DNA from: Geothrix sp. | GTDB lineage: Bacteria; Acidobacteriota; Holophagae; Holophagales; Holophagaceae | DNA length: 64,000 bases | Direction: 5' to 3' | NCBI RefSeq assembly: GCF_030219325.1 | Contig: NZ_CP126625.1 | Span: 3,646,857-3,710,856 of the forward strand | Shown here: positions 1 through 64,000 of the stretch, one piece after another | How positions within the stretch are numbered: the first letter of the stretch is position 1 | Layout: each line of letters starts with the position of its first letter | Notes under the pieces: generated by a model | What the model was told of the DNA's origin: nothing | The model's database searches: none | Seen by the model: only the letters and a program-made list of their open reading frames with translations | Program-made: the position numbers and the translations under genes

Positions 1-1367
1 ATGATGAGGGCCCCGGTCCAGATCAGCACGTCCCAGGCGTTGTGCTCTTCCAACACATCCTTCCAGTTGAGCACGCCCGTGAGCAGCAGCAGGCCCAGGC
101 CCAGCAGGGCGGCGGTGGTGCCGTCGATGCCGAAGGACTTCTCGCCGATCACCCACAACACCAGGACGAAGGCGAAAACCGCCACCATCAGCCACTCGGC
201 CATGGAGGGCTTGCCCATCTCCTTCAGCTTCGCCTTGGCCATCTCGACGGCTTCGGGCGTCTCGGTGATCTCCGGCTTGTAGAGCTTGTAGAGCAGGTAG
301 GGGATCACCAGCAGGCCCACGAGGCCCGGCACGATGGCCGCCACGAACCAGCTGTTCCAGGTGATGGTGATGCCGAAGTCCGCCGCGAACTTCTGGGTCA
401 TGGGGTTCGCGGCCATGGCCGTGAGGAACATGGCGCTGATGATGATGTCGATGTTGAAGCAGGCCATGAACAGGTAGGCGCCGATCTTGCGGGCGGTGCC
501 GTCCTCGGGGTTGCTGCCGTAGGCCCGGGCCAGGGAGCGCACGATCGGCATCATGATGCCGGCGGTGCGGGCTGTGTTGCTGGGCACCACTGGGCCGAGC
601 ACGAACTCGGTGGCGGCGAGACCGTAGGCCAGGCCCAGGGTCCGCTTGCCCAGCAGCTTCATGAAGAAATAGGCGATGCGGGTGCCGAGGCCGGTCTTGA
701 TGAAGCCCCGGGCGAACATGAAGGCCACGATGATGAGCCAGAGAGTCTTCTCGGCGAAGCCGCTGAGGCTGTCTGCCACCGGCAGGGTGCCGGTGATGGC
801 CGTGAGCGCGACCCCGATGATGGCCACGGCGCCCATGGGCAGGGGCCGCAGGATGATGCCCAGGATGGTCGCCACGAAGATGGCGAAGAGGTGCAGGCCG
901 CGGGTCCAGTCCTCCCGGCGTACCTTCTCGGATTCGGCCTTGGCCTTGGCATCCGCTTCGGCTTTCACCTTGGCCTCGGCGTCGGCCTTGACCTTGGCGG
1001 CAGCCTCCAGCTTGGCCTTGGCGGCCTCCTCGGCCTCCTTCTGCATCTGCTCCTTGGCGGACAGGGCGGGCTTCTTGGCGGCCTTGGGCTCGGCCTTGGC
1101 CTTGGCATCCACCTTGGCTTCAGGCTTGCTCTCAGGCTTCGCGGGCTTGGCTTCGGTCTTGGCGCCCTTGTCGCCGGGCTTGGCCTTGTCGGCCGGCTTG
1201 GCGGCGCCCTTGGCGCTGACACTGCCCGTGAAGAACTTCGCGTCGGGGACCTGGGTGACCTTCGGCAGGCCGAAATAAAGGAGACACCCTACGGCGAGGG
1301 TGACCAGCAGCTGGATGGGCTTCGCCCCTTGCCAGCCGTTGGATTTGTTGGAATCAGGAGTGGTCAT
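1..1367 (-). CDS. DASS-family anion/dicarboxylate symporter, C-terminus cut by window edge
   Basis: Integral inner-membrane transporter of the divalent anion:Na+ symporter (CitT/SLC13) type, expected to import di- or tricarboxylates. The visible 455 residues start at the ATG on the complement of 1365-1367. They show one membrane segment (about 18-34), then a very unusual Lys/Ala/Glu-rich stretch (about 52-150), then the family body with successive hydrophobic helices. A Ser-Asn-Thr-Ala motif in a VVPSNTARTAG context matches the family's cation and substrate site. The reading frame runs off the left edge, so the last helices are missing. It lies 21 bp downstream of a porin on the same strand and beside a TctD/TctE-like regulator pair, which suggests regulated carboxylate uptake. 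The substrate is inferred from family and context only. Confidence 0.88.
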   Translation of the reverse strand, partial: MTTPDSNKSNGWQGAKPIQLLVTLAVGCLLYFGLPKVTQVPDAKFFTGSVSAKGAAKPADKAKPGDKGAKTEAKPAKPESKPEAKVDAKAKAEPKAAKKPALSAKEQMQKEAEEAAKAKLEAAAKVKADAEAKVKAEADAKAKAESEKVRREDWTRGLHLFAIFVATILGIILRPLPMGAVAIIGVALTAITGTLPVADSLSGFAEKTLWLIIVAFMFARGFIKTGLGTRIAYFFMKLLGKRTLGLAYGLAATEFVLGPVVPSNTARTAGIMMPIVRSLARAYGSNPEDGTARKIGAYLFMACFNIDIIISAMFLTAMAANPMTQKFAADFGITITWNSWFVAAIVPGLVGLLVIPYLLYKLYKPEITETPEAVEMAKAKLKEMGKPSMAEWLMVAVFAFVLVLWVIGEKSFGIDGTTAALLGLGLLLLTGVLNWKDVLEEHNAWDVLIWTGALI

Positions 1368-1388
1368 GAAGGTATCCCGTCAAGGAGA

Positions 1389-2678
1389 TCAGAGGGACAT
1401 GCGCAGGCCGAGGCCCATTTCGGTCTGGGAATCCTTGGGCACGCCGGTGGACAGCTTAAAGGAGTCCGTCAGCTTCATGTAGGTGAAAACGCCATAGAAC
1501 TCGATGCCCTTGCGCAGGTAGTTGCGGAAGGCGGCATAGGCGACGTTCTTGCCACCGTTGACGTAGGCGGCAGTGCCCGAGGTGTTGGGAAAGGCAAAAG
1601 CGTTGGGGATGGTGTAGACACCGGCGGCATTCAGGGCCAGGGCGGCGCTGTCCACCTTGATCACCTGGTAGCCCAGGAACCCGGCCCACTGGGGCGAGAA
1701 CTGGTAGGAACCGGACACGGTGTAGGCGTTGTCGGTGCGGGTCGGCTTGCCAGGGTTCTGGTCGGAAGTGTAGTGGAAGTAGCCGGCGTTGATCTTCAGG
1801 GCCTTGGTCAGGTTGATGTTGCCGCCGATGGACATGGATGTCTGGCTGAAGGGCACGACGGTGGCGTTGGTGGCACCGGTGTTGTTGGTGGTGGTGTAGA
1901 AGGCGGACATGTGCCAGGTCGGGGCGTTGAAGCCCGTGGCGACCGAGGCGGTGGAGTTCTTGGTGTTGTTGCTGGACTCGTAGTTCAGGTTGTAGGAGGC
2001 GCCATAGCAGAACCCGTCGGCGGGGGCATACTTCCAGACGATGCCCTTGTCCTGGCGGGTCTGGGCGGGGCCGCCATTGACGGGACTGATGCTGACGCCG
2101 CCGGCGTAGTAGACCAGGGACTTGAAGTTGGAGTTGTTGGTCCAGCCACCCTCGTCGTAGTTCACTTCGGCGTGGTTGAAGGGATCGCAGTAGATCACCG
2201 CGAAATCGCGGGCCAGGGTGTTCTGGCGGCCGAAGGTCAGCTTGCCGAGCTTGCCGCTGATGCCGATCCAGGCATCGCGGTTGAACAGGACGTTGGCCTT
2301 GCCCTGCTCGCCGTCGAAGAGGAAGTATTCGCTCTCCAGCTTGTAGATGACGTTCAGCCCCTCGACGTTGGTCTTGATCGAGCCCTTGAGCCCCCAGCGG
2401 TTGCCGCTGAAGAAGGGTTCGCCCATGTCGATCTTCGACCGGCCATCCGCGGTGACATTGCTCTTGGAAAGCAGGGTCAGATCGATGAGGACGTAGGGGG
2501 TCAGGTACTCGGGGAAGGCCAGGCTGGAAACCGTATCGGCCTTGGCGGCGGCCTTCTTCTCCAGTTCGGCGATGCGGACGTTCTGCCTGGCGAGTTCCGC
2601 CTGCACGTCGGGGGACTGGGCCTGGAGGCACCCGGCCACCAGGAGGGCGGACAGGCTTGCGAGGGCTGAGGTCTTCAT
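1389..2678 (-). CDS. Outer-membrane general porin
   Basis: A 429-residue Gram-negative porin. It has a signal peptide (MKTSALASLSALLVAGCLQA), a short predicted coiled coil (about 28-45), then a barrel rich in alternating aromatic and small residues. The early strand containing RWGLKGS and the FGRQNTLARD segment are typical of trimeric Porin_4-type general porins. It ends in Met-Ser-Leu rather than the common terminal Phe. It is transcribed toward the DASS transporter with a 21-bp gap, so the two probably form an outer plus inner membrane uptake pair. A cleavable signal peptide is more likely than a lipoprotein signal, although an AGC triplet is present. Substrate preference cannot be read from the sequence. 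Confidence 0.88.
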   Translation of the reverse strand: MKTSALASLSALLVAGCLQAQSPDVQAELARQNVRIAELEKKAAAKADTVSSLAFPEYLTPYVLIDLTLLSKSNVTADGRSKIDMGEPFFSGNRWGLKGSIKTNVEGLNVIYKLESEYFLFDGEQGKANVLFNRDAWIGISGKLGKLTFGRQNTLARDFAVIYCDPFNHAEVNYDEGGWTNNSNFKSLVYYAGGVSISPVNGGPAQTRQDKGIVWKYAPADGFCYGASYNLNYESSNNTKNSTASVATGFNAPTWHMSAFYTTTNNTGATNATVVPFSQTSMSIGGNINLTKALKINAGYFHYTSDQNPGKPTRTDNAYTVSGSYQFSPQWAGFLGYQVIKVDSAALALNAAGVYTIPNAFAFPNTSGTAAYVNGGKNVAYAAFRNYLRKGIEFYGVFTYMKLTDSFKLSTGVPKDSQTEMGLGLRMSL

Positions 2679-2902
2679 AACGCTCCTTGAGGGAGATGGG
2701 GGGATGGGTGGCCCGGGCGTGGCGGCTGGCCGGAGGGCCCGGGGAAAAGGAACGGACGAGTGGCAAGTGACAGTCCGGAATCTTGGGCGGCCAAGCTTTC
2801 AGCCACCTTTCAGCCCGAGCGGATGTGCTTTCCGTCACGCCGGGAACGCCGCGCGCCCCGGGTTCGACCATCCTTGGGGTTGGCCGCTCGACGGGAGGTC
2901 CC

Positions 2903-3901
2903 ATGAGGCGCGCGTTCACGTCATCGATGCTCGCCTTGTTCCTGGTGACGGGAACGCTTCCGGCTTTCGCCGCCGAGCGCATCACGCTGATGGTGGGCGG
3001 CATCGACAAGGTCATCTACCTGCCGGTCAAGCTGGCCGAGCAGCTCGGCTACTTCACGGCGGAGGGGCTCGACGTCGAGCTGCGCAGCGAGTGGTCGGGG
3101 ATCCACGGCGTGGACGTGCTGCTGGTGGGCTCGGTCCAGGGCGTGGTGGGCTTCTACGACCACACCATCTACATGCAGTCCAAGGGCAAGGCCGTGATCT
3201 CCGTGGTCCAGTTCGCCCAGGCGCCCGGCGAGGTCGAGCTCGTCTCCACCCGGATGAAGGGGCCCGTGCGCACCCTGGCCGACCTGAAGGACAGCACGCT
3301 GGGCGTGACGGGGCTCGGCTCCTCCACCCAGTTCCTGTCCCGCTACCTGGTGCTCTCCGCGGGCCTGAAGCTGAACCAGGTGGCCTTCGTGCCCGTGGGC
3401 ACCGGGGACAGCTTCATCGACGCCATGACCAAGGGCGCCATCCAGGCGGGCATGACCACGGAGCCCACGGCCTCGCGGATGATCAACAGCGGCCAGGCCC
3501 GGGTGCTGGTGGACCTGCGCACCCCCGAGGACACGGCCAGGGCCCTGGGTGGACCCTACCCCGCGGCCTGCCTCTACATGCAGACGGCCTGGGTGGAGCG
3601 GCACAAACCCGAGGTGCAAAAACTCGTCAACGCCCTGGTGAAGGCCCTCCGCTACATCCAGACCCACACCGCCTCTGAAATCGCCGCCCAGGTGCCACCC
3701 TCCTTCTACGCCGGCGACAAGGCCACCTACGTGAAGGCCCTCGCCCGCAGCAAGCCCATCTTCATCCCCGATGGCCGCATGCCCGCCAACGGCCCGGCCC
3801 ACGTCCTGAAGGTGCTCACCCGCACCGAGAAATCCGTCCAGGGGAAGACCATCGACCTGGGCAGCACCTATACCCTGGAATTCGTCAACGCCGTCAAGTG
3901 A
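2903..3901 (+). CDS. Periplasmic NMT1/TauA-type substrate-binding protein (orphan)
   Basis: A 332-residue periplasmic binding protein of the NMT1/THI5/SsuA/TauA fold. It has a signal peptide ending near AFA-AERIT and then the family opening 'KVIYLPVKLAEQLGYFTAEG', followed by an LGVTGLGSSTQ ligand-loop segment. The ATG at 2903 is chosen because GGGAGGT lies 3-9 bases upstream and the signal peptide begins there. The frame is open further upstream but reads as non-coding. No ABC permease or ATPase gene is adjacent. Instead a response regulator and sensor kinase follow after 24 bp. The protein may therefore present a ligand to the sensor, or work with a permease encoded elsewhere. The ligand is unknown. 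Confidence 0.85.
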   Translation: MRRAFTSSMLALFLVTGTLPAFAAERITLMVGGIDKVIYLPVKLAEQLGYFTAEGLDVELRSEWSGIHGVDVLLVGSVQGVVGFYDHTIYMQSKGKAVISVVQFAQAPGEVELVSTRMKGPVRTLADLKDSTLGVTGLGSSTQFLSRYLVLSAGLKLNQVAFVPVGTGDSFIDAMTKGAIQAGMTTEPTASRMINSGQARVLVDLRTPEDTARALGGPYPAACLYMQTAWVERHKPEVQKLVNALVKALRYIQTHTASEIAAQVPPSFYAGDKATYVKALARSKPIFIPDGRMPANGPAHVLKVLTRTEKSVQGKTIDLGSTYTLEFVNAVK

Positions 3902-3925
3902 ACGCCAACCCGGAGCCCGCGCCCC

Positions 3926-4600
3926 ATGAAGATCCTGCTCGTCGAGGACAACCGCGCCCTCTCGGAGTGGCTGGCGCGGACGCTCCAGGCCGACAAGTAC
4001 ACGGTGGAGTGCGCCTACGATGGCGGCGACGCGGATCAGCTGCTGCGCACCGAGACCTATGACCTGGTCATCCTCGACATTGCCCTGCCCGGCCTCGACG
4101 GACGCGACGTCCTGAAGCGCCTTCGGGGCCGCCACAACCCCGTGCCGGTGCTGATCCTCACGGCCTACGATGGCACCCGGGACCGGGTGGAGGGCCTGGA
4201 CATCGGCGCCGACGACTACATGGCCAAGCCCTTCGAGGTGCATGAGCTGGAGGCCCGCATGCGGGCGCTCCTGCGCCGCGCCAACCAGCAGAAGAACCCC
4301 ATCCTCACCTGCGGCTCCCTGGTCTATGACAGCAACTCCCGCGAGTTCTCCCTGGCGGGCTCGGGACTTGCCCTGACGCCCCGTGAGCATGCGGTCCTGG
4401 AGATGCTGATCATGAAATCCGGCAAGACCGTGAGCAAGAAGGCCCTGGCCGACAGCCTCTTCTCCTTCGACGAGGACGTGAATCCCGACGCCATCGAGAT
4501 CTACGTCCACCGGGTGCGGAAGAAGCTGGAGGGCGGCGACGCGGTGATCGTGACCCTGCGGGGCCTCGGCTACCTCCTGAAGCCCCGCTATGAGCAGTAG
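3926..4600 (+). CDS. OmpR-family response regulator, TctD-like
   Basis: A 224-residue DNA-binding response regulator. The receiver domain (1-115) has the acidic pair at 7-8, phospho-acceptor Asp51 in LVILDIALPG and a conserved Lys in AKPFE. A winged-helix OmpR/PhoB domain (about 128-220) ends in the HRVRKKL and LRGLGYLLK motifs. The opening (MKILLVEDNRALSEWLARTL) is characteristic of the TctD subgroup that controls tricarboxylate transport. Its stop overlaps the start of the sensor-kinase gene by 11 bp, so the pair is cotranscribed. The expected targets are the divergent porin and DASS genes, but no operator repeats were identified in 2679-2902. Confidence 0.9.
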   Translation: MKILLVEDNRALSEWLARTLQADKYTVECAYDGGDADQLLRTETYDLVILDIALPGLDGRDVLKRLRGRHNPVPVLILTAYDGTRDRVEGLDIGADDYMAKPFEVHELEARMRALLRRANQQKNPILTCGSLVYDSNSREFSLAGSGLALTPREHAVLEMLIMKSGKTVSKKALADSLFSFDEDVNPDAIEIYVHRVRKKLEGGDAVIVTLRGLGYLLKPRYEQ

Positions 4601-5984
4601 GATGTTCTCCAGCCTCCGGGCCCGCCTGCTGCTGTGGCTGCTGGTCCCTCTCGGGGCCTCGGCCCTTTTGAACATCTGGTTCGCGCGGCGGGAAGCCCTG
4701 AACACCGCCACCGTGGTGCAGGACCGCCTGCTGCTGGGCTCGGCCCGCATCATCGCGCAGCAGATCCAGTACGAGGACGGCGTGCTGGAGGTCGCCATCC
4801 CGCCCGCCGCCCTGGAGCTGTTCCAGTCCACCGAACAGGACCGGGTCTTCTACCGCATCGCCTCGGCCCGGGGGGTCCTGCTGTCGGGTTACGCCGAGCT
4901 GCCGCCGCCGCCCAGCAGCCTGAAGCCCGAGGAGTCGCTCCACTTCAGCGCCGTGGTGCGCGATCAGCCCGTGCGCGTGGTGGCCTACGCCCAGCCCGTC
5001 TTCGCGGCCCCGGACGAGGGCCCCGTGGTGATCGAGGTCGCCCAGACCTACCAGGCCCACCGGCGCCTGGTCCGGCAGATCTGGGCCACCAGCCTCCGCC
5101 AGGAGGCCTGGATGTTGGCCCTGGTGGCCGTCCTCGCCTGGATTTCCCTGCGCCGGGGCCTCAAGGGCATCGTGCGCCTGGGCGACAAGGTCCGCGAGCG
5201 CACCCCGGGTTCCCTCGAACCCCTCGATCCAGGTCCCGTCCCCCACGAACTCCAGCCCCTGGTGGGCGCCATCAATGGCTACGTCCAGCGTCTCGACGCC
5301 CAGATGGCGGTGCGCAGCCGCTTCATCGCCAACGCCTCGCACCAGCTGCGCACGCCGTTCACGGTCCTGCAGACCCAGGTCAACTTCGGCCTGCGCAGCC
5401 CCGAGCCCGGCCAGAAGGACGAGGCCCTCAGGGCCATCTTCCAGGGCGTGAGAAGCGGCACCCGCCTGGTGAACCAGCTCCTGAGCCTATCCACGGCGGA
5501 AGCCGGAGTGCAGCATCCCCGCCCGCCGGTGCCCGTGAACCTGGTGGACCTGGTGCAGCGGGTGCTGGAGGAGCAGGCGGCCCTGGCCCAGGCCAAGGAC
5601 ATCGACCTGGGCCTCGACCTCCAGACGGACCGGGTGGAGATTCTGGCCTCCTCCTCCATGCTCCACGAGCTGGTGGCGAACCTGGTGGACAACGCCCTGC
5701 GCTACACCCCCGCGGGGGGCGTGGTCACCGTGGCCGTGCGGCGCATGGAGGAGCTGGTGATCCTGCGCGTGGAGGACAACGGGCCGGGCATCCCGCCGGA
5801 GGACCGGGCCCGCGTGTTCGAGCGCTTCTGCCGCCTCCATGACGACGACACGCCGGGCTGCGGCCTGGGCCTGTCCATCGTCCAGGAGGTGGCCCAGGCC
5901 CTGGGCGCCGAGGTCCAGCTCTCGGATCCGGCCGTGGGCACAGGCCTGGTGGTCACCCTGGTGTTTCCCGCTTCGCCACGATGA
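4590..5984 (+). CDS. TctE-like sensor histidine kinase
   Basis: A 464-residue inner-membrane sensor kinase. Two membrane segments (about 12-30 and 172-187) flank a roughly 140-residue periplasmic domain of the type seen N-terminally in TctE kinases. A short linker, a HisKA domain with phospho-acceptor His251 in NASHQLRTP, and an ATPase domain follow, with an N box (ELVANLVDNALRY), a DNGPGIP G1 box and a GCGLGLSIV G2 box. An alternative ATG at 4602 would remove four residues, and neither start has a strong Shine-Dalgarno sequence. It partners the regulator it overlaps. Its last 32 bp overlap the convergent methyltransferase gene on the other strand. Confidence 0.9.
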   Translation: MSSRMFSSLRARLLLWLLVPLGASALLNIWFARREALNTATVVQDRLLLGSARIIAQQIQYEDGVLEVAIPPAALELFQSTEQDRVFYRIASARGVLLSGYAELPPPPSSLKPEESLHFSAVVRDQPVRVVAYAQPVFAAPDEGPVVIEVAQTYQAHRRLVRQIWATSLRQEAWMLALVAVLAWISLRRGLKGIVRLGDKVRERTPGSLEPLDPGPVPHELQPLVGAINGYVQRLDAQMAVRSRFIANASHQLRTPFTVLQTQVNFGLRSPEPGQKDEALRAIFQGVRSGTRLVNQLLSLSTAEAGVQHPRPPVPVNLVDLVQRVLEEQAALAQAKDIDLGLDLQTDRVEILASSSMLHELVANLVDNALRYTPAGGVVTVAVRRMEELVILRVEDNGPGIPPEDRARVFERFCRLHDDDTPGCGLGLSIVQEVAQALGAEVQLSDPAVGTGLVVTLVFPASPR

Positions 5985-6729
5985 AGAGCCGCTGGAACCA
6001 GAACGGCGTCCGCCCCGTCCCGTCCATCGGATAGGCCTCGCGGAGGCGCTGCCGGTAGGCCTCCAGGAAGGCGCCCCGCTCCTCATCACGCAGGGCGTCC
6101 ATCAGCGGGACGAGGAGGCTGCCCCGGGTCCAGGCCGCCACGGGATCCGGCCCCTCGAGGCGGTGGAGGTAGTCGGTCTGCCAGACGTCCAGGTGCGGGG
6201 CCCAGGGTTCGAGCCAGCGCACATAGGCCTCCGGCTCCGCCACGGGCTGCCTGCGGAGGAGGGGCCCGAGGCGCTCCCGCCAGGGACCGGCCTCCGCCAC
6301 CTCGAAGGCTGCGAGGTGGGAGGGCCGCCCGTGGTTGCGGGGCATCTGGACCGCCAGGCAGCCGCCGGGCTTCAGGAAGGTCAGCAGGCGGGGGAACAGC
6401 GCGTCGTGCCCATCCAGCCAGTGCAGGGAGGCATTGGCGTAGATGAGGTCCACAGGGTGATCGGGCTGCCAATCCGCGAGATCCGCCAGGATCCACCGGG
6501 CCCCGGGAAGGGCCCCGGCCGCCTGCTGCAGCATCTCCGGGGAGCCGTCCACGCCGGTCAGGCGGGCCCCGGGCCAGCGGGTCTGCAGGATCCGCGCGAC
6601 GTGGCCGGGCCCGCAGCCCAGGTCCACCACGGATTCCGGGGCCTCCAGCGGGACGCGCGCCAGCAGGTCCAGGGCGGGCCGCAGCCGCTCCGCATCGAAG
6701 CTCAGGTACTGGACGGGATCCCAGGGCAT
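5953..6729 (-). CDS. tam: Trans-aconitate 2-methyltransferase
   Basis: A 258-residue cytosolic SAM-dependent methyltransferase that esterifies trans-aconitate, an inhibitory by-product of the TCA intermediate cis-aconitate. Seen: the opening MPWDPVQYLSFDAERLRPA typical of Tam, motif I VVDLGCGPGH (about 35-44), the acidic residue in LTGVDGSPEML, the ANASLHWL segment and the QMPRNHGRPSH segment that distinguishes Tam from other class I methyltransferases. The length (about 250-260) is normal. It is convergent with, and overlaps, the TctE-like kinase gene. Its presence beside a presumed tricarboxylate sensing and uptake locus gives a common metabolic theme. Confidence 0.9.
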   Translation of the reverse strand: MPWDPVQYLSFDAERLRPALDLLARVPLEAPESVVDLGCGPGHVARILQTRWPGARLTGVDGSPEMLQQAAGALPGARWILADLADWQPDHPVDLIYANASLHWLDGHDALFPRLLTFLKPGGCLAVQMPRNHGRPSHLAAFEVAEAGPWRERLGPLLRRQPVAEPEAYVRWLEPWAPHLDVWQTDYLHRLEGPDPVAAWTRGSLLVPLMDALRDEERGAFLEAYRQRLREAYPMDGTGRTPFWFQRLFIVAKRETPG

Positions 6730-6752
6730 GGTCGGCGTCTCCGAATGGACGA

Positions 6753-7913
6753 TCAGCCTACAGCGGTCTCCGGCTCCTTCAGCCGCAGGCTGAGCAGGAT
6801 GGCGGGCACCACCAGCAGGGCCCCCAGGGTCCAGCCCCAGCGGAAGCCGGCGGCCTGCATCACCCAGCCGAGCCCCAGGCTGCCCAGGGCGATGCCCGCA
6901 TCGAAGGCGAAGTAGAGGGCGCCCACCGCCGCGCCATGGCGGTCGGCCTTCGCCCGCCCGATGACGTGGGTGAACATCAGGGTCTGGCTCATGCCGAAGC
7001 CTGAGCCGTAGAGCAGCCCCGACAGGATGTGCCGCGTCTGTCCGCCGGGCATCACGCCCAGCAGCAGGTTCCCCAGGAGGGCCAGGGCCAGCATCCAGGG
7101 GATCAGGCGGGCGGGCGACACCCGCCGGCCGCTCAGGCCCAGCAGCAGCCGCATGCCCACCATGCCGATGGCGAAGCAGGTGAGGTAGGCCGAGGGCCAG
7201 TACAGGCCGAGGCCCCGGGCCTCCTGCGCGGAGTAGGGCGCCATGGGCCCGTCGCCCAGGCAGAGCAGGAAGAGGATCAGCGCGGGACCGAAGACCCAGG
7301 GATCAGGCCAGCCCAGGCCCCGTCGGGGCTGGACCGCGCTGACCCGCTCCCCGCCGGGCAGGTTGCGGACCACCAGGAACAGGCCCGCGAGCACGACGGC
7401 AAAGGCCAGGCAGATGGCCTGGAAGCCCACTCGCGGATAGAGCCAGACCCCCAGCAGGGGTCCGATGGCCACGCCCGCGGGCGCCGCCATGCCGAAGAGG
7501 GCCAGACCCTCCCCGCGGCGCTCCGGGATCAGCGAGCCCCCGACCCAGGCCAGGGCTCCGGTCCTTAGCGCGGACCACATCAGCCCGTGGAGCGGCGCCA
7601 GCAGGAAGAAGGCCCAGCGCACCGGCAGGAAGGCATAGGCCACGAAGAAACCCGCGGCGGCCAGGGTGGCCCAGCTCAGCAGGGGGCGCTGGCCGACGCG
7701 GTCGCCCAGGGGCCCCGAGACCAGGCAGCCCAGCCCCGAGCCGAGCCAGAAGGCCGACTGGAAGCGCCCGCTTTCGGCGATGGCGGCGCCCAGGTCCCGG
7801 AGGTGGAGGGGCACCACCGGGAAGAGCAGGAAGCCTGCCACGAAGGACAGGAAGTAGAACCACCAGAGCGCCGTGAAGGAAGGACCGAAGGACCGCGTGC
7901 CCGGAGCGCTCAT
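6753..7913 (-). CDS. Major facilitator superfamily transporter
   Basis: A 386-residue inner-membrane protein with about twelve hydrophobic helices. The family loop motif between helices 2 and 3 is visible as SGPLGDRVGQRPLL, and a second-half loop reads GLSGRRVSP. The ATG on the complement of 7911-7913 places the first helix immediately after a short polar N-terminus. It ends 23 bp upstream of tam on the same strand and is 35 bp downstream of the glycosyltransferase gene, so the three could be cotranscribed. Substrate and direction of transport are not evident; drug or sugar efflux and metabolite uptake are all possible. Confidence 0.85.
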   Translation of the reverse strand: MSAPGTRSFGPSFTALWWFYFLSFVAGFLLFPVVPLHLRDLGAAIAESGRFQSAFWLGSGLGCLVSGPLGDRVGQRPLLSWATLAAAGFFVAYAFLPVRWAFFLLAPLHGLMWSALRTGALAWVGGSLIPERRGEGLALFGMAAPAGVAIGPLLGVWLYPRVGFQAICLAFAVVLAGLFLVVRNLPGGERVSAVQPRRGLGWPDPWVFGPALILFLLCLGDGPMAPYSAQEARGLGLYWPSAYLTCFAIGMVGMRLLLGLSGRRVSPARLIPWMLALALLGNLLLGVMPGGQTRHILSGLLYGSGFGMSQTLMFTHVIGRAKADRHGAAVGALYFAFDAGIALGSLGLGWVMQAAGFRWGWTLGALLVVPAILLSLRLKEPETAVG

Positions 7914-7948
7914 GCCCCCAGCATGTCAGGCGGCGGCTGTGCCCTGGT

Positions 7949-8899
7949 TCACTTCGCCTGGTGGATCTTCTTCACCATGTAGCGGGGCCGGTCGCGCACT
8001 TCCTGGTAGATGCGGCCGATGTACTCGCCCAGCAGGCCGAAGGCGATGAACTGGCAGCCCACGAAGAAGAAGAGGATGGCGAACAGCGTGAACACGCCCT
8101 GGGCCGTGCCCTCGGGATGCAGGAAGCGGTAGACCACCAGGCCCAGGAAGAGCAGGAAGCCCACGCCGGCGGTGATGACGCCGAAGACGCTGAGCATCTG
8201 CAGGGGCAGGAGGCTGAAGCTGGTGAGCAGGTCGAACTGGAGGTTGATGAGCTTCCAGAGGCCGTACTTGCTCTCCCCGGCGGCCCGCTCGGCGTGGGCC
8301 ACGGGCACCTCCGTGATGCGCTTGGCGAAGCTGTTGGCCAGGGCGGGGATGAAGCTCGAACGCTCCTTGCAGAGCAGCATGGCGTTCACCACCTCGCGGC
8401 TGTAGGCCCGCAGCATGCAGCCGTAGTCGTGCAGCTTCACGCCGGTGGTCTTGCGGGTGACCGCGTTGACGATCTTGCTGGGCATGGTGCGGAAGAAGCT
8501 GTCGTTCTCCTGGCGGCCCTGGCGCCAGCCGCCCACCACGTCGAAGCCCTCCTCCACCTTGGCCACCAGCTTGGGGATCTCCTCGGGCGGGTTCTGCAGG
8601 TCGGCATCGAGGGTCACCACGATCTGCCCCTGCACCTCGGCGAAGGCGCCGAAGATGGCGCTGTGCTGGCCGTAGTTGCGGTTGAACTCCACGATCTTGA
8701 TCCGGGGCTCGGTCTTGGCGAGGTCGATGAGCATGGACAGGCTGCGGTCCCGGCTGCCGTCATCCGTGAAGATGACCTCCCAGGGCCTGGCCGGATCGGT
8801 GAAGTGCTCCGCCATGACCCGGGACAGCCGCCCCCACAGCGTGGGGATATTCTCCTCCTCGTTGTAGATGGGGATGACGATGCTGAGGTAGGGGTCCAT
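7949..8899 (-). CDS. Polyprenyl-phosphate glycosyltransferase (GT2, DPM1/GtrB/ArnC-like)
   Basis: A 316-residue membrane glycosyltransferase expected to move a sugar from a nucleotide donor to undecaprenyl phosphate on the cytoplasmic face. The GT-A domain (1-225) opens with LSIVIPIYNEEENIP. It has the TDDGSRDRS donor-binding segment, the DADLQNPPEEIP metal and catalytic segment, and the YGCMLRAYSREVV segment typical of DPM1/GtrB relatives. Two C-terminal membrane segments (about 232-255 and 267-290) are followed by the family ending LGEYIGRIYQEVRDRPRY. The 55-bp region shared with the divergent regulator gene must contain both promoters. Sugar identity cannot be assigned. Confidence 0.88.
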   Translation of the reverse strand: MDPYLSIVIPIYNEEENIPTLWGRLSRVMAEHFTDPARPWEVIFTDDGSRDRSLSMLIDLAKTEPRIKIVEFNRNYGQHSAIFGAFAEVQGQIVVTLDADLQNPPEEIPKLVAKVEEGFDVVGGWRQGRQENDSFFRTMPSKIVNAVTRKTTGVKLHDYGCMLRAYSREVVNAMLLCKERSSFIPALANSFAKRITEVPVAHAERAAGESKYGLWKLINLQFDLLTSFSLLPLQMLSVFGVITAGVGFLLFLGLVVYRFLHPEGTAQGVFTLFAILFFFVGCQFIAFGLLGEYIGRIYQEVRDRPRYMVKKIHQAK

Positions 8900-8954
8900 G
8901 GGCGCTCCGAAGGGTCCATTCTAGTAGGATCAACAGATCCCCGGAGTCCTCCCC

Positions 8955-9674
8955 ATGTCCGAGCCCAAGATCCTGCTGGTGGAAGACGAGCTCAGCCTCG
9001 CCGAGGGCATCAAGCTCAACCTGGAGCTGGAAGGGCTCGCCTGCACCTGGATCCCCCGTGGGGACCAGGCCCTGAAGCAGATCCTGGCCGAGACCTACGA
9101 CCTGGTGATCCTCGACGTGATGCTGCCCGGCATGGACGGCTTCACCATCTGCGAGAAGGTGCGCGAGGCCAAGAACTTCACGCCCATCCTCTTCCTCACG
9201 GCCAAGAACACCGACGATGACCGCGTCCACGGCTTCGAGACCGGGGCCGACGACTACCTGGGCAAGCCCTTCCAGGTGCGGGAGCTGCTGCTGCGGGTGA
9301 GGGCCATCCTGCGCCGCGAGTCCTGGTACAAGAGCCGCGAGATCAGCAGCCGGCAGCCCTTCGGCCCCTACTGGGTGGACTTCGACAATTTCTGCGGCGA
9401 GGGCCCCGGCGGCGCCTTCCAACTGGGCGTGAAGGAATCCATGATCCTGAAGCTGCTCATGGAGCGGCCGGGCCAGGTGGTGAGCCGCACCGACATCCTG
9501 GACAAGGTTTGGGGCGAGGACGCCTACCCCACCAGCCGCACCGTGGACAACTTCATCGTCCGCATCCGCCGCGTGATGGAGGACGACCCGCACCACCCGA
9601 AGTGGGTCCACACCATCCGCAGCGTGGGCTACCAGTTCGATCCCGAGGGGAAGCAGCGCAAGGGCGAGGAGTAG
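8955..9674 (+). CDS. OmpR/PhoB-family response regulator (orphan)
   Basis: A 239-residue DNA-binding response regulator. The receiver domain (about 4-118) has acidic residues at 10-11, phospho-acceptor Asp54 in LVILDVMLPGMDG, and the TAK and GKPFQ signature residues. The winged-helix domain (about 135-230) contains the RTVDNFIVRIRRVME recognition-helix region and IRSVGYQF. No histidine kinase gene is adjacent, so its partner is encoded elsewhere. It is divergent from the glycosyltransferase gene and 99 bp upstream of a small outer-membrane barrel gene, which may be a target or a separate unit. Confidence 0.88.
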   Translation: MSEPKILLVEDELSLAEGIKLNLELEGLACTWIPRGDQALKQILAETYDLVILDVMLPGMDGFTICEKVREAKNFTPILFLTAKNTDDDRVHGFETGADDYLGKPFQVRELLLRVRAILRRESWYKSREISSRQPFGPYWVDFDNFCGEGPGGAFQLGVKESMILKLLMERPGQVVSRTDILDKVWGEDAYPTSRTVDNFIVRIRRVMEDDPHHPKWVHTIRSVGYQFDPEGKQRKGEE

Positions 9675-9734
9675 GCTTCATTGACAACCACAAGGTGTGA
9701 ACCTTTGGAGATGTAGGCTCACAGGTGGTTGTCC

Positions 9735-9759
9735 ATGCCCCACTGGCACCCAGTGGCAT
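9735..9759 (+). promoter_or_regulatory. Hairpin in the 5' leader of the barrel gene
   Basis: An inverted repeat ATGCC...ACTGG / CCAGTGGCAT forms a 10-bp stem with a 2-base bulge and a 3-base loop, ending just before the AAGGAG Shine-Dalgarno sequence at 9762-9767. It could be a weak terminator for the upstream regulator or a leader structure affecting translation. No U-tract follows. Confidence 0.35.
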
Positions 9760-9773
9760 CCCAAGGAGACACC

Positions 9774-10346
9774 ATGTCGCGCAACATCCAGCTGGCCGTC
9801 GTGTCTGCGGCCATGCTCGCCCTCGGCCCGGCTACCGCCAGCGCGGAGGAGCCGAGATTTGGCCTCCAGCTCCATGCCAGCCTCCCCAACGGAGACCTGA
9901 AGACCGCCGTCGACAACAAGCCCGGAGCAGGGCTGGGTGCCCATGTCACCTTCGACCTTGGCGGGGGCCATGTCCTCCGGCCGAGATTCGACGCGGTGTT
10001 CTTTCCCGAGGGCGCCTTCAACGGCTTCAAGACCAAGGCCCACGACCTCAGCCTGGGTGGTGACTATCTCTACTTTCCCGGTGGAAAGCCCGACGGCCTC
10101 TACCTGACCGCAGGCCTGGGACTCCACCGTTGGACCGTGGACACCACGACGCCGGCCGTGGGCTCGTCCCCGGCGACATCGGGAACCCAGTCCTCCTCTC
10201 GATTCGGGTACGCCGCGGGATTCGGATACAACTTCAACCGATCCGTGGGGACCGAGCTCCGCTTCGTCCGCACTCATTATGCCAATCAGACCGCCTGGGA
10301 TCCCTCCGCCAATTCCCTGCAGGCCGGGGTGACCTACAGGTTCTGA
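9774..10346 (+). CDS. Small outer-membrane beta-barrel protein
   Basis: A 190-residue protein with a signal peptide (MSRNIQLAVVSAAMLALGPA then TASA-EEP) followed by amphipathic strands: FGLQLHASLP, GLGAHVTFDLGGG, DLSLGGDYLYFP, YLTAGLGLHRW, GYAAGFGYNFN. It ends in Arg-Phe, as most outer-membrane barrels do. This pattern fits the 8-stranded OmpA/OmpW-like barrel class. The ATG at 9774 is preferred because AAGGAG lies 7 bases upstream and a signal peptide starts there; an in-frame ATG at 9729 would bury the signal. Its role is unknown. A strong hairpin terminator follows. Confidence 0.75.
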   Translation: MSRNIQLAVVSAAMLALGPATASAEEPRFGLQLHASLPNGDLKTAVDNKPGAGLGAHVTFDLGGGHVLRPRFDAVFFPEGAFNGFKTKAHDLSLGGDYLYFPGGKPDGLYLTAGLGLHRWTVDTTTPAVGSSPATSGTQSSSRFGYAAGFGYNFNRSVGTELRFVRTHYANQTAWDPSANSLQAGVTYRF

Positions 10347-10373
10347 ACCGATTCCGGGGCCCCGGGAACAGAC

Positions 10374-10404
10374 AGAAAACGGGGCGCGATGCGCCCCGTT
10401 TTCT
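10374..10404. terminator. Bidirectional intrinsic terminator between convergent genes
   Basis: A perfect 14-bp inverted repeat (AGAAAACGGGGCGC / GCGCCCCGTTTTCT) with a 3-base loop lies between the convergent barrel gene (ends 10346) and the gene ending at 10419. The A4/T4 tracts at the stem edges give a U-run on either transcript, so it can stop both. Confidence 0.9.
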
Positions 10405-10418
10405 GCATGGATCCGAAC

Positions 10419-11504
10419 CTATTTGACGTCGATGTCGCGGCTGCAGCCCAGCTTCTCGAAGGCCGCGCACTGGTCGGCGGCGGTGGCGGGGGCGGGTCCC
10501 AGCTTCACCTCGGCGAGTTCGGTCCGCTTCTCTTCGCCCTTGGCGAACTTCGCGTCTCCGACGACGGGCACGAAGGCCGGCAGCAAGGCCAGTTCACCGA
10601 CGGGGCCCTCGGGGCTCTTGGAAGCCGCGATGTCGCCGGCCCGGGCCAGCAGGGTGGCGCCGGGCGTGGCGCCCAGGCGGCGCAGATCCAGCCAGCCGAA
10701 GCCGGGATCGCGCAGCAGGTCCAGGTCGTCCTTGTCCAGCCAGGCCGCCAGGTCGTTCAGGGCCTTGGTCTGCACGGGGTCGGCCTTGCGGCGGGTCTTC
10801 TTCTCGCCGTTGATCTCGACTTCCTGCGGGGTGTCTTCGATCCAGGCCTTGGCCCGCTTCACCCACAGGGCGGTGATGGCCTTCTGCTCCGAGAAGCCCT
10901 CGGGGGCCTTGGGTCCCTTGGGAGCCTTGGCCTTCTTGCCCTTGGCGAGCGCCTCCGGCTCGGCCCAGCTGGGCGCGGCGGCGTCGACCTTGGGGTCGAG
11001 GAGCAGGCCCTTGATCTTGGCCAGCCGGGGTTCCAGGCCCTTGGGGCCGGTCTTGGCAGCGGCGCGGGCCGCGGCCTGCAGATCCTTCCAGGTGCCTTCG
11101 AGGAGGAGCTTCTTCCCCTCGGCATCGTAGAGGCCGTGGTTGGCGCGCAGCTTCCCGAGGTACGCCTCCGCCGCCGGCAGGACGGCCGAGGCCTTCTCGG
11201 GGATGTCGAGCTTGGCATTCACCAGCGCCTTGAGGGTCTCCCGCACCTCGATGGCCCGGGGGTGGCTGCGGTAGGTGCCCAGCTCATGGGCGGCCAGGGC
11301 GGCCCGGTGCAGGGTGTAGGCCAGCTTGCGCTGGGTGGGGCGGAGCTGGTCGAAGGGCTTGGCCGCGGGAACCTCGGGGTTCACCTCGGCGGGTTTCGCT
11401 TCGGGCGCGGGCACCTGGGCCGGGGCTGGCGGCGGTTCGGCGGGTGGCGTCTGGGCCAGGAGGCCCGAGGCTAGGATGAGGGCCATGGCCCAACGTCGCT
11501 GCAT
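10419..11504 (-). CDS. Secreted protein of unknown function, proline/alanine-rich N-terminus
   Basis: A 361-residue protein with a signal peptide (MQRRWAMALILASGLLAQ), then a Pro/Ala-rich linker (about 20-50) as in proteins that span the periplasm or sit near the cell wall. A mostly helical body with many Lys, Ala and Leu residues follows, including a low-complexity KGKKAKAPKGPKAPEG stretch near 195-210. Two cysteines near the C-terminus (AADQCAAFEKLGC) could form a disulfide. I do not recognise the family, and no catalytic motif stands out. It is downstream of the GTPase-kinase gene on the same strand (57-bp gap), so it could be read from the same transcript. Confidence 0.75.
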   Translation of the reverse strand: MQRRWAMALILASGLLAQTPPAEPPPAPAQVPAPEAKPAEVNPEVPAAKPFDQLRPTQRKLAYTLHRAALAAHELGTYRSHPRAIEVRETLKALVNAKLDIPEKASAVLPAAEAYLGKLRANHGLYDAEGKKLLLEGTWKDLQAAARAAAKTGPKGLEPRLAKIKGLLLDPKVDAAAPSWAEPEALAKGKKAKAPKGPKAPEGFSEQKAITALWVKRAKAWIEDTPQEVEINGEKKTRRKADPVQTKALNDLAAWLDKDDLDLLRDPGFGWLDLRRLGATPGATLLARAGDIAASKSPEGPVGELALLPAFVPVVGDAKFAKGEEKRTELAEVKLGPAPATAADQCAAFEKLGCSRDIDVK

Positions 11505-11561
11505 AAAGGACTCCTCGGTGAGGGTGCGGTGGAAGCCCCCATTATGCAGCAGGCGACAACC

Positions 11562-13952
11562 TCACGCCTCGACCGGAGTCTCTAGCAGTCGCTCAAGACT
11601 TTGCTTGAGCTGCTTTAGATCGAAGGGCTTACCCAGGTACGGCACCTGGCTTGCCTCCAGGAATTCGCGGGTCTTCGCGTCGAAGGCATCCCCGGTGGTG
11701 TAGAGGATCCGCTGCGTCATGACCGGCCGATGGGCCTTGAGCCACTCGAAGAGATCCATGCCCGATAGGCCCGGCATCCGGATGTCGGACACGATCACAT
11801 CGAAGCTGCCGGATTCGAGGCTCTGGATGGCCTCGTCGCCCCGGGTGCTGGAGGCGACCTCCAGGCCCCAGGCGCCCAGGGCATCCACGAGGCACTCGAG
11901 AAGGAAGGCTTCGTCGTCCACCACGAGGGCGCGCGCCCCCTTGAGTCCCCTGGGCGCGGCCGCAGGCGCGGGGACCTGTGACGCCGGGGGCAGCACCACA
12001 CTGGGCAGTTCGAGCAGGAAGGCGTTTCCCAGGCCCTCCTGACTGCGGGTGCTGAGACGGCCGCCGTGCTGCCGGACGATGATGTCGGCGATGGGCAGGC
12101 CCAGCGCCTCGGTGGTCGTGGCGTTGGCCGCGTCGAACAGCCCCGCCTGCTGGGCCTCGCCGAGGGCCGTGCCCGTGTCCTGGACCACCACCTGCAGGGC
12201 CTCGCCGCTGGTCCGGGTCGCCACCCGCAACCGCTTCATGGGGCTGAGCGCCATGGCCTGCAGGCCGTTCAGCAGGAGGTTGGTGAGCGCCTGCACCATG
12301 AGCCCGGGATCCACCGCGGTCATGGGCAGCGCGGGATCCAGGTTCAGCTCCAGGGAGACGCCCATCCGCTGGGCCTTGGCCTCCACCAGGGAGATCGACT
12401 CCTGCACCAGCAGGTTCAGCTGCGCCGGCAGGGGCCTGGCGCTGGGTGGATTGAGGACGGTCAGCAGGGGATGGAGCAGCGTCTGGATGGAGTCCACCGC
12501 CTTCACCAGCCGCGAGGCCTGCTCGGCCTGGTGGGGATCCATGGCCGATTCGGCGAGCAGCCGCGACTCCAGGAGCACGGGGGTGAGGCGGTTGGCCACT
12601 TCGTGGAACAGCGACGGAACCAGGCGGCCCAGGGCCTCGTGCTTCTGCGAGTGCACGAGCCGGTCCTCCAGGTCCTTCTGCTCGCTCATGTCGCGCACGA
12701 GGGCGGAGTAGGCCAGCACCCGGTCTTCGGTCCCGCGGACCGGCGCGTAGGTGATGTGGGCCGGAAACGCGAGGCCCCCCTTGCGGAGCCGCGTGGTGAC
12801 CATGTCCCGGATCACCTGCCCGCGGCCGATCTGCTGCGCCACCTGGTCCAGCTCACCCAGCAGGTTGTCCGGCGTCAGCTGGGCCATGTTGCGCCCGACG
12901 ATCTCGGGGCGGGAGTAGCCGAAGATGCGCTCCGCCGCCATGTTCCAGGTGAGGATCTTCCCGTCCGGGGAATACGAGATGACCGCCTCGCCGATGTTCT
13001 GCACGAGGCCTTCCAGATACTTCCGGGTCTTGAGGTTGTCCTGGTTCGCGCGATCCAGCTGGGTGTAGAGCTGGCTCAGCTCCTCATTCTTCTTCTCGAG
13101 CGTGTCCTTGGCCTGCTTCAGCTCGGAATAGAGCCGCGCCGTCTCCATGTTGGACTTGAGGGCGTCCTCCAGCAGTTCCTGCGCGTCGGCGACCTTGCCC
13201 GGAACCAGGTCCGCCACGCTGACGTTGCTGTGGCGCAGGACCGTGGACTCCACGGCGGGGGCCAGGGGCGCGTCCTGGGGCGGCGGGAGCTCCCGCATGC
13301 TGGAGCGCACGTTGGACTCGATGAGGTTCAGCATCTCGTCGAAGTCCTTGATCTTCTTGTCCAGGTGGTACTTCTTGAAGGTGTAGCCCACGGTCTCGCG
13401 GGTGATGGACAGGAAGGTGTCCAGCACGCCGTTGCCGCGGTTGGCCACGGATTCGAAGTAGGGCACGCTGCGGAAGTTCAGCCGGCGGTTCATGACGCCC
13501 ACGGCCATGGCATCCGGAAGGTCGCGCTTGTTGTACTGGATGACGAAGGGGATCTGCTTGATGTTCAGGCGGTTGGCGTTGAGGTTGTGGTAGAGGTTCG
13601 ACAGCGAGTCCACGTTGTCCTGCATCTTCTCTTCGCTGGAATCCGCCACGAAGACCACGCCATCGGCCCCGCCCAGCACCACGCGGCGGCTGGCGTCGTA
13701 CTGCACCTGCCCCGGCACCGTGTAGATCTGCAGGTGGATGGCGTTGCCGTAGATGTAGCCCAGATTGATGGGCAGCAGGTCGAAGAAGAGGGTGCGGTCC
13801 TCCTGGGTGTTGACGGAGAACATTTCACCGCGCTGCTGGTCCGAGCACATGGCGTGCAGGGATTGCAGATTGGTCGTCTTTCCCGACAGGCCTGGCCCGT
13901 AATAGACCAGCTTGAGCAGGATCTCATTGGCACGGGTATTGAACTGAACCAT
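11562..13952 (-). CDS. MglA-type GTPase / PAS / histidine kinase / receiver fusion protein
   Basis: A 796-residue cytosolic protein joining a small Ras-like GTPase of the MglA class to a hybrid sensor kinase. The GTPase (about 1-195) has P-loop GPGLSGKT (19-26), the MglA switch TVPGQ (78-82) and base-binding NKRD (141-144). A coiled coil (about 255-310) links to a PAS domain (about 312-425). The kinase region has candidate phospho-acceptor His450 in SLFHEVANRLTPV, an N box (about 553-567) and a degenerate G1 box (DTGTALG, with GLPIADIIV as G2). A receiver domain (672-790) has Asp679/680, phospho-acceptor Asp723 and Lys775. The P-loop and NKRD are intact, so the GTPase should bind nucleotide. 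It could couple GTP state to phosphorelay and possibly to polarity or motility. There is no membrane segment. Confidence 0.9.
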   Translation of the reverse strand: MVQFNTRANEILLKLVYYGPGLSGKTTNLQSLHAMCSDQQRGEMFSVNTQEDRTLFFDLLPINLGYIYGNAIHLQIYTVPGQVQYDASRRVVLGGADGVVFVADSSEEKMQDNVDSLSNLYHNLNANRLNIKQIPFVIQYNKRDLPDAMAVGVMNRRLNFRSVPYFESVANRGNGVLDTFLSITRETVGYTFKKYHLDKKIKDFDEMLNLIESNVRSSMRELPPPQDAPLAPAVESTVLRHSNVSVADLVPGKVADAQELLEDALKSNMETARLYSELKQAKDTLEKKNEELSQLYTQLDRANQDNLKTRKYLEGLVQNIGEAVISYSPDGKILTWNMAAERIFGYSRPEIVGRNMAQLTPDNLLGELDQVAQQIGRGQVIRDMVTTRLRKGGLAFPAHITYAPVRGTEDRVLAYSALVRDMSEQKDLEDRLVHSQKHEALGRLVPSLFHEVANRLTPVLLESRLLAESAMDPHQAEQASRLVKAVDSIQTLLHPLLTVLNPPSARPLPAQLNLLVQESISLVEAKAQRMGVSLELNLDPALPMTAVDPGLMVQALTNLLLNGLQAMALSPMKRLRVATRTSGEALQVVVQDTGTALGEAQQAGLFDAANATTTEALGLPIADIIVRQHGGRLSTRSQEGLGNAFLLELPSVVLPPASQVPAPAAAPRGLKGARALVVDDEAFLLECLVDALGAWGLEVASSTRGDEAIQSLESGSFDVIVSDIRMPGLSGMDLFEWLKAHRPVMTQRILYTTGDAFDAKTREFLEASQVPYLGKPFDLKQLKQSLERLLETPVEA

Positions 13953-14075
13953 GGGTTCGCCAGGAAAATAGTGGAATTCAGCCTACCACGGCGGGCCGTG
14001 GCACAAGGCGCCTCTCCGATTCAACGGCAAGCCCCGTGCTAGCATGACCTTTTCCACTTTTTGAGGTTCCCGACG

Positions 14076-14109
14076 CGATGACCGTCCCGACCCATGTCGC
14101 GATCATTAT
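14076..14109 (+). repeat. First copy of duplicated uppS start region
   Basis: A 34-bp block containing ATG (14078) and the first ten uppS codons (MTVPTHVAII). It is repeated 106 bp downstream at 14182-14215 with a single mismatch (G at 14101, A at 14207). From this ATG the frame stops at 14174-14176 after 32 codons, so this copy cannot produce the enzyme but could be a short leader ORF. Confidence 0.9.
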
Positions 14110-14113
14110 CTCG

Positions 14114-14132
14114 GTATGCCCTCCGGGCATAC
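14114..14132 (+). repeat. Short perfect hairpin between the two uppS start copies
   Basis: GTATGCCC, a 3-base loop, then GGGCATAC: an 8-bp perfect stem. It lies inside the 72-bp segment separating the duplicated blocks and would form in the leader RNA of uppS. Its origin and role are unknown. Confidence 0.7.
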
Positions 14133-14181
14133 TCGAGGCCGCCCACGCGGACTTCCCTGGCACTTCGGGCCTTTAGGCACA

Positions 14182-14215
14182 CGATGACCGTCCCGACCCA
14201 TGTCGCAATCATTAT
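14182..14215 (+). repeat. Second copy of duplicated uppS start region (functional start)
   Basis: This copy matches 14076-14109 at 33 of 34 bases but continues into the conserved IMDGNGRW motif, so the ATG at 14184 is the productive start. The Shine-Dalgarno match before it is poor (only AGG, about 6 bases upstream). Confidence 0.9.
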
Positions 14216-14870
14216 GGACGGCAACGGCCGCTGGGCGGCCCAGCGGGGATGGCCCCGCATCAAGGGGCACAAGGCCGGAGTCCAGACCGTGGAGCGCATC
14301 CTCGAGGCGGCCTCCGAGGCCGGCATCCGGCACCTCAGCCTCTATGCCTTCTCCACCGAGAACTGGAAGCGCCCGGCCCAGGAGGTCGCGGCCCTCATGG
14401 CCCTGCTGCGCATGTACCTGCGCATGTTCGTCCACCAGTTGGCCCGGAAGGGCATCCGCTTCCACCACCTGGGCGCCACCGAGGGCATGCCCGTGGGCAT
14501 CCTGGCGGACATGCGGACCCTGGAGGAGGCCACGGCCCAGAACACGGGCATGACCTTCCACCTGGCCGTGAACTACGGCTCGCGCCTGGAACTGGCCCAG
14601 GCCGCGCGACGCTGCGTGGAGGACGGTCTCCGTCCGGAAGCGATCGATGAAAACGCCCTGTCCGCCCGCCTCTGGACCGCCGGGGTGCCCGACGTGGATC
14701 TCCTCATCCGGACCAGCGGCGAGCACCGCATCTCCAACTTCCTGCTCTGGCAGTCCGCCTACGCGGAGCTCTACCTGACCGACCTCCTCTGGCCGGACTT
14801 CGGTCCCGCGGAACTGCAGGCAGCCCTTGAGGACTATGCCCAGCGCGAACGGCGCTTCGGGGGGATCTGA
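14184..14870 (+). CDS. uppS: Isoprenyl transferase (undecaprenyl diphosphate synthase)
   Basis: A 228-residue cis-prenyltransferase that condenses isopentenyl diphosphate units onto farnesyl diphosphate to make the C55 carrier lipid for wall and O-antigen synthesis. Seen: the catalytic region IMDGNGRWA (about 10-18), the HKAGVQTVERIL segment, LYAFSTENWKRP, and the C-terminal RTSGEHRISNFLLWQSAYAE substrate-binding motif. The start at 14184 follows the family's usual N-terminus. An in-frame ATG at 14094 would add 30 unrelated residues encoded by the odd duplicated leader. It heads uppS-cdsA-dxr-rseP, with its stop overlapping the cdsA ATG as ATCTGATG. Confidence 0.95.
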   Translation: MTVPTHVAIIMDGNGRWAAQRGWPRIKGHKAGVQTVERILEAASEAGIRHLSLYAFSTENWKRPAQEVAALMALLRMYLRMFVHQLARKGIRFHHLGATEGMPVGILADMRTLEEATAQNTGMTFHLAVNYGSRLELAQAARRCVEDGLRPEAIDENALSARLWTAGVPDVDLLIRTSGEHRISNFLLWQSAYAELYLTDLLWPDFGPAELQAALEDYAQRERRFGGI

Positions 14871-15757
14871 TGGAACGGACCACGCCCAAGGTGGATACCA
14901 AGAACATGACTGTGCGCGTGACGACGGCCCTGGTCTTCGGCGTCTTCTTCTTCAGCCTCCTCTGGTTCGGGGATCAGCCCTGGGCACCCTGGACCTTCCT
15001 GGCGGTCATGGCGGGGGCCATCGTCATGGGCATGCGGGAGATGACGCTCATCGCCCGGGCCCGGGGCTTCAATCCCTCGCTCGTGGCGGGCGTGTTGGTG
15101 GCCTGGGGCTTCCTCGGCCACTTCTTCCTCTCCACCGGTCATCAGGATCCCCTGCCCCTCTGGCTGGTGCTCGGCTTCGGCGCCTTCATCATCCACTTCG
15201 GCGCCCTGTTCTTCGACGGGAAGCTGGAGGAGGCCCTGCCCAGCCAGGCCATCACCTGGCTCGGCGCCCTGTACCTGGGCCTGGGGCTGGGGCTCCAGCT
15301 GAAGCTCTTCACGCTCCAGGGCTCCCTGCCCAGGACCGGCAGCCGGCTGATCCTCTCCCTCTTCATCATCACGTGGTTCGGGGACACGGCCGCCTACTTC
15401 GTGGGCAGCTTCTTCGGCAAGCACAAGCTGGCTCCGCGGGTCAGCCCCAAGAAGAGCTGGGAGGGCGCCTTCGGCAACCTGGGGGGCAACCTGCTCGGTG
15501 CCTTCCTCATGCAGGTCACCGTCTGTCCCGAGTGGACCGCCGTGGACATCGTGGCCCTGGCCCTGCTGCTGGGTACCGTGGGGCAGCTGGGCGACCTGGT
15601 CGAGAGCACCTGGAAGCGCAGTGCCGGCGTGAAGGATTCCAATGCCGGCGGCGTGTCCATCCCCGGCCACGGCGGCATGCTCGACCGCGTGGACAGCCTG
15701 GTCTTCGCCGCCCCGGCGCTCTACGCCTACCTGCACTTCGTCAAGGGATTCAACTAG
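14870..15757 (+). CDS. cdsA: Phosphatidate cytidylyltransferase
   Basis: A 295-residue inner-membrane enzyme making CDP-diacylglycerol from CTP and phosphatidate, the branch point of phospholipid synthesis. Several hydrophobic helices fill the N-terminal half. The C-terminal family signature is clear: TWFGDTAAYFVGSFFGKHKLAPRVSPKKSWEG is read in pieces as the FGDTAAY metal site and the SPKKSWEG motif, then QLGDLVESTWKR and DSNAGGVSIPGHGGMLDRVDS. It starts on the ATG at 14870, sharing a base with the uppS stop. The next gene, dxr, begins directly after its stop. Confidence 0.95.
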   Translation: MERTTPKVDTKNMTVRVTTALVFGVFFFSLLWFGDQPWAPWTFLAVMAGAIVMGMREMTLIARARGFNPSLVAGVLVAWGFLGHFFLSTGHQDPLPLWLVLGFGAFIIHFGALFFDGKLEEALPSQAITWLGALYLGLGLGLQLKLFTLQGSLPRTGSRLILSLFIITWFGDTAAYFVGSFFGKHKLAPRVSPKKSWEGAFGNLGGNLLGAFLMQVTVCPEWTAVDIVALALLLGTVGQLGDLVESTWKRSAGVKDSNAGGVSIPGHGGMLDRVDSLVFAAPALYAYLHFVKGFN

Positions 15758-16912
15758 GTGCGATCCCTCGCCCTCCTCGGCTCCACCGGGAGCATCGGCA
15801 CCTCCACCCTGGACGTGGTGCTGGCCCACCCGGAACGGCTGTCGGTGGTGGCCCTGGCGGCGGGTCGGAACCGGGACCTGCTGAAGGCGCAGTGCGAGGC
15901 CTTCCGGCCCCGCTGCGTCTCGGTGGGCACGCGGGAGGACGCCCACTGGCTGCGGTCCGTCCTGCCCTACCAGCCTGACCTCCACTGGGGGGCCGAGGGG
16001 CTCCTGGCCTGCGCCCTCCACGCGGATGCCGACACCGTGGTGGCCGCCGTGGTGGGCAGCGCCGGGCTGGCCAGCACCGAAGCCGCCCTGCGGGCCGGGC
16101 GCCGGGTCTGCGTGGCCAACAAGGAATCGCTGGTGGTGGGGGGGGCCCTCATGCACGAGGCCGCCCTGGCCGGAGGAGGGGAGCTGCTGCCCGTGGACAG
16201 CGAGCACGCCGCCCTGCACCAGCTGCTGGCGGACCGGGATCCCGCCACCATCCGGGAGGTGCGCATCACCGCCAGCGGCGGGCCCTTCCGCGACTGGCCC
16301 CTGGCGCGCATCCAGGAGGCCACGGTGGCCCAGGCCCTGAACCATCCCACCTGGAAGATGGGCCCTAAGATCACCATCGACAGCGCCACCCTCATGAACA
16401 AGGGGCTGGAGGTCATCGAGGCCTCGGTGCTCTTCGGCCTCCACGCCGATCAGGTGGCGGTCACCGTGCATCCCCAGAGCCAGGTCCACGCCATGGTCGG
16501 CTTCCACGACGGCAGCTACCAGCTGCAGGTCTGCGCCAACGACATGAAGGTGCCCATCCAGTACTGCCTCCTCTACCCGGAGAAGCAGCCGGGCCCCGTG
16601 GCCCCCTATGCCTGGGACGGGGCCCGCGCCTGGACCTTCGAGCCCCCGGACCTGGATCGCTTCCCCTGTCTGGGCCTGGCCTTCGAGGCCCTCCGGGCGG
16701 GAGGCACGGCCCCGGCCCTCCTGAATGCCGCCAATGAGGTGGCAGTCGCCGCTTTCCTCCAAGGGCGGCTCCGATTCTGGGACATCCAGGCCTGCAACCG
16801 CGAGACCCTCGCCCGGATTCCCGTCGTTCCGGCAGGGTCCCTGGAAGAAGTGCTGGGTGCGGACGGGGCCGCAAGGCGTCATGCTGAAGGTTGGGTCCAA
16901 GCCCGGACCTGA
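15758..16912 (+). CDS. dxr: 1-deoxy-D-xylulose 5-phosphate reductoisomerase
   Basis: A 384-residue NADPH-dependent enzyme of the MEP isoprenoid pathway, giving 2-C-methyl-D-erythritol 4-phosphate. Seen: the nucleotide loop LLGSTGSIGTSTLDV at the N-terminus, the VANKESLVVGG segment, the metal and substrate site PVDSEHAALHQ, ITASGGPFRDW and the NHPTWKMGPKITIDSATLMNKGLEVIEA block. It uses a GTG start immediately after the cdsA stop, so translation is probably coupled. The pathway precedes the product of uppS in the same operon. Confidence 0.95.
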   Translation: MRSLALLGSTGSIGTSTLDVVLAHPERLSVVALAAGRNRDLLKAQCEAFRPRCVSVGTREDAHWLRSVLPYQPDLHWGAEGLLACALHADADTVVAAVVGSAGLASTEAALRAGRRVCVANKESLVVGGALMHEAALAGGGELLPVDSEHAALHQLLADRDPATIREVRITASGGPFRDWPLARIQEATVAQALNHPTWKMGPKITIDSATLMNKGLEVIEASVLFGLHADQVAVTVHPQSQVHAMVGFHDGSYQLQVCANDMKVPIQYCLLYPEKQPGPVAPYAWDGARAWTFEPPDLDRFPCLGLAFEALRAGGTAPALLNAANEVAVAAFLQGRLRFWDIQACNRETLARIPVVPAGSLEEVLGADGAARRHAEGWVQART

Positions 16913-16921
16913 TCCTTCCGG

Positions 16922-18064
16922 ATGTCCATGCGCCGTCTCCCTTTTCCCTTTTCGTTCTGCGTGGCGTTGGCGGCAGTGTCCGTCTTCGCGCTCAAGGTGC
17001 CCGGGGCGGGCTTCTGGGGCCCCGTGCTCATGCTGGGCGGCCTCGTCTTCCTGCATGAGGGCGGCCACTTCCTGGCCGCCAAGTACATGGGCATGCCCGT
17101 GGAGGTCTTCTCCCTGGGCTTCGGCCCCCGCCTCCTGGGCTTCAAGTGGCGGGAGACCGACGTGCGCCTCTCGGCCCTGCCCCTGGGCGGCTACGTGAAG
17201 CTGGCCGGCTTCAACCCCGAGGAGCCCGGCGCCGACGATCCCTACGGCTTCCTCAAGCAGCCCTACGGCAAGCGGATGCTCTTCTACAGCGGCGGCATCC
17301 TCGCCAACCTGGCCACCACCCTGGTGCTCTTCACCTTCGTGGGGGCCGACCAGGCCCGGGTCACCAAGCGCCAGGAATCCTGGACGGTCATCGAGGTCGT
17401 GTCCGGCGGTGCCGCCGACCAGGGCGGCTTGAAGGTCGGCGACGAGCTGCGCGGCATCGGCGACCTGCATTTCCCCGGCGCCGAGTGGGATGCGGCGGTG
17501 GCCGTCATCCAGGCCCATGCCGGCCAGCCCCTGCCCTTCCACCTGACCCGGGAGGGCAAGCCCCTGGAGCTGGCCCTCGTCCCCCGCCTCGACGGCGGGA
17601 AGGGCCGCCTGGGCTTCATGCCCCTGCCCCTGCCCATGCCCCTGGAGCGCCGTGCCTACCGGGCCGGCGACTTCCTGGAGGGCGGCGGCTACGCCCTGAG
17701 CACCTCCTGGCGCCTCAGCGGCCAGGTCTTCGGCTTCCTGAAGAAGCTCGTCACCTTCCAGGCCCGAAGCGCCGAGGTGGCCGGCCCCATCGGCATCATC
17801 CGCCAGGGCAGCCGGGCCGCCAAGGCCTCCCTCATGGACTTCCTCTTCATGTGCGGCGCCATCAGCCTGCAGCTGGCCCTGCTCAATGCGCTGCCCATCC
17901 CCGCCCTGGACGGCGGCCACATGGCCCTTCTCACCTTCGAGAAGCTGCGCCGCAAGGACCTCACCATCGAGCTCAAGGAGAAGATCCTCACCGGCGGCTT
18001 CCTCCTGCTGGCCTCCCTCATGGCCCTGGTGATCGTCCTGGACCTGCTGAAGCTCCGGAAGTAG
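16922..18064 (+). CDS. rseP: Site-2 zinc metalloprotease RseP
   Basis: A 380-residue membrane-embedded M50 protease that cuts transmembrane anti-sigma factors or remnant signal peptides within the bilayer. The zinc motif HEGGH (about residues 43-47, preceded by VFLHEGG) lies in the first helices. A PDZ domain occupies roughly 155-235, and the second zinc-ligand motif ALDGGHMALL lies in a C-terminal helix after NALPIPALDGG. ATG at 16922 and ATG at 16928 are both possible starts. It closes the uppS-cdsA-dxr-rseP run, 9 bp after dxr. No bamA follows; a kinase gene converges from the other strand 7 bp away. Confidence 0.93.
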   Translation: MSMRRLPFPFSFCVALAAVSVFALKVPGAGFWGPVLMLGGLVFLHEGGHFLAAKYMGMPVEVFSLGFGPRLLGFKWRETDVRLSALPLGGYVKLAGFNPEEPGADDPYGFLKQPYGKRMLFYSGGILANLATTLVLFTFVGADQARVTKRQESWTVIEVVSGGAADQGGLKVGDELRGIGDLHFPGAEWDAAVAVIQAHAGQPLPFHLTREGKPLELALVPRLDGGKGRLGFMPLPLPMPLERRAYRAGDFLEGGGYALSTSWRLSGQVFGFLKKLVTFQARSAEVAGPIGIIRQGSRAAKASLMDFLFMCGAISLQLALLNALPIPALDGGHMALLTFEKLRRKDLTIELKEKILTGGFLLLASLMALVIVLDLLKLRK

Positions 18065-18071
18065 GCCGCCC

Positions 18072-19430
18072 TCAGGCCCTCGGGAAATAGACCCGGAAGG
18101 TGGCACCCTTCCCGGGCTCGCTCTCCACCTGGATGGCCCCGTGGTTCTGCTTCACGATGCCGTGCACCGTGGCGAGGCCCAGCCCCGTCCCCCGGCCGGC
18201 GGGCTTGGTGGTGAAGAAGGGCTCGAAGATCCGCTCCACCAGCTCCGGCGCCAGGCCGCAGCCGCTGTCCGCGACGCTCAGGCAGACATGGTCCCCCGGT
18301 TGGATCCCCGGCAGGATGGCGCAGTCGGCGTCGTCCAGGGTGCGGTTGGCCGTGGCCACCTCGATGCGCCCCCGGCCCGCGATGGCATCCCGGGCGTTCA
18401 CCACGAGATTGGTCAGCACCTGGTCCAGCTGGGTGGGGTCCATCCGGACCTCCCAGAGGGAGGGCGCCACGGTCCACACCAGCCGGATCTCGGGACCCAC
18501 CAGCCGCCCCAGCACCCCCTGCATGCCCGCCACGGAGAGGTTCAGGTCCAGCAGGCAGGGCTCCACCGGCTGCCGGCGTGCGAAGGCCAGGAGCTGGCGG
18601 GTGAGGTTCGCCGAGTGGCGGGAGGCCCGCTGGATCTCCTCCAGGTACTTCCGCTCCGGCTGGACCTGGGGCATCTGGTAGAGGGCCAGGTCGGCGTTGG
18701 CCAGGATGACGCCCAGCATGTTGTTGTAGTCGTGGGCGACGCTGCCCGCGAAGCGGCCCACCAACTCCATCTTCTGGGCCTGCTGCAGCTGGGCCTCGAG
18801 GCGGGCCTGCTCGGCGACCATGCGGTGGTGCTCGGTGATGTCCCGGCCGATGCCAAGTACGCCGGTGAGCCGGCCCTCCGCGTCGTACATGGGCGTCTTG
18901 AGGGTCTCCAGCAGGATCTCCTGGCCGGTCTCCGCCAGGGTGACCCACTCCTCGTTCACTCGCGTCTCCCCCGCGGCGATGACGTCCCGGTCCTTCTGGC
19001 GGAAGAAGTCGGCCAGCTCCCGGGAGACGAAGTCATGGTCCGTCTTGCCGAGGATGTCGGCCTCCTTCGCCCCGAAGAAGCGCTCGAAGGCCCGGTTGCA
19101 GCCCAGGTACACGCCCTCGGGGTCCTTCAGCCAGACCAGGTCGGGGATGGCGCGGAGCAGGGACTGGAGCCGGGCCTCGCGGCTGGCCACCTTGTCCACC
19201 AGGCGCCGGACCATGACGAAGAGCATGATCGCGGTCACGGCCACGAAGAACCAGCCCTTCAGGATGCTCACCAGGGTCATGGTGGCCGGGTCCTGGATCA
19301 GGGCCTCCACCACGCGGTCCGACAGGAGGATCCATAGCCCGGAGAACCCGGCATAGAGGAGCACCACCCGGAACGCCCCGGCGGTGCTGGAGGCGCCGCC
19401 CTTCGAATGGATCTGGATCGGTTCGGACAT
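18072..19430 (-). CDS. PAS-domain sensor histidine kinase
   Basis: A 452-residue sensor kinase. Two membrane segments (about 20-37 and 53-74) flank only a short periplasmic loop. A PAS domain (about 85-200) opens with SREARLQSLLRAIPDLVWLKD. The HisKA region has His233 in GSVAHDYNNMLGVI, and the ATPase domain has an N box (LTNLVVNARDAI), DSGCGLAP and GRGTGLGLATVHG. The HDYNN form is typical of NtrB-like hybrid kinases, but no receiver follows. The ATG on the complement of 19428-19430 is preferred: AGGAG lies upstream and the longer frame reads as non-coding Cys/Arg-rich sequence. It lies 55 bp downstream of the LytTR regulator gene on the same strand. Confidence 0.88.
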   Translation of the reverse strand: MSEPIQIHSKGGASSTAGAFRVVLLYAGFSGLWILLSDRVVEALIQDPATMTLVSILKGWFFVAVTAIMLFVMVRRLVDKVASREARLQSLLRAIPDLVWLKDPEGVYLGCNRAFERFFGAKEADILGKTDHDFVSRELADFFRQKDRDVIAAGETRVNEEWVTLAETGQEILLETLKTPMYDAEGRLTGVLGIGRDITEHHRMVAEQARLEAQLQQAQKMELVGRFAGSVAHDYNNMLGVILANADLALYQMPQVQPERKYLEEIQRASRHSANLTRQLLAFARRQPVEPCLLDLNLSVAGMQGVLGRLVGPEIRLVWTVAPSLWEVRMDPTQLDQVLTNLVVNARDAIAGRGRIEVATANRTLDDADCAILPGIQPGDHVCLSVADSGCGLAPELVERIFEPFFTTKPAGRGTGLGLATVHGIVKQNHGAIQVESEPGKGATFRVYFPRA

Positions 19431-19485
19431 GGGGCGCGCGGCTCCTGCGAAGATCCTACGCCCCATGGCGTGCCTTAAGGCACCC

Positions 19486-20211
19486 TCAGAGCCCCAGCAG
19501 CTCCTTGATCCTGGGCGTGACGCTGCGGCTGACCTCCAGGTCCAGCCCCTCCGCCACCCGCACCGAGGCCCGGCCGCCCTCCAGGGGGCGCAGGCCCAGC
19601 ACGGCCTCGGGCCGCAGGAGCAGGTGCCGCTGGATGCGCAGCAGTCCCGCCCCGGGGAAGGCACCCTCCACCTCGGCCAGGGTGGTCCAGGAGGTGCGGT
19701 GGCGGCTGCCGCCAGCCCAGGCCCAGACCACCTCCTCCTCCACCTCGAAGTGGGTGGTGCGTTTCAGGTCCAGGAAGACATGACCCTCCCCGGCCTTCAC
19801 CGGGAAGCGCTGGGGGAGGGCCGCCGGGGCCTCGCCGCGCCGCAGGCCCCCCTCCCGCAGCCGGGCCAGGGTCTTGGCCAGCCGTTCGGCGGAGATGGGC
19901 TTCATGATGTAGTCCACGGCCGCGGCTTCGAAGGCCCGGACCGCGTGCTCCGAGTGGGCCGTGACGAAGACCACCGGCGGGCAGTGGCGGCAGTCCCCCA
20001 GCTCGGCGGCCACCTCGAGGCCCGTGGCCCCGGGCATCTGGATGTCCAGGAACAGCGCGTCCACCTCGCGGGGCTCCTGCAGCCAGGCCAGCACCGAGGG
20101 GCCGTCCGCCAGCTCCGCCCTCACGTCGCAGCCGGCCTCCCGCAGCAGCCGCGCCAGCCGCGCCCGCGCCAGGGGCTCATCATCGGCCAGGGCCACCCGC
20201 AGGCTCTTCAT
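19486..20211 (-). CDS. LytTR-family response regulator
   Basis: A 241-residue response regulator of the LytR/AlgR class. The receiver domain (1-120) has acidic residues at 10-11, phospho-acceptor Asp56 in ALFLDIQMPG, TAH and IMKPIS. A LytTR DNA-binding domain (about 138-241) follows, recognisable from the HRTSWTTLAEVEGAF and LLRIQRHLLLRPEAV segments. Its ATG overlaps the stop of the LytS-like kinase gene (4 bp), which marks a cognate pair. Targets are unknown. Confidence 0.92.
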   Translation of the reverse strand: MKSLRVALADDEPLARARLARLLREAGCDVRAELADGPSVLAWLQEPREVDALFLDIQMPGATGLEVAAELGDCRHCPPVVFVTAHSEHAVRAFEAAAVDYIMKPISAERLAKTLARLREGGLRRGEAPAALPQRFPVKAGEGHVFLDLKRTTHFEVEEEVVWAWAGGSRHRTSWTTLAEVEGAFPGAGLLRIQRHLLLRPEAVLGLRPLEGGRASVRVAEGLDLEVSRSVTPRIKELLGL

Positions 20212-21311
20212 CGGCGCATCTCCAGGCTGGGCAGTTCGACGGTCGCCACCGTGCGGGGGCCCTCACTGCGCAGGTGGAGGGCGGCGCCCGCACCGTAGGC
20301 CAGGCGCAGCCTCGCCTCCAGGTTCGACAGGCCCACACCCGCTCCCGGCACCAGGCCCAGGGCGCGGCCCGTATTCGAGACCCGCAGGACCAGTCCCCCG
20401 TTGTGGCGGCGCATGGAGATCTCCAGCGTGCCGCCCTCGGGATGGGGGGCGATGCCGTGCTTCAGGGCGTTCTCCACCAGGGGCTGGATGAGGAAGGGCG
20501 GGGCCTCAGCCTGGTCGAGCCCCGCGTCCCAGTCCCATTGCACCCGCAGCCGCTCCCCGAGCCGCAGCCCCTCCACGGCCAGGAAACGCTGCACCAGGGC
20601 CCGCTCCTCGGCCAGGGGGGCCCGGGCCCGGTCGCCGTGGCGCAGCAGGGCCCGGTACAGCTCGGACAGGTCGAGGATGCCCTGCTCGGCGGCCCCCGGA
20701 TCCTGGCGCACCAGCTCGGCCAGGCCGTTGAGGGAATTGAACAGGACATGGGGGCTCAGCTGGCCGCGCAGGAGCACCCACTGGGCCTCCTCCAGCCGGG
20801 TTTCGGCGGCGGCCTTCTCCTCCTCCGAGATGACCGAGAAGGAGATGATCGCGCCCAGGATGGTCATCATGGGCCCGCCCACCAGGAGGTTGAGGCCCAG
20901 GACGGATTGGAAACTCACCTTGTGACCCTGGGCCATGCCCAGGGCCTCGGCCTTCAGGCTGGCGTTGCGCACCAGGAACCAGCTGATGGCCACCAGCAGG
21001 AAGATCACCAGGGCGTTGAAGACGAGCGCCTGGAGCAGGCCGCGCCCGAAGGCCGGGCGGGACCGGTCGTCGCCGCTCCAGCGCCAGGGCAGGGGCGCCA
21101 GGAAGCCGTAGGAAAAGGACACCAGGAAGGGCATGAGCAGGGCGTTCGCCAGAGCCCCCGGCTGGCGCATCTGCACGGCGGCCGGCACCACCAGGAACTG
21201 CAGGGCCGTGAAGAGGGCGGCGAAGATCAGCACGATGGCCCAGGGCGTCCGCTTCCGCAGGCGCGCCCGGAAGTGCTGCTGGAGGGCACCGATTCGCATG
21301 GTCTCCAGCAT
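20208..21311 (-). CDS. LytS-type sensor histidine kinase
   Basis: A 367-residue membrane kinase of the HPK7/LytS class. Four hydrophobic helices in the first 170 residues carry the signal input. The His_kinase domain contains the phospho-acceptor motif QLSPHVLFNSLNGLAELV, and a HATPase_c domain has IQPLVENALKHGIAP and GVGLSNLEARLRL. ATGs at 21311 and 21299 are both possible starts, and the longer open frame upstream is unlikely to be coding. Its 3' end overlaps the LytTR regulator gene, so both act as one two-component system. Confidence 0.88.
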   Translation of the reverse strand: MLETMRIGALQQHFRARLRKRTPWAIVLIFAALFTALQFLVVPAAVQMRQPGALANALLMPFLVSFSYGFLAPLPWRWSGDDRSRPAFGRGLLQALVFNALVIFLLVAISWFLVRNASLKAEALGMAQGHKVSFQSVLGLNLLVGGPMMTILGAIISFSVISEEEKAAAETRLEEAQWVLLRGQLSPHVLFNSLNGLAELVRQDPGAAEQGILDLSELYRALLRHGDRARAPLAEERALVQRFLAVEGLRLGERLRVQWDWDAGLDQAEAPPFLIQPLVENALKHGIAPHPEGGTLEISMRRHNGGLVLRVSNTGRALGLVPGAGVGLSNLEARLRLAYGAGAALHLRSEGPRTVATVELPSLEMRR

Positions 21312-21446
21312 GCCCGAGGCTTGGCCTTCCGGGGCGGGGGTCGCCGGACGGCCCCTCCGGACCGCCCATCCGGCGGGCCGGACCGGTGGTCCGCCCTGGA
21401 ACGGCGGAGCCGCCGCCGGCACCCAAGGAAGCGCCCCGGAGTCCCC

Positions 21447-21983
21447 ATGCGCCCCGTTCTCTCCCTCGCCCTGCTCAGCGTCCTCTCTCTGCCCGCCGCC
21501 GAAAGGAAGGCCCCCATGTCCCTGCACGACATCTCCCTCAACACCCTGGACGGCAAGCCCCAGTCCCTGGCCGCCTACAAGGGCAAGGTCGTCCTCGCCG
21601 TGAACGTGGCCAGCGAGTGCGGCTACACCCCCCAGTACGCCGGGCTGCAGAAGCTCTACCTGGAGCAGAAGGAGCGCGGCCTGGTGGTGCTGGGCTTCCC
21701 CTGCAACCAGTTCGGCGGGCAGGAGCCAGGCAGCGCCGCCCAGATCGAAAGCTTCTGCCAGAAGAACTACGGCGTGACCTTCCCACTCTTCGAGAAGCTC
21801 GAGGTGAAGGGCGCGAACCAAGCGCCCCTCTACCAGTTCCTCACCGCCAAACACGGCGAGCCCGCCTGGAACTTCCACAAGTACCTGGTGGGAAAGGACG
21901 GCCAGGTGATCCAGGCCTTCAGCAGCAAGGTGGCCCCGGACAGCGCCGAGCTGAAGGCCGCCATCGAGGCCGCGCTCAAGTAG
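21447..21983 (+). CDS. Glutathione peroxidase, exported
   Basis: A 178-residue thiol peroxidase reducing hydrogen peroxide and lipid hydroperoxides. An N-terminal signal peptide (MRPVLSLALLSVLSLPAAE) indicates a periplasmic location. The active site has Cys in NVASECGYTPQY, Gln in FPCNQFGGQEPG and Trp/Asn in WNFHKYLV. It is the Cys form, with no UGA codon. Bacterial enzymes of this type often use thioredoxin rather than glutathione. It is divergent from the LytS-like kinase gene (135-bp gap). AAGGAA lies upstream of the ATG at 21447. Confidence 0.92.
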   Translation: MRPVLSLALLSVLSLPAAERKAPMSLHDISLNTLDGKPQSLAAYKGKVVLAVNVASECGYTPQYAGLQKLYLEQKERGLVVLGFPCNQFGGQEPGSAAQIESFCQKNYGVTFPLFEKLEVKGANQAPLYQFLTAKHGEPAWNFHKYLVGKDGQVIQAFSSKVAPDSAELKAAIEAALK

Positions 21984-22018
21984 CCTTCCCGAGCGGGTCG
22001 TACCGCTACCATGACGCC

Positions 22019-22633
22019 ATGCGCGATCCGGAAGCCCTGCGGGACCAGCACAAGCGGCGCCTGGCCTGGATGCCCTGGCTCTACTTCGCGCTCAAGGCCC
22101 GGCACCGCGCCTGGGCCGAACCCTGGCAGGCCGAGGTGCAGGCGCGGCTCCTGGCCCAGGAGACCGTCCAGCTCGGGGCGGGCTGCTTCATCGCGCCCGA
22201 TGCGGCCATCTTCGGCGAGCCGGGGCGGGCCGTGGTGATCGGTGACCGCTGCGCCATCGCCGCGCAGGCCTTCCTGCACGGACCGATCCTGTTGGGGAAC
22301 GACGTGAGTGTGAACGCCGGGGCCCGGCTGGACGGCGGCCGCAAGGGCCTCGCCGTCGGCGACGGCACCCGCATCGCCAGCGGCGCGGCCATCTATGCCT
22401 TCGACCACGGCCTGAAGCCCGACCGCGACATCAAGGACCAGCCGGTGCGCTCCCGCGGCATCCGGCTTGGCCGGGATGTCTGGATCGGCGCCAACGCCGG
22501 CATCACGGACGGCGTCAGCATCGGCGACCACGCGGTGGTGGCCATGGGCGCCGTGGTGACGAAGGACGTGCCGGACTGGGCCATCGTGGCCGGCGTGCCC
22601 GCGGTGATGGTGGGCGACCGGCGGGAGCGTTAA
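22019..22633 (+). CDS. Hexapeptide-repeat acyltransferase (left-handed beta-helix)
   Basis: A 204-residue transferase of the LbH/WcaF/maltose-acetyltransferase superfamily. It has repeated hexapeptide turns such as AVVIGDRCAIAAQAFLHG, ILLGNDVSVNAG, IRLGRDVWIGANAGI and VSIGDHAVVAMGAVVTKDV. The catalytic His is probably in IYAFDHGLKPD. The C-terminal WAIVAGVPAVMVGDR is typical of acetyltransferases acting on sugars. The ATG at 22019 begins a polar helix before the beta-helix; the frame is open upstream through the glutathione peroxidase gene but that is a shadow. The acceptor is unknown. Confidence 0.85.
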   Translation: MRDPEALRDQHKRRLAWMPWLYFALKARHRAWAEPWQAEVQARLLAQETVQLGAGCFIAPDAAIFGEPGRAVVIGDRCAIAAQAFLHGPILLGNDVSVNAGARLDGGRKGLAVGDGTRIASGAAIYAFDHGLKPDRDIKDQPVRSRGIRLGRDVWIGANAGITDGVSIGDHAVVAMGAVVTKDVPDWAIVAGVPAVMVGDRRER

Positions 22634-22807
22634 GCGACTTGAGGGCGCCTCTTGCCACAGGGTGGCGCCGCTGCGTTGCAGTTCGCGTCCGCTCCCGTTT
22701 GGCCGACGATCCAAATTGCTGTTTTCGTTGATGTTTTAACCTTGGCACGGCTCGTGAAATCCAAGGTGCATGGGGCCAGCACCCTCCCGCCCCATGTAGG
22801 AGGTCCC

Positions 22808-23107
22808 ATGCGAAGCCTGGTCCTGCTTGCCCTCGCGGTCCTTGCGACCCTGCCCCTTTCCGCCCACGAGCACGGGCGTGGCCCCCGCCGGGTCGTGGTG
22901 GTCGAGCGCCCCTATTGCGCGCCCTATCCCCGCTGGGAGGCCCGGCACTGGGACGACCGGCGCTGGGAGGATCGGGACGAGCGCTGGGAGCGCCGCCGCG
23001 CCTACGGTCGCTACGACTGCGACGACGACCGCATCGTGCTCGGCCTGCCCCTGCCCAGGCCCCTGCTGCCCCCGCTTCGCGGCCAGGTGGTCATCCGCCT
23101 CCGCTAA
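22808..23107 (+). CDS. Small secreted protein, Arg/Asp/Trp-rich
   Basis: A 99-residue protein with a clear signal peptide (MRSLVLLALAVLATLPLSA, cleaved before HEHG). The short mature part contains an RRVVVVERPYC segment, then a run of Trp-Asp-Arg repeats (about residues 44-68), two Cys residues and a C-terminal PLPRPLLPPLRGQVVIRLR. A GGAGGT Shine-Dalgarno sequence lies 4 bases before the ATG. Similar small basic, aromatic periplasmic proteins occur widely without known function. The 174-bp upstream region is relatively AT-rich around 22710-22740 and may contain the promoter. Confidence 0.7.
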   Translation: MRSLVLLALAVLATLPLSAHEHGRGPRRVVVVERPYCAPYPRWEARHWDDRRWEDRDERWERRRAYGRYDCDDDRIVLGLPLPRPLLPPLRGQVVIRLR

Positions 23108-23196
23108 GAGTGCCCTTCGACAGTCCCTGTCCAACCCCTGGCTGGACACTGGATCGAGGCCAGGCTGCCGGACCCACGAATTTTTCGCCTCGGGCC

Positions 23197-23225
23197 TTGA
23201 CAAAGGCGAATTAAAAACGAATACT
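23197..23225 (+). promoter_or_regulatory. Sigma-70-type promoter
   Basis: A perfect -35 TTGACA (23197-23202), a 17-bp spacer that is AT-rich for this genome, and -10 AATACT (23220-23225, 4 of 6 matches). It lies 26 bp upstream of the 66-residue ORF start. Confidence 0.7.
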
Positions 23226-23251
23226 GGGTAAACGGGACAGATGGAGCCCCC

Positions 23252-23452
23252 ATGCGGACCCCTTCACGCAGATTTGGTTACAAGTTCAGCGGCTACTTCA
23301 TGGAATACGGCCCCATCGAGGCCGAGAGCCTGGATGCAGCCAAGGCCGAGATCCGGCAGCGCCTGAGCGTGACCCGCCTGCCCCTGGGGCTCCAGGTCTG
23401 GGACCTGGCCGAGCGCCCCCTCACCCGCTGGCGCGTGGACGCCGCCAGCTAG
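23252..23452 (+). CDS. Small conserved-looking protein of unknown function
   Basis: A 66-residue soluble protein with no signal peptide. A predicted beta-strand N-terminus (FGYKFSGYFMEYG) is followed by a helix (LDAAKAEIRQRL) and a further strand (LGLQVWDLAE). The arrangement of an aromatic strand, the phrase 'PIEAESLDAAKAEIR' and a late Trp is like small proteins that modify or cap another protein. A good promoter upstream and clean codon use argue that it is real. Family not recognised. Confidence 0.6.
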   Translation: MRTPSRRFGYKFSGYFMEYGPIEAESLDAAKAEIRQRLSVTRLPLGLQVWDLAERPLTRWRVDAAS

Positions 23453-23470
23453 AGGCCTGGGCCAGCCACC

Positions 23471-24406
23471 CTATTCCCCGTGGGCCTTCCACCAGGTCTT
23501 GCCTTCGGCCACGTCCTGGGCGATCTGGACTCTCAGCTCATCGACCGAACCGAACTTCACCTCGCCGCGGATGCGGTGCAGGAACCGCACGGTCAGACGG
23601 GTGCCGTAGAGGTCGCCATCAAAGCCGGGCAGGTGGGTCTCCACCGTGAGGCGGCGGCCCTCGAAGGTGGGCTTTTCGCCCACGTTCGTGAGCCCCAGGC
23701 GCACACCGCCCTGGTGGGGAAGGAGCACCTCGGTGACGTAGACGCCGAAGGCCGGCAGCTGCTCCTGCTCCCAGGCCAGGTTCGCCGTGGGGAAGCCCAG
23801 GTGGCGGCCGCGCCGGTCGCCCTCCACCACCACGCCGGTGAGGGCGTAGGGATGGCCCAGCAGGGCCGCCGCCGCCTCCGCGTCACCCGCGTCCAGAGCC
23901 TCGCGGATGCGCGTGCTGGACAGGCGGCCGCCATCCGGCGCCCGCAGGGCCAGGGTGCGCACCTCGCAGCCATGGGCCGCGCCCCAGGCCTCAAGGGTCT
24001 CCACGCTGCCGCTGCGGTCCCGGCCGAACTGGAAGGCGCGGCCCACGTGCAGCTCCACTGGCGCAAGGATGCCCTGGAGCCGATCCAGGAAGGCCTCGGG
24101 GCTCAGCTCGGAGAAGGCCCGGCTGAAGGGGATCACCCAGGCCAGGTCCATGCCCGCCGCCTCGAAGGCCGCCAGCCGCTGCTCGAGGGTCATGAGCAGC
24201 TTCGGCTTGCGCTCGGGCGCCACCACCAGGGTGGGGTGCGGGTCGAAGGTCACCACGGCGGCGCGCTGACCCAGCAGCCGGGCCCGGCCCGCCGCGATCT
24301 GCAGCAGTTCCCGGTGCCCCGCATGGACGCCATCGAAGGTGCCCAGGGTCACGACGAAGGGGCCCGAGGCCGGGGCGGTTTCCAGATCGTGGCGCCAGAC
24401 TTCCAT
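23471..24406 (-). CDS. ribF: Bifunctional riboflavin kinase / FAD synthetase
   Basis: A 311-residue cytosolic enzyme converting riboflavin to FMN and then FAD. The N-terminal nucleotidyltransferase domain (about 15-170) has TLGTFDGVHAGHRELL and the LSSTRIREAL motif. The C-terminal flavokinase domain (about 180-305) has RGRHLGFPTANLAW and LTNVGEKPTFEG, with the VETHLPGFDGDLYG segment. The start is the ATG on the complement of 24404-24406, overlapping the stop of terC by one base, so the two are translationally coupled. Confidence 0.95.
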   Translation of the reverse strand: MEVWRHDLETAPASGPFVVTLGTFDGVHAGHRELLQIAAGRARLLGQRAAVVTFDPHPTLVVAPERKPKLLMTLEQRLAAFEAAGMDLAWVIPFSRAFSELSPEAFLDRLQGILAPVELHVGRAFQFGRDRSGSVETLEAWGAAHGCEVRTLALRAPDGGRLSSTRIREALDAGDAEAAAALLGHPYALTGVVVEGDRRGRHLGFPTANLAWEQEQLPAFGVYVTEVLLPHQGGVRLGLTNVGEKPTFEGRRLTVETHLPGFDGDLYGTRLTVRFLHRIRGEVKFGSVDELRVQIAQDVAEGKTWWKAHGE

Positions 24407-25350
24407 CACTCCGCCCCGTCCTGCTCGGCGGGCCAGGCCAGGCTGGCCACGACGCTGCCCGCCAGCACCGCCGCGATGACCAGGAGGCTGATCTGCACCG
24501 GGATGTGCACCCACTGGGCGATGCACATCTTCACACCCACGAAGGCCAGCACCACGGCCAGCCCCGTCTTCAGCCGGTGGAAGCGGTCCATCATCTTGGC
24601 CAGCAGGAAGTAGAGGCTGCGCAGACCCAGGATCGCGAAGATGTTCGAGGTGTAGACCACGAAGGGATCGCGGCTCACGGCCAGCACCGCGGGGATGGAG
24701 TCCACGGCGAAGACCAGGTCCGTCACCTCGATGGTGATGAGCACCAGCAGCATGGGCGTGGCGAGGCGACGGCCCTCCCGCAGCACCCAGAAGCGCTCGT
24801 GGCCCCCGGTCTCGTCGTAGGGCACCAGGCGGCGGAAGGCCCGCACCAGCGGGTACTGCGTGGGATCCGAATCCTCCTCGGCCACCAGCAGCATCTTCAG
24901 CCCGGTGTAGACCAGGAAGCCGCCGAAGACATACATCATCCACTCGAAGCGGTTCAGCAGGGCCGTGCCCGCCAGGATCATCCCCGCCCGCATGATCAGC
25001 GCGCCCAGCACGCCCCAGAACAGCACCCGGTGCTGGTGGCGGAGGTCCACCTGGAAGCTGCGGAAGACCAGCACGAACACGAAGAGGTTGTCCACGCTGA
25101 GGGACTTCTCCAGCACGTAGCCCGTGAACCACTCCAGGCCCTTCTGCGTGCCCTCGGCCTGCCAGATGAGGCCGTTGAAGATCAGCGCCAGGGTGATCCA
25201 GACGGCGCTCCAGATGCCCGCCTCGCGCACGGAGGGGGCGTGGATCCGGCGGTTGAACACCCCCAGGTCCAGGGCCAGCATCAGGAACACGAAGGCGTGG
25301 AAGCCGACCCACGCCCACCAGGGCGCAGCTTGGAGCAGGGCGTCGACCAA
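24406..25350 (-). CDS. TerC-family integral membrane protein
   Basis: A 314-residue inner-membrane protein of the TerC/Alx family, recently linked to manganese export and to metal loading of secreted proteins. About seven to nine helices. Family acidic motifs in the membrane are visible: EKSLSVDNLFVFVLVF and ITIEVTDLVFAVDSIPAVLAVSRDPFVVYTSN (read as EVTDLVFAVDSIPA plus the DPF segment). It sits directly upstream of ribF. A hairpin terminator at 25404-25435 separates it from the preceding gene on this strand. Confidence 0.92.
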   Translation of the reverse strand: MVDALLQAAPWWAWVGFHAFVFLMLALDLGVFNRRIHAPSVREAGIWSAVWITLALIFNGLIWQAEGTQKGLEWFTGYVLEKSLSVDNLFVFVLVFRSFQVDLRHQHRVLFWGVLGALIMRAGMILAGTALLNRFEWMMYVFGGFLVYTGLKMLLVAEEDSDPTQYPLVRAFRRLVPYDETGGHERFWVLREGRRLATPMLLVLITIEVTDLVFAVDSIPAVLAVSRDPFVVYTSNIFAILGLRSLYFLLAKMMDRFHRLKTGLAVVLAFVGVKMCIAQWVHIPVQISLLVIAAVLAGSVVASLAWPAEQDGAE

Positions 25351-25403
25351 GGATCCTCCAGACTCCCCAGCTTACCTGGGTTGGCCAGGGGCCTGCCGGG
25401 TAC

Positions 25404-25435
25404 GACGGAAGGGGCCCCGCGGGGCCCCCTCCGTC
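25404..25435 (-). terminator. Hairpin terminator
   Basis: An inverted repeat GACGGA-A-GGGGCCCC with 2-base loop and GGGGCCCC-C-TCCGTC: a 14-bp stem with one mismatch, 15 bp after the stop of the small secreted-protein gene on the minus strand. There is no long U-run. Confidence 0.7.
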
Positions 25436-25449
25436 ACCTGGACACCGTC

Positions 25450-25806
25450 CTACTTGCGGGTCTGGGCGTCGTGCTTCTCGCGCTTGATGCGGCGGCTCTC
25501 GCGGTTCTGCTCGCCCTCGATCTTGGCGGCTTCCTTCTTCGTGATCTTGCCGTCGGCCTCGGCCTTGGCGATGTCCTTGTTGATCTTCCCCTCCTGGCGC
25601 TCCAGGCGGGCGGTCTCCTTGGGCGTCAGCGAGCCGTTGGCCACGCCCTTGGCGATGCGCTGCTGCTGCTTCTCGGCGCGCTTCTCGGCGCGGGCTTCGC
25701 GCTTGGGGGTGGTGGTCTGGGTGCCCGGCTGGGGCGCCTGGGCGAAGAGGGAGGCGCCCGCGACGAGGGAACCGATCAGGGCGGCGGAGAGACGGCGGAG
25801 GTTCAT
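25450..25806 (-). CDS. Small secreted charged helical protein with an internal repeat
   Basis: A 118-residue protein with a signal peptide (MNLRRLSAALIGSLVAGASL then FAQ). The mature chain is very rich in Lys, Arg, Glu and Ala. Two related helical units are visible, RIAKGVANGSLTPKETARLE and DIAKAEADGKITKKEAAKIE. Each has a short Gly-Ser/Lys-Leu/Ile-Thr turn reminiscent of an EF-hand-like or four-helix repeat. The start on the complement of 25804-25806 is preferred over an upstream in-frame ATG because the signal peptide begins there. Function unknown; it may bind metal ions or act in envelope stress. Confidence 0.7.
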   Translation of the reverse strand: MNLRRLSAALIGSLVAGASLFAQAPQPGTQTTTPKREARAEKRAEKQQQRIAKGVANGSLTPKETARLERQEGKINKDIAKAEADGKITKKEAAKIEGEQNRESRRIKREKHDAQTRK

Positions 25807-26012
25807 GGCAGATCCTTTTGGGTGGGGGGCGACGGCCCCGCTGGTGTTCATTTCACGGCCCGTGCCAAGTGGGCATCTCTTCTGACCCCAAGGCATCGGA
25901 ATTGGTTGAAGCGCCCCCGCGTGGATCCTTGCCCCATCCTCCGCCCGGCGATGTCGCAGCCTGCCTCACCACGGCCCAACACGGAGCCGGGGGAATCCCT
26001 CATCATGTCCCC

Positions 26013-26738
26013 ATGAGCCTGCCCCGCTTCTTCCTGGCGCCGCTGCCCGCCGCCGAGAACGCCCTCGTACCCCTGGACGCCGAGGCGGCCCGCCACCTCA
26101 AGGCCCTGCGCCTGAAGCCCGGCGCCGCCCTGGAGCTGGTGCTGGGCGCCCAGGCCTGGACGGCGGACCTGGCCGAGCTGGACCGGGGCCGGGCCGTGGC
26201 GCGCCTGGTGGCGCCCCTGCAGGAGGACCGGGAGCCCCCCGTGGCCCTCCAGGCCTGCCTGCCCCTGCCCGCGCAGCTGAGCCTCTTCGACGAGTGGTTG
26301 CCGCCCCTGGTGGAGCTGGGGGTCACGCTCATCCAGCCCGTGGTCTACCAGCGCAGCGAGTTCGACGCCACCAAGACCGCCGCGCGCATGGAGCGGTGGG
26401 CGCGCCTCATCCAGTCCGCCTGCGAGCAGAGCCACCGCAGCCGCCTGCCGGAGCTGCGGCCCCCCATGCCCTTCGCGGCCCTGCCGACCTGGGAGGCACC
26501 CCAGAAGTGGGTGGCCTACGAGCTGGCCACGGGCCAGGCCAATCCCCCCTGGCGGTCCGAGCCCCTGGCCTTCACCAGCGGCCCCGAGGGCGGCATCACG
26601 GACGGGGAGTTCGCGGCCCTGCGCGCCGCCGGCTGGCAGCCCGTGAGCCTGGGCCGCAGCATCCTCCGCGCGGTCACCGCCCCCGTGGCCCTGTTGGGCG
26701 CCGTGCAGTACCAGCTGGGCGGGGGCCGTCCCGCCTAG
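26013..26738 (+). CDS. rsmE: 16S rRNA (uracil-1498-N3)-methyltransferase
   Basis: A 241-residue SPOUT-class RNA methyltransferase that methylates U1498 of 16S rRNA. Seen: the N-terminal PUA-like segment starting LPRFFLAPLP and AEAARHLKALRLKPG, then the SPOUT domain with the QSACEQSHRSRLPELRPP motif and the knotted C-terminus GPEGGITDGEFAALRAAGW and LGRSILRAVTAPVALL. The ATG at 26013 gives the family's normal length. The frame is open upstream but is not coding there. Confidence 0.93.
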   Translation: MSLPRFFLAPLPAAENALVPLDAEAARHLKALRLKPGAALELVLGAQAWTADLAELDRGRAVARLVAPLQEDREPPVALQACLPLPAQLSLFDEWLPPLVELGVTLIQPVVYQRSEFDATKTAARMERWARLIQSACEQSHRSRLPELRPPMPFAALPTWEAPQKWVAYELATGQANPPWRSEPLAFTSGPEGGITDGEFAALRAAGWQPVSLGRSILRAVTAPVALLGAVQYQLGGGRPA

Positions 26739-26845
26739 GGCGCCTTCGGTGCCGGAAAAATCATGGTGGGAGGATGGCGGCCGATGACCTACCTGATCCG
26801 TCCCCGCGAAGCTGCTGTCGCCCGGGCGCCCCGGGAGGACCCGCC

Positions 26846-27343
26846 ATGAAACGCCGAACGCTGCTCTGCACCCCCTTCCTGCTGGCCGCCCCCCTGGTGG
26901 CCGGCGACTACGACGCCCTGGCCCGGACCCTCCGCCAGGCCTGGCCCCAGTGCGGCACCGTGGCCCTGGTCTGCGACACCGCCGGCAGCAAGGGGGTCAT
27001 CGAGGCCATCACCGGGGCCATGGCGGGCATGAAGGTCATCGTGATGGACGTGAAGGGCCAGCAGGACATCGGCAAGGCCGTGGCCACGCTGACCGGGCGC
27101 CACCCCGATGCGGTGGTGCTGGTGGCTGGGGACAAGGTGGCCGGGGACGGCAGCAGCGCCGCCGCCTTCCTCATCCAGCGCCTGGGCGCCGCCAAGATCC
27201 CCACCGTGGGCACCACCGAACAGGCCGTCAAGCAGGGCGCCGTCTTCGCCGTGGGGCCCGGCACCGGTGGCAAGGTCCTCGGCAACGCCAAGGCGGCCGG
27301 CGTGGCCGGCGTCAGCCTTCCGGCCGGAGCCCTTTCCAACTAA
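26846..27343 (+). CDS. Small secreted protein, first of a tandem pair, ABC_sub_bind-like half domain
   Basis: A 165-residue protein with a signal peptide (MKRRTLLCTPFLLAAPLVA) and a single Rossmann-like unit. It contains TVALVCDTAGSKGVIEAI, VIVMDVKGQQDIGKAV, HPDAVVLVAGDKVAGDG, KIPTVGTTEQAVKQGAVFAVG and GPGTGGKVLGNAK. The second half resembles one lobe of periplasmic ABC_sub_bind proteins ('iPvig.s...vk.Ga'), but only one lobe is present. The next gene encodes a close paralogue. No partner transporter is nearby. The ATG at 26846 follows CGGGAGG. Function unknown. Confidence 0.75.
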   Translation: MKRRTLLCTPFLLAAPLVAGDYDALARTLRQAWPQCGTVALVCDTAGSKGVIEAITGAMAGMKVIVMDVKGQQDIGKAVATLTGRHPDAVVLVAGDKVAGDGSSAAAFLIQRLGAAKIPTVGTTEQAVKQGAVFAVGPGTGGKVLGNAKAAGVAGVSLPAGALSN

Positions 27344-27527
27344 GGTCCGGGACAGACCACCCCCTGGAGGCTCCGGGGCGGGGGTCCCCCATCGGGAGTG
27401 GTCTGCGGATTGGGGTTGGAAAGATGCCTTTTCCACCCTGTTCGGTCAAGACCCCCCGGGAGGGGTCGATGAGTCCTCCATGTGCCCGGTCCGGCGTGTG
27501 CCCGGATGGCCCCAAGGAGATCGAACC

Positions 27528-28025
27528 ATGAAGCTTGTGACCCTTCTGTCCGCCGCCGCCCTGATGACCACCACCCTGGCCGCCGGCGAGTACGACGCCC
27601 TCGGCAAGGCCGTGCGCAGCGCCTGGCCCTCGGTCGCCACCGTGGCCGTGGTCTGCGATTCCGCCAACCACAAGGGCGCCATCGATGCCATCGCCGGCGC
27701 CATGCCCGGCATGAAGCTCATCGTGGTGGACGTGAAGGGCCAGCAGGACATGGGCAAGGCCCTCAGCACCCTGGGCAGCCGCCACCCCGATGCCGTGGTG
27801 CTCGTGGCCGGCGACAAGGTGGCCGGCGATGGCACCGGCGGCGCCGCCTTCCTCATCCAGCGCATGGCCGCCGCCAAGGTCCCCACCGTGGCCACCACCG
27901 AGGCCGCCGTCCGCCAGGGCGCCGTGCTGGGCCTGGGCGCGGGCACCGGTGGCAAGCTGCTGGCCAACGCCAAGGTGGCCGGCGTGGCGGGCGTCACCAT
28001 TCCCGCCAGCGCCAGCCAGATCTGA
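27528..28025 (+). CDS. Small secreted protein, second of a tandem pair
   Basis: A 165-residue paralogue of the preceding gene, of identical length and collinear throughout. It has a signal peptide (MKLVTLLSAAALMTTTLAAG), then YDALGKAVRSAWPSVATVAV, the DVKGQQDMGKAL segment, HPDAVVLVAGDKVAGDG and GAGTGGKLLANAKVAGVAG. Both copies begin their mature part with (G)DYDALA/GEYDALG. AAGGAGA lies 8 bases before the ATG at 27528. The two signal peptides differ more than the mature domains, which suggests selection on the domain after duplication. Function unknown. Confidence 0.75.
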   Translation: MKLVTLLSAAALMTTTLAAGEYDALGKAVRSAWPSVATVAVVCDSANHKGAIDAIAGAMPGMKLIVVDVKGQQDMGKALSTLGSRHPDAVVLVAGDKVAGDGTGGAAFLIQRMAAAKVPTVATTEAAVRQGAVLGLGAGTGGKLLANAKVAGVAGVTIPASASQI

Positions 28026-28073
28026 TCACACCACAACACACGAGGTATGCTGAAGGCTCCCCCGGGAGCCTTC

Positions 28074-29687
28074 ATGCGTTTTCTGCTGCCCATCCTGGCC
28101 GCCACCAGCCTGCTCGCCCAGACGGCCCACCCGGCGCCCAAGGTGCAGGAGGGGCCCCTGCGCGCCCACCTGGCCTTCCTGGCCGATGACCTGCTGGAGG
28201 GCCGGGGCACGGGCCAGCGCGGCGCCGAGCTCACGGTGCGCTACCTGGAGACCCAGCTGCAGAGCCTGGGCCTGCGGCCGGGGAACGGCGCATCCTACCG
28301 CCAGCCGGTGTCCCTGCTGGGCCTGAAGGCCCTGCCCGGGCGCAGCACGCTGAGCTTCCTGGGTGGCGGCGCCTGCGCCACGCCGACCTTCGGCAGCGAG
28401 ATCGTCTTCGGTTCCGGCGTGGCCCAGGCCGAGCAGACCTTCGACGCGCCCGTGGTGTTCGCGGGCTTCGGCATCGACGCGCCCGAGTGGCGCTGGGACG
28501 ACTACAAGGGCCTGGACCTGCGGGGCAAGGTGCTGCTCATGCTGGTGAACGAGCCCGCCCCCACCGCCGAGGAGCCGGGCCTCTTCGATGGCGCCAACCT
28601 GAGCGCCTACGGTCGCTGGACGAAGAAGTTCGAGATGGCCGCGCAGCACGGCGCCCTGGGCGTCCTGCTGGTCCACACCCCGGCTTCGGCCACCTACGGC
28701 TGGACCGTGGTGCGGCCCAGCTGGGAGGCGGAGCGCTTCTCCCTCGCCCAGGGCCCCCGCGGCACCGGGCTGCAGGGCTGGGTCACGGAGGAGGTGGCGA
28801 AGGCCCTGGCGAAGCAGGGCGGCCAGGACCTGGACGCCCTGCGGGCCCAGGCCCAGCGCCGCGACTTCCGGCCCCTGGCCCTGGACCTGCGCCTGCAGGG
28901 CACGCTGCGCAGCGAGGTCCGCACCGTGGCGCAGTTCAACGTGGCGGGCGTGGTGCCGGGCACCGATCCCGTCCTGAAAGAGGAACTGGTGGTCTACAGC
29001 GCCCACTGGGACCACCTGGGCAAGGGCCCGGGCCTGGCCGTGGACACCCACGCGCCCGCCGTGCCCGGCCACGAAGCCGACACCATCTACAACGGGGCCA
29101 TCGACAACGCCTCGGGCTGCGCGGCCCTGCTGGCCATGGCCCAGGCGGCCCGCCACGCCCCCGCCAAGCGCAGCCAGATGTTCCTGTTCGTGTGCGCCGA
29201 GGAGCAGGGCCTGCTGGGCTCCCGGGCCTACGCCGAGGCGCCCCTCTGGCCCCTGGCGAAGACCGCCGCGGATCTCAACCTGGACAGCCTCAACTTCGTG
29301 GCCCCCACCCGGGATATCGGCCTGCCCTTCCGCGAGCGCAGCACCCTGGGCGAGGTGGCCGAGGCCGTGGCCAGGGCCTCGAACCTGACGGTGGCCCCCA
29401 CCCATCCCGACACCGGCGGGGGCTACTTCCGCTCGGACCACTACAGCTTCGTGCAGGCCGGCGTGCCCGCCCTTTCCGTGGGCGGCGGCCGCGACTTCCT
29501 GGGCGCCGACCCGGCCGCCCTCAAGGCCAAGGCTTCCGCCTACGGCAAGCGCTACCACCAGGTCACGGACGAGTACGACCCCGCCTGGGACCTGCGCGGC
29601 ATGGTGCAGCAGGCCCAGTTCACCTTCGACCTCGGCCAGGCCGTGGCCAACGCCCCCACCAGGCCCACCTTCAAGACCGTCAAATAG
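28074..29687 (+). CDS. M28-family zinc aminopeptidase, exported
   Basis: A 537-residue secreted peptidase. After a signal peptide (MRFLLPILAATSLLAQ) comes an N-terminal region, a PA (protease-associated) domain insert (about 120-260), then the M28 catalytic domain with all expected di-zinc ligands: His in YSAHWDHLG, Asp in IYNGAIDNASGCA, the Glu pair in FVCAEEQGLLGS, Asp in ADLNLDSLNF and His in FRSDHYSF. ATG at 28074 with upstream GGGAG is chosen; an ATG at 28047 would add nine residues before the signal. It likely trims peptides in the periplasm or outside the cell. Confidence 0.92.
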   Translation: MRFLLPILAATSLLAQTAHPAPKVQEGPLRAHLAFLADDLLEGRGTGQRGAELTVRYLETQLQSLGLRPGNGASYRQPVSLLGLKALPGRSTLSFLGGGACATPTFGSEIVFGSGVAQAEQTFDAPVVFAGFGIDAPEWRWDDYKGLDLRGKVLLMLVNEPAPTAEEPGLFDGANLSAYGRWTKKFEMAAQHGALGVLLVHTPASATYGWTVVRPSWEAERFSLAQGPRGTGLQGWVTEEVAKALAKQGGQDLDALRAQAQRRDFRPLALDLRLQGTLRSEVRTVAQFNVAGVVPGTDPVLKEELVVYSAHWDHLGKGPGLAVDTHAPAVPGHEADTIYNGAIDNASGCAALLAMAQAARHAPAKRSQMFLFVCAEEQGLLGSRAYAEAPLWPLAKTAADLNLDSLNFVAPTRDIGLPFRERSTLGEVAEAVARASNLTVAPTHPDTGGGYFRSDHYSFVQAGVPALSVGGGRDFLGADPAALKAKASAYGKRYHQVTDEYDPAWDLRGMVQQAQFTFDLGQAVANAPTRPTFKTVK

Positions 29688-29812
29688 GGCCGTGGCGCTG
29701 GTCACAGGGCCGAACAAGCGCCAGCCACGGGCTGGTAGGCTGGGCGCGCGTGATCCCGAATCCCGCTCCCGACCGCGCGCCCAGTCGGGGAACCATTTCC
29801 AATCAACCCTCT

Positions 29813-29867
29813 CCCAACTTAGACGACAAATCCCCTCCCGAACCCTGTCGTCTAATACTAGTTAGGC
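29813..29867 (+). repeat. attC-like element at the left border of the cassette-like island
   Basis: A perfect 10-bp inverted repeat TTAGACGACA (29819-29828) / TGTCGTCTAA (29846-29855) with a 17-base loop. It is preceded by CCCAAC and followed after 5 bases by GTTAGGC (29861-29867), an exact integron core-site (GTTRRRY) sequence. The next gene starts 18 bases later, the usual spacing for a gene cassette. Confidence 0.6.
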
Positions 29868-29885
29868 ATCCCTACTGAGGCAAAA

Positions 29886-30305
29886 ATGACCAACGATGTT
29901 CAGCATTTGAAGCTTTTGACGATTTTCCATTATGTAATGGCAGGGCTCACTTGCCTACTTTCATCGTTTTTCTTGTTTCACGCCTTTATCGGTTGGTCGG
30001 TGATGCACGGAACCGGACCATTCCGTGAAGCCGCCAAAAGCGCCCCTCCACCCGGTTTTGGAATCATGTTTTTCGCCGTCGGAGTACTTGCCGTTTGTCT
30101 CGGCTGGCTGTTCGGAGCCTCAATTGCATATGCTGGCTATTCGATCGCGAAACGGAAGCATTACCTTTTCTGCCTCATAATCGCCGGATTGATGTGCGGG
30201 TTGTGCAACCCAATCGGAACGGTCCTCGGGGTCTGCACATTCGTCATTCTGCTCCGGCCCTCCGTAAAGGAAATATTCCAACAAGACACTGTACCCACGG
30301 AATGA
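29886..30305 (+). CDS. Small four-helix membrane protein, lower GC than its surroundings
   Basis: A 139-residue protein with about three to four hydrophobic segments (about 10-32, 58-85, 91-122), a conserved-looking HYVMAGLTCL start and a GLCNPIGTVLGVCTFVIL segment near the end. It resembles small unnamed membrane proteins commonly seen in integron cassettes. Its G+C content and codon choice (more A/T in third positions) differ clearly from the chromosome on either side, a sign of foreign origin. It starts 18 bp after a core-site-like GTTAGGC. Function unknown. Confidence 0.75.
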   Translation: MTNDVQHLKLLTIFHYVMAGLTCLLSSFFLFHAFIGWSVMHGTGPFREAAKSAPPPGFGIMFFAVGVLAVCLGWLFGASIAYAGYSIAKRKHYLFCLIIAGLMCGLCNPIGTVLGVCTFVILLRPSVKEIFQQDTVPTE

Positions 30306-30326
30306 AACTATCGTCGGTGCCTGGCT

Positions 30327-30435
30327 GCCTAACCCTCCGCTCAAGTCGGACCCCGCCTGCATTGCCTTCCGCTCTCTGCCACCTTCTTAATTCCTCGGCT
30401 TCGCTCGCTGGCTCGGTGCGGGTGCGACCACGGAG
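30327..30435 (+). repeat. attC-like element
   Basis: Starts with GCCTAAC (inverse core, 30327-30333) and CCTCCGCTCAAGTCGGACC. CTCCG and GTCGGACC can pair imperfectly with GGTGCGACCACGGAG near 30418-30434. Its first ~45 bases closely match the element at 32993. A good GTTRRRY right core is not seen, so it may be degenerate. Confidence 0.5.
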
Positions 30436-30457
30436 CTTCCTCCCCTAGGGGCCCGAT

Positions 30458-31093
30458 ATGAGCGCGATGAGCTTTGGCGTCCTGGTCTTCAATCAAGTTG
30501 AGGAGCTCGACTTCGTGGGCCCCTGGGAAATGCTCCGGATGTGGAGCAAGCTTGCCGACGGTCCCGACACCTGCCTCATCGTGAGCCAGTCTCTCGATGC
30601 GGTCGTTTGTGCGAAGGGGCTGTCCATCAACCCCCACACCTCCTTCGCCGACTGCCCAGCGCTCGACTACTTGCTCATCCCCGGGGGTCAAGGCACGCGG
30701 CACGAGGTGAACAACCCCGTGCTCATTGATTTCGTCGCGACTCAAGCAAAGAGCTGCAAGGCCGTGCTGTCCGTCTGCACGGGCTCGTTCCTGCTGCACG
30801 CGGCCGGTCTGCTATCCGGCAAGACGGCCACCACTCACTGGGGTTCGCTGGACCGCCTGCGGGCACTCGGAGACGTCTCGGTCGTGGAGCAGCGGTACGT
30901 CCAAGACGGCAGCGTTTGGTCGTCCGCAGGCGTGTCGGCGGGCACGGATCTCATGCTTGCCTTTATTGCGAGCGTCGCCGGGGAAGAGGCCGCCGGTAAA
31001 GTCCAGTCTGGCGCAGAATACTATCCATCCTCAGTTCGGTACGGCGGCTTTGAAAACCAGGCTCACGCACCCGCATACCTCCGCGGCACCTGA
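30458..31093 (+). CDS. DJ-1/PfpI-family protein (isonitrile hydratase-like)
   Basis: A 211-residue cytosolic protein of the class I glutamine-amidotransferase-like superfamily. Seen: the opening FGVLVFNQVEELDFVGPWE, LLIPGGQGTRHE and the nucleophile-elbow Cys in VLSVCTGSFLLHAAGLL, followed by ATTHWGSLDRLRAL and SAGVSAGTDLML. This combination is typical of the InhA/isonitrile hydratase and AraC-associated branch, but no DNA-binding domain is attached. It lies in the cassette-like island. Its stop codon sits inside the next attC-like element. Confidence 0.85.
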   Translation: MSAMSFGVLVFNQVEELDFVGPWEMLRMWSKLADGPDTCLIVSQSLDAVVCAKGLSINPHTSFADCPALDYLLIPGGQGTRHEVNNPVLIDFVATQAKSCKAVLSVCTGSFLLHAAGLLSGKTATTHWGSLDRLRALGDVSVVEQRYVQDGSVWSSAGVSAGTDLMLAFIASVAGEEAAGKVQSGAEYYPSSVRYGGFENQAHAPAYLRGT

Positions 31094-31138
31094 CCCGCCG
31101 CTCAGGCCGGGCCCCAGCCGGCTCATTCTGCGCTGGGC
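31088..31138 (+). repeat. attC-like element
   Basis: ACCTGAC (31088-31094), then CCGCTCAGGCCGG, CCAGCCGGCTCATTCTGCG and GCTGGGC (31132-31138). The arms GCC[GG] and CCGGCTCATT resemble the paired L boxes of a short integron attC, with a right core one base off GTTGGGC. It overlaps the stop codon of the DJ-1/PfpI gene. Confidence 0.55.
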
Positions 31139-31201
31139 AGACGGCACACACCCCTTGATGTCGAGACCTTGGTGTTGGCACCCCAGATCACGGAGGCTCC
31201 C

Positions 31202-31789
31202 ATGAGACAGCTCAAGATCATCGAACACATCTCGCTGGACGGCGTGATCCAGCATTCGGCCGATGGTGGTGATTTCCCCTACAGCGACTGGACCGCGCCC
31301 TATCGGACCCCCGCTGGCCGGGAAGCCGTCACGGCCGCCCATGGCGAGCGCTTCGATCTGCTGCTGGGCCGTCGCACCTACGACATCTGGTCGGGCTTCT
31401 GGCCGAAGGCGCCGAGCAGTCCGATCGGGGACCGCCTCAATGCGGCCACGAAGTACATCGCGACCCACCGTCCGGAAAGCCTTGACTGGGGCCCCTTCGA
31501 GGGCCTTGGACCGGACCTCGTCGAGGACATTCGCCGCATCAAGTCGCAGGAGGGCCCGGGCCTCATCCTCTCGGGCAGCTCCACGCTGACCTCGACGGTG
31601 CTCGAACATGGCCTGGCGGATGAGGTTGTGCTGATCGTCTCGCCGGTGCTGTTGGGCACGGGGAAGCGCTTCTTCGCGGAGGGAACCCCGGCCCGCTCCT
31701 TCGAGCTCGTCAGCACGCACGCCACGCCGTCTGGCGTCATCCTCAATGCGTACAAGGTCGTCGGGCCTTTGAAGACCGGAACGCCGTAG
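31202..31789 (+). CDS. Dihydrofolate-reductase-family protein (RibD C-terminal domain)
   Basis: A 195-residue cytosolic NADPH-dependent reductase of the DHFR/RibD_C fold. Seen: the opening LKIIEHISLDGVIQ, the GRRTYDIWSGFWP motif, KYIATHRP, GLILSGSSTLTSTVLEHGL and DEVVLIVSPVLLGTGKRFF. Members of this group are frequent in integron cassettes and act on unknown substrates; trimethoprim resistance should not be assumed. ATG at 31202 is chosen because GGAGG lies 5 bases upstream; an in-frame ATG at 31169 is less likely. Confidence 0.85.
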   Translation: MRQLKIIEHISLDGVIQHSADGGDFPYSDWTAPYRTPAGREAVTAAHGERFDLLLGRRTYDIWSGFWPKAPSSPIGDRLNAATKYIATHRPESLDWGPFEGLGPDLVEDIRRIKSQEGPGLILSGSSTLTSTVLEHGLADEVVLIVSPVLLGTGKRFFAEGTPARSFELVSTHATPSGVILNAYKVVGPLKTGTP

Positions 31790-31814
31790 CCTGGCAGGCA
31801 TGAAAGATGTGCCT

Positions 31815-31874
31815 GCCCATCGTTGCACTCGGAGCTGCCGCAGGCAGCAGCGCCGGTGAGCGCCTTCGTTAGCC
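31815..31874 (+). repeat. attC-like element with GTTAGCC core
   Basis: A hairpin GCTGCC/GGCAGC (31834-31848) is nested inside outer arms GCACTCGG and CCGGTGAGCGC. GTTAGCC (31868-31874) follows, matching the integron right core GTTRRRY except one base. The next gene starts 23 bases later. The left core (GCCCATC) is degenerate. Confidence 0.55.
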
Positions 31875-31897
31875 CCCATTCATAGGACGCCCGGACC

Positions 31898-32257
31898 ATG
31901 AAACCCAAAGAAGTGGTTGCCGCGTGGGTCGATGCCTTCAACAGGGCTGATGCGGCAGCCTTGGCCTCCTTCTACTCGGAAACCGCCATCAACCACCAAG
32001 TCGCCGAACGGCCCGTTCAGGGCCGTCCCGAAATCTACCAAATGTTCACCGCCGGGTTTGCCACTGCGAAGATGGTTTGCATCGTAGAGGCCATCTTCGA
32101 GGACGGTGAATGGGCCATCCTCGAATGGCGAGACCCGCTCGGCCTCCGGGGTTGTGGGTTCTTTCATGTTGTTGGTGGCCTGATCGTGTTCCAGCGTGGC
32201 TACTGGGACAAATTGAGCTTCCTGCGCCAACGCGGCCTTCCCATTCCAACCCATTGA
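31898..32257 (+). CDS. SnoaL-like / NTF2-like protein
   Basis: A 119-residue alpha+beta cone protein. Seen: VVAAWVDAFNRADAAALASFYSETAINHQVAERPVQGR in overlapping segments, typical of SnoaL-like proteins, and GLIVFQRGYWDKLSFLRQ at the end. These small domains bind hydrophobic ligands or act as isomerases or cyclases; no specific activity can be assigned. It begins 23 bp after a GTTAGCC core-like site inside the cassette-like island. Confidence 0.85.
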   Translation: MKPKEVVAAWVDAFNRADAAALASFYSETAINHQVAERPVQGRPEIYQMFTAGFATAKMVCIVEAIFEDGEWAILEWRDPLGLRGCGFFHVVGGLIVFQRGYWDKLSFLRQRGLPIPTH

Positions 32258-32387
32258 ACATTCCCGTCATCATGCTCATGCGGGCTGGCCCTTGGCTCAA
32301 TTCGGACGCCGCCGGCATCACCCTCCTGCAGCAGAGCCGCAGCCAGCAGAAGCATTCCACTCCCCACCACCGCGCACCGGAGGTCCC

Positions 32388-32774
32388 ATGAAACGAGTCA
32401 CTGGCATCGGCGGCATCTTCTTCAAGGCCAAGGACGCCCCATCCCTGCGGGCCTGGTACAAGCGGCACCTGGGCATCGATGTCCAGGCCTGGGGCGGAGC
32501 CGCCTTCGACTGGACTGACGCCGAGGGCAAGCCGGTGGCAGGCACCACGGCCTGGATGATCGATCCGCAGGAAAGCGACCACTTCGCCCCGAGCCCCGCT
32601 CCCTTCATGGTCAACTACCGCGTGGAAGACCTCCACGCCCTGGTCAAGGCCTTGATAGAGGAGGGCTGCCACGTGCTCGAAAACACGGACGATTCCGAGT
32701 ATGGCAAGTTCGCCTGGGTCATCGATCCCGAGGGAAACAAGATCGAGCTGTGGCAGCCGCCTCAGGGCCAATGA
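32388..32774 (+). CDS. VOC-family (glyoxalase/bleomycin-resistance-like) protein
   Basis: A 128-residue vicinal-oxygen-chelate fold protein. Seen: GGIFFKAKDAPSLRAWYKRHLGID, the middle AFDWTDAEGK strand, and the C-terminal metal-ligand region DPEGNKIELWQP with Glu. Substrates of this group range from methylglyoxal adducts to antibiotics and cannot be read here. ATG at 32388 follows GGAGGTCCC. Its stop overlaps the start of the next gene (ATGA), which is unusual for separate cassettes and suggests the two travel together. Confidence 0.87.
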   Translation: MKRVTGIGGIFFKAKDAPSLRAWYKRHLGIDVQAWGGAAFDWTDAEGKPVAGTTAWMIDPQESDHFAPSPAPFMVNYRVEDLHALVKALIEEGCHVLENTDDSEYGKFAWVIDPEGNKIELWQPPQGQ

Positions 32775-32998
32775 GCGGGCCCGTCCTGGAATCCGTCATC
32801 ACCTGTCCTGGGTGCGGCCACTCCAGGCCCGAGACCATGCCGACCGAAACCTGCCGGTGGTTCTATCAATGCACCCATTGCGCCGTCATGCTTCGTCCAA
32901 AACCAGGGGACTGCTGCGTGTTCTGTTCCTACGGATCGGTCCCATGCCCTCCCATCCAGGCCCGTGGAACCTCAGGGGACGCCTGTTGCGGGGCCTGA
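32771..32998 (+). CDS. GDCCVxC-motif small cysteine-rich protein
   Basis: A 75-residue protein with paired CxxC motifs (TCPGCGH and QCTHC) and the signature GDCCVFCSYGSVPCPP. This matches the GDCCVxC-domain family, some of whose members carry selenocysteine; here the positions are Cys codons. Zinc or redox chemistry is likely, and the function is not established. It overlaps the VOC gene by 4 bp, and its stop lies within the following attC-like element. An earlier in-frame ATG at 32750 would extend into the VOC gene and is rejected. Confidence 0.8.
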   Translation: MSGPVLESVITCPGCGHSRPETMPTETCRWFYQCTHCAVMLRPKPGDCCVFCSYGSVPCPPIQARGTSGDACCGA

Positions 32999-33070
32999 CC
33001 CTCCGCTCAGCCCGGACCCCGCCCCCCTGCCTTCCGCACCCTCTCCTCTTCGCGCGTCCTGAGCTTCGCT
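32993..33070 (+). repeat. attC-like element at the right side of the island
   Basis: GCCTGAC followed by CCTCCGCTCAGCCCGGACC and, later, CTGCCTTCCGC and TCCTGAGCTTCGCT. The same ordered segments occur at 30327 onward. No right core was found. It overlaps the stop codon of the GDCCVxC gene. Confidence 0.5.
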
Positions 33071-33552
33071 TGGCGCCGCGGCACAGGCAGAGTCGATCAG
33101 CCTCCGTCGGGCCACCCGGTGACAACTCGTTCCAAAACAACCCTGGAGCCGTTGGTGAGATGCGATCGGTTTTCGTGACGGGGTTCGTGTTCATGCTTGC
33201 CAACCGGTTGAAGTGATCCATTCGTGGAGACCTCCACCCGGGCCGACCAACCGGCCGCGGTCCCATCGCCGGCGTTGATCCTCTCGCCCTCGGGCCCGGG
33301 CCGCTTCGTCCTGTTCGCAGGTGCAGGGGGCGGCTGGCTGTTCATCGGGGGTTCGGCTGTATGCTGGGCATCGGTCGCGGGGTCTCGGCCATGGTCCGAT
33401 GGGTCCCATTCGCGAGACCCGCCAAACCATCGGCCTCCCTGGCCCCAAGCATCCTGGGGCTTTTGGGGACCCTTCATGGCCCTCAAATCCCTCCTGACTC
33501 TGAGTGGCTGCGCCCTACCCCACCTGCAGCCCTTTCTCCTCTGGAGCATTCC
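33071..33552. other. Intergenic stretch without a supported gene
   Basis: About 480 bp downstream of the last attC-like element. Several open frames cross it, but none has a plausible start, composition or motif. It marks the return from the cassette-like island to chromosomal sequence. Confidence 0.6.
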
Positions 33553-33927
33553 TTGATCACGAGCCCCCCCCGTGTCTGCGCCATCGCCACCCTCGGTTTC
33601 CTGCTGGGCTGCGCTTCACCCCACACGCTGACGCAACGAACGCCGGTCCTCGAATTCACCACGCCGTTGTCACCCAGGGAGGTGGCAAGCCGGATCTCCA
33701 GAGAATGGTCGAAGGAGCTCGCCAACATCAGCACCCTCCTCGATGGCGACGGATACCTGATCAGCTACATGCATCCCTTCGCCGGAGCGGATGCCACCGT
33801 CTCCATCCAGCCGAGCGGAAGCGGGTCGAAGGTCCGCTACTTCGAGCGGATGCCCTCGCTGACCCCGGCCTGGATGTCGGCTCCGGTGAAGGGTTGCAAC
33901 ATCCAGGCGGCGGAAAAGGCGTCCTGA
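33553..33927 (+). CDS. Small lipoprotein of unknown function
   Basis: A 124-residue predicted lipoprotein. The proposed TTG start at 33553 has GGAG 6 bases upstream and gives a signal peptide whose lipobox is FLLGC-AS. The mature part (about 100 residues) has strand-rich segments such as VLEFTTPLSPREVASRISRE and DATVSIQPSGSGSKVRYFER. This suggests a small alpha/beta domain of the kind found in periplasmic lipoproteins with a single START- or DUF-like fold. Family not recognised. The longer open frame upstream has no coding character. Confidence 0.6.
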   Translation: MITSPPRVCAIATLGFLLGCASPHTLTQRTPVLEFTTPLSPREVASRISREWSKELANISTLLDGDGYLISYMHPFAGADATVSIQPSGSGSKVRYFERMPSLTPAWMSAPVKGCNIQAAEKAS

Positions 33928-34031
33928 TCCCGCGTCAGGACCCTTCGCCACGGCCTTCACGACCCGGTCCGTCCGCCCCTGCCTTGGCCCTGGGCCACCC
34001 GCCCCCCACCCCTTCCTCCCCGGAGGCCCCC

Positions 34032-34574
34032 TTGCCCAGCCCCCGCACCCGCGCGGCCCTGCTCTTCGCCCTCGCACCATGCCTCCTGGCCCAGGCACCG
34101 GAGCCCCAGAGCGGCCTCGACCTGGCCCAGGAGGTCATCGAGGCCTACGGGGCCAAGCAGCGGTTCTCCGCCGCCATCCAGGGCCAGCTCCAGACCTTCA
34201 AGGCGCAGAACCCGAACCTGCCCGGCGCCCAGATCGAGGCCTTCGCCCGGGAGGTCACCAAGGATGAGCTGTACGTCCGCCTGGCCCGGACCCTGGAGGC
34301 GGCCTTCACCGTGGATGAGCTGAAGGCACTGCTCGTCCACTTCCGGAGCAACGGCTGCCGGAAGGCCTTCAACGACCCCGCGCTGGATCCGAAGACCCTG
34401 ACCCCCGAGGACCGGCTCGACATCGACCGCTTCCTGAAGTCGCCGGTGGGCGTGAAGTTCAGCGGGGAGTGGCCGCGGCTCAAGCAGGCCTTTGCGGACA
34501 TCGGCCGGCAGTGGGTGACCGATGCCCTCGAGCGGGTCCGCCAGGCGCCCGCGAAGAAATCCGGCCACCATTAG
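34032..34574 (+). CDS. Secreted DUF2059-like protein
   Basis: A 180-residue protein with a signal peptide (LPSPRTRAALLFALAPCLLA then QAPEP). A helical body follows, with TKDELYVRLARTLEAAFTVDELKALLVHFRSN and the FLKSPVGVKF segment. This matches the general pattern of DUF2059 proteins, where a helix rich in Glu/Leu is followed by a short segment in which a terminal residue group occurs before 'SP.G'. The TTG start at 34032 is supported by GGAGG six bases before it. Function unknown; the family is periplasmic. Confidence 0.6.
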   Translation: MPSPRTRAALLFALAPCLLAQAPEPQSGLDLAQEVIEAYGAKQRFSAAIQGQLQTFKAQNPNLPGAQIEAFAREVTKDELYVRLARTLEAAFTVDELKALLVHFRSNGCRKAFNDPALDPKTLTPEDRLDIDRFLKSPVGVKFSGEWPRLKQAFADIGRQWVTDALERVRQAPAKKSGHH

Positions 34575-34627
34575 GGAGCGGCCCCCCGGGCCTGCCCTTC
34601 CATCCCCGCCTGCACCTGGAGTCCCCC

Positions 34628-35107
34628 ATGCGCCGAGCCGCCGCCCTGCTCATCGTCCCCGCCTTCTTGTCCGTGGGTTGCACCCGGCCCGACCTGGACG
34701 TCACCAAGATCAAGGTCGGGATGACCAAGCGGGAGGTCCTTGAGCGGGTGGGCAACCCCACGAAGCGCACCGAAGTCGATCTCCACACCGACCTGCACGA
34801 GTACGAGGCCTACGACCGCTACGGCGCCATCAAGATCAACAGCCGCTCCCTGTTCGTGCGCTTCGTGGACGGCAAGGTGGAAGCCGTGGGCACCCTGGAG
34901 GACCTGAAGGCCGGGCGCTCCGTCCTCCGCACCGAGGCATCGAAGGCCAGCCCCGCCAGCGCCCCCTTGGCCGCGCCGAGCGCCCCGGCCTTCGACCTGC
35001 GGACGGAGCTGGAGAAGCTGGAGAAGCTGAAGAAGGACGGGCTCATCAGCGAGGCGGAGTTCCAGGAGCTGCGCCAAAAGGTCCTGGCCAAGGCCAAGGC
35101 CCAGTAG
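34628..35107 (+). CDS. BamE/SmpA-like lipoprotein with C-terminal SHOCT-type helix
   Basis: A 159-residue lipoprotein (signal MRRAAALLIVPAFLSVGC with Cys at 18). The N-terminal domain has IKVGMTKREVLERVGNPTKR, the SmpA/OmlA pattern of the Bam-complex lipoprotein BamE. A Ser/Ala/Pro-rich linker leads to a short hairpin, LEKLEKLKKDGLISEAEFQELRQKVL, typical of a SHOCT domain. The pairing of the two is uncommon. The N-terminal half may interact with envelope proteins, while SHOCT domains often mediate oligomerisation. Confidence 0.75.
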   Translation: MRRAAALLIVPAFLSVGCTRPDLDVTKIKVGMTKREVLERVGNPTKRTEVDLHTDLHEYEAYDRYGAIKINSRSLFVRFVDGKVEAVGTLEDLKAGRSVLRTEASKASPASAPLAAPSAPAFDLRTELEKLEKLKKDGLISEAEFQELRQKVLAKAKAQ

Positions 35108-35229
35108 CGACGGCCCGATTCCGGCCCTTGCGGCGGCCCCGGCCCCGGCTACCATTGATGTGATTTTTTGCATCAATGTCGCGGGGGCCGCGGGCCGCCC
35201 GCCTTTCGGGCCTCGGCCCAGGAGCCGCC

Positions 35230-35604
35230 GTGAAGATCGCCGTCATCATCGTCCGCACGCTCATGGGGCTGCTGTTCCTCTTCGCCTCGGTGACCTACCT
35301 GTTCAAGCTCATCACGCCCCCGGAGCCCACGGGAGCCATGAAGACCTTCAGCGCCGGCCTGGAGGCCGCGCGCTACCTCATGCCCACGGTGAAGGTCCTC
35401 GAGCTGACCTGCGGGCTGGCCCTGGTGACGGGCCGCTTCGTGCCCCTGGCCACGGTGCTGCTGGCCCCCATCATCGTGAACATCCTGCTGATCCACGCCT
35501 TCCTGGGCCCCGAGGGCCTGCCCGTGGCCATCTTCCTGGTGCTGGCCAACGGCTTCCTGGCCTACCACCACCGGGAGAGCTACCGGCCCCTGTTCCGGGC
35601 CTGA
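35230..35604 (+). CDS. DoxX-like small membrane protein
   Basis: A 124-residue inner-membrane protein with four hydrophobic helices (about 4-24, 45-65, 73-93, 98-115). It has the arrangement RTLMGLLFLFASVTYLFKL, LMPTVKVLELTCGLALVTGRF and PLATVLLAPIIVNILLIHAF typical of DoxX/DoxD-type proteins. The GTG start at 35230 has AGGAG 5 bases upstream; an in-frame ATG at 35176 is less likely. Function not assigned; some DoxX relatives take part in redox protection. Confidence 0.8.
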   Translation: MKIAVIIVRTLMGLLFLFASVTYLFKLITPPEPTGAMKTFSAGLEAARYLMPTVKVLELTCGLALVTGRFVPLATVLLAPIIVNILLIHAFLGPEGLPVAIFLVLANGFLAYHHRESYRPLFRA

Positions 35605-35644
35605 GGTCCGGCCACTGGCGTCAAGCCTGCGGCCGGCCCCCTGA

Positions 35645-35668
35645 CTGGGGCCCGATCATGGGCCCCAG
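35645..35668. terminator. GC-rich hairpin after the DoxX-like gene
   Basis: CTGGGGCCC (35645-35653), six-base loop, GGGCCCCAG (35660-35668): a perfect 9-bp stem 41 bp after the stop. No U-run follows, so it is only a possible terminator. Confidence 0.5.
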
Positions 35669-36203
35669 CCCAGGCCTTGAATTTCGACGGCCCTGGGACC
35701 CTTGGGTCGAAATGGCCCCACCCTGGGTGAAATCAGTGTAACTGCTGGAAAAGCACGCGTTGAGTGGCTGGTTCCCCGATGGGGCTGGGTCATTAAATTT
35801 CCATTCTGGAATTTTGCTGCTTTTTACTATGTCGTGGACATACAGGGCCTTGGTTCTGGCGAATGAAGTTGGTCCATACCTTGCTGTGGCTTCCGGTGTC
35901 CTGCCACCCCTGGTGCCGAATGACCGCCCCCTCCACGTCAGCCCCGAGTGTGTCGGGTCAAGGCAACCCGGAAGTCAGACCTGGGCGACCCGGGGCTGCC
36001 TCTCTGAAGACCCGGCGCAGCCTGGATCTTTGCTTTGACCGTGGGCTTTGGCTCGGGTTCGGCACGGAACCTGGAACGCAGGTCCGCGAGCAAGAATTGA
36101 GGGCGGCTTGACCTACCCTGTGCCGTCCGGTGCACCCCTGCCCACACCACCAGACTGGACGGGTCATTCCCCGTCCACGCTGGTACCGGTGGAGCCGCAG
36201 CCC
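35669..36203. other. Long intergenic region before the metallophosphoesterase operon
   Basis: About 535 bp with no supported gene. It is more AT-rich around 35790-35840, where a promoter for the operon could lie, but no confident -35/-10 pair was found. The operon's first frame is open back to 36048, so part of 36108-36203 may be coding if the true start is TTG 36108 or GTG 36120. Confidence 0.55.
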
Positions 36204-37892
36204 ATGACGGACTGGTTCCATCCGGCCCAGCTCGCCGCCACGGCGATCCAGGTGGTCATCTCCACGGTGCTGGGCCGGCAGGCGGATCATCGGATTCTGG
36301 AGGCCCTGGCCGCCGGACCCATCGAAACCTACGACTACAGCGCTGGGGACACATTCACCTTCGACTATGTGGCGGATACGGGCGACGGGTGGGATTCCAC
36401 CTACACCTTGGCCTACCACCTGGCCCAGCCCGGCCTGCATCTGCCCGAGGGGACCGGCACGCGGACCCTGCCCAGGGGCCAGGTGCTCCTGTTTGGCGGG
36501 GACGAAGTCTACCCCGTAGCCAATCGGGCCCAGTATGAGAAGCGCCTGGTGGGCCCCTTCGAAACCGCCATGGCGTTGAGTCCCGACCAGAAGCAGGCTC
36601 CCCACGTATTCGCCATTCCCGGAAACCACGACTGGTACGACAGCTTGGTGGCCTTCACCCGGCTGTTCATCGGCAAGAGCTGGTTCGCCGCCTGGCAGAG
36701 CCGCCAGACGCGGAGCTACTTCGCCCTGAAGCTGCCCCATGGCTGGTGGCTGATGGGTGTGGATGTCCAACTGGATTCGGACCTGGATGCCCCCCAGGTC
36801 GAGTACTTCGAGCAGGTCGCCAGGACCATCCCCGAGGGGGACCGCATCATCCTCTGCCTGCCCGAACCCCACTGGATCTACCAGCAGGAACGAGATACCG
36901 GCCACTGGGATCGGGCATCCTGGGAGCGGCCCCAGTCTGATTCCCCCGGATCGCAGCCCATCCGCTCCAACCTGGACTACCTGGAACGCAAGCTGTTCAA
37001 GAACCAGGTGGCCGTGATGCTGGCCGGGGACCTCCACCACTACCGCCGCCACGCCCACCCCGATGGCCGCCAGAAAATCGTGGCCGGCGGCGGCGGTGCG
37101 TTCATGCATGCCTCCCATCCGTGGTCCCAGACCCCCTTGGCCGATGGCTCTCAGCTCAAGAGCGTCTGGCCCCCGACCTCCGAATCTCGGGCCCTCGTCT
37201 GGGGCAACCTGAAGTTCCCCCTGCTCCATTGGCCCCTGGGCCTGCTCATCGGGCTCTGCTACCTGCTGATCGATTGGACATTGCAGGTGGACCTTTCCGG
37301 GTTCCGTTTCTCGGAGTTCGGCTCCGCCCTGGGCCAAGCACTGCTGGAAGTCCTGCGACGTCCCGGGGGCGCATTCCTGATGCTGGGCCTTCTGGGTGCC
37401 TTCATCCTCTTCGCGTCTCCCGAGAGCCGGCGCTTCCGGTGGATCGCAGGCCTGGCCCACGGGCTCGGCCACCTGCTGCTCTGTTTCGTCCTGGGCTGGG
37501 GAGCCACCCGTCTCACGGTGGTGGCCTGGGGCCAGACCTACCAGAGCTGGAACCAGCTCCTTCTTGGCGGTGCCCTGGTGTTCCTGGGCGGGGCGATCCT
37601 GGGGGCCCTGCTCTTCGGGCTCTACCTGGCCCTCTCCCTCAACGTCTTCGGCCGCCACTGGACCGAAGCCTCCAGCGGCCTCGCGATTCCGGACTGGAAG
37701 AACTTCCTCCGCCTCCAGATCGGGTCGGACGGCGCCCTGAGCATCCATCCCATTGGGTTCCGGCGCATCTCCCGCCGCTGGAGGGCTGGCGCGGCAGACC
37801 CCACGGGACCTCGCCTGGAGCCGGATGATCCTGCCTTCACAGGACCGGAATACATCGAAGCACCGATCCAGGTGCCGGGACGGCGACCATGA
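36204..37892 (+). CDS. Membrane-anchored calcineurin-like metallophosphoesterase
   Basis: A 562-residue protein with an N-terminal metallophosphoesterase domain and a C-terminal membrane part. Metal-site motifs: DYVADTGDGWD (about 54-64), FGGDEVYP (97-104), PGNHDWYD (139-146) and AGDLHHYRRH (274-283). After residue 340 come about five hydrophobic helices, with a basic C-terminal tail. ATG at 36204 has GGAG nine bases upstream; TTG at 36108 or GTG at 36120 would add 32 or 28 residues and remain possible. Its stop overlaps the next gene (ATGA), so it starts a tight operon. The substrate is unknown; a lipid or nucleotide phosphate is plausible. Confidence 0.85.
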   Translation: MTDWFHPAQLAATAIQVVISTVLGRQADHRILEALAAGPIETYDYSAGDTFTFDYVADTGDGWDSTYTLAYHLAQPGLHLPEGTGTRTLPRGQVLLFGGDEVYPVANRAQYEKRLVGPFETAMALSPDQKQAPHVFAIPGNHDWYDSLVAFTRLFIGKSWFAAWQSRQTRSYFALKLPHGWWLMGVDVQLDSDLDAPQVEYFEQVARTIPEGDRIILCLPEPHWIYQQERDTGHWDRASWERPQSDSPGSQPIRSNLDYLERKLFKNQVAVMLAGDLHHYRRHAHPDGRQKIVAGGGGAFMHASHPWSQTPLADGSQLKSVWPPTSESRALVWGNLKFPLLHWPLGLLIGLCYLLIDWTLQVDLSGFRFSEFGSALGQALLEVLRRPGGAFLMLGLLGAFILFASPESRRFRWIAGLAHGLGHLLLCFVLGWGATRLTVVAWGQTYQSWNQLLLGGALVFLGGAILGALLFGLYLALSLNVFGRHWTEASSGLAIPDWKNFLRLQIGSDGALSIHPIGFRRISRRWRAGAADPTGPRLEPDDPAFTGPEYIEAPIQVPGRRP

Positions 37893-38920
37893 CGATCCTT
37901 CCCGAGACTTCCATCCCCTTCACCGCCGGTGACGGGCGCGCCCTGCGCTTGCGCCGGCTGGGCCTGGCCGACGAGGCCCCGAAGGGTCCCGTGATGCTCG
38001 TGCATGGCGCTGGAGTCCGCTCCAGCATCTTCCAGGCTCCGGTGAAGGAGAACCTGGTCCAGCGCCTGGTGGCCGAGGGCTACGACGTCTGGTTAGAGGA
38101 TTGGCGCGCCAGCATCGACCTGCCGCCCTGCAATTGGACACTGGACCAGGCGGCCCTCTACGACCATCCGAAGGCCGTGCAGAAAGTGATCGAAGTGACG
38201 GGCCGCAACCAGATGAAGGCCATCATCCACTGCCAGGGCTCCACCAGCTTCGCCATGTCGGCCCTGGCCGGGCTGGTGCCCGAGGTGGACACCATCGTCA
38301 CCAACGCCGTGTCCCTGTGCCCGGTCATTCCAGCCTTCTCCCGGTTCAAGCTGGCCTTCACCCTGCCCCTGGTCCACCGGATCATGGATGGCCTCGATCC
38401 CCAGTGGGGCGAGTACGCGCCGGACTGGAAGGCCAAGCTCATCCGGGCGGTGGCGGTGTACACGCACTTCGAACGCGAGAACGCCGTCAGCAAGCTGGTG
38501 AGCTTTACCTACGGGTCGGGCCATCCCGCCCTGTGGCGTCACGAGAACCTCAATGAGGCCACCCTGGACTGGCTGCGGCGCGAGTTCGCCCGCGTGCCCC
38601 TCAGCTTCTTCGAGCAGATTCGCACATGCGTCCGGGCCGGCCACCTGGTGAGTGTGGATGGGCGTCCGGGCCTGCCTGCGGATTACGCTGCTGGCCCGCT
38701 GCGCACCGAAGCCCGCTGGACCTTCCTCGCGGGGGAGCTGAACCGCTGCTTCCTGCCAGAGAGCCAAGTGCGGGCCCATGCCTTCTTCGATGCCCGGCAG
38801 CCGGGGCGTCACCGCCTTCATCTGTTCCCGCGCTACAGCCATCTGGACATTTTCATGGGCCAGGCGGCCAGCGAGGATGTCTTCCCCGTGATTCTTTCGG
38901 CCCTGCAGGGCCAAGGTTGA
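37889..38920 (+). CDS. Alpha/beta-fold hydrolase
   Basis: A 343-residue cytosolic-looking hydrolase. Seen: the oxyanion region VMLVHGAGVRSSIFQ (about 35-49) and a nucleophile elbow in IHCQGSTSFAM, which has Gly-x-Ser in a Cys-Gln-Gly-Ser context. A catalytic Asp region probably lies in LFP..SHLDIF, with His in YSHLDI near residue 322. In related proteins from other bacteria this domain is fused behind a GMC oxidoreductase (from memory of the families). It starts inside the stop of the metallophosphoesterase gene. Esterase or lipase activity on a lipid is the likely role, inferred. Confidence 0.8.
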   Translation: MTILPETSIPFTAGDGRALRLRRLGLADEAPKGPVMLVHGAGVRSSIFQAPVKENLVQRLVAEGYDVWLEDWRASIDLPPCNWTLDQAALYDHPKAVQKVIEVTGRNQMKAIIHCQGSTSFAMSALAGLVPEVDTIVTNAVSLCPVIPAFSRFKLAFTLPLVHRIMDGLDPQWGEYAPDWKAKLIRAVAVYTHFERENAVSKLVSFTYGSGHPALWRHENLNEATLDWLRREFARVPLSFFEQIRTCVRAGHLVSVDGRPGLPADYAAGPLRTEARWTFLAGELNRCFLPESQVRAHAFFDARQPGRHRLHLFPRYSHLDIFMGQAASEDVFPVILSALQGQG

Positions 38921-38930
38921 GGCGGTACCC

Positions 38931-39809
38931 ATGGGCGTTCCCTCCCGAGTTCTTCGCGCCACTGGCCGCCATGCACTGGTGGATGGCATTCCCTTCCAGC
39001 TGCCCGTGCTGTGTGAGGAAAGTCCGGCCCTCTTTGCGGTCTTCCCCATCGATGCAGACAAGGCCAGGGCCCTGCTTCCGGGCAACGAAATCCATCCTTT
39101 GCGTTTTTGGAACAGGGGGCTTCTGGTGGTCTCGGTGATGGACTACCGCAAGACCAGCATCGGAAAGTACATCGAGTTCAGTGTGGGCATCGCCTGTACC
39201 CGGGGACCCAAACCCGCCCCCCGTCTCCTTCCGGCCCTCCTGCCCTGGTTCTTCAACACCGGCCAATTCGTGGTGGAACTGCCGGTGAGTACGGAGATCT
39301 CCACCAAGGGCGGCAAGGGCATCTGGGGCATGCCCAAGCACCAGGGCAGCCTGGACTACCAGATCACGGATCAAACCGTGAGCAGCCAGTACGATCTGGA
39401 TGGCCAGCTGGGCATCCGGATCTCCATCCAGCGACCGGGCCGAGCCTGGCTTCCCCTTTCGGTGTCTGCCTCCAACTATTGCGCCTACAGGGGCATGATC
39501 TGGAAGTCCAACCTGCACTTCAAGGCCAAGGCCGGGCTGACGATGTTCAAGAAGGGCATCGCGGAACTGCTCATCGGCGACCATCCGCGTCTGGCGGCCC
39601 TGAAGGGCCTGGGGATCGGGAAGGACGCCCTCTTCGCGGCCTTCATCCCCTCCGCCCAAGGTGTCCTGGATGATCACGTGGAAGGCTGGTTCTACTCGGA
39701 GCCAAACCCCATCACCGCCCGCCCCGAAGGGTTCGAGAGCGTGGTGAACCTTGGCCTGGGCCAGGACTGGCCGCCGGCCCCAACCGCGAACGGAAGGAGA
39801 TCCCAATGA
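38931..39809 (+). CDS. Acetoacetate-decarboxylase-family protein
   Basis: A 292-residue protein with the layout of the acetoacetate decarboxylase (ADC) superfamily. An N-terminal region contains LPVLCEESPALFAVFPIDADKARALLPG, then LLVVSVMDYRKTSIGKYIEFSVGIACTRG, STKGGKGIWGMPKHQGSLDY and a late SYCAYRG-like strand. Family members of this branch often lack decarboxylase activity and may bind lipophilic ketones or fatty-acid-like ligands. It follows the hydrolase by 10 bp, and its stop overlaps the next ATG. The exact reaction is not known. Confidence 0.7.
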   Translation: MGVPSRVLRATGRHALVDGIPFQLPVLCEESPALFAVFPIDADKARALLPGNEIHPLRFWNRGLLVVSVMDYRKTSIGKYIEFSVGIACTRGPKPAPRLLPALLPWFFNTGQFVVELPVSTEISTKGGKGIWGMPKHQGSLDYQITDQTVSSQYDLDGQLGIRISIQRPGRAWLPLSVSASNYCAYRGMIWKSNLHFKAKAGLTMFKKGIAELLIGDHPRLAALKGLGIGKDALFAAFIPSAQGVLDDHVEGWFYSEPNPITARPEGFESVVNLGLGQDWPPAPTANGRRSQ

Positions 39810-40297
39810 AGCAGCCCTGGACCATCGCCACGAATCTGGGCCTGATGCTGGGCTGCGTCTCCATCTACATGGGCGTGGGCTGGTTCATGTGGGTCATGTC
39901 GTTCCCGTCGGCACCCCTTCTCACACCCGACAACATGGCCGTGGTCATGCTGCCCCAGGTGGCCGCCGCCACGCGCCTGTTCACCTTCCTCGTCACCCTG
40001 ATGGTGATCTGCGAGTCCCTGCTGATCTGGCAGCTCTGGCATACCCCCTTCAGGGTCTGGGCCCTGCTCGCTCTCATCCTTCTGGTGGCCGCCACAGGGG
40101 TGCACGTCACCTACTTGAAGCCCATCAATGACGAGCTGGCCAGCCACGCTCCCACGCTGGCCCGCCTCCAGGAACTGCTGATCCCGTGGGTCCACTACAA
40201 CCGGATCAAGGTGATCCTCTGGAATCTGGAGTGGCTGAACATGGCCGTGATCCTGCTGCGCCAGAGCGCGGGCTACTTCGCGGCAAAGGCGGCTTGA
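39806..40297 (+). CDS. Small four-helix membrane protein (DUF1772-like)
   Basis: A 163-residue inner-membrane protein with four hydrophobic helices (about 8-35, 52-77, 80-105, 128-152). It has a motif-rich layout: a Ser/Pro-containing first loop, TRLFTFLVTLM, THVTYLKPINDEL (read here as GVHVTYLKPINDEL) and WVHYNRIKVILWNLEWLNMA. This is reminiscent of DUF1772 (anthrone-oxygenase-like) proteins. It overlaps genes on both sides. Function unknown. Confidence 0.65.
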   Translation: MKQPWTIATNLGLMLGCVSIYMGVGWFMWVMSFPSAPLLTPDNMAVVMLPQVAAATRLFTFLVTLMVICESLLIWQLWHTPFRVWALLALILLVAATGVHVTYLKPINDELASHAPTLARLQELLIPWVHYNRIKVILWNLEWLNMAVILLRQSAGYFAAKAA

Positions 40298-40686
40298 TGA
40301 CCTCGCCACGGCTCCGACTGGTCCTGCTGATCATCGCGGTCCTCACCCTGATCAGCGGGGTCACCCAGATGCTGCTGCCCGCCGTCGTCCTTCACCTGGT
40401 GGGCGGACCGGACAACCCCGGCGCGCGCCACTTCTTCGGCATCGTGGGGATGTTCATGGTCCTCTTCGGCGGCCTGGCCTTCCAGTCGCTTCGGGCACCG
40501 GAGCCCCAGCAGACACTGCCCCTGCGGTGGGCTGCCCTCCAGAAACTGGGCGCCTCCATCGCCGTGGGCCTGGGGTTCCTCCATGGCCTCTTTGGCCCGC
40601 TCGCGATGCTGGTGGCCGGTTTCGACCTGCTCTCGGCGGTGCTGTTCTTCGCCTACCTGCGCCACCTTCCGGGACGGCTGCCATGA
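40297..40686 (+). CDS. Small membrane protein of unknown function
   Basis: A 129-residue protein with four predicted helices (about 8-32, 42-62, 78-100, 103-122). It contains the GARHFFGIVGMFMVLFGGL and ASIAVGLGFLHGLFGPLAM segments. The ATG at 40297 overlaps the previous stop (TGATGA), and the gene's stop overlaps the patatin ATG. It probably cooperates with the neighbouring four-helix protein in the membrane. No family identified. Confidence 0.65.
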   Translation: MTSPRLRLVLLIIAVLTLISGVTQMLLPAVVLHLVGGPDNPGARHFFGIVGMFMVLFGGLAFQSLRAPEPQQTLPLRWAALQKLGASIAVGLGFLHGLFGPLAMLVAGFDLLSAVLFFAYLRHLPGRLP

Positions 40687-42203
40687 CCCGCTGTCACTTC
40701 GCCGCGCCTCCGGGCGAGGGGCCCCGTCGGTCCCTGCTGCTGGCGGGGGGCGGGATGCGCGTGGCCTGGCAGGCGGGCGTCCTCTTGGCCCTGGACGAGG
40801 CGGGTGTCCGGTTCCAGCACTTCGATGGCGCTTCCGGGGGCACGCTGAACCTGGCCATGCTCCTCTCGGGACTGACACCCCTCGAGATGGTCCAGCGCTG
40901 GCGGGCTCTGGAGCTCGGGGACTTCATCTCGCTGCTGCCCCTGGCGGACTACCTGAAGGGCGCCTGGCCCGCCCTGGGCGACGCGGACGGCGTGCGCGAC
41001 AAAGTCTTCCCCAGCCTCGGCATCGACTTCGATTCGATCGGGGCCTGCGAAGGCCTGAGCGCCACCTTCAATCTCTGCAACTTCACTCGGAAAACCCTGG
41101 AGGTGGTGGAGCACACGGCCCTGGAACCCGACCTGCTGGTGGCCGCCATGTCCCTGCCCGCCTTCATGCCCGCCGTCCACTGGAAGGGCATGACCTATAC
41201 GGACGCGGTGTGGATCAAGGACACGAACCTGTGGGAGGCGGTGAAGCGCGGAGCCGAGGAACTCTGGCTGCTCTGGTGCATCGGCAACACGCCGACTTAC
41301 CGGGACGGGGCCTTTCCCCAATACGTCCACATGATCGAAATGAGCGCGAACGGCGCGCTCTTCGAAGAGCTTGACCGCATTCGCGATCTCAACGACCGGA
41401 TCCAGCGGGGCGACTCGCCCTTCGGCCAGCGCCAGCCCATCCAGCTGCATGTCATTAAGCCCGCCCAGGCCCTGCCCCTGGACCCGGATTTCTATCTGGG
41501 CCGAGTGCGGGCGGAGTCCCTCGTCGCCCTGGGCCACCGCGCCGCCACAGACTACCTGAGCCGCTGCAGCCCCGTCGGGCTTCCCCTCACTCCGGAGGTC
41601 ACCACCATGATCGATGCAGCTCCCGGACTCTCCTTCCGCGAAACCATGTCGGGTCCCTTCAGCCTTGGCCAGCAGGATCCGCAGGCCGGCGCTGACGCCC
41701 AGGGCCCGACCCTCGCCATGCATGCCACGGTCTTCATCCAGGATCTGGACCGCTTCCTGTCTGACCCGACACACCTGGGCAGCCTCAGCGGCACCATCGA
41801 CTACGCCCCCTTCGGAGCCCCGCTCGAGGCCCACCATGGCGTCTTCCGGCTGTTCTCGCCCACCGATGAGCCGAACACCCAGTACATGGTCTACGAGCTG
41901 GCCTTCGAGAAGGATGGCGAGCCCCACTATCTGGCCGGGCACAAGGTGGTGCGCCAGGATCCGGGCTTCGACATGTGGAAGGACACCACCACCCTCTACA
42001 CCAAGCTCCACAGGGGCCCCGATGCCAAGGGGGAGGTGGTGGGGGCGGGGGTCCTCAGCCTGGGCATGACGGATCTGCTCAAGCTCCTGAGCACGGTTGA
42101 GGTCCCGAATGCTGACCCCGCCCAGCGGGTGAGCACCCTCGCCAAGTTCGGGACCTTCTTCCTGGGCGAGCTCTGGAGTACCTACGGCAAACACCTGAGG
42201 TGA
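40683..42203 (+). CDS. Patatin-like phospholipase fused to a GMC-associated C-terminal domain
   Basis: A 506-residue protein. The patatin domain (about 15-300) has the oxyanion loop LLAGGGMRVAWQAG (19-32), nucleophile Ser51 in FDGASGGTLN and the dyad Asp174 in YTDAVWIKD (usually Asp-Gly, here Asp-Ala). From about residue 315 a second, strand-rich domain follows with GPFSLGQQDPQAG, FIQDLDRFLSDPTHLGSLSGT, FGAPLEAHHGVFRLFSP, YELAFEKDGEPHYLAGHKVV and WKDTTTLYTKLH. I recall this domain from the middle of long GMC/cholesterol-oxidase-like proteins; here it is attached to patatin instead. It lies directly upstream of the GMC gene. Lipid acyl hydrolysis is likely; the C-terminal domain may bind the lipid. 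Confidence 0.85.
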   Translation: MTRCHFAAPPGEGPRRSLLLAGGGMRVAWQAGVLLALDEAGVRFQHFDGASGGTLNLAMLLSGLTPLEMVQRWRALELGDFISLLPLADYLKGAWPALGDADGVRDKVFPSLGIDFDSIGACEGLSATFNLCNFTRKTLEVVEHTALEPDLLVAAMSLPAFMPAVHWKGMTYTDAVWIKDTNLWEAVKRGAEELWLLWCIGNTPTYRDGAFPQYVHMIEMSANGALFEELDRIRDLNDRIQRGDSPFGQRQPIQLHVIKPAQALPLDPDFYLGRVRAESLVALGHRAATDYLSRCSPVGLPLTPEVTTMIDAAPGLSFRETMSGPFSLGQQDPQAGADAQGPTLAMHATVFIQDLDRFLSDPTHLGSLSGTIDYAPFGAPLEAHHGVFRLFSPTDEPNTQYMVYELAFEKDGEPHYLAGHKVVRQDPGFDMWKDTTTLYTKLHRGPDAKGEVVGAGVLSLGMTDLLKLLSTVEVPNADPAQRVSTLAKFGTFFLGELWSTYGKHLR

Positions 42204-42205
42204 AC

Positions 42206-43801
42206 ATGGTCTGGGACGTGCTCGTCATCGGAAGCGGGTTCGGAGGCGCCATCGTGGGCAGCCGCATGGCGGAAAAGGGCGCCAAGGTACTGATGCTGGA
42301 GCGGGGGCGCTGGTGGGACAAGGCCGATAAGCCTGGCCGTAGCGCCTATCCCCGGGGCATCGGTGATCCCTGGCTCTGGAACCAGTCGGCCCCCGAGCGG
42401 GAGAACGGCTGGATCGATTTCAGGAATTTCCAGCACATGAGCGTGGTTCAGGGCGCCGCCGTGGGCGGCGGCTCCCTCATCTACGCCAACATCAGCACCG
42501 AGGCTCCGCCCTCGGCCTTTGAGGGAGGCTGGCCACCGGAGCTGACCTATGCGGAACTCAAGCCCCACTACGACCGGGTGGCCGCATTCATGAACGTCAT
42601 GCCCATTCCCGAGGGGCAGTGGACCGAGCGCATGAAGTTCATGCAGCGTTCCGCCGCCGCCATCGGCGAGCCGGCACGGTTCCGGCCCCTGGAGCTGGCC
42701 GTGTCCTTTGATCCCCAGTGGCGCTATGCCCCGGACGGATCCACCGAACGGGTGGAGATCTCCCGCCGCTTTGTCAACGCCCAGGGCGAGGAGCAGGGAA
42801 CCTGCGTGCACCTTGGCAACTGCGACATCGGCTGCGAAGCCGACGCCAAGAACACCCTGGACCGCAACTACATTCCCATGGGCGTTCGGCACGGAATGGA
42901 CGTGCGACCCCTCCACCTTGTGCGCAACATTGAGCCCTGCCCCGGGGGAGGCTATGTCGTCCACTTCGACCGCATCCAGAACGGACAACTGATCCCCGGG
43001 GAGGAGAAGGCCCGCCAGGTGGTGGTGTCCGCGGGCTCCCTCGGCTCCACGGAACTCCTGCTGCGCTGCCGTGACGAGCACCGCACCCTGGAACGCCTGA
43101 GCCCCAGACTGGGCGAGGGCTGGTGTAGCAATGGCGATTTCCTCACCCCGGCCTTCTATCCGGACATGGCGCCCCTCCACCCCAGCAAGGGACCCACCAT
43201 CTCCAGCACCATCTCCTTTCTGGATGGCAGCCAGGGCGAGCGCTTCTGGATCGAGGATGGGGGCTTCCCGAACCTGCTGGCGGATCAAGCCCGGAACCTG
43301 GGCGGAGGCCGGATTCGCAACCTGCGCGCCAAGCTGCTGGTGGACGTCCTCCAGCGGCTGCTCCGGGCTCATCCCGAGCCCTTCCCGCACGTGATGCCCT
43401 GGTTCGCCCAAGGCATGGACCGGGCCGAAGGCGTCATGGCCCTCCGCCGCCGGTTCTGGATCTTCGGACGGCGGAGCCTGCATCTGGACTGGGAACTGCC
43501 CAGCGGCAAGCCTGTGGTGGACGCGATCATCGCCATGCACAAGCGGCTGACCGAGGCCACCGGCGGCACCTTCCACGCGCCTGTGAACTGGAATGTGGCG
43601 CATCACCTCGTCACCCCACACCCCCTGGGTGGCTGCATCATGGGCCGCGGACCCTCCGATGGGGTGGTGGACCACGCAGGCCGGGTCTTCGGCCACGAGG
43701 GCCTCTACGTGGCCGATGGCGCCATCATCCCCCGGGCCCTGGGCGTCAACCCCAGCCGCACCATCGGGGCGCTTGCCGAGCGAGTGGCGTCACTCATGTA
43801 G
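42206..43801 (+). CDS. GMC-family oxidoreductase (cholesterol-oxidase-like)
   Basis: A 531-residue FAD-dependent oxidoreductase. Seen: the Rossmann motif VLVIGSGFGGAIVGSRMAEKG (split here), then ERGRWWDKADKPGRS, the GGGSLIYANI segment, the Cys-rich QGTCVHLGNCDIGCEADAKNTLD insert, and the C-terminal HPLGGCIMGRGPSDGVVDHAGRV and GLYVADGAIIPRALGVNPSRTIGALAER with catalytic His/Asn. A GTG at 42200 overlapping the previous stop is an alternative start. Likely substrates are sterols, long-chain alcohols or polyprenols; none is proven. It ends the operon. Confidence 0.88.
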   Translation: MVWDVLVIGSGFGGAIVGSRMAEKGAKVLMLERGRWWDKADKPGRSAYPRGIGDPWLWNQSAPERENGWIDFRNFQHMSVVQGAAVGGGSLIYANISTEAPPSAFEGGWPPELTYAELKPHYDRVAAFMNVMPIPEGQWTERMKFMQRSAAAIGEPARFRPLELAVSFDPQWRYAPDGSTERVEISRRFVNAQGEEQGTCVHLGNCDIGCEADAKNTLDRNYIPMGVRHGMDVRPLHLVRNIEPCPGGGYVVHFDRIQNGQLIPGEEKARQVVVSAGSLGSTELLLRCRDEHRTLERLSPRLGEGWCSNGDFLTPAFYPDMAPLHPSKGPTISSTISFLDGSQGERFWIEDGGFPNLLADQARNLGGGRIRNLRAKLLVDVLQRLLRAHPEPFPHVMPWFAQGMDRAEGVMALRRRFWIFGRRSLHLDWELPSGKPVVDAIIAMHKRLTEATGGTFHAPVNWNVAHHLVTPHPLGGCIMGRGPSDGVVDHAGRVFGHEGLYVADGAIIPRALGVNPSRTIGALAERVASLM

Positions 43802-45217
<1,416 letters not shown>

Positions 45218-45252
45218 GCGGATCAGGGAAAAGCCCCAATAGGCGGAGGTTC

Positions 45253-45293
45253 GCGGAGAAAAGCGGAGATGGTTCTTTTCCGCTTTCCTCCGC
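45253..45293 (+). terminator. Terminator-like hairpin after gapA
   Basis: GCGGAGAAAAGCGG (45253-45266) pairs with CCGCTTTCCTCCGC (45280-45293): a 14-bp stem with one mismatch. It lies 36 bp after the stop, and several further short repeats of the GCGGA type are around it. Confidence 0.75.
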
Positions 45294-45406
45294 TTCTCTG
45301 TTGCCCTCCGCTTTAAAAATTCCTTTTCAGAAATTCACCGCCATTCATTGGATTGTCCCTGTGGACCTGCTGGAATGCAGGGGCTCTTCCCTTCCAGGAG
45401 GCACCT

Positions 45407-46882
45407 GTGCTGCGATCCCTGCTGCTGCCCGTCCTCATCCTGCTGGGTGGAGCCGCGCTCCCGGCCGTGGCACAGACCAGCCCCGCCGCGCAGATCCCGG
45501 CGGACCTGCCCAGGGGCGAGCGGTGGCTGAGGCATTTCAGCGAGGACCTGCTGCCGTTCTGGAACGTGCCGGACGCCTGGGGCTCGCCCCGGGGCGACTT
45601 CCCCACCTTCCGCGCCAACGACGGCAAGGCCGTGGACTGGGCGAAGCCGCCCGCGGAGCTGGCGGAGGCGCCGGGCTGGATCAAGGAACAGTTCGGCCGT
45701 GAGTACGTGCGCATGAAGTCGCGCCAGACCTACTTCTACGGCGTGGCCTACCACCTGACAGGTGATCCCAAGATGCTGGCCCTGGCCCGGGACGGCGCGG
45801 CCTTCATCCGCAGGCGGGCCCTCGATCCGAAGACCGGCAGCGCCGTGTCCTACTGGGAAAAGGGCGTCCCAAAGCCCGAGGTGCTGGCCCGCACCACCCA
45901 GGACCTGGCCTATGCCCAGCTGGGCCTGGCCATGTACTACTACCTGACCCGGGACGAGGCCACGCTGCGCGACATCAAGAAGCTCAAGCGCCACATCTTC
46001 GCCCAGTACTGGAACCCCCAGTGGCAGGCCCTGCGCTGGGTGAAGAAGGAGGGCCCGGACGGCGAGCACCTGCGCCAGGAGCTGGTGGCCCAGCTGGACC
46101 AGGTGAACGCCTACCTGCTTCTGCTCACGCCCATCCTGCCCGCGGCGGACCGCAGGGAATGGACGGCCGACCTCAAGCGCCTGGCCCAGGCCATGGTGCG
46201 CGACTACCACGACGCGGAGCGCCACCTCTTCTGGGGCACCATCCACGACCCGGCCCAGAAGCAGCTGGGCTCGCGGCACACGGACTTCGGCCACAGCGCC
46301 AAGGCCTACTGGATGCTGGAGCGCATCGGGCGGCTCACGCAGGATCAGGCCCTGGTGGGCCTGGCCACCAGCGGCGCGAGGGCGGTGCTGAAACAGGCCT
46401 ACCTGCCGGAGTCTGGCACCTGGGGCTCGCGGCTGCGGCCGGACGGCAGCGTCGGCACCGGGAAGGAGTGGTGGATCTACGCGGAGCTGGACCAGCTGGC
46501 GGCCACCCTGGCGCTGACGGACCCGGCCCAGGCCGCGCCCCTGCCCCGCACGGCGGACTTCTGGTTCAAGCGCATGGTGGATCCCGTGAACCACGAGGTC
46601 TGGGGCGGCACCGGGGGTGCCCCCGACTTCGAGCCCTGGCAGGGTCCCAAGATCCACCAGTGGAAGAGCGGCTACCACTCGGCCGAGCATGCCCTGGTGG
46701 GCTACCTCACGGCCCAGGCCCTGCATGGGGAGGCAGCCACCCTCTACTTCGCGCCTCCCAGCACCAAGGTGCTTCTGCGGCCCTATGTCTTCGAGGGCAC
46801 CGCCGCCAGCCGCAGCAGCGAAGCGCTGCCGGGCTTCCCGGGACGGCGGAAGGTCGAGGTCGCCTTCACCGGGCTGAGGTAG
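45407..46882 (+). CDS. Exported AGE-family epimerase/isomerase-like protein
   Basis: A 491-residue protein of the N-acylglucosamine 2-epimerase / cellobiose epimerase (alpha/alpha-barrel) superfamily with a signal peptide (VLRSLLLPVLILLGGAALPA). Seen: QTYFYGVAYHLTGDPKMLAL, HTDFGHSAKAYWMLERIG, KEWWIYAELDQLAATLAL and WKSGYHSAEHALVGYL; the conserved His and Glu/Trp arrangement is partly kept. The GTG start at 45407 has AGGAGG 5 bases upstream. Periplasmic AGE proteins have various or unknown activities on sugars, so the assignment to a reaction is open. Confidence 0.75.
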   Translation: MLRSLLLPVLILLGGAALPAVAQTSPAAQIPADLPRGERWLRHFSEDLLPFWNVPDAWGSPRGDFPTFRANDGKAVDWAKPPAELAEAPGWIKEQFGREYVRMKSRQTYFYGVAYHLTGDPKMLALARDGAAFIRRRALDPKTGSAVSYWEKGVPKPEVLARTTQDLAYAQLGLAMYYYLTRDEATLRDIKKLKRHIFAQYWNPQWQALRWVKKEGPDGEHLRQELVAQLDQVNAYLLLLTPILPAADRREWTADLKRLAQAMVRDYHDAERHLFWGTIHDPAQKQLGSRHTDFGHSAKAYWMLERIGRLTQDQALVGLATSGARAVLKQAYLPESGTWGSRLRPDGSVGTGKEWWIYAELDQLAATLALTDPAQAAPLPRTADFWFKRMVDPVNHEVWGGTGGAPDFEPWQGPKIHQWKSGYHSAEHALVGYLTAQALHGEAATLYFAPPSTKVLLRPYVFEGTAASRSSEALPGFPGRRKVEVAFTGLR

Positions 46883-46930
46883 GCCGGGCGAAGGGCTTAT
46901 GAAACCTTTCCTTGCCTCTATCTGAGGCGG

Positions 46931-49204
46931 CTACTTCCGGATGATGGCCGAGGTGAGGGCGGGGAGGGTGACGGTGCTGGTCCCGCCGGTGGTGATGATG
47001 GTGACGGCCGTGCTTCCCAGGGGGATGGGGGTCAGGCCCGCCTGGACGCCATCCGCCAGCAGGGAGGCGGTGCTGAGGTCCATGCCCGCATTGAAGGACT
47101 GGGCGCTGGTGCCGGCGTTGTGGAACACGAAGAAGGTCGAGGCATCCACGGTGGAGGCCACACACTTGTAGCCGAATGCCAGGGTGCTGGAACCGACGCC
47201 CACCGGGTCGATGCGGGTGAGGTTGGCGGCGCGGACGCCATCCGGCAGGCGGAAGGCGTTCGTGCTCTTCCGGATGGCCGTGAGGCCCTGGACATAGCTG
47301 TAGAGCTTGTAGCCGTTCTGGGTGGCGTCGTAGTTCGTGAAACCGCCGGTGATCGGATCGCTGGCATAGACCGTGGACCACTTCACCAGGTTGATGGCGT
47401 CCGAGGCGTTGTAGGAGTTGTCCACGAAGGAGCGGTGGGAGCCGGTGCTGGACTTGGTGTTGGCATAGCCGCCGGTGGTCTCCTTGGTGCGGAACATCTC
47501 GTCCCCGGCGTGGAGGAAGGCCAGGCCCTGGGAGGTGAGCAGCACGGCATAGCCCACCTTGGCCCGCTTCAGGAGCTCCGCGTCGCCGGTGGCATCCTTG
47601 GTCACGTTGGTGGCCATGGCGAGGACGTCGTAGAGGCAGAGGTTGTCGTGGCAGGTGAGGTAGCTCACCACGTTGTTGGTGGAGCCCGGCGCGAAGCCGT
47701 TGGTGGGCAGTCCGGCAACGTTAGAGAAGAGGTTGGCGGGGCTCTGGCCCGCGCCCGACAGGAAGGCCGCGGCGCCATCGCTGGGATAGCCGTTCTTGAA
47801 GATCTGCCGGTAGCTGTCGGAGAACATGGCGATGTTCTGGCCGGTGAAGGCGGTCGCGTGCACCTGGTCCGCCCCGCTGGTGGCGGCACCGTTGTAGTCG
47901 GTGGCCACGCCACTGTAGAAGCCGTTCCAGCCCTCGCCCAGGAAGACCACCTTCGGGTTGAGGGCCGCGGCGGCATTGTAGGCGGACTGCACGGTCTGGG
48001 TGTCCAGCACGCCCATGAGGTCGAAGCGGAAGCCATCCACCTTGTACTCGCCCACCCAGTGGGCCACGGAGTCCACGATCACCTTGCGCACCATCTTGGC
48101 GTCGGAGCGCACGTCCTGGCTGCCGGCGCCGTTGTTGCTCGTGCTCCGGTAGAAGTAGCCCTGGATGCCCGAGTCGCCCAGGACATTGTTGTTGGCCGTG
48201 TGGTTGTAGACCACGTCCAGGATGACCCCCATGCCCTGCTTGTGGATCTCGTTGATGAGGGTCTTCAGCTCGTTGATGCGGGCGGCGGGATCCAGGGGGT
48301 TGGCGGAGTACATGCCCGAGGGCGTGAAGTAGTTCTGGGGGTCGTAGCCCCAGTTGTAGTTGGCGCCCACGGTCTTGGTGATGTCCAGCTCGCGGGTGCG
48401 GATCTTGGTCTGGTCGTAGTTGTAGTTGGCCAGGGGGCAGAGCAGCTGAACATGGGTGACGCCCAGCTTCTGGATGTGGGGCAGCATGGCCACCAGGCCC
48501 TTGTAGGTGCCCCAGGTGGTGCCGTTCGCAAAGGCGGCGCCCAGGTTCGGGTCCACGGTGAGGTCGCGGATGCCCGCCTCGTAGACGATGGCGTCCCGGT
48601 TGGAGGCGTAGGCGTAGGGCACCACGGTGGTGCCATCCGGGCCCTTCATCCGGGAGCCGTCGAAGTAGTTCGCCGCGCCCACATAGGCCCAGCCGCCATC
48701 CGGCAGGGTGGTCGCCGGACTGAGGATGGCGCCCTTGCCGATGCTGTCCCCGGGGATGGTGGTGCCGTTGGCGTGGACCCACTGGGCCATGGATTTGGCG
48801 TAGGGATCCAGCACGTACTCGCTGCCCACCTTGTAGACGTAGAAGGTCTGGGCCGGGAGGGGGATGGAGCCCGTGGACCAGACGCCGCCGGCGCCCCGGG
48901 TCATGGCCACGCTGGCCGCAGGTGAGCTCAGGGCGTCGTTCCAGCTGGCGTACAGGTACAGGCTCACTGCGCCGGCGTTGGGGTTCCAGTAGTTGAACGT
49001 GACGTTGGCGCCGCTGAGGAGGGCGCCCAGCTGGGTGTTGGGCACGCCGTAGAAACTGGTGTCCGCGGGCGTGGCGTTGGCATCCTTGTCCATGGCCATC
49101 GCGTTCGGCGTGGAGGGCGTGGAGCCCCCGCCACCGCCGCCTCCACCGCAGGCGAGGAGCAGGATCAATCCGGAGGCCGAGAGGGAAGCTAGCAGGCGTG
49201 TCAT
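46931..49204 (-). CDS. Type I pullulanase, secreted lipoprotein
   Basis: A 757-residue GH13 debranching enzyme hydrolysing alpha-1,6 links. It is a lipoprotein (LILLLAC-GGG), so it is anchored in a membrane, with a poly-Gly/Ser linker. An N-terminal CBM48-like region (about 55-160) precedes the barrel, which has the pullulanase motif YNWGYDPQNYF, DVVYNHTA, catalytic Asp in GFRFDLMGV, Glu in FLGEGWNG and Asp in LTCHDNLCL. It works outside the cytoplasm on branched glucans. The order phosphorylase, amylase, CBM41 and Mal transporters upstream on the same strand suggests a large operon. Confidence 0.92.
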   Translation of the reverse strand: MTRLLASLSASGLILLLACGGGGGGGGSTPSTPNAMAMDKDANATPADTSFYGVPNTQLGALLSGANVTFNYWNPNAGAVSLYLYASWNDALSSPAASVAMTRGAGGVWSTGSIPLPAQTFYVYKVGSEYVLDPYAKSMAQWVHANGTTIPGDSIGKGAILSPATTLPDGGWAYVGAANYFDGSRMKGPDGTTVVPYAYASNRDAIVYEAGIRDLTVDPNLGAAFANGTTWGTYKGLVAMLPHIQKLGVTHVQLLCPLANYNYDQTKIRTRELDITKTVGANYNWGYDPQNYFTPSGMYSANPLDPAARINELKTLINEIHKQGMGVILDVVYNHTANNNVLGDSGIQGYFYRSTSNNGAGSQDVRSDAKMVRKVIVDSVAHWVGEYKVDGFRFDLMGVLDTQTVQSAYNAAAALNPKVVFLGEGWNGFYSGVATDYNGAATSGADQVHATAFTGQNIAMFSDSYRQIFKNGYPSDGAAAFLSGAGQSPANLFSNVAGLPTNGFAPGSTNNVVSYLTCHDNLCLYDVLAMATNVTKDATGDAELLKRAKVGYAVLLTSQGLAFLHAGDEMFRTKETTGGYANTKSSTGSHRSFVDNSYNASDAINLVKWSTVYASDPITGGFTNYDATQNGYKLYSYVQGLTAIRKSTNAFRLPDGVRAANLTRIDPVGVGSSTLAFGYKCVASTVDASTFFVFHNAGTSAQSFNAGMDLSTASLLADGVQAGLTPIPLGSTAVTIITTGGTSTVTLPALTSAIIRK

Positions 49205-49234
49205 GGGACCTCCAGATCGAAACAGGGCTGGAAC

Positions 49235-50887
49235 CTAGCGGGTGGCCCGCTTGTACATCCGGCTGTAGTACTCGTCGAGCATGCGCTGGACGCCGAAGGC
49301 ATCCCGGGTGCTCTGGATGGAGGCGACCATCATGTCCACCCAGGTGCCGTGGCGGTCGTAGTAGGTGGGCAGCACCTCGTCGGCCAGCACCTTCTTGAAG
49401 GCCTTGAAGTCGTGCTTGTCCAGCACCGCCTCCTCCTCGCTCTCGAAGCCATCGCCGAACTGCCAGCCGTTCACGCCGTGCTGGCAGGCCTCGGGCCACC
49501 AGCCATCCAGGATGGAGAGGTTCAGCACGCCGTTCATGGCCGCCTTCATGCCCGAGGTGCCGGAGGCCTCCTTGGGCCGGCGGGGGTTGTTCAGCCACAC
49601 GTCCGAGCCGCGGGTGAGCATACGGCCGATCTCCATGTCGTAGTTCTCGAGGAACACCACGCTGTTGGGGTAGCGCTTGGACATCTCGAGGATGTTCTCC
49701 ACGATCTTCTTGCCATTGTCATCCAGGGGATGGGCCTTGCCGGAGAAGACGATCTGCAGCCTGCCGCTCTTGAGCAGAGGTTCGATGAACTTGCGGTCCG
49801 TGAAGATGAAGTTGGAGCGCTTGTAGGGCGCGGCCCGGCGGGAGAAGCCGATGAGCAGCTGCTCGGGGTCAAGCTTCACGCCGGTGCGCTGCTCCACGAA
49901 GGCGATGAGCTTCTTCTTGTTGTCCAGGTGCGCCTTCCAGAGGGCCTCCTTGGCCTTCTTCGAGCCGTCGCAGGCGGCGGCCAGGTCCAGCATCCGGGGA
50001 TCCACCCAGGTGGGGCGGTGGATGGCGTTCGTGATGCCGATGATCTCGCAGCGGCCGGAGATGTCCTTCCACATCTTGTTGGCGGTCACCCGGTGCAGGT
50101 CGGCCACGGCATTGGCGATGCGGGAGAGGTGCAGGGCCCCCACGGTCATGTTGAAGGGGCTGCCGCCCAGCTGCTTGAGCTGAGCCTTGTTGAGGCCCAG
50201 GTTGGCGCCCATGTACAGGAAGCGGTCGATGGGGTGGGACTCGTTGCCCTGCACGATGGGCGTGTGGGTGGTGAAGACCACCTCTTCACGGGTTTTGGCC
50301 AGGGCGGCATCAAAGGTGGCCCCCTTGACCATGCGCTGGTGCATGAGCTCGAAGCCGGCGAACAGGGCGTGGCCCTCGTTGAAGTGGTAGACATCGGGCT
50401 TGATGCGCAGGGCCTGCAGGGCCCGCACGCCGCCGATGCCCAGCACCATCTCCTGGGCCACGCGCTCCTCGCCAAACCAGCCGTAGAGCTGGCCCGTGAT
50501 CCAGCGGGACTCGCCGTCGTTCTCTTCGATGTCCGTGTCCAGCAGGTAGAGGGAGTCCACCCCGAAGGTGTTCACGCGCCAGACCTTGATCTTCACGGGC
50601 TTGCCCTTGATCTCGATCTCGACGAGAACGCCCGTGTCCTCCAGGAACTCGTGGTTGCCGCTGCGGTAGGCGTCGTAGACCTTGCCGGACTCCGCGTCCA
50701 CCATCTGCTCGCCGTAGCCCTGCTTCCAGCGGATGCCGATGCCCACCATGGGATAGCCGTGGTCCTTCACGCCCTTGAGGTAGTCGCCGGCCAGGATGCC
50801 CAGGCCCCCCGCGTAGATCTTGAACGGGCTATCGAGGGCGTACTCCATGCAGAAATATGCGACCCGGGGCAGCTTCTTCACAGACAT
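49235..50887 (-). CDS. Alpha-glucan phosphorylase (GT35)
   Basis: A 550-residue PLP-dependent phosphorylase that releases glucose-1-phosphate from alpha-1,4-glucans in the cytoplasm. Seen: VAYFCMEYALDSPFKIYAGGLGILAGD in overlapping pieces, FNEGHALF, FTTHTPIVQGNESH, FSRRAAPYKRSNFIF and the PLP-lysine region RPKEASGTSGMKAAMNG. It belongs to the short 'glucan phosphorylase' branch found in Thermotoga and other bacteria rather than the long GlgP form. The start on the complement of 50885-50887 is preferred, with AAGGAG upstream; an in-frame ATG further upstream is not. Confidence 0.92.
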   Translation of the reverse strand: MSVKKLPRVAYFCMEYALDSPFKIYAGGLGILAGDYLKGVKDHGYPMVGIGIRWKQGYGEQMVDAESGKVYDAYRSGNHEFLEDTGVLVEIEIKGKPVKIKVWRVNTFGVDSLYLLDTDIEENDGESRWITGQLYGWFGEERVAQEMVLGIGGVRALQALRIKPDVYHFNEGHALFAGFELMHQRMVKGATFDAALAKTREEVVFTTHTPIVQGNESHPIDRFLYMGANLGLNKAQLKQLGGSPFNMTVGALHLSRIANAVADLHRVTANKMWKDISGRCEIIGITNAIHRPTWVDPRMLDLAAACDGSKKAKEALWKAHLDNKKKLIAFVEQRTGVKLDPEQLLIGFSRRAAPYKRSNFIFTDRKFIEPLLKSGRLQIVFSGKAHPLDDNGKKIVENILEMSKRYPNSVVFLENYDMEIGRMLTRGSDVWLNNPRRPKEASGTSGMKAAMNGVLNLSILDGWWPEACQHGVNGWQFGDGFESEEEAVLDKHDFKAFKKVLADEVLPTYYDRHGTWVDMMVASIQSTRDAFGVQRMLDEYYSRMYKRATR

Positions 50888-50953
50888 GAGGACTCCTTCG
50901 TCGTTCATCAAGGCACTGCGCGCCATTCTTGCGAATGGCGCGAGAGGAAAAGA

Positions 50954-52633
50954 TCAATGGGCGGCTGTCGCGACGCGTTCGAGCAGGACGACCGACTCGG
51001 CCTGGAGGGCGACCTTGCCGCCGGTGACCTGGGCGGTGCGGCCGGTGTAGGCGTCGCGCAGGGTCTGGCCGTCTTCGAAGACGCCGGCCACGCTGAGGCT
51101 CACCGGGCCCTTGGCGTCCAGGGCCACCACCACGCGGTCGCCGCTGGCGGCCTCCACGCGGCTGAAAGTGTAGGGCGCCTCGCCCAGCTGCCTGTGCTCG
51201 CCGGTGGCCAGGGCGCGGTGGCGGGCCCGGAAGGTGCCCAGCTTGCGCCAGTGGGCCAGGACCTTGGCATCCACCTTGTCCCAGTTCATGTCGGAGCGGG
51301 TGGCCTGCTGCTGGTCGGTGCGCGGCGCGATGCCCAGGGGCCGGGCGGTTTCGTCGCCGTAGAAGATCTGCACGCCGCCAGGCGCCAGGAGCAGGGCCGT
51401 GCCGCCTTCGATGAGGCGCTCGCGCTCGAAGAGCTCGGTGTCGTGCGAGGAGATGTAGTTCAGCATGTGGACGGGCTTGCCGGCCTGGGCCGCAGCATAG
51501 CTCTTGAAGAGCTTCTCGGGCTTGGCGAAGCCGCCCTCCTGCTGCTGGAAGTCGAAGTTGATCATGGCGTCGAAGCCCGAGGCCGTGAGCTTGTGCTTGG
51601 TGGGCCCCACGCCCCAGTACTCGCCCACCATCCAGAAGGGGGCGTCGTCCACCTTGCGGGTGGGGTTCTTGGCCTTGAACTCGGCCAGGGCCTTGGCGGC
51701 CTCAGCCTTGAGCTGCGCCCAGGCCTCGGCCTCCACATGCTTCACCGTGTCGCAGCGGAAGCCGTCGATGCCGAACTCGCGCACCCAGTCCGTGAGCCAC
51801 TTGATGAGGTAGCCGCGCACCGTGGTGTTGGGCAGGTCCACGGCCCGGGTGTCGGCCTTCTCCTTGAGGAACTTCGGGAGCTTCACGAACTCGGTGCTCT
51901 CCGTGCGGAAGTCCGGCAGGTAGGCCAGCTGCATGGTGAGGTCGTCGCGGCCGCCGTCGATGTAGCCGGGCAGGCCCGCGCGCACCCAGGGGCGGCCCCA
52001 CCAGTCACCGAACTTGAAGGAGTTGTAGTCGATGTAGTTGTGGTAGTTCCGCAGGAGGTTGGCGTCCTTCTCCCAGTCCGGCCAGAGGACGTCCACCTTC
52101 AGATCCTTGGCGGTCTGGATGTCCAGGTAGCCGGGGTGGTTCAGGACGATGTCGAAGAGGATGCGGATGCCCTGGGCGTGGGCCGTGTCCACCAGCTCCC
52201 GCAGCTCGTCGGGGGTGCCCATGTTCTTGTCCAGCACCGTGTAGTCCAGGGCGTAGTAGCCGTGGTAGGCGTAGTGCTTGAACTCCTTCTGCCCGCCCTG
52301 CACCCAGCCGTGGATCTGCTCGTAGGGTGCCGTGATCCAGAGGGCATTCACGCCCAGCTCCCTGAACCAGCCCTCCTTGAGCTTCAGGGTGAGGCCCTTG
52401 AGGTCGCCGCCGTGGAAGGTGCCCACGTCCGCCTTGGGGGTGGTTTCCCGCTGCCGGCCGTAGCTCTGGTCGTTGGCCGGGTTGCCGTTCACGAAGCGGT
52501 CCGTCATCACGAAGTAGACGATGGGGTTCTCGGCGAAGGTGCCGGGGATCGACTGGGGTTCCTGGGCGACGCAGCGCAGACTGGCCGCGAAAAGGCCCGC
52601 GGCCAGAAGGAGAGAACGGGTGGCAATGCGCAT
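50954..52633 (-). CDS. Secreted alpha-amylase (GH13)
   Basis: A 559-residue glycoside hydrolase with a signal peptide (MRIATRSLLLAAGLFAA). Motifs: VMTDRFVNGNPANDQSYG, IRILFDIVLNHPG, catalytic Asp in GIDGFRCDTVKHV, Glu in FWMVGEYWG and Asp in ISSHDTELF; a beta-sheet C-terminal domain follows. The layout resembles periplasmic MalS-type amylases but without added modules. The start is the ATG at the complement of 52631-52633, with a weak AGGGGG upstream. It would cut maltodextrins before import. Confidence 0.9.
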   Translation of the reverse strand: MRIATRSLLLAAGLFAASLRCVAQEPQSIPGTFAENPIVYFVMTDRFVNGNPANDQSYGRQRETTPKADVGTFHGGDLKGLTLKLKEGWFRELGVNALWITAPYEQIHGWVQGGQKEFKHYAYHGYYALDYTVLDKNMGTPDELRELVDTAHAQGIRILFDIVLNHPGYLDIQTAKDLKVDVLWPDWEKDANLLRNYHNYIDYNSFKFGDWWGRPWVRAGLPGYIDGGRDDLTMQLAYLPDFRTESTEFVKLPKFLKEKADTRAVDLPNTTVRGYLIKWLTDWVREFGIDGFRCDTVKHVEAEAWAQLKAEAAKALAEFKAKNPTRKVDDAPFWMVGEYWGVGPTKHKLTASGFDAMINFDFQQQEGGFAKPEKLFKSYAAAQAGKPVHMLNYISSHDTELFERERLIEGGTALLLAPGGVQIFYGDETARPLGIAPRTDQQQATRSDMNWDKVDAKVLAHWRKLGTFRARHRALATGEHRQLGEAPYTFSRVEAASGDRVVVALDAKGPVSLSVAGVFEDGQTLRDAYTGRTAQVTGGKVALQAESVVLLERVATAAH

Positions 52634-52736
52634 GGAACCCCCTGGGCTCAGATTCGGAGAAACGCGCCAGGGAAGGTCGAATCCCCTCCCCTGGCGAAAG
52701 CCCTGCTCCGGAGCGAAGCTCTGGAGCCCTTCCAAA

Positions 52737-53168
52737 CTACTTCTTGCAGACGTGGTCCTTCAGGGCCTCTTCCTTGGAGAAATAGATGGTGCGGTCTCCC
52801 GTCACCACCCAGATCGCCTTGTGGGCCCGGCCGTCGAAGGCCATGTCCTTGGCGCCCTGCTCCTTGATGTCGCCCTTGTGGATGATGTAGTTCACCTGGG
52901 ACTTGGAGCCGGTGTTGAACTCCTCCAGGTCCACGTGCCAGTAGACGCCGAAGTCGTTGGTGCCCGTGGGCATCATGGGATTGGGCCACTCGATGTCGGG
53001 AAGCGGCATGTTGGGGCTCTTCCAGAGGTGCACACCCCACTTGACGTAGTTGCCGTCGCAGCGGTGGTAGTTGATCTCGATCTTGCCGTCGGGAGGAGCG
53101 GCGATCGCGGGGGAGATGGCCAGGGCGATCACGGCGATCGCCTTGAGGAGGCTCGAGCGGAGGCTCAT
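52737..53168 (-). CDS. Stand-alone secreted CBM41-type starch-binding protein
   Basis: A 143-residue protein with a signal peptide (MSLRSSLLKAIAVIALAISPAIA). Its mature part reads as one pullulanase-associated CBM41 domain: KIEINYHRCDGNYVKWGVHLW, WPNPMMPTGTNDFGVYWHVDL, QVNYIIHKGDIKE and AIWVVTGDRTIYFS. Aromatic Trp and Tyr residues expected to stack on glucan rings are present. CBM41 is normally a module of pullulanases; here it is encoded alone between an amylase and malG. It probably helps bind starch at the cell surface or supplies glucan to enzymes. Two Cys residues may form a disulfide. Confidence 0.85.
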   Translation of the reverse strand: MSLRSSLLKAIAVIALAISPAIAAPPDGKIEINYHRCDGNYVKWGVHLWKSPNMPLPDIEWPNPMMPTGTNDFGVYWHVDLEEFNTGSKSQVNYIIHKGDIKEQGAKDMAFDGRAHKAIWVVTGDRTIYFSKEEALKDHVCKK

Positions 53169-53220
53169 GCGTGGCTCCTTGTGGGGGGTGGGAGGGCGAG
53201 GGCCCTCGGGTTGGGGAAGA

Positions 53221-54111
53221 TCAGCCCTTGTTGGCGCCGGAGGTGAGGCCGGAGATCATCCACCGCTGGACGAGGATGAAGACGATGGCGATGGGCAGGC
53301 CGGAAAGGACGGCCGCCGCCGCGAAGTCGCCCCAGAGGTACTTCTGGGCGTAGAGGAACTGCTTGGAGCCCACGGCGATGGTGAGCTGGTCCTGGCTGCG
53401 CAGCAGGATGGAGGCCACCGGGTACTCGTTCACGGCGCCGATGAAGGCCAGCAGGAAGACCACCATGAGGATGGGCAGGGCCATGGGCAGCAGCACCCGC
53501 CAGAAGGCCTGCCAGGGCGTGGCGCCGTCCACGGTGGCCGCCTCTTCGATCTCGGCGGGGATGGTTTCGTAGAAGCCCTTGATGGTCCAGATGTGCAGCG
53601 CGATGCCGCCCGAATACGAAAGGACCAGGGCCCAGGGGCTGTCGATGCCGAAGAGCGGGAAGGTGTGGCCCAGGCGCGAGAAGATCGAGTGGATGGCGAT
53701 GAGGGCCAGCACCGTGGGGAACATCTGCATGAGCATGAGGCCCATGAGCGAGGCCTTCTTGCCGGCGAACTTGAGGCGGGCGAAGGCGTAGGCGGCCGTG
53801 GTGGAGAGCAGCACGGCCACGGCGGCCGACAGGGTGGCCACCTTCACGGAATTCCAGAGCCAGCGCAGCACCGGCAGGTCGGGGATGATCACGCGGCCAT
53901 CGGCGTTGGTCACGGGCAGGCCCAGGGCGAAGCGCCAGTGCTCGAGGCTGATCTCCTTGGGAATCAGGCTCCCCGTGGCGAAGTTGCCGGGGCGGAACGA
54001 GATGGAGATGGTCACCAGCACCGGGAACAGCACCAGGGCGCAGAGGAAGATGAGGAAGGCGTGGGCGGCGATGACGCGCCAGCGCTGGGACTTGTCGATG
54101 ACGATGGCCAT
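53221..54111 (-). CDS. malG: Maltose/maltodextrin ABC permease MalG
   Basis: A 296-residue inner-membrane permease with about six helices. The EAA loop reads EAATVDGATPWQAFWRVLLP, and the family signature region (HIWTIKGFYETIP before it) matches MalG. It overlaps no gene but is 11 bp after malF, and a CBM41 gene follows on the same strand. It works with MalF and MalK to pass maltodextrins delivered by the binding protein. The N-terminus lacks a signal. Confidence 0.95.
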   Translation of the reverse strand: MAIVIDKSQRWRVIAAHAFLIFLCALVLFPVLVTISISFRPGNFATGSLIPKEISLEHWRFALGLPVTNADGRVIIPDLPVLRWLWNSVKVATLSAAVAVLLSTTAAYAFARLKFAGKKASLMGLMLMQMFPTVLALIAIHSIFSRLGHTFPLFGIDSPWALVLSYSGGIALHIWTIKGFYETIPAEIEEAATVDGATPWQAFWRVLLPMALPILMVVFLLAFIGAVNEYPVASILLRSQDQLTIAVGSKQFLYAQKYLWGDFAAAAVLSGLPIAIVFILVQRWMISGLTSGANKG

Positions 54112-54122
54112 GGCTCCTCCCT

Positions 54123-55649
54123 TCAGCGCTTCGTGTCTTCGGCGATCTTGGTCGACCGGATCTGGATGACGGAGATGGCGGCCACCATGAGGAAGACGAC
54201 CGTGGAAATGGCCGCGCCCAGGCCGAACTTCTGACCCGAATCCTGGAAGGCCATGCGGTAGGTGTAGGACACGAGGATGTCCGTGGTGCCCGCGGGCACC
54301 GACGTGTTCAGGAAGTCCGGCAGACCGCCCGTGAGCAGGCTGATGAGCACGAAGTTGTTGAAGTTGAAGGCGAAGGAGGAGATGAGCAGGGGCGTCAGGG
54401 GCTTCAGGATCAGGGGCATGGTGATCTTGAAGAAGTTGGTGAGCGGTCCCGCGCCTGCCACCGCCGAGGCCTCGTAGAGGTCGTTGGGAATGGCCTTGAT
54501 GAGGCCCATGCAGACCACCATCATGTAGGGGAAACCCAGCCAGGTATTGACGATGAGGATCATCGTCTTGGCCAGGAAGGGATCCGAGAACCAGGTGGGT
54601 TTCAGCCCGAAGAGGGTGCCCAGCACGAGGTTGATCTCGCCCGTGTTGTTGTTGAAGAGGCCCTTGAACACCAGGATGGAGATGAAGCCCGGGATGGCGT
54701 AGGGCAGGAAGAGCAGCAGCCGGTACACCGAGCGGAAGCGCAGGTTCTCCCAGTTCAGGAGCACCGCCAGCACCATGCCCAGGGCCGTGCAGAACACCAC
54801 CGTGAGGGCCGAAAACACGAGGGTCCAGACGAAGATCCGCACGAAGGGTTCGCGCAGGGCGGCGTCCGTGAAGATCTCCACGTAGTGCTGCCAGCCGATG
54901 TCTACCTGGAAGCCGGGATCCACGGGGTCACCGCTGGCGGTCACGTAGAAGCCGGTCTTGAAGTCGGGGTTCAGGCGGCTCTGGTCCTGGTTGTTGGTGA
55001 GGCTGCCGTCCTTGTTCAGGGTGTAGAGGGAGCGGGCCGAGGCGAACTCCCGCAGCCCGGTCATGCGCACCTGGCCCCCGCTGGGCAGCATCACTGCGAG
55101 GCCCTTCAGGAACTCCTGGTGCTCGATGAGATCCTTCAGCGGCATCTCCTCGCCCGCCAGAGGCGCGGCCAGGGGTTCGGCCTTGAGGGTCCAGGCCTTG
55201 GGCGGGCCCAGAACGAAGGGCTCGGTCACCAGGGTGGCGCTGCCCCCTTCCGCATCCTCCAGGCGCAGGCGCCACCTCCCGCCCTCGGCATGGAGGGTGG
55301 AGGTGTAGGTGGGGCCTTCGGCGCGGTAGGTCTCCTCCAGCAGGTATTGGGTGGCGCGCTTGTAGGTAAGCAGGTTCTTGGAGCTGTAGTTGGTGAAGCC
55401 GATGCGCACTGTGTAGAGCATCGGGAAGACCACGAAGATCAGCGCCGCCCCGATGCCCGGGAAGAGGTAGCGGTAGGCGTAGGTCCTCGGCGAGGTGTAG
55501 ATCCAGATGAACGCGGCCAAGGTCACCAGCATCACGCCGGCCAGCAGGCTTTCACCCGTGGCGTAGATGACGGTGATGAAGTACAGCCCCACCAGGCCCA
55601 GGAGGAGCATCAGGGCGGGCTGGAGGAAGCGCTTGAGGGCCTTGGGCAT
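54123..55649 (-). CDS. malF: Maltose/maltodextrin ABC permease MalF
   Basis: A 508-residue permease of the long enterobacterial MalF type. Two to three N-terminal helices precede a large periplasmic loop (about 90-265, corresponding to the P2 region), then five more helices. The EAA loop reads EASAVAGAGPLTNFFKITMP near residues 385-405, followed by a PLLISSFAFNFNNFVLI segment close to the substrate path. It pairs with MalG and is 61 bp downstream of malE on the same strand. Confidence 0.95.
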   Translation of the reverse strand: MPKALKRFLQPALMLLLGLVGLYFITVIYATGESLLAGVMLVTLAAFIWIYTSPRTYAYRYLFPGIGAALIFVVFPMLYTVRIGFTNYSSKNLLTYKRATQYLLEETYRAEGPTYTSTLHAEGGRWRLRLEDAEGGSATLVTEPFVLGPPKAWTLKAEPLAAPLAGEEMPLKDLIEHQEFLKGLAVMLPSGGQVRMTGLREFASARSLYTLNKDGSLTNNQDQSRLNPDFKTGFYVTASGDPVDPGFQVDIGWQHYVEIFTDAALREPFVRIFVWTLVFSALTVVFCTALGMVLAVLLNWENLRFRSVYRLLLFLPYAIPGFISILVFKGLFNNNTGEINLVLGTLFGLKPTWFSDPFLAKTMILIVNTWLGFPYMMVVCMGLIKAIPNDLYEASAVAGAGPLTNFFKITMPLILKPLTPLLISSFAFNFNNFVLISLLTGGLPDFLNTSVPAGTTDILVSYTYRMAFQDSGQKFGLGAAISTVVFLMVAAISVIQIRSTKIAEDTKR

Positions 55650-55710
55650 GGCGCGGTCCGGAACGAGGCGTGCGGGGCGGGCCGAGGCCCGCCCCGCATC
55701 GGGGTGGCGG

Positions 55711-56916
55711 CTACTTCAGGATCCGCTTGGCGGCGGCGTCCAGGGCTTCCTTGGGGGTCTGCCGGCCTTCGGTCATGTTGTTCAGGGCCGAGACCATGGC
55801 GGCCCAGAAGCGGCCCATCTGCGGGTTGTTGGGCATCACCACGCCATCCTTGGCGCTGGCCATGGAGACCTGGATGAAGGGATCGTTCTTCATCTTGGCG
55901 AAGACCGCCTTGTTGGCGGGGGCGCCGATGGCCACGTCGGCGTTCATGGTCTCGAGGCCCTTCTGGCTCAGCATGTGGTTCTCGATGAACTCGCGGGCGA
56001 TGTCCACGTTGCCGGCGCCGGAGGCGGCCTTGGTGATCATGGCGCCCAGGTAGCCCACGAAGGGTGCGGCGGGCTTGCCGCCCACGCTGGGGATCTTGGC
56101 CACGCCGAAGTTGATCTTGGCCTTCTTGAGGTTGTCCCAGGCCCAGGGGCCGCTGATCATCATGGCGATCTTGCCCTGCGCCATGCCGGCTTCCATGTCG
56201 GCGTAGGTGGCGCCCTTGGGCATGACGCCCTCCTTCACCAGGCGGGTGAGCATCTCGGCGCCCACCAGGGCCCCGGCGTTGTTCACGCCCGTGTCCTTGG
56301 CGTCGTAGGTGCCGTCCGCCTTCATCTTGAAGGCGTAGCCGCCGTTGGCCGCCAGCATGGGCATGGTGAAGTAGGTGTTGGTGTAGTCCCAGAGGATGGC
56401 CTTCTTGCCCTGGGCGGCCAGCTTCTTGTCGAGGGCGAAGATCTCCTCGAAGGTCTTGGGTGGGGTCTTGACGAGGTTCTTGTTGTAGATGAGGGACACG
56501 GCCTCGATGGCCACGGGGTACGCCCAGATCTTGCCCTTGATGGTGAAGGCCTGCCAGGCGGTGGCATCGATGTCCTCCTTGATCTTCTTGCCGGGGGTCA
56601 GGGCGTTGATGACGCCGTTCTCGGCCCATTCGCCCACGCGGTCATGGGCCCACATCCAGATGTCGGGGCCCTTGCCCTCCTCGGCCGCCGCCTGGAACTT
56701 GCCGGGGGCGTCCTCGGGGTGCTCGACCACGACCTTGATGCCGGTCTTCTTGGCGAACTCGTCGCCCACCTTCTGGAGCCCGTTGTAGCCCTTGTCGCCG
56801 TTGATCCAGATGAGGAGCTTGCCCTTCTCGGCGGCCTGGGCCAGGGTCAGGGCGCCCGCGACGAGGATGGTGGCGGTGGTGGCCGCCAGTCTGCGGAGGG
56901 AGGTTGGATGGCTCAC
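55711..56916 (-). CDS. malE: Maltose/maltodextrin-binding protein MalE
   Basis: A 401-residue periplasmic binding protein with signal peptide [20 protein letters not shown]. The mature protein begins with [20 protein letters not shown], a MalE opening. Further MalE-like features are [36 protein letters not shown] and the [25 protein letters not shown] segment. It captures maltodextrins and delivers them to MalFGK. An AAGGAG-type Shine-Dalgarno precedes the start. Confidence 0.95.
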
Positions 56917-56962
56917 GGAAGTCTCCTTGGGAAGGCCGGAAGGGCCGGAGGGGATGGGGGTG

Positions 56963-58060
<1,098 letters not shown>

Positions 58061-58077
58061 GGGGGAGTCCGGAGAGG

Positions 58078-59751
58078 TCAGGGGAGGTCGCCGTGGAGGG
58101 TGGTCTGGAAGCCGGTGCCCGCGAGGTAGAGCACCCGCACGCCGTAGGGTGGGATGCTGGCCGCGGTGTAGGCGTCGCCGGCCAGGGCCGTCACGCCCTT
58201 GAGGTCGCCCAGGATGGCCTGCACGGGTCCGCCCGAGGGCACGCCGTGGGCCGTAAGTCCGCTCACGACCACGGTCTGGGTGGCGGCGCCCAGGTTCGCC
58301 ACCACCAGCACGCGCTCGGCGCCGGCGTCCCGCAGGTAGGCCAGGGCCTTGGTGGGACCGACATCGGTACCCAGAGTGGCGTAGCCACCCCGCAGCGCCG
58401 GATAGGTCTTCCGCGCCTGGATGAGGTACTTGCACCAGCTGAGGATGGAATCGGGCTGGCCGGTCTGGGCCGTGACGGCGGCCCAGTCCATGGGCTGGCG
58501 CAGGTTGAGGTCCGTGCCGGACTGGCCGGTCATCCCGACCTCGTTGCCGTAGTAGAGGATGGGCGTGCCGGGCGAGAGCAGGGTCAGGGCCTCGGCCAGG
58601 ATGATCCTGGCCTTGCTGCCGCCGTACTGGGTGCCGGGCCGCGAGATGAGGTTGTCGTGGTTCGAGTCGAAGACGGCCGACCGGTACCCCGCGGGGTAGT
58701 GGCTCTGCTCGAATTCCCACAGGGAGGTCACCTGGGTGGCATCGCCCCGGGAGAGGGCGTTGGAGATGGCCCAGGGCGCGCTGAAGTCCAGGCACAGGTG
58801 AAACTCGTTGGTCCCGTTGCCGTAGTAGGGCGCCACGCCGGCGGCGTCGTTGGTCCAGGCCTCGGCGATCATGGCCTTGCTGGCGTGCTTCACCGGGTCG
58901 CCGCCCGGGTGGGGGTGCAGGTCCCCGCTGTCGTACTCGTCGAGCAGGCTGCGGAAGACCCGCAGCCGCGCGTGGGTGTCGGGCTGGTCCGCCTGCTGGC
59001 CGGGACCCGTCTCGCAGAGGTAGCGCACGGCATCCACCCGCATGCCGTCGAAGCCCCGATCCAGCCAGTAGGCTTGCACCTTCTGCATCTCCGCCTGCAC
59101 CGCGGGATTGTAGAAGTTGAGGTCGGCCAGGGTGTCGGTGCTGAAGGAGGTGTAGAAGTAGCCGGAGGCGCCGGAGCGCCAGACGTCCTGCGGCGAGCCG
59201 CCGCCCCAGGGGAGGCCCCAGCCGGCGGGCTGGCCTGGGTTCCAGATGTACCAGCTGTCCCGGGTGGCCGCGTTGGTGAACCAGGGGTGCCTGGTGGAGG
59301 TGTGGTTGGGCACGAAGTCGAAGAGGATTCGCATGCCGCGGGCATGCACCGCGTCGATCAGGTTCTTCAGATCGGCCTTCGTGCCGAAGCGGTCGTTCAC
59401 GGCGTAGTAGTCCGTCGTGTCGTACCCATGCATGTTCGTGCCCTTGTTGTCGCACTCGAAGATGGGCGACAGCCAGAGCGTGTTGACGCCCAGAGCCTGC
59501 AGGTAGTCCAGCTTGCCCTGGAGGCCGGGGAGGTCGCCGATGCCATCCGAATAGACGCCATCGGCGAAGGCCTTCACCCAGACGTGGTAGATCACGGCAT
59601 CCCCGTACCAGCCGGGGGCGCTCTCCAGCTGCTGCCCGGGCCCGATGCTCGTCGTGTCCACGGGGTAGCGGCTGGCGTCCGAGCTGGGGCCATGGCACGC
59701 CAGCCCGGCCAGGAGCAGGGCGACGGTGGTCAGCGCGGGACGGAGCATCAC
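58078..59751 (-). CDS. Alpha-amylase/glucosidase-type GH13 lipoprotein
   Basis: A 557-residue GH13 enzyme with a lipoprotein signal (LLLAGLAC-HGP). Barrel motifs: VWVKAFADGVYSDGIGDLPGL, ILFDFVPNHTS, catalytic Asp in FDGMRVDAVRYLC, Glu in AMIAEAWTND and Asp in FDSNHDNLIS. The 'GIGDLPG' calcium-type motif and length suggest an alpha-amylase or maltogenic type. It is membrane-anchored and probably acts on imported-size fragments in the periplasm or on the surface. It is 17 bp upstream of malK on the same strand. Confidence 0.9.
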   Translation of the reverse strand: MMLRPALTTVALLLAGLACHGPSSDASRYPVDTTSIGPGQQLESAPGWYGDAVIYHVWVKAFADGVYSDGIGDLPGLQGKLDYLQALGVNTLWLSPIFECDNKGTNMHGYDTTDYYAVNDRFGTKADLKNLIDAVHARGMRILFDFVPNHTSTRHPWFTNAATRDSWYIWNPGQPAGWGLPWGGGSPQDVWRSGASGYFYTSFSTDTLADLNFYNPAVQAEMQKVQAYWLDRGFDGMRVDAVRYLCETGPGQQADQPDTHARLRVFRSLLDEYDSGDLHPHPGGDPVKHASKAMIAEAWTNDAAGVAPYYGNGTNEFHLCLDFSAPWAISNALSRGDATQVTSLWEFEQSHYPAGYRSAVFDSNHDNLISRPGTQYGGSKARIILAEALTLLSPGTPILYYGNEVGMTGQSGTDLNLRQPMDWAAVTAQTGQPDSILSWCKYLIQARKTYPALRGGYATLGTDVGPTKALAYLRDAGAERVLVVANLGAATQTVVVSGLTAHGVPSGGPVQAILGDLKGVTALAGDAYTAASIPPYGVRVLYLAGTGFQTTLHGDLP

Positions 59752-59779
59752 GTCGATTTCCTTTCAGGACCAGCGAGGA

Positions 59780-59807
59780 AACGGCCCGTCCACCGGGACG
59801 GGCCGTT
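59780..59807. terminator. Hairpin terminator downstream of lamB
   Basis: A perfect 12-bp inverted repeat AACGGCCCGTCC / GGACGGGCCGTT with loop ACCG, in the 70-bp gap between lamB and the amylase gene. It may end or attenuate transcription of lamB and so lower expression of the genes after it. Confidence 0.75.
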
Positions 59808-59821
59808 CCATCACTGCGGCA

Positions 59822-61189
59822 TTACCACCAGGCTTCCACCTGGGCGCCGAAGGTCATGCCCTGGAGGGAGTTGCCGAACTGGCCTTCACCCACCTTGTTC
59901 CAGTTGTTGGCGTTCTTGTTCCAGTCCGCGCGGGTAGCGAAGAGGCGGATGACCGGGCGGCTCCAGAAGGAGGCCTGGGGGCTCCACTGCAGCGCGATGG
60001 TGTTCTTGAGGAGCTTCCGGGATTCGTCTTCGTTGTCGAACTTCAGCTTGTCCATGCCCACTTCGTAGGCGACGCTGAAGTGCTTGGTGAAGAAGTAGAC
60101 GGGGCGGACGCCGGCGGAGATCCAGGTGTTGGTGCTGCCGGCCATGGAGTTCTTGCCGTTCTGCTTGCGGTACTGGACGGTGCCCTGCATCTCGAGGTTG
60201 GTCACGGGCTTGATGTAGAACACGTCCATGACGTGCCACCAGGTGTTCTCGGTCTTGACGTCGGGGTTGTACCAGTTCCAGTAGGTGGAGCCGTTGCCAT
60301 AGGTGGCGTAGACGCGGTTGTCGCCGCCCATGACGCCGGCCTGGTTGAGGATCACGTTGAACTGGGTGCCCTTGTTGTCGTTGCCGCCGGCGCCGGTGAC
60401 GGCCGTGCCGCTCTTGTTGCTGGCGTCGTTGTACTGGAGGCCGAGGGTCAGCGAACCGCCCGACCAGAGCTTGATGTCGGACACGCGCAGGTCATGCGAG
60501 GCGACGATGTTGTGGCCGCCGCCGCCCACCCACTGGCTGTAGGGATTGAGGGTGCCCCGGATGGAGCCGTTGTTCCAGTCGCTGCTCAGGTTGCCCGTGT
60601 CGTGCTGGATGTAGGCGTAGTGCATCTTCATGAAGCCGAAGTCGATGTTCTCGAGGCCCACGCCATCGCCGCTGTTGTTCCAGTACCACTGGTCGCGCAT
60701 GTGGAGATCCTGGCGCATGTAGAAGCGCCGGCCAGCCCACAGGGAGGCATCCTTGAAGGCGCCGCTGTTGCCGAAGATGCCGGTGGCCTCGCCCCAGGCT
60801 TCGCGGATCCAGATCTGCTGGTTGGGGTTCGCAGCCTTGCTGTTGTCCACGTTGCCGCCCGCATCGGTGGAGGCATCGCGGACCTGGTAGTACTCGCGGA
60901 AGGCGGGGCGGAAGTGCAGTTTGAAGTTGGTGTTGCCCTTCTCGTAGGCCTTCACGTCCACGGCCAGCTCGAGGTAGTTGTCGGTCTCGTTGCCGAGGCG
61001 GTAGCCGGGGCCGCCGGTGGGGCTGCCACCGGTGTTGGCGAGGAAGAAGGACACCTGCTCGCCGCCGTTCGAGGAACGGCCGACGCCGGCGCGGGTGTAG
61101 CCGTGGATCTCGACGACGTCGTCGGCCACGAGGGTGCCGCAGACCAGCGCCAGGGGCAGCGCGGCCTTGATGAGGGAGAGAGACTTCAT
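59822..61189 (-). CDS. lamB: Maltoporin (LamB)
   Basis: A 455-residue outer-membrane barrel with a signal peptide (MKSLSLIKAALPLALVCGTL). The first strand contains VEIHGYTRAGVGRSSNGGEQVSF, matching the LamB N-terminus. Also seen are YLELAVDVKAYEKGN, IWIREAWGEATGIF and the WAGRRFYMRQDLHMRDQWYW 'greasy slide' type aromatic segments, with a C-terminal VEAWW typical of LamB. It would pass linear maltodextrins through the outer membrane. It is 75 bp downstream of the alpha-glucosidase gene. Confidence 0.95.
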   Translation of the reverse strand: MKSLSLIKAALPLALVCGTLVADDVVEIHGYTRAGVGRSSNGGEQVSFFLANTGGSPTGGPGYRLGNETDNYLELAVDVKAYEKGNTNFKLHFRPAFREYYQVRDASTDAGGNVDNSKAANPNQQIWIREAWGEATGIFGNSGAFKDASLWAGRRFYMRQDLHMRDQWYWNNSGDGVGLENIDFGFMKMHYAYIQHDTGNLSSDWNNGSIRGTLNPYSQWVGGGGHNIVASHDLRVSDIKLWSGGSLTLGLQYNDASNKSGTAVTGAGGNDNKGTQFNVILNQAGVMGGDNRVYATYGNGSTYWNWYNPDVKTENTWWHVMDVFYIKPVTNLEMQGTVQYRKQNGKNSMAGSTNTWISAGVRPVYFFTKHFSVAYEVGMDKLKFDNEDESRKLLKNTIALQWSPQASFWSRPVIRLFATRADWNKNANNWNKVGEGQFGNSLQGMTFGAQVEAWW

Positions 61190-61264
61190 GGTCTTGCCTC
61201 CAGTGAGAGATGCCGCAGTGCGGCAGGTGAGTGGCTGAGAGCGGAGAAGGATCGGCGCATGGGG

Positions 61265-62947
<1,683 letters not shown>

Positions 62948-63015
62948 GGGGGGGACATCCAGGAGGGGGTGCGGAGGCGGGACGGGGCCGGGTGGGCAGG
63001 GTCTGGAATCATCTT

Positions 63016-63029
63016 TGTAACCGGTTACA
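63016..63029. promoter_or_regulatory. LacI/GalR-family operator, site 1
   Basis: A perfect 14-bp palindrome TGTAACCGGTTACA, close to the LacI/GalR/MalR consensus (TGTAANCGNTTNCA). It lies 69 bp upstream of the alpha-glucosidase start and is likely to control that operon. Confidence 0.85.
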
Positions 63030-63107
63030 CGACGGAGACCAGGAAAGCGCGCCTGCCTTGGTTGGGGAGTAGTTGGAGGGGGGCAGGGGGTCGTATGGCG
63101 GACAAAA

Positions 63108-63121
63108 TGTAAACGGTTACA
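63108..63121. promoter_or_regulatory. LacI/GalR-family operator, site 2
   Basis: TGTAAACGGTTACA, a palindrome with only the central two positions asymmetric, 92 bp from site 1. The pairing of two sites suggests looping or control of both divergent units. No repressor gene is in the window. The remaining parts of 62948-63393 contain no supported gene. Confidence 0.85.
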
Positions 63122-63393
63122 AGAAGGTCGCAGGTATGGTCAACCGGCGTCACGGGTCTGTCAAGCGGGTAATTCCGGGGTCCGGAGACTTTTTGTCCGA
63201 GGGCACCAAACCCCTGGTTTCTGGCGGTCTCCGGCCTAAGCCCACTGCGCTCACGGCTTGTCCCGAGCACCCGAGCCGGGGGGTCCAGTGGACGCCCGGA
63301 GCGGGACCGGGGACCATGGAAGTCACATTGGTCCCCGCCCAGGCTGGATGCCTGTGCCTGAGTCCTTCTGCTGTCCTGTCGTGGTGAGGTTCC

Positions 63394-64000
63394 GTGCCTG
63401 CAAGCGCTGACAATCTGATCCTGGTCGCCGACGTGGGCGGCACCAACCTCAACCTGGCCCTCCTGGCCCCGGAGGGCGGCCGCTACCGCCTGCTGCGCAA
63501 GACCCGCTTCCGCACCCAGGAGGAGGCCTCGCTCCTCGAACCCGTCCAGCGCTTCCTGGGCGGGGATCCCGCCCTCCGGCCCGCCCGGGCCTCCTTCTGT
63601 GGTGCCGGTCCGGTCCTGGACCGCCGCATCCACCTGACCAACGCACCCTGGGACATCGATGCCAACGCCCTGGAGCGCAGCCTCGGCGTGCCCGTCCACC
63701 TGGTCAACGACTTCACCGCCCTGTCCTGCGGGGTGCTCCAGCTCGACCTGGGGGATCCCCGCCAGGTGACGCCCCTCGCCCACGGCGACGGCAGCCGGCC
63801 CGCCGCGGATCCCCAGGGCCTGGCCCTGGTGGTGGGGGCCGGCACGGGGCTCGGCGTGGGTTTCGTGGTGCGTACGCCCCAGGGCGCCCGGGCCTTCCCC
63901 AGCGAGGGCGGCCACATCGGCCTGCCCGTCTTCGACGAGGACTCGCTGGCCCTCTGGCGACACCTGCAGCAGGGCCTGCCCGGCCCTCCGGGCGCGGAGA
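63394..64000 (+). CDS. glk: Glucokinase, C-terminus cut by window edge
   Basis: The first 202 residues of a bacterial glucokinase of the Glk (non-ROK) family, phosphorylating glucose with ATP in the cytoplasm. Seen: LILVADVGGTNLNLALLAP (phosphate loop), CGAGPVLDRRIHLTNAPWDID, HLVNDFTALSCG with the catalytic Asp, VVGAGTGLGVGFVV and SEGGHIGLPVFDED. GTG at 63394 is chosen, with GAGG 6 bases upstream. It is divergent from the alpha-glucosidase/mal genes and may share their LacI-type operators. The right end of the gene lies beyond the window. Confidence 0.93.
   Translation, partial: MPASADNLILVADVGGTNLNLALLAPEGGRYRLLRKTRFRTQEEASLLEPVQRFLGGDPALRPARASFCGAGPVLDRRIHLTNAPWDIDANALERSLGVPVHLVNDFTALSCGVLQLDLGDPRQVTPLAHGDGSRPAADPQGLALVVGAGTGLGVGFVVRTPQGARAFPSEGGHIGLPVFDEDSLALWRHLQQGLPGPPGAE

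Follow-up and report, generated by a model that had tools for sequence, protein, structure and literature searches.

The minus strand of the window, a 64,000-nucleotide stretch of the genome (3.73 Mb, single contig) of the soil bacterium Geothrix sp., encodes a protein in which an MglA-type GTPase is joined to a long helix, a PAS domain, a degenerate histidine kinase core and a receiver. We propose, with about even confidence, that it works as a GTPase switch of the MglA family that has PAS and receiver as inputs of its own, and in which the kinase core acts as a scaffold and probably as a phosphatase. The open reading frame runs from 13952 to 11562 (796 codons) without an internal stop, in agreement with an earlier note on this DNA that had placed all four parts in one frame. 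The same uninterrupted frame is found in about 48 orthologues, which excludes a chance or sequencing fusion. Assembly and frameshift artefacts are ruled out on the same grounds, and chance motif matches by the profile and PDB matches. The features are as follows.

11562–13952, minus strand: entire gene, coding for 796 aa from MglA GTPase through helix, PAS and degenerate DHp/CA to REC; open frame, also in the orthologues
13383–13952, minus strand: MglA-type GTPase domain, residues 1–190; PDB MglA matches, E about 1e-55
13875–13898, minus strand: P-loop G19PGLSGKT26; invariant, 49/49
13707–13721, minus strand: switch II T78-V-P-G-Q82, MglA-type Thr and catalytic Gln, M. xanthus MglA numbering; invariant, 50/50
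13521–13532, minus strand: base-binding motif N141KRD; invariant, 50/50
12996–13184, minus strand: continuous 63-residue helix, residues 257–319, with the conserved segment LLEDALKSNMETARLYSEL; AlphaFold2 model
12690–13019, minus strand: PAS domain, residues 312–421; Pfam PF00989, E 5e-13
12438–12662, minus strand: degenerate HisKA-like DHp helices, residues 431–505; alignment, and structural match to HK DHp-CA
12591–12605, minus strand: H450-E-V-A-N454, acceptor-position His and phosphatase-type Asn; N454 in 47/47 and H450 in 33/47 REC bearers
12003–12437, minus strand: degenerate HATPase (CA) domain, residues 506–650; Pfam PF02518 over residues 547–650, E 5e-11
12165–12179, minus strand: degenerate G1 box D592-T-G-T-A596; Gly at 596 in 0/48
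11565–11942, minus strand: receiver, residues 671–796, active site D679, D680, D723, T752 and K775, 47/47; Pfam Response_reg over residues 675–785, E 2e-19
8955–9674, plus strand: OmpR-type response regulator, a possible partner; Pfam Response_reg and Trans_reg_C

The Pfam check suggested by the earlier note recovered PAS, HATPase_c and Response_reg at significant levels but not HisKA (E 7.9); the whole-kinase models AtoS and ZraS align across the HisKA-like region. The protein looks soluble, as the earlier note had described it: no transmembrane-like segment was found, and no 19-residue window exceeds 1.46 on the Kyte-Doolittle scale. In the AlphaFold2 model the CA domain is predicted to fold well, still as a CA domain. 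The GTPase part is poorly modelled (pLDDT 25–50) because the orthologues are too alike in this region, leaving the domain arrangement unreadable, and we therefore read no domain-domain contact from the model.

The GTPase domain and the stand-alone MglA system

Residues 4–186 match M. xanthus MglA (6h17/5ymx) with a numbering offset of zero. The P-loop, TVPGQ and NKRD motifs, already noted as intact, are present together with Arg53, Thr54, Thr78 and Gln82, and all are invariant among the 49–50 orthologues covering them. In MglA, Arg53 is the intrinsic Arg finger and Thr54 the switch-1 threonine (PMC6876712). Invariant positions make up 78% of the GTPase in the alignment of 50 orthologues, compared with about 30% in PAS and REC and 5–7% in DHp and CA. 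Across 14 genome pairs, the fused GTPase (0.93–0.98) is as well conserved as the stand-alone MglA that these genomes also encode (0.89–0.97), and its dN/dS is 0.02–0.05 (0.025 near the window). By sequence, the GTPase is thus constrained and active-looking. A published survey of Ras-like GTPases in prokaryotes excluded every sequence longer than 240 aa (PMC4316618), so that the whole class of long fusions was set aside; our protein, with its further domains, exceeds this single-domain limit, and since the limit is a size filter, the MglA family is assigned here to the domain and not to the whole protein.

The fusion gene does not adjoin mglB. An MglB-like gene was nevertheless found elsewhere in the genome, as the earlier note had suggested checking: a strong Robl_LC7 match lies at genome position 528747, beside a stand-alone mglA at 529491. 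A second, weak Robl_LC7 match is located at 3532054 (L002), away from any mglA, and three PilT-family genes exceed the cut-off. The same genome encodes further MglA-type GTPases with long C-terminal tails at 635895 (L005, 290 aa) and 1414360 (L006, 447 aa). Tails of this kind have no Pfam match beyond the GTPase, and several end in strand-like stretches. Long-tailed proteins (relatives L093, L097, L111 and L116–L124) occur commonly across Acidobacteriota and do not belong to the sensor-fused clade described below.

The kinase-like core and the receiver

The earlier note described the kinase as complete apart from a degenerate G1 box. The latter was confirmed: DxGxG is replaced by DTGTA, and its second Gly is found in none of 48 proteins. 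The former does not hold, since the G2 box (GxGxGL) is missing as well (TEALGL with a short lid; no member has GxG) and the core is degenerate across the family. The Mg-binding Asn, N562, is present in the window protein and lost in 19 of 47 REC bearers; it changed at least seven times on the tree. The acceptor H450 is found in 33/33 members of the Geothrix-side clade, including the window protein, and is replaced by N, D or T in 15/15 members of the sister clade. A check for joint loss of H450 and N562 had a single independent pair to draw on. As a control we used a neighbouring PAS-kinase encoded at 18072–19664, matched in divergence (DHp plus CA identity 61–79%, similar to that of the fusion's kinase core); all 13 genomes compared retain its H, N, G1 and G2 boxes in full. 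Near the window, dN/dS is about 0.10 for PAS, DHp and REC and 0.19 for CA; values of 0.10–0.26 for CA indicate purifying selection. A domain kept for a non-catalytic role shows such a pattern. The core is probably not a working kinase, and we infer that autophosphorylation has been lost.

In structural comparison the CA domain matches HK cores, and the Caulobacter pseudokinase DivL (4q20), which keeps the DHp-CA fold with altered catalytic residues as the fusion does, is among the tied best matches. The top rank is shared with ordinary kinases, so the likeness is a resemblance only, and we dropped it as functional evidence. DivL is a polarity protein and is not known to carry a GTPase.

The coupling of GTP state to phosphorelay signalling in the earlier note is supported insofar as GTPase and two-component domains share one chain; a GTP-gated kinase feeding a phosphorelay is not. 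Such a working hybrid histidine kinase, in which the GTP-bound MglA domain would trigger autophosphorylation of H450 and transfer to its own receiver and onward, would agree with the conservation of H450 and of E451 (31/33) in the Geothrix-side clade, with D592 and N562 in the window protein and with the intact kinases of related fusions in other families. It is unlikely, however, given that the G1 and G2 glycines are lacking in every relative, that N562 is lost in 7/33 proteins even within the H450-keeping clade, that the sister clade combines perfect receivers with no acceptor His, and that an equally diverged true kinase loses none of these residues.

All five REC active-site residues are complete in 47/47 distinct REC-bearing proteins. 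In 14 of these 47 the acceptor His is missing, so these intact receivers can obtain no phosphate in cis from that site, and the receiver is more likely phosphorylated from outside than by its own kinase core. All 47 REC bearers retain N454, and all five relatives without REC have lost it; the latter form one clade, so the correlation amounts to a single event. In HisKA proteins, the H-box T/N residue is needed only for phosphatase activity (PMC3510030), and the N454 pattern fits a DHp domain kept to act on the receiver. The REC-less clade (L041, L042, L045, L052 and L054), from which N454 has also gone, keeps N562.

The retention of H450 and E451 on the Geothrix side runs counter to a pure scaffold, and phosphotransfer or residual kinase function is possible there. 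The protein could also be a phosphotransfer hub, with the receiver phosphorylated in trans and H450 acting in an HPt-like manner, handing phosphate to a separate regulator or taking it from one; the OmpR-type protein at 8955–9674 would be a candidate. Invariance of H450 in a clade without a competent CA domain and conservation of this regulator in the neighbourhood speak for such a hub; yet the sister clade lacks the His and keeps the receiver, and the synteny may reflect no more than a stable order of genes, which leaves this reading improbable. We favour the GTPase switch with PAS and receiver inputs.

Distribution and the wider class of sensor-fused MglA proteins

A scan of 84,980 species (one genome per species), in which only close relatives are matched, returned 51 distinct loci, 49 of them with the fusion. 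Nearly all of these are labelled Geothrix, Holophagaceae or Acidobacteria, and one record is labelled Deltaproteobacteria. Both the frame and the gene neighbours are preserved among the roughly 48 orthologues of the Holophagaceae (Acidobacteriota). In the phylum sample, the long fused frame is found in 33 of 39 Holophagaceae genomes, and the rest include one contig-end fragment and one shortened GTPase-PAS form. G182 and G316, two Holophagaceae genomes of 1.2 Mb that belong to the same genus and are apparently reduced, have no MglA-type GTPase match. A search of plasmids gave a single match, a Deinococcus GTPase.

The genes uppS-cdsA-dxr-rseP lie divergently upstream in conserved order. On the downstream side, most loci of sufficient length carry the OmpR-type regulator (74–97% identity across loci) and a glycosyltransferase. 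Upstream of uppS, at window positions 14079–14184, lies a mini-ORF of 32 codons (MTVPTHVAIIISVCPPGILEAAHA...) in which the first ten UppS codons recur, followed by a strong hairpin, CTCGGTATGCCC-TCC-GGGCATACTCGAG; no Rfam match was obtained. It is single-copy in the window genome, and relatives (L007, L009, L022, L043, L047, L048, L050 and others) carry 0 to 3 tandem copies with a period of about 107 bp. The stop overlaps the next start in several units, and the N-terminus of each unit tends to follow the same genome's own UppS. These mini-ORFs look like an expanding array of leader ORFs before an essential gene.

The earlier note treated the fusion as a single oddity. It is instead one branch of a phylum-wide class. 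Many MglA-type GTPases of Acidobacteriota sit within long frames, of which sampled members were checked with Pfam. HATPase-MglA fusions are found in nine families outside Holophagaceae (f3, f5, f8, f18, f26, f31, f35, f45 and f76), where GAF usually replaces PAS. In several fused relatives (e.g. L094, L098 and L152) the H, N, G1 and G2 boxes are of textbook form. Family f2 consists of GTPase-PAS and family f6 of GTPase-GAF only, and the existence of GTPase-PAS-only members within the class (L089 and L090) shows that the kinase part is dispensable. In the GTPase-domain tree, 29 sensor-fused proteins split from stand-alone MglA with support of 100/100, and a second group with unrelated C-terminal tails is also split from the sensor-fused clade (100/100). 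Many fused members carry the helix motif LL..A[LV].[SA]N[MV]..A.L beyond the GTPase, and the LLEDALKSNMETARLYSEL segment also recurs in other sensor-fused MglAs. The window's branch (f1, f2 and f3) has PAS as the partner and a kinase that is absent or degenerate; in f3 the His is already lost in one of two close relatives (L088 versus L092). In a further genome, two adjacent diverged MglA-type genes lie on one strand (G051:C58:1207–1746 and 1856–2392), with 40–44% identity to M. xanthus MglA.

Relatives with intact kinases have their enzymatic output at the C-terminus, and in actinobacterial conservons a roadblock protein forms one system with a GTPase and a kinase (PMC13343842). Both observations would suit a GTPase that serves as input, sensing GTP/GDP or an MglB-like regulator, with receiver and PAS as a protein-binding output. 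Against this, conservation is by far highest in the GTPase, where no catalytic residue is missing, and some relatives have no receiver or even no kinase part but still have the GTPase; we give such an arrangement little credence and retain the GTPase switch driven by PAS and receiver as the preferred model.

Proposed mechanism and related systems

In the model that we favour, a cytoplasmic PAS domain and the receiver would set the state or placement of two GTPase domains through the long dimerising helix and the decayed kinase core. The helix and DHp would hold the two GTPase domains together, and PAS and phosphorylated REC would alter this arrangement and thereby the state, place or partners of the GTPase. 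The kinase core would not phosphorylate itself; it may form the dimer scaffold and, via N454, probably helps to dephosphorylate the attached receiver, the phosphate of which would come from another kinase or a small phosphodonor. Signalling would thus run towards the GTPase, the presumed output on grounds of sequence conservation, which may act on effectors as MglA does. The end effect would be polarity or pilus control, probably an MglA-like output on polar or pilus machinery.

MglA of M. xanthus and Thermus thermophilus, to which the fused GTPase is homologous over its full length with the G motifs and the four key residues at the same numbering, works with the GAP MglB and the RomR/RomX exchange factor. 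In M. xanthus, it is also regulated by the receiver-domain proteins RomR, FrzX and FrzZ (PMC6785124). By contrast, the fusion holds GTPase and receiver in a single chain along with PAS and a degenerate kinase, its gene is not beside mglB and its GTPase lies in a clade apart from stand-alone MglA. Conservons, or AGPS (CvnA kinase, CvnB roadblock, CvnC and CvnD GTPase), likewise combine an MglA-type GTPase with a histidine-kinase-like protein and involve a GAF domain through CvnF (PMC13343842, PMC4316618). However, their components are encoded individually within one operon, the kinase (CvnA8) is active and there is neither fusion nor receiver, and the four-gene cvnA-D operon is absent at the fusion locus, where the neighbours are uppS-cdsA-dxr-rseP and the regulator/glycosyltransferase pair. 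Finally, PAS-HisKA-HATPase-REC hybrid kinases share the domain order of the C-terminal two thirds of the fusion, which differs from them in lacking the catalytic boxes and in having an N-terminal GTPase. Work on how phosphorylation signals act on bacterial Ras-like GTPases has reportedly concentrated on Myxococcus, in which each part is a protein of its own. Closest to the fusion in logic are the conservons, with separate GTPase and kinase (PMC13343842), and the MglA-RomR pair.

Our literature searches, with subscription papers and domain-architecture indexes outside their scope, found no description of the fusion or its architecture, and the class of sensor-fused MglAs, which is widespread in Acidobacteriota, is apparently undescribed. 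More tentatively, and short of even confidence, we suggest that Acidobacteriota may hold an ancient class of one-protein switches joining G-protein and two-component signalling, with MglA connected by a conserved helix to GAF or PAS and, in many cases, to a histidine kinase. In Holophagaceae the kinase would have decayed to a GTPase-linked phosphatase or scaffold, a receiver would have been gained and phosphorylation would directly set the GTPase of the same chain. The kinase-intact, kinase-decayed and kinase-less forms within one lineage constitute a natural series on the purpose of the kinase part. The fusion would provide a direct link between two types of signalling switch in bacteria, and their presence in one polypeptide makes the coupling directly testable in vitro.

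Follow-up and report, generated by a model that had tools for sequence, protein, structure and literature searches.

The window, a stretch of 64,000 nucleotides of the Geothrix sp. contig NZ_CP126625.1, carries at 36204–43801 seven genes on one strand (+), with the following features:

36204–37892, + strand: MPE, a metallophosphoesterase domain (residues ~1–330) followed by four predicted membrane segments (338–470)
37889–38920, + strand: ABH (type 1), an alpha/beta-hydrolase fold with Cys115 in the nucleophile elbow IHCQGS and His318 in Y-x-H-L-D
38931–39809, + strand: ADC, an ADC-like enzyme with a conserved G-M-P-K136 motif
39806–40297, + strand: ANT, a small protein with 3–4 membrane segments by hydropathy and a weak likeness to anthrone oxygenase/DUF1772
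40297–40686, + strand: TM5, a small membrane protein of no family
40683–42203, + strand: PAT, a patatin-like acyl hydrolase with a Ser51-Asp174 dyad and the C-terminal domain X
41619–42203, + strand: domain X (PAT residues ~313–506), a predicted eight-stranded beta barrel with two C-terminal helices
42200 (GTG) or 42206 (ATG) to 43801, + strand: GMC, a flavoenzyme with C202-x5-C208-x3-C212 and a His474/Asn517 pair

Each junction measures at most 10 bp. MPE and ABH share an ATGA (4-bp overlap), as do ADC and ANT, and TM5 and PAT; ANT and TM5 overlap by 1 bp in TGATG, while ABH and ADC are separated by 10 bp. PAT overlaps GMC by 4 bp if GTG is the start, or is followed by a 2-bp gap if the start is the ATG at 42206, which is the probable one. 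The initial annotation had counted five of six junctions as overlapping or abutting, and the junction sequences bear this out. By sequence, all seven belong to a single tight operon. Scans of the operon for terminator and promoter consensus gave nothing exceeding chance, and inspection by eye revealed no export signal in any of its enzymes.

The family names proposed initially also hold: MPE (Metallophos, 24.7 bits versus a cut-off of 21.5), ADC (PF06314, 50.1 versus 29.8), PAT (patatin, 62 versus 27.7) and GMC (GMC_oxred_C, 65.3 bits) all exceed the Pfam cut-offs, and ABH, ANT and TM5 have no Pfam match above cut-off. The predicted catalytic residues are intact in PAT, MPE, GMC and ABH.

The order ABH-ADC-patatin recurs in Acidobacteriota, Cyanobacteriota, Gemmatimonadota, Actinomycetota, Chloroflexota and Pseudomonadota (in one of them the contig ends before the patatin), and ABH-ADC-(ANT-TM5)-PAT is kept between phyla at about 50–60% identity. 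Chance stacking of genes was rejected on the ground of this conserved order. Among 19 loci carrying a type 1 ABH, ADC was found at 17, a GMC enzyme at 17, patatin at 14 and domain X at all 19; patatin is missing nearby at the other five, at L018 only since the contig ends after ADC. Several of these loci belong to metagenome bins, and neighbouring genes at GC-rich loci were called by a homology-trained procedure. All seven families occur together in the window, in L012 and L013, on an Arthrobacter plasmid (L022), in L031 (Actinomycetota) and in L036 and L037 (Gemmatimonadota), that is, in three phyla. By sequence comparison, ABH-ADC-PAT with a GMC enzyme and domain X constitutes a set conserved in six phyla. 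The spread over Acidobacteriota, Actinomycetota and Pseudomonadota that had been predicted was found; conservation reaches far beyond close relatives, and a full-text search of open-licence PMC articles returned no paper linking these families or describing such an operon.

Within the host genus, only 3 of 47 genomes carry the module. This rare and patchy occurrence argues that it probably moves horizontally. Moreover, the distance matrices of ABH, ADC and PAT agree (r = 0.52–0.68 over 12 loci, permutation p = 2e-4) and identity is nearly equal within and between phyla (0.61 versus 0.58 for ABH), which fits the set moving together. A patchy distribution would also suit an anti-phage or antagonistic system with a patatin effector, and patatin folds such as CapV and CapE are structural neighbours of PAT. 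PADLOC, however, gave no match for any of the seven proteins, on which ground a defence system was rejected; neither a sensor nor a nucleotide-cyclase gene was seen, the oxidative enzymes would be left unexplained, and we consider this reading very improbable.

PAT resembles patatin phospholipases. Its predicted model (pLDDT 81.5) superposes on PlpD (5fya) with Z 25.2 and on 1oxw with Z 21.6, and the Ser-Asp dyad is shared, S51 and D174 being present in 15 of 15 relatives. PAT differs from these enzymes in having no export domain and in carrying domain X at its C-terminus. This beta-barrel of ~190 residues (model pLDDT 82) is undescribed: it matches no Pfam family even at E = 1, and placement in a known fold family failed, since the structures recovered, at Z 6–9.5, were all generic barrels of the up-and-down type, resembling lipocalin, avidin, OmpA or the erythrocruorin linker. 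As the structural matches are only such generic barrels (Z at most 9.5), lipid binding by domain X is a guess. Elsewhere the domain is fused to a GMC enzyme, to a hydrolase, to both, or is free-standing.

GMC-hydrolase fusions are annotated as single genes of 1120–1169 codons in Rhizobium, Azospirillum, Leptospira and Bernardetia plasmids, bearing out the statement of the initial annotation that the two domains occur fused in other bacteria. In these GMC-X-ABH2 chains, which are annotated as 'alpha/beta fold hydrolase' or 'GMC oxidoreductase', the linker is homologous to domain X of PAT (32–41% by tblastn), so that the same GMC, X and ABH domains are found as in the operon. In contrast to the operon, they have no ADC or patatin neighbour, and their hydrolase comes from a second, more distant branch; in Azospirillum, MPE lies directly upstream. 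Gene fusions through domain X link PAT, GMC and ABH at the level of sequence, and together with the conserved set they strongly support the joint function that had been suggested for the operon.

MPE, ANT and TM5 are the least constant members. In MPE the calcineurin-like metal-ligand motifs D58-x-G, GD-x-x-Y and GNHD are invariant among relatives, as are the predicted metal-ligand residues D58, G60, D100, Y103, N141, H142, D143, D276 and H278 (11 relatives), and its membrane segments are predicted from hydropathy. No sequence match to any solved structure was obtained. In place of the final GHxH of the purple-acid-phosphatase type MPE has G-D-x-H-H-Y. Non-homologous phosphoesterases occupy the phosphatase slot in L029 (PhoD), L030 and L034/L035, which argues that the phosphatase function is kept rather than the gene. 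MPE is also found on its own in Rhizobium and Mesorhizobium plasmids.

The label 'cholesterol-oxidase-like' given initially to GMC has a basis: its best solved relatives are cholesterol oxidases, its top NCBIfam model is NF058674 'cholesterol oxidase', and it shares with the Streptomyces and Brevibacterium enzymes (1b4v/1mxt, 1coy) the GMC fold, by sequence, and the His/Asn pair, aligned with the HPLGG and GVNP motifs (H474 and N517 in 34 of 37 relatives). Accordingly, one could read the operon as a route of sterol and steryl-ester catabolism in which PAT and ABH, the latter resembling lysosomal acid lipase/cholesteryl ester hydrolase, split steryl esters and GMC oxidizes the sterol to a 3-keto steroid. 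Yet GMC reaches only 221.5 bits against the NF058674 cut-off of 850, residues 319–427, the substrate region, remain unaligned with cholesterol oxidase in phmmer, and no ring-degradation genes were seen nearby. A hopanoid or sterol made by the host was rejected as substrate, as no SHC/OSC cyclase family match was found in the host genome, nor altogether in 14 of the 18 module genomes. In addition, the motif C-x5-C-x3-C (C202, C208, C212), present in 37 of 37 GMC relatives, is missing from the aligned solved cholesterol oxidases. We therefore find the label misleading and the sterol route unlikely.

The same Cys spacing occurs in the FAD glucose dehydrogenase of Burkholderia cepacia (6a2u), an enzyme of the direct-electron-transfer (DET) type, where Cys212, Cys218 and Cys222 are the 3Fe-4S ligands (PMC6719666); the profile match to this enzyme is at 1.8e-23 and the His/Asn pair is common to both. 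From the spacing of the cysteines alone we infer a putative Fe-S cluster in GMC, which is probably an electron-passing dehydrogenase and not a cholesterol oxidase in mechanism. Unlike the B. cepacia enzyme, GMC has no export signal and is linked to lipid-type enzymes. The operon contains no hitchhiker subunit, nor was any CxxCH of a multihaem cytochrome c found in it or in the called flanking genes.

ABH was called a hydrolase initially, and the fold stands; the nucleophile, however, is not the Ser of a lipase. Profile matches to its nearest solved relatives, gastric lipase (1hlg, 2.9e-8) and lysosomal acid lipase (6v7n), align both the nucleophile elbow and Y-x-H-L-D, but place the conserved Cys115 (41 of 44 relatives) where these acid lipases have Ser. 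N285, H318 and D320 are present in 44 of 44 relatives, the invariant Asn285 standing where an acid is expected. PHA synthases likewise use a Cys nucleophile, and ABH matches one by profile (9knj, 0.0019), but its scores of 19.4 and 19.5 bits fall short of the family cut-offs of 622.65 and 365.3.

ADC stands immediately after ABH at every locus that has it. K126, K136 and K192 are all invariant (K136 in 17 of 17 relatives), no solved ADC was aligned and no sequence match to any solved structure was obtained; by its motif, K136 is the candidate catalytic, Schiff-base Lys. The Cys nucleophile with its weak PHA-synthase matches, and the neighbouring ADC with invariant Lys136, might point to synthesis of ketones or lactones from hydroxy fatty acids: GMC would form the beta-keto group, ABH cut a thioester, ADC decarboxylate to the ketone and PAT supply acyl chains from phospholipids. 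This would leave the phosphoesterase unexplained, and genes for an acyl-carrier protein, a ligase or beta-oxidation are missing from the operon, so that we regard such a synthesis as a possibility of rather low probability.

ANT and TM5 occur together at 8 of 19 loci, invariably between ADC and PAT, and are missing from the other 11; TM5 relatives share 46–74% identity in 7 loci. ANT scores 20.2 bits against anthrone oxygenase/DUF1772 (PF08592), under the cut-off of 27.3. Such a gene would be at home in a cluster that tailors a small polyketide or terpenoid of specialised metabolism, as would the animal-type haem peroxidase that follows ADC in Nonomuraea, or the type I polyketide synthase and thioester reductase adjoining ABH relatives in Rhodococcus. 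But neither the operon nor the identified flanking genes include an enzyme that would build a scaffold, or any gene for transport, resistance or regulation, and a tailoring function appears improbable to us.

The set is probably an undescribed pathway modifying a lipid or a similar greasy molecule. More specifically, we give an even chance to a horizontally mobile module that works inside the cell, in association with the membrane, and would remove ester and phosphate groups from a lipid-like alcohol and oxidise it. PAT, with its Ser-Asp dyad, would cleave a lipid ester and set the acyl group free; a phosphate would be taken off by MPE or, in lineages that have a different phosphatase, by that unrelated enzyme. 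GMC would then convert the resulting hydroxyl to a carbonyl, its electrons leaving through the Fe-S cluster for an acceptor in the membrane or in respiration and not for O2. ABH may form a Cys-bound acyl intermediate, as a transacylase or thioesterase, while ADC could act through Lys136 on a beta-keto product, by decarboxylation or by aldol/dehydration chemistry. Domain X might hold the greasy substrate and enable its hand-over between enzymes, and ANT and TM5 may anchor the complex or take up electrons. The substrate and the order of steps, including the succession of dephosphorylation, acyl release and oxidation proposed initially, are guesses. We also put forward, as a tentative and somewhat doubtful extension, an undescribed lipid-processing pathway in which the barrel domain would bind lipid and be shared, as carrier or docking module, by three different enzymes: the patatin, the GMC protein as an Fe-S dehydrogenase and ABH as an acyltransferase of Cys type. 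Together these would perform an anaerobic-compatible oxidation of a membrane lipid, yielding a product not yet known from bacteria.

With its order kept over six phyla and yet missing from most close relatives, the set almost certainly produces or degrades something of use. No member of the operon has an assigned role in it, domain X falls outside all Pfam families, and automatic annotation would probably assign the wrong mechanism twice, treating GMC as an O2-using cholesterol oxidase and ABH as a Ser hydrolase. Since the fusions spell out which partners interact, the pathway is directly testable, and a function found for the operon would extend to the 1100-residue GMC-X-ABH proteins of rhizobia, azospirilla, leptospires and Bacteroidota.

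The seven genes lie on one strand of a 3.73 Mb single-contig genome whose nearest relatives are Geothrix/Holophagaceae bins:

35176-35604, gene for a small DoxX-like membrane protein, lying 600 bp upstream of the operon
36204-43801, + strand, seven-gene operon, all junctions of 10 bp or less
+ strand, MPE, membrane-attached metallophosphoesterase, first gene of the operon
+ strand, ABH, alpha/beta-hydrolase-fold protein, operon member
+ strand, ADC, acetoacetate-decarboxylase-like protein, operon member
39806-40297, + strand, ANT, small membrane protein with weak likeness to anthrone oxygenase
+ strand, TM5, small membrane protein without family, operon member
+ strand, PAT, patatin, operon member
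+ strand, GMC, flavoenzyme, operon member
44219-45217, GAPDH gene (identity from sequence reading), 418 bp downstream of the operon

Neither flanking gene belongs to the set in relatives, where no DoxX-like gene was identified adjoining the module. Third-position GC of the operon (0.81-0.91) is slightly below that of the two genes that follow downstream (0.93-0.97). ANT shares only 34% identity with its counterpart in the nearest relative (L012:11931-12425), against 74-89% for the other six genes, and seems either to have been exchanged at its site or to be evolving very rapidly.

We examined conservation of the set by using ABH to gather loci. One scan of 84,980 species gave eight genuine ABH loci (53-88% identity), spread over Holophagaceae, a cyanobacterium, Gemmatimonadota, a Nonomuraea, a nitriliruptoran, Chloroflexota and Lysobacterales, in which tblastn placed the remaining window genes next to ABH; nine further loci came from whole genomes sampled phylum by phylum. 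Among the 19 loci with a window-like (type 1) ABH, some of them metagenome bins, domain X (the C-terminal ~190 residues of the window PAT) was present in all, ADC and the GMC enzyme in 17 each and PAT in 14 (one contig stops before it); 9 had an MPE homologue and 8 had both ANT and TM5, invariably as a pair flanked by ADC and PAT. The conservation seen in these loci is conditional on ABH. In four loci that lack MPE, an unrelated phosphoesterase is encoded close by: a PhoD-like enzyme in L029, and calcineurin-like enzymes other than MPE in L030 and L034/L035. The initial annotation had linked the seven families, and their joint occurrence does extend beyond close relatives: all seven are found together in three phyla (the window, L012 and L013; L022 and L031 of Actinomycetota; L036 and L037 of Gemmatimonadota). 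L022, a complete Arthrobacter plasmid, carries them in the order GMC-X, MPE, ABH, ADC, ANT, TM5, PAT. No description of the set was found in open-licence papers. In Nonomuraea, an animal-type haem peroxidase gene begins about 80 bp past the ADC gene (L041:11933-13867).

The module is rare and patchily distributed. ABH type 1 was detected in 3/47 genomes of the host genus, 2/297 sampled Acidobacteriota (both of the host genus), about 5/296 Actinomycetota, 1/214 Cyanobacteriota, 4/398 Pseudomonadota, 3/150 Gemmatimonadota and 1/201 Chloroflexota. Since ABH identity is nearly equal within and between phyla (0.61 vs 0.58) and distances of ABH, ADC and PAT are correlated (r 0.52-0.68, p 2e-4, 12 loci), these distance-based rather than tree-based comparisons are consistent with transfer of the set as one unit.

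Aligned against gastric lipase and lysosomal acid lipase, ABH carries HCQG where these have HSQG. The cysteine, Cys115, is present in 41 of 44 relatives, and N285, H318 and D320 are invariant among them. PHA synthase uses a Cys nucleophile and a thioester intermediate; by analogy, the Cys nucleophile suggests that ABH may proceed via a thioester. The other three relatives, all copies of the second, more distant hydrolase type (ABH2), have Gly at this position (L019:11930-13015, L040:4717-5823, L054:9409-10389). The L019 copy is flanked by the ADC and PAT genes of the module and the L040 copy adjoins both; such Gly-type copies are perhaps non-catalytic partner subunits.

PAT has a patatin fold (Z 25 to PlpD by structure comparison) and its S51/D174 dyad is kept in 15/15 relatives. 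The MPE motifs D-x-G, GD-x-x-Y and GNHD, found in 11/11 relatives, presumably resemble those of purple acid phosphatases, from which the final motif, GD-x-HH, differs. The P-K motif of ADC is kept in 17/17 relatives, and its K136 may be the Schiff-base lysine.

The GMC enzyme had been called cholesterol-oxidase-like. Cholesterol oxidases are its nearest solved relatives and the His/Asn pair (H474, N517) is kept; however, C202-x5-C208-x3-C212, found in 37/37 GMC relatives (25 of them with a fourth Cys, C-x2-C-x2-C-x3-C), is alien to cholesterol oxidases, which have no Cys at the aligned position. The spacing is identical to that of the 3Fe-4S cluster ligands Cys212, Cys218 and Cys222 of B. cepacia FAD-GDH (PMC6719666), itself a significant profile match (1.8e-23). 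Given this motif, its spacing and the match, the enzyme would most likely pass its electrons on to a carrier. The operon encodes no haem subunit. A second GMC gene of the host (G000:C1:3208520, L002) shares this Cys motif, reading CTLCGGCMLGC, and lacks a match to domain X.

Domain X matches no Pfam family, and is homologous (32-41%) to the segment linking GMC and hydrolase in fused proteins. In relatives it is C-terminal on PAT, is C-terminal on the GMC enzyme (L014, L015, L018, L022, L031, L032), lies between GMC and a second-type hydrolase in single chains of 1120-1169 residues, precedes ABH in L029 or stands alone (L017, L023). The predicted structure (pLDDT 82), a barrel of eight strands followed by two helices at the C-terminal end, matched generic barrels only (top Z 9.5). 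Because X is fused to different enzymes, we infer that it may be their common carrier or docking module. A gemmatimonadotal tandem, GMC-X-ABH2-X-ABH2 (L055:9361-14520), duplicates the X-hydrolase unit. A DUF6765 gene adjoins the GMC-X gene of a cyanobacterium (L014:8855-9919, 384 bits) and the GMC-X-ABH2 gene of a Pseudomonadota genome (L051:12947-14053); its product is a candidate further partner.

A hopanoid or sterol made by the host is an unlikely substrate of the module, since hopanoid/sterol cyclases are missing from 14/18 module genomes. The sequence comparisons show catalytic residues intact and members co-conserved, and on this basis we infer a mechanism with its substrate, step order and partners: PAT and ABH would handle acyl groups, MPE would remove phosphate, the GMC enzyme would oxidise a hydroxyl, ADC would act upon the keto product and domain X would hold the substrate.
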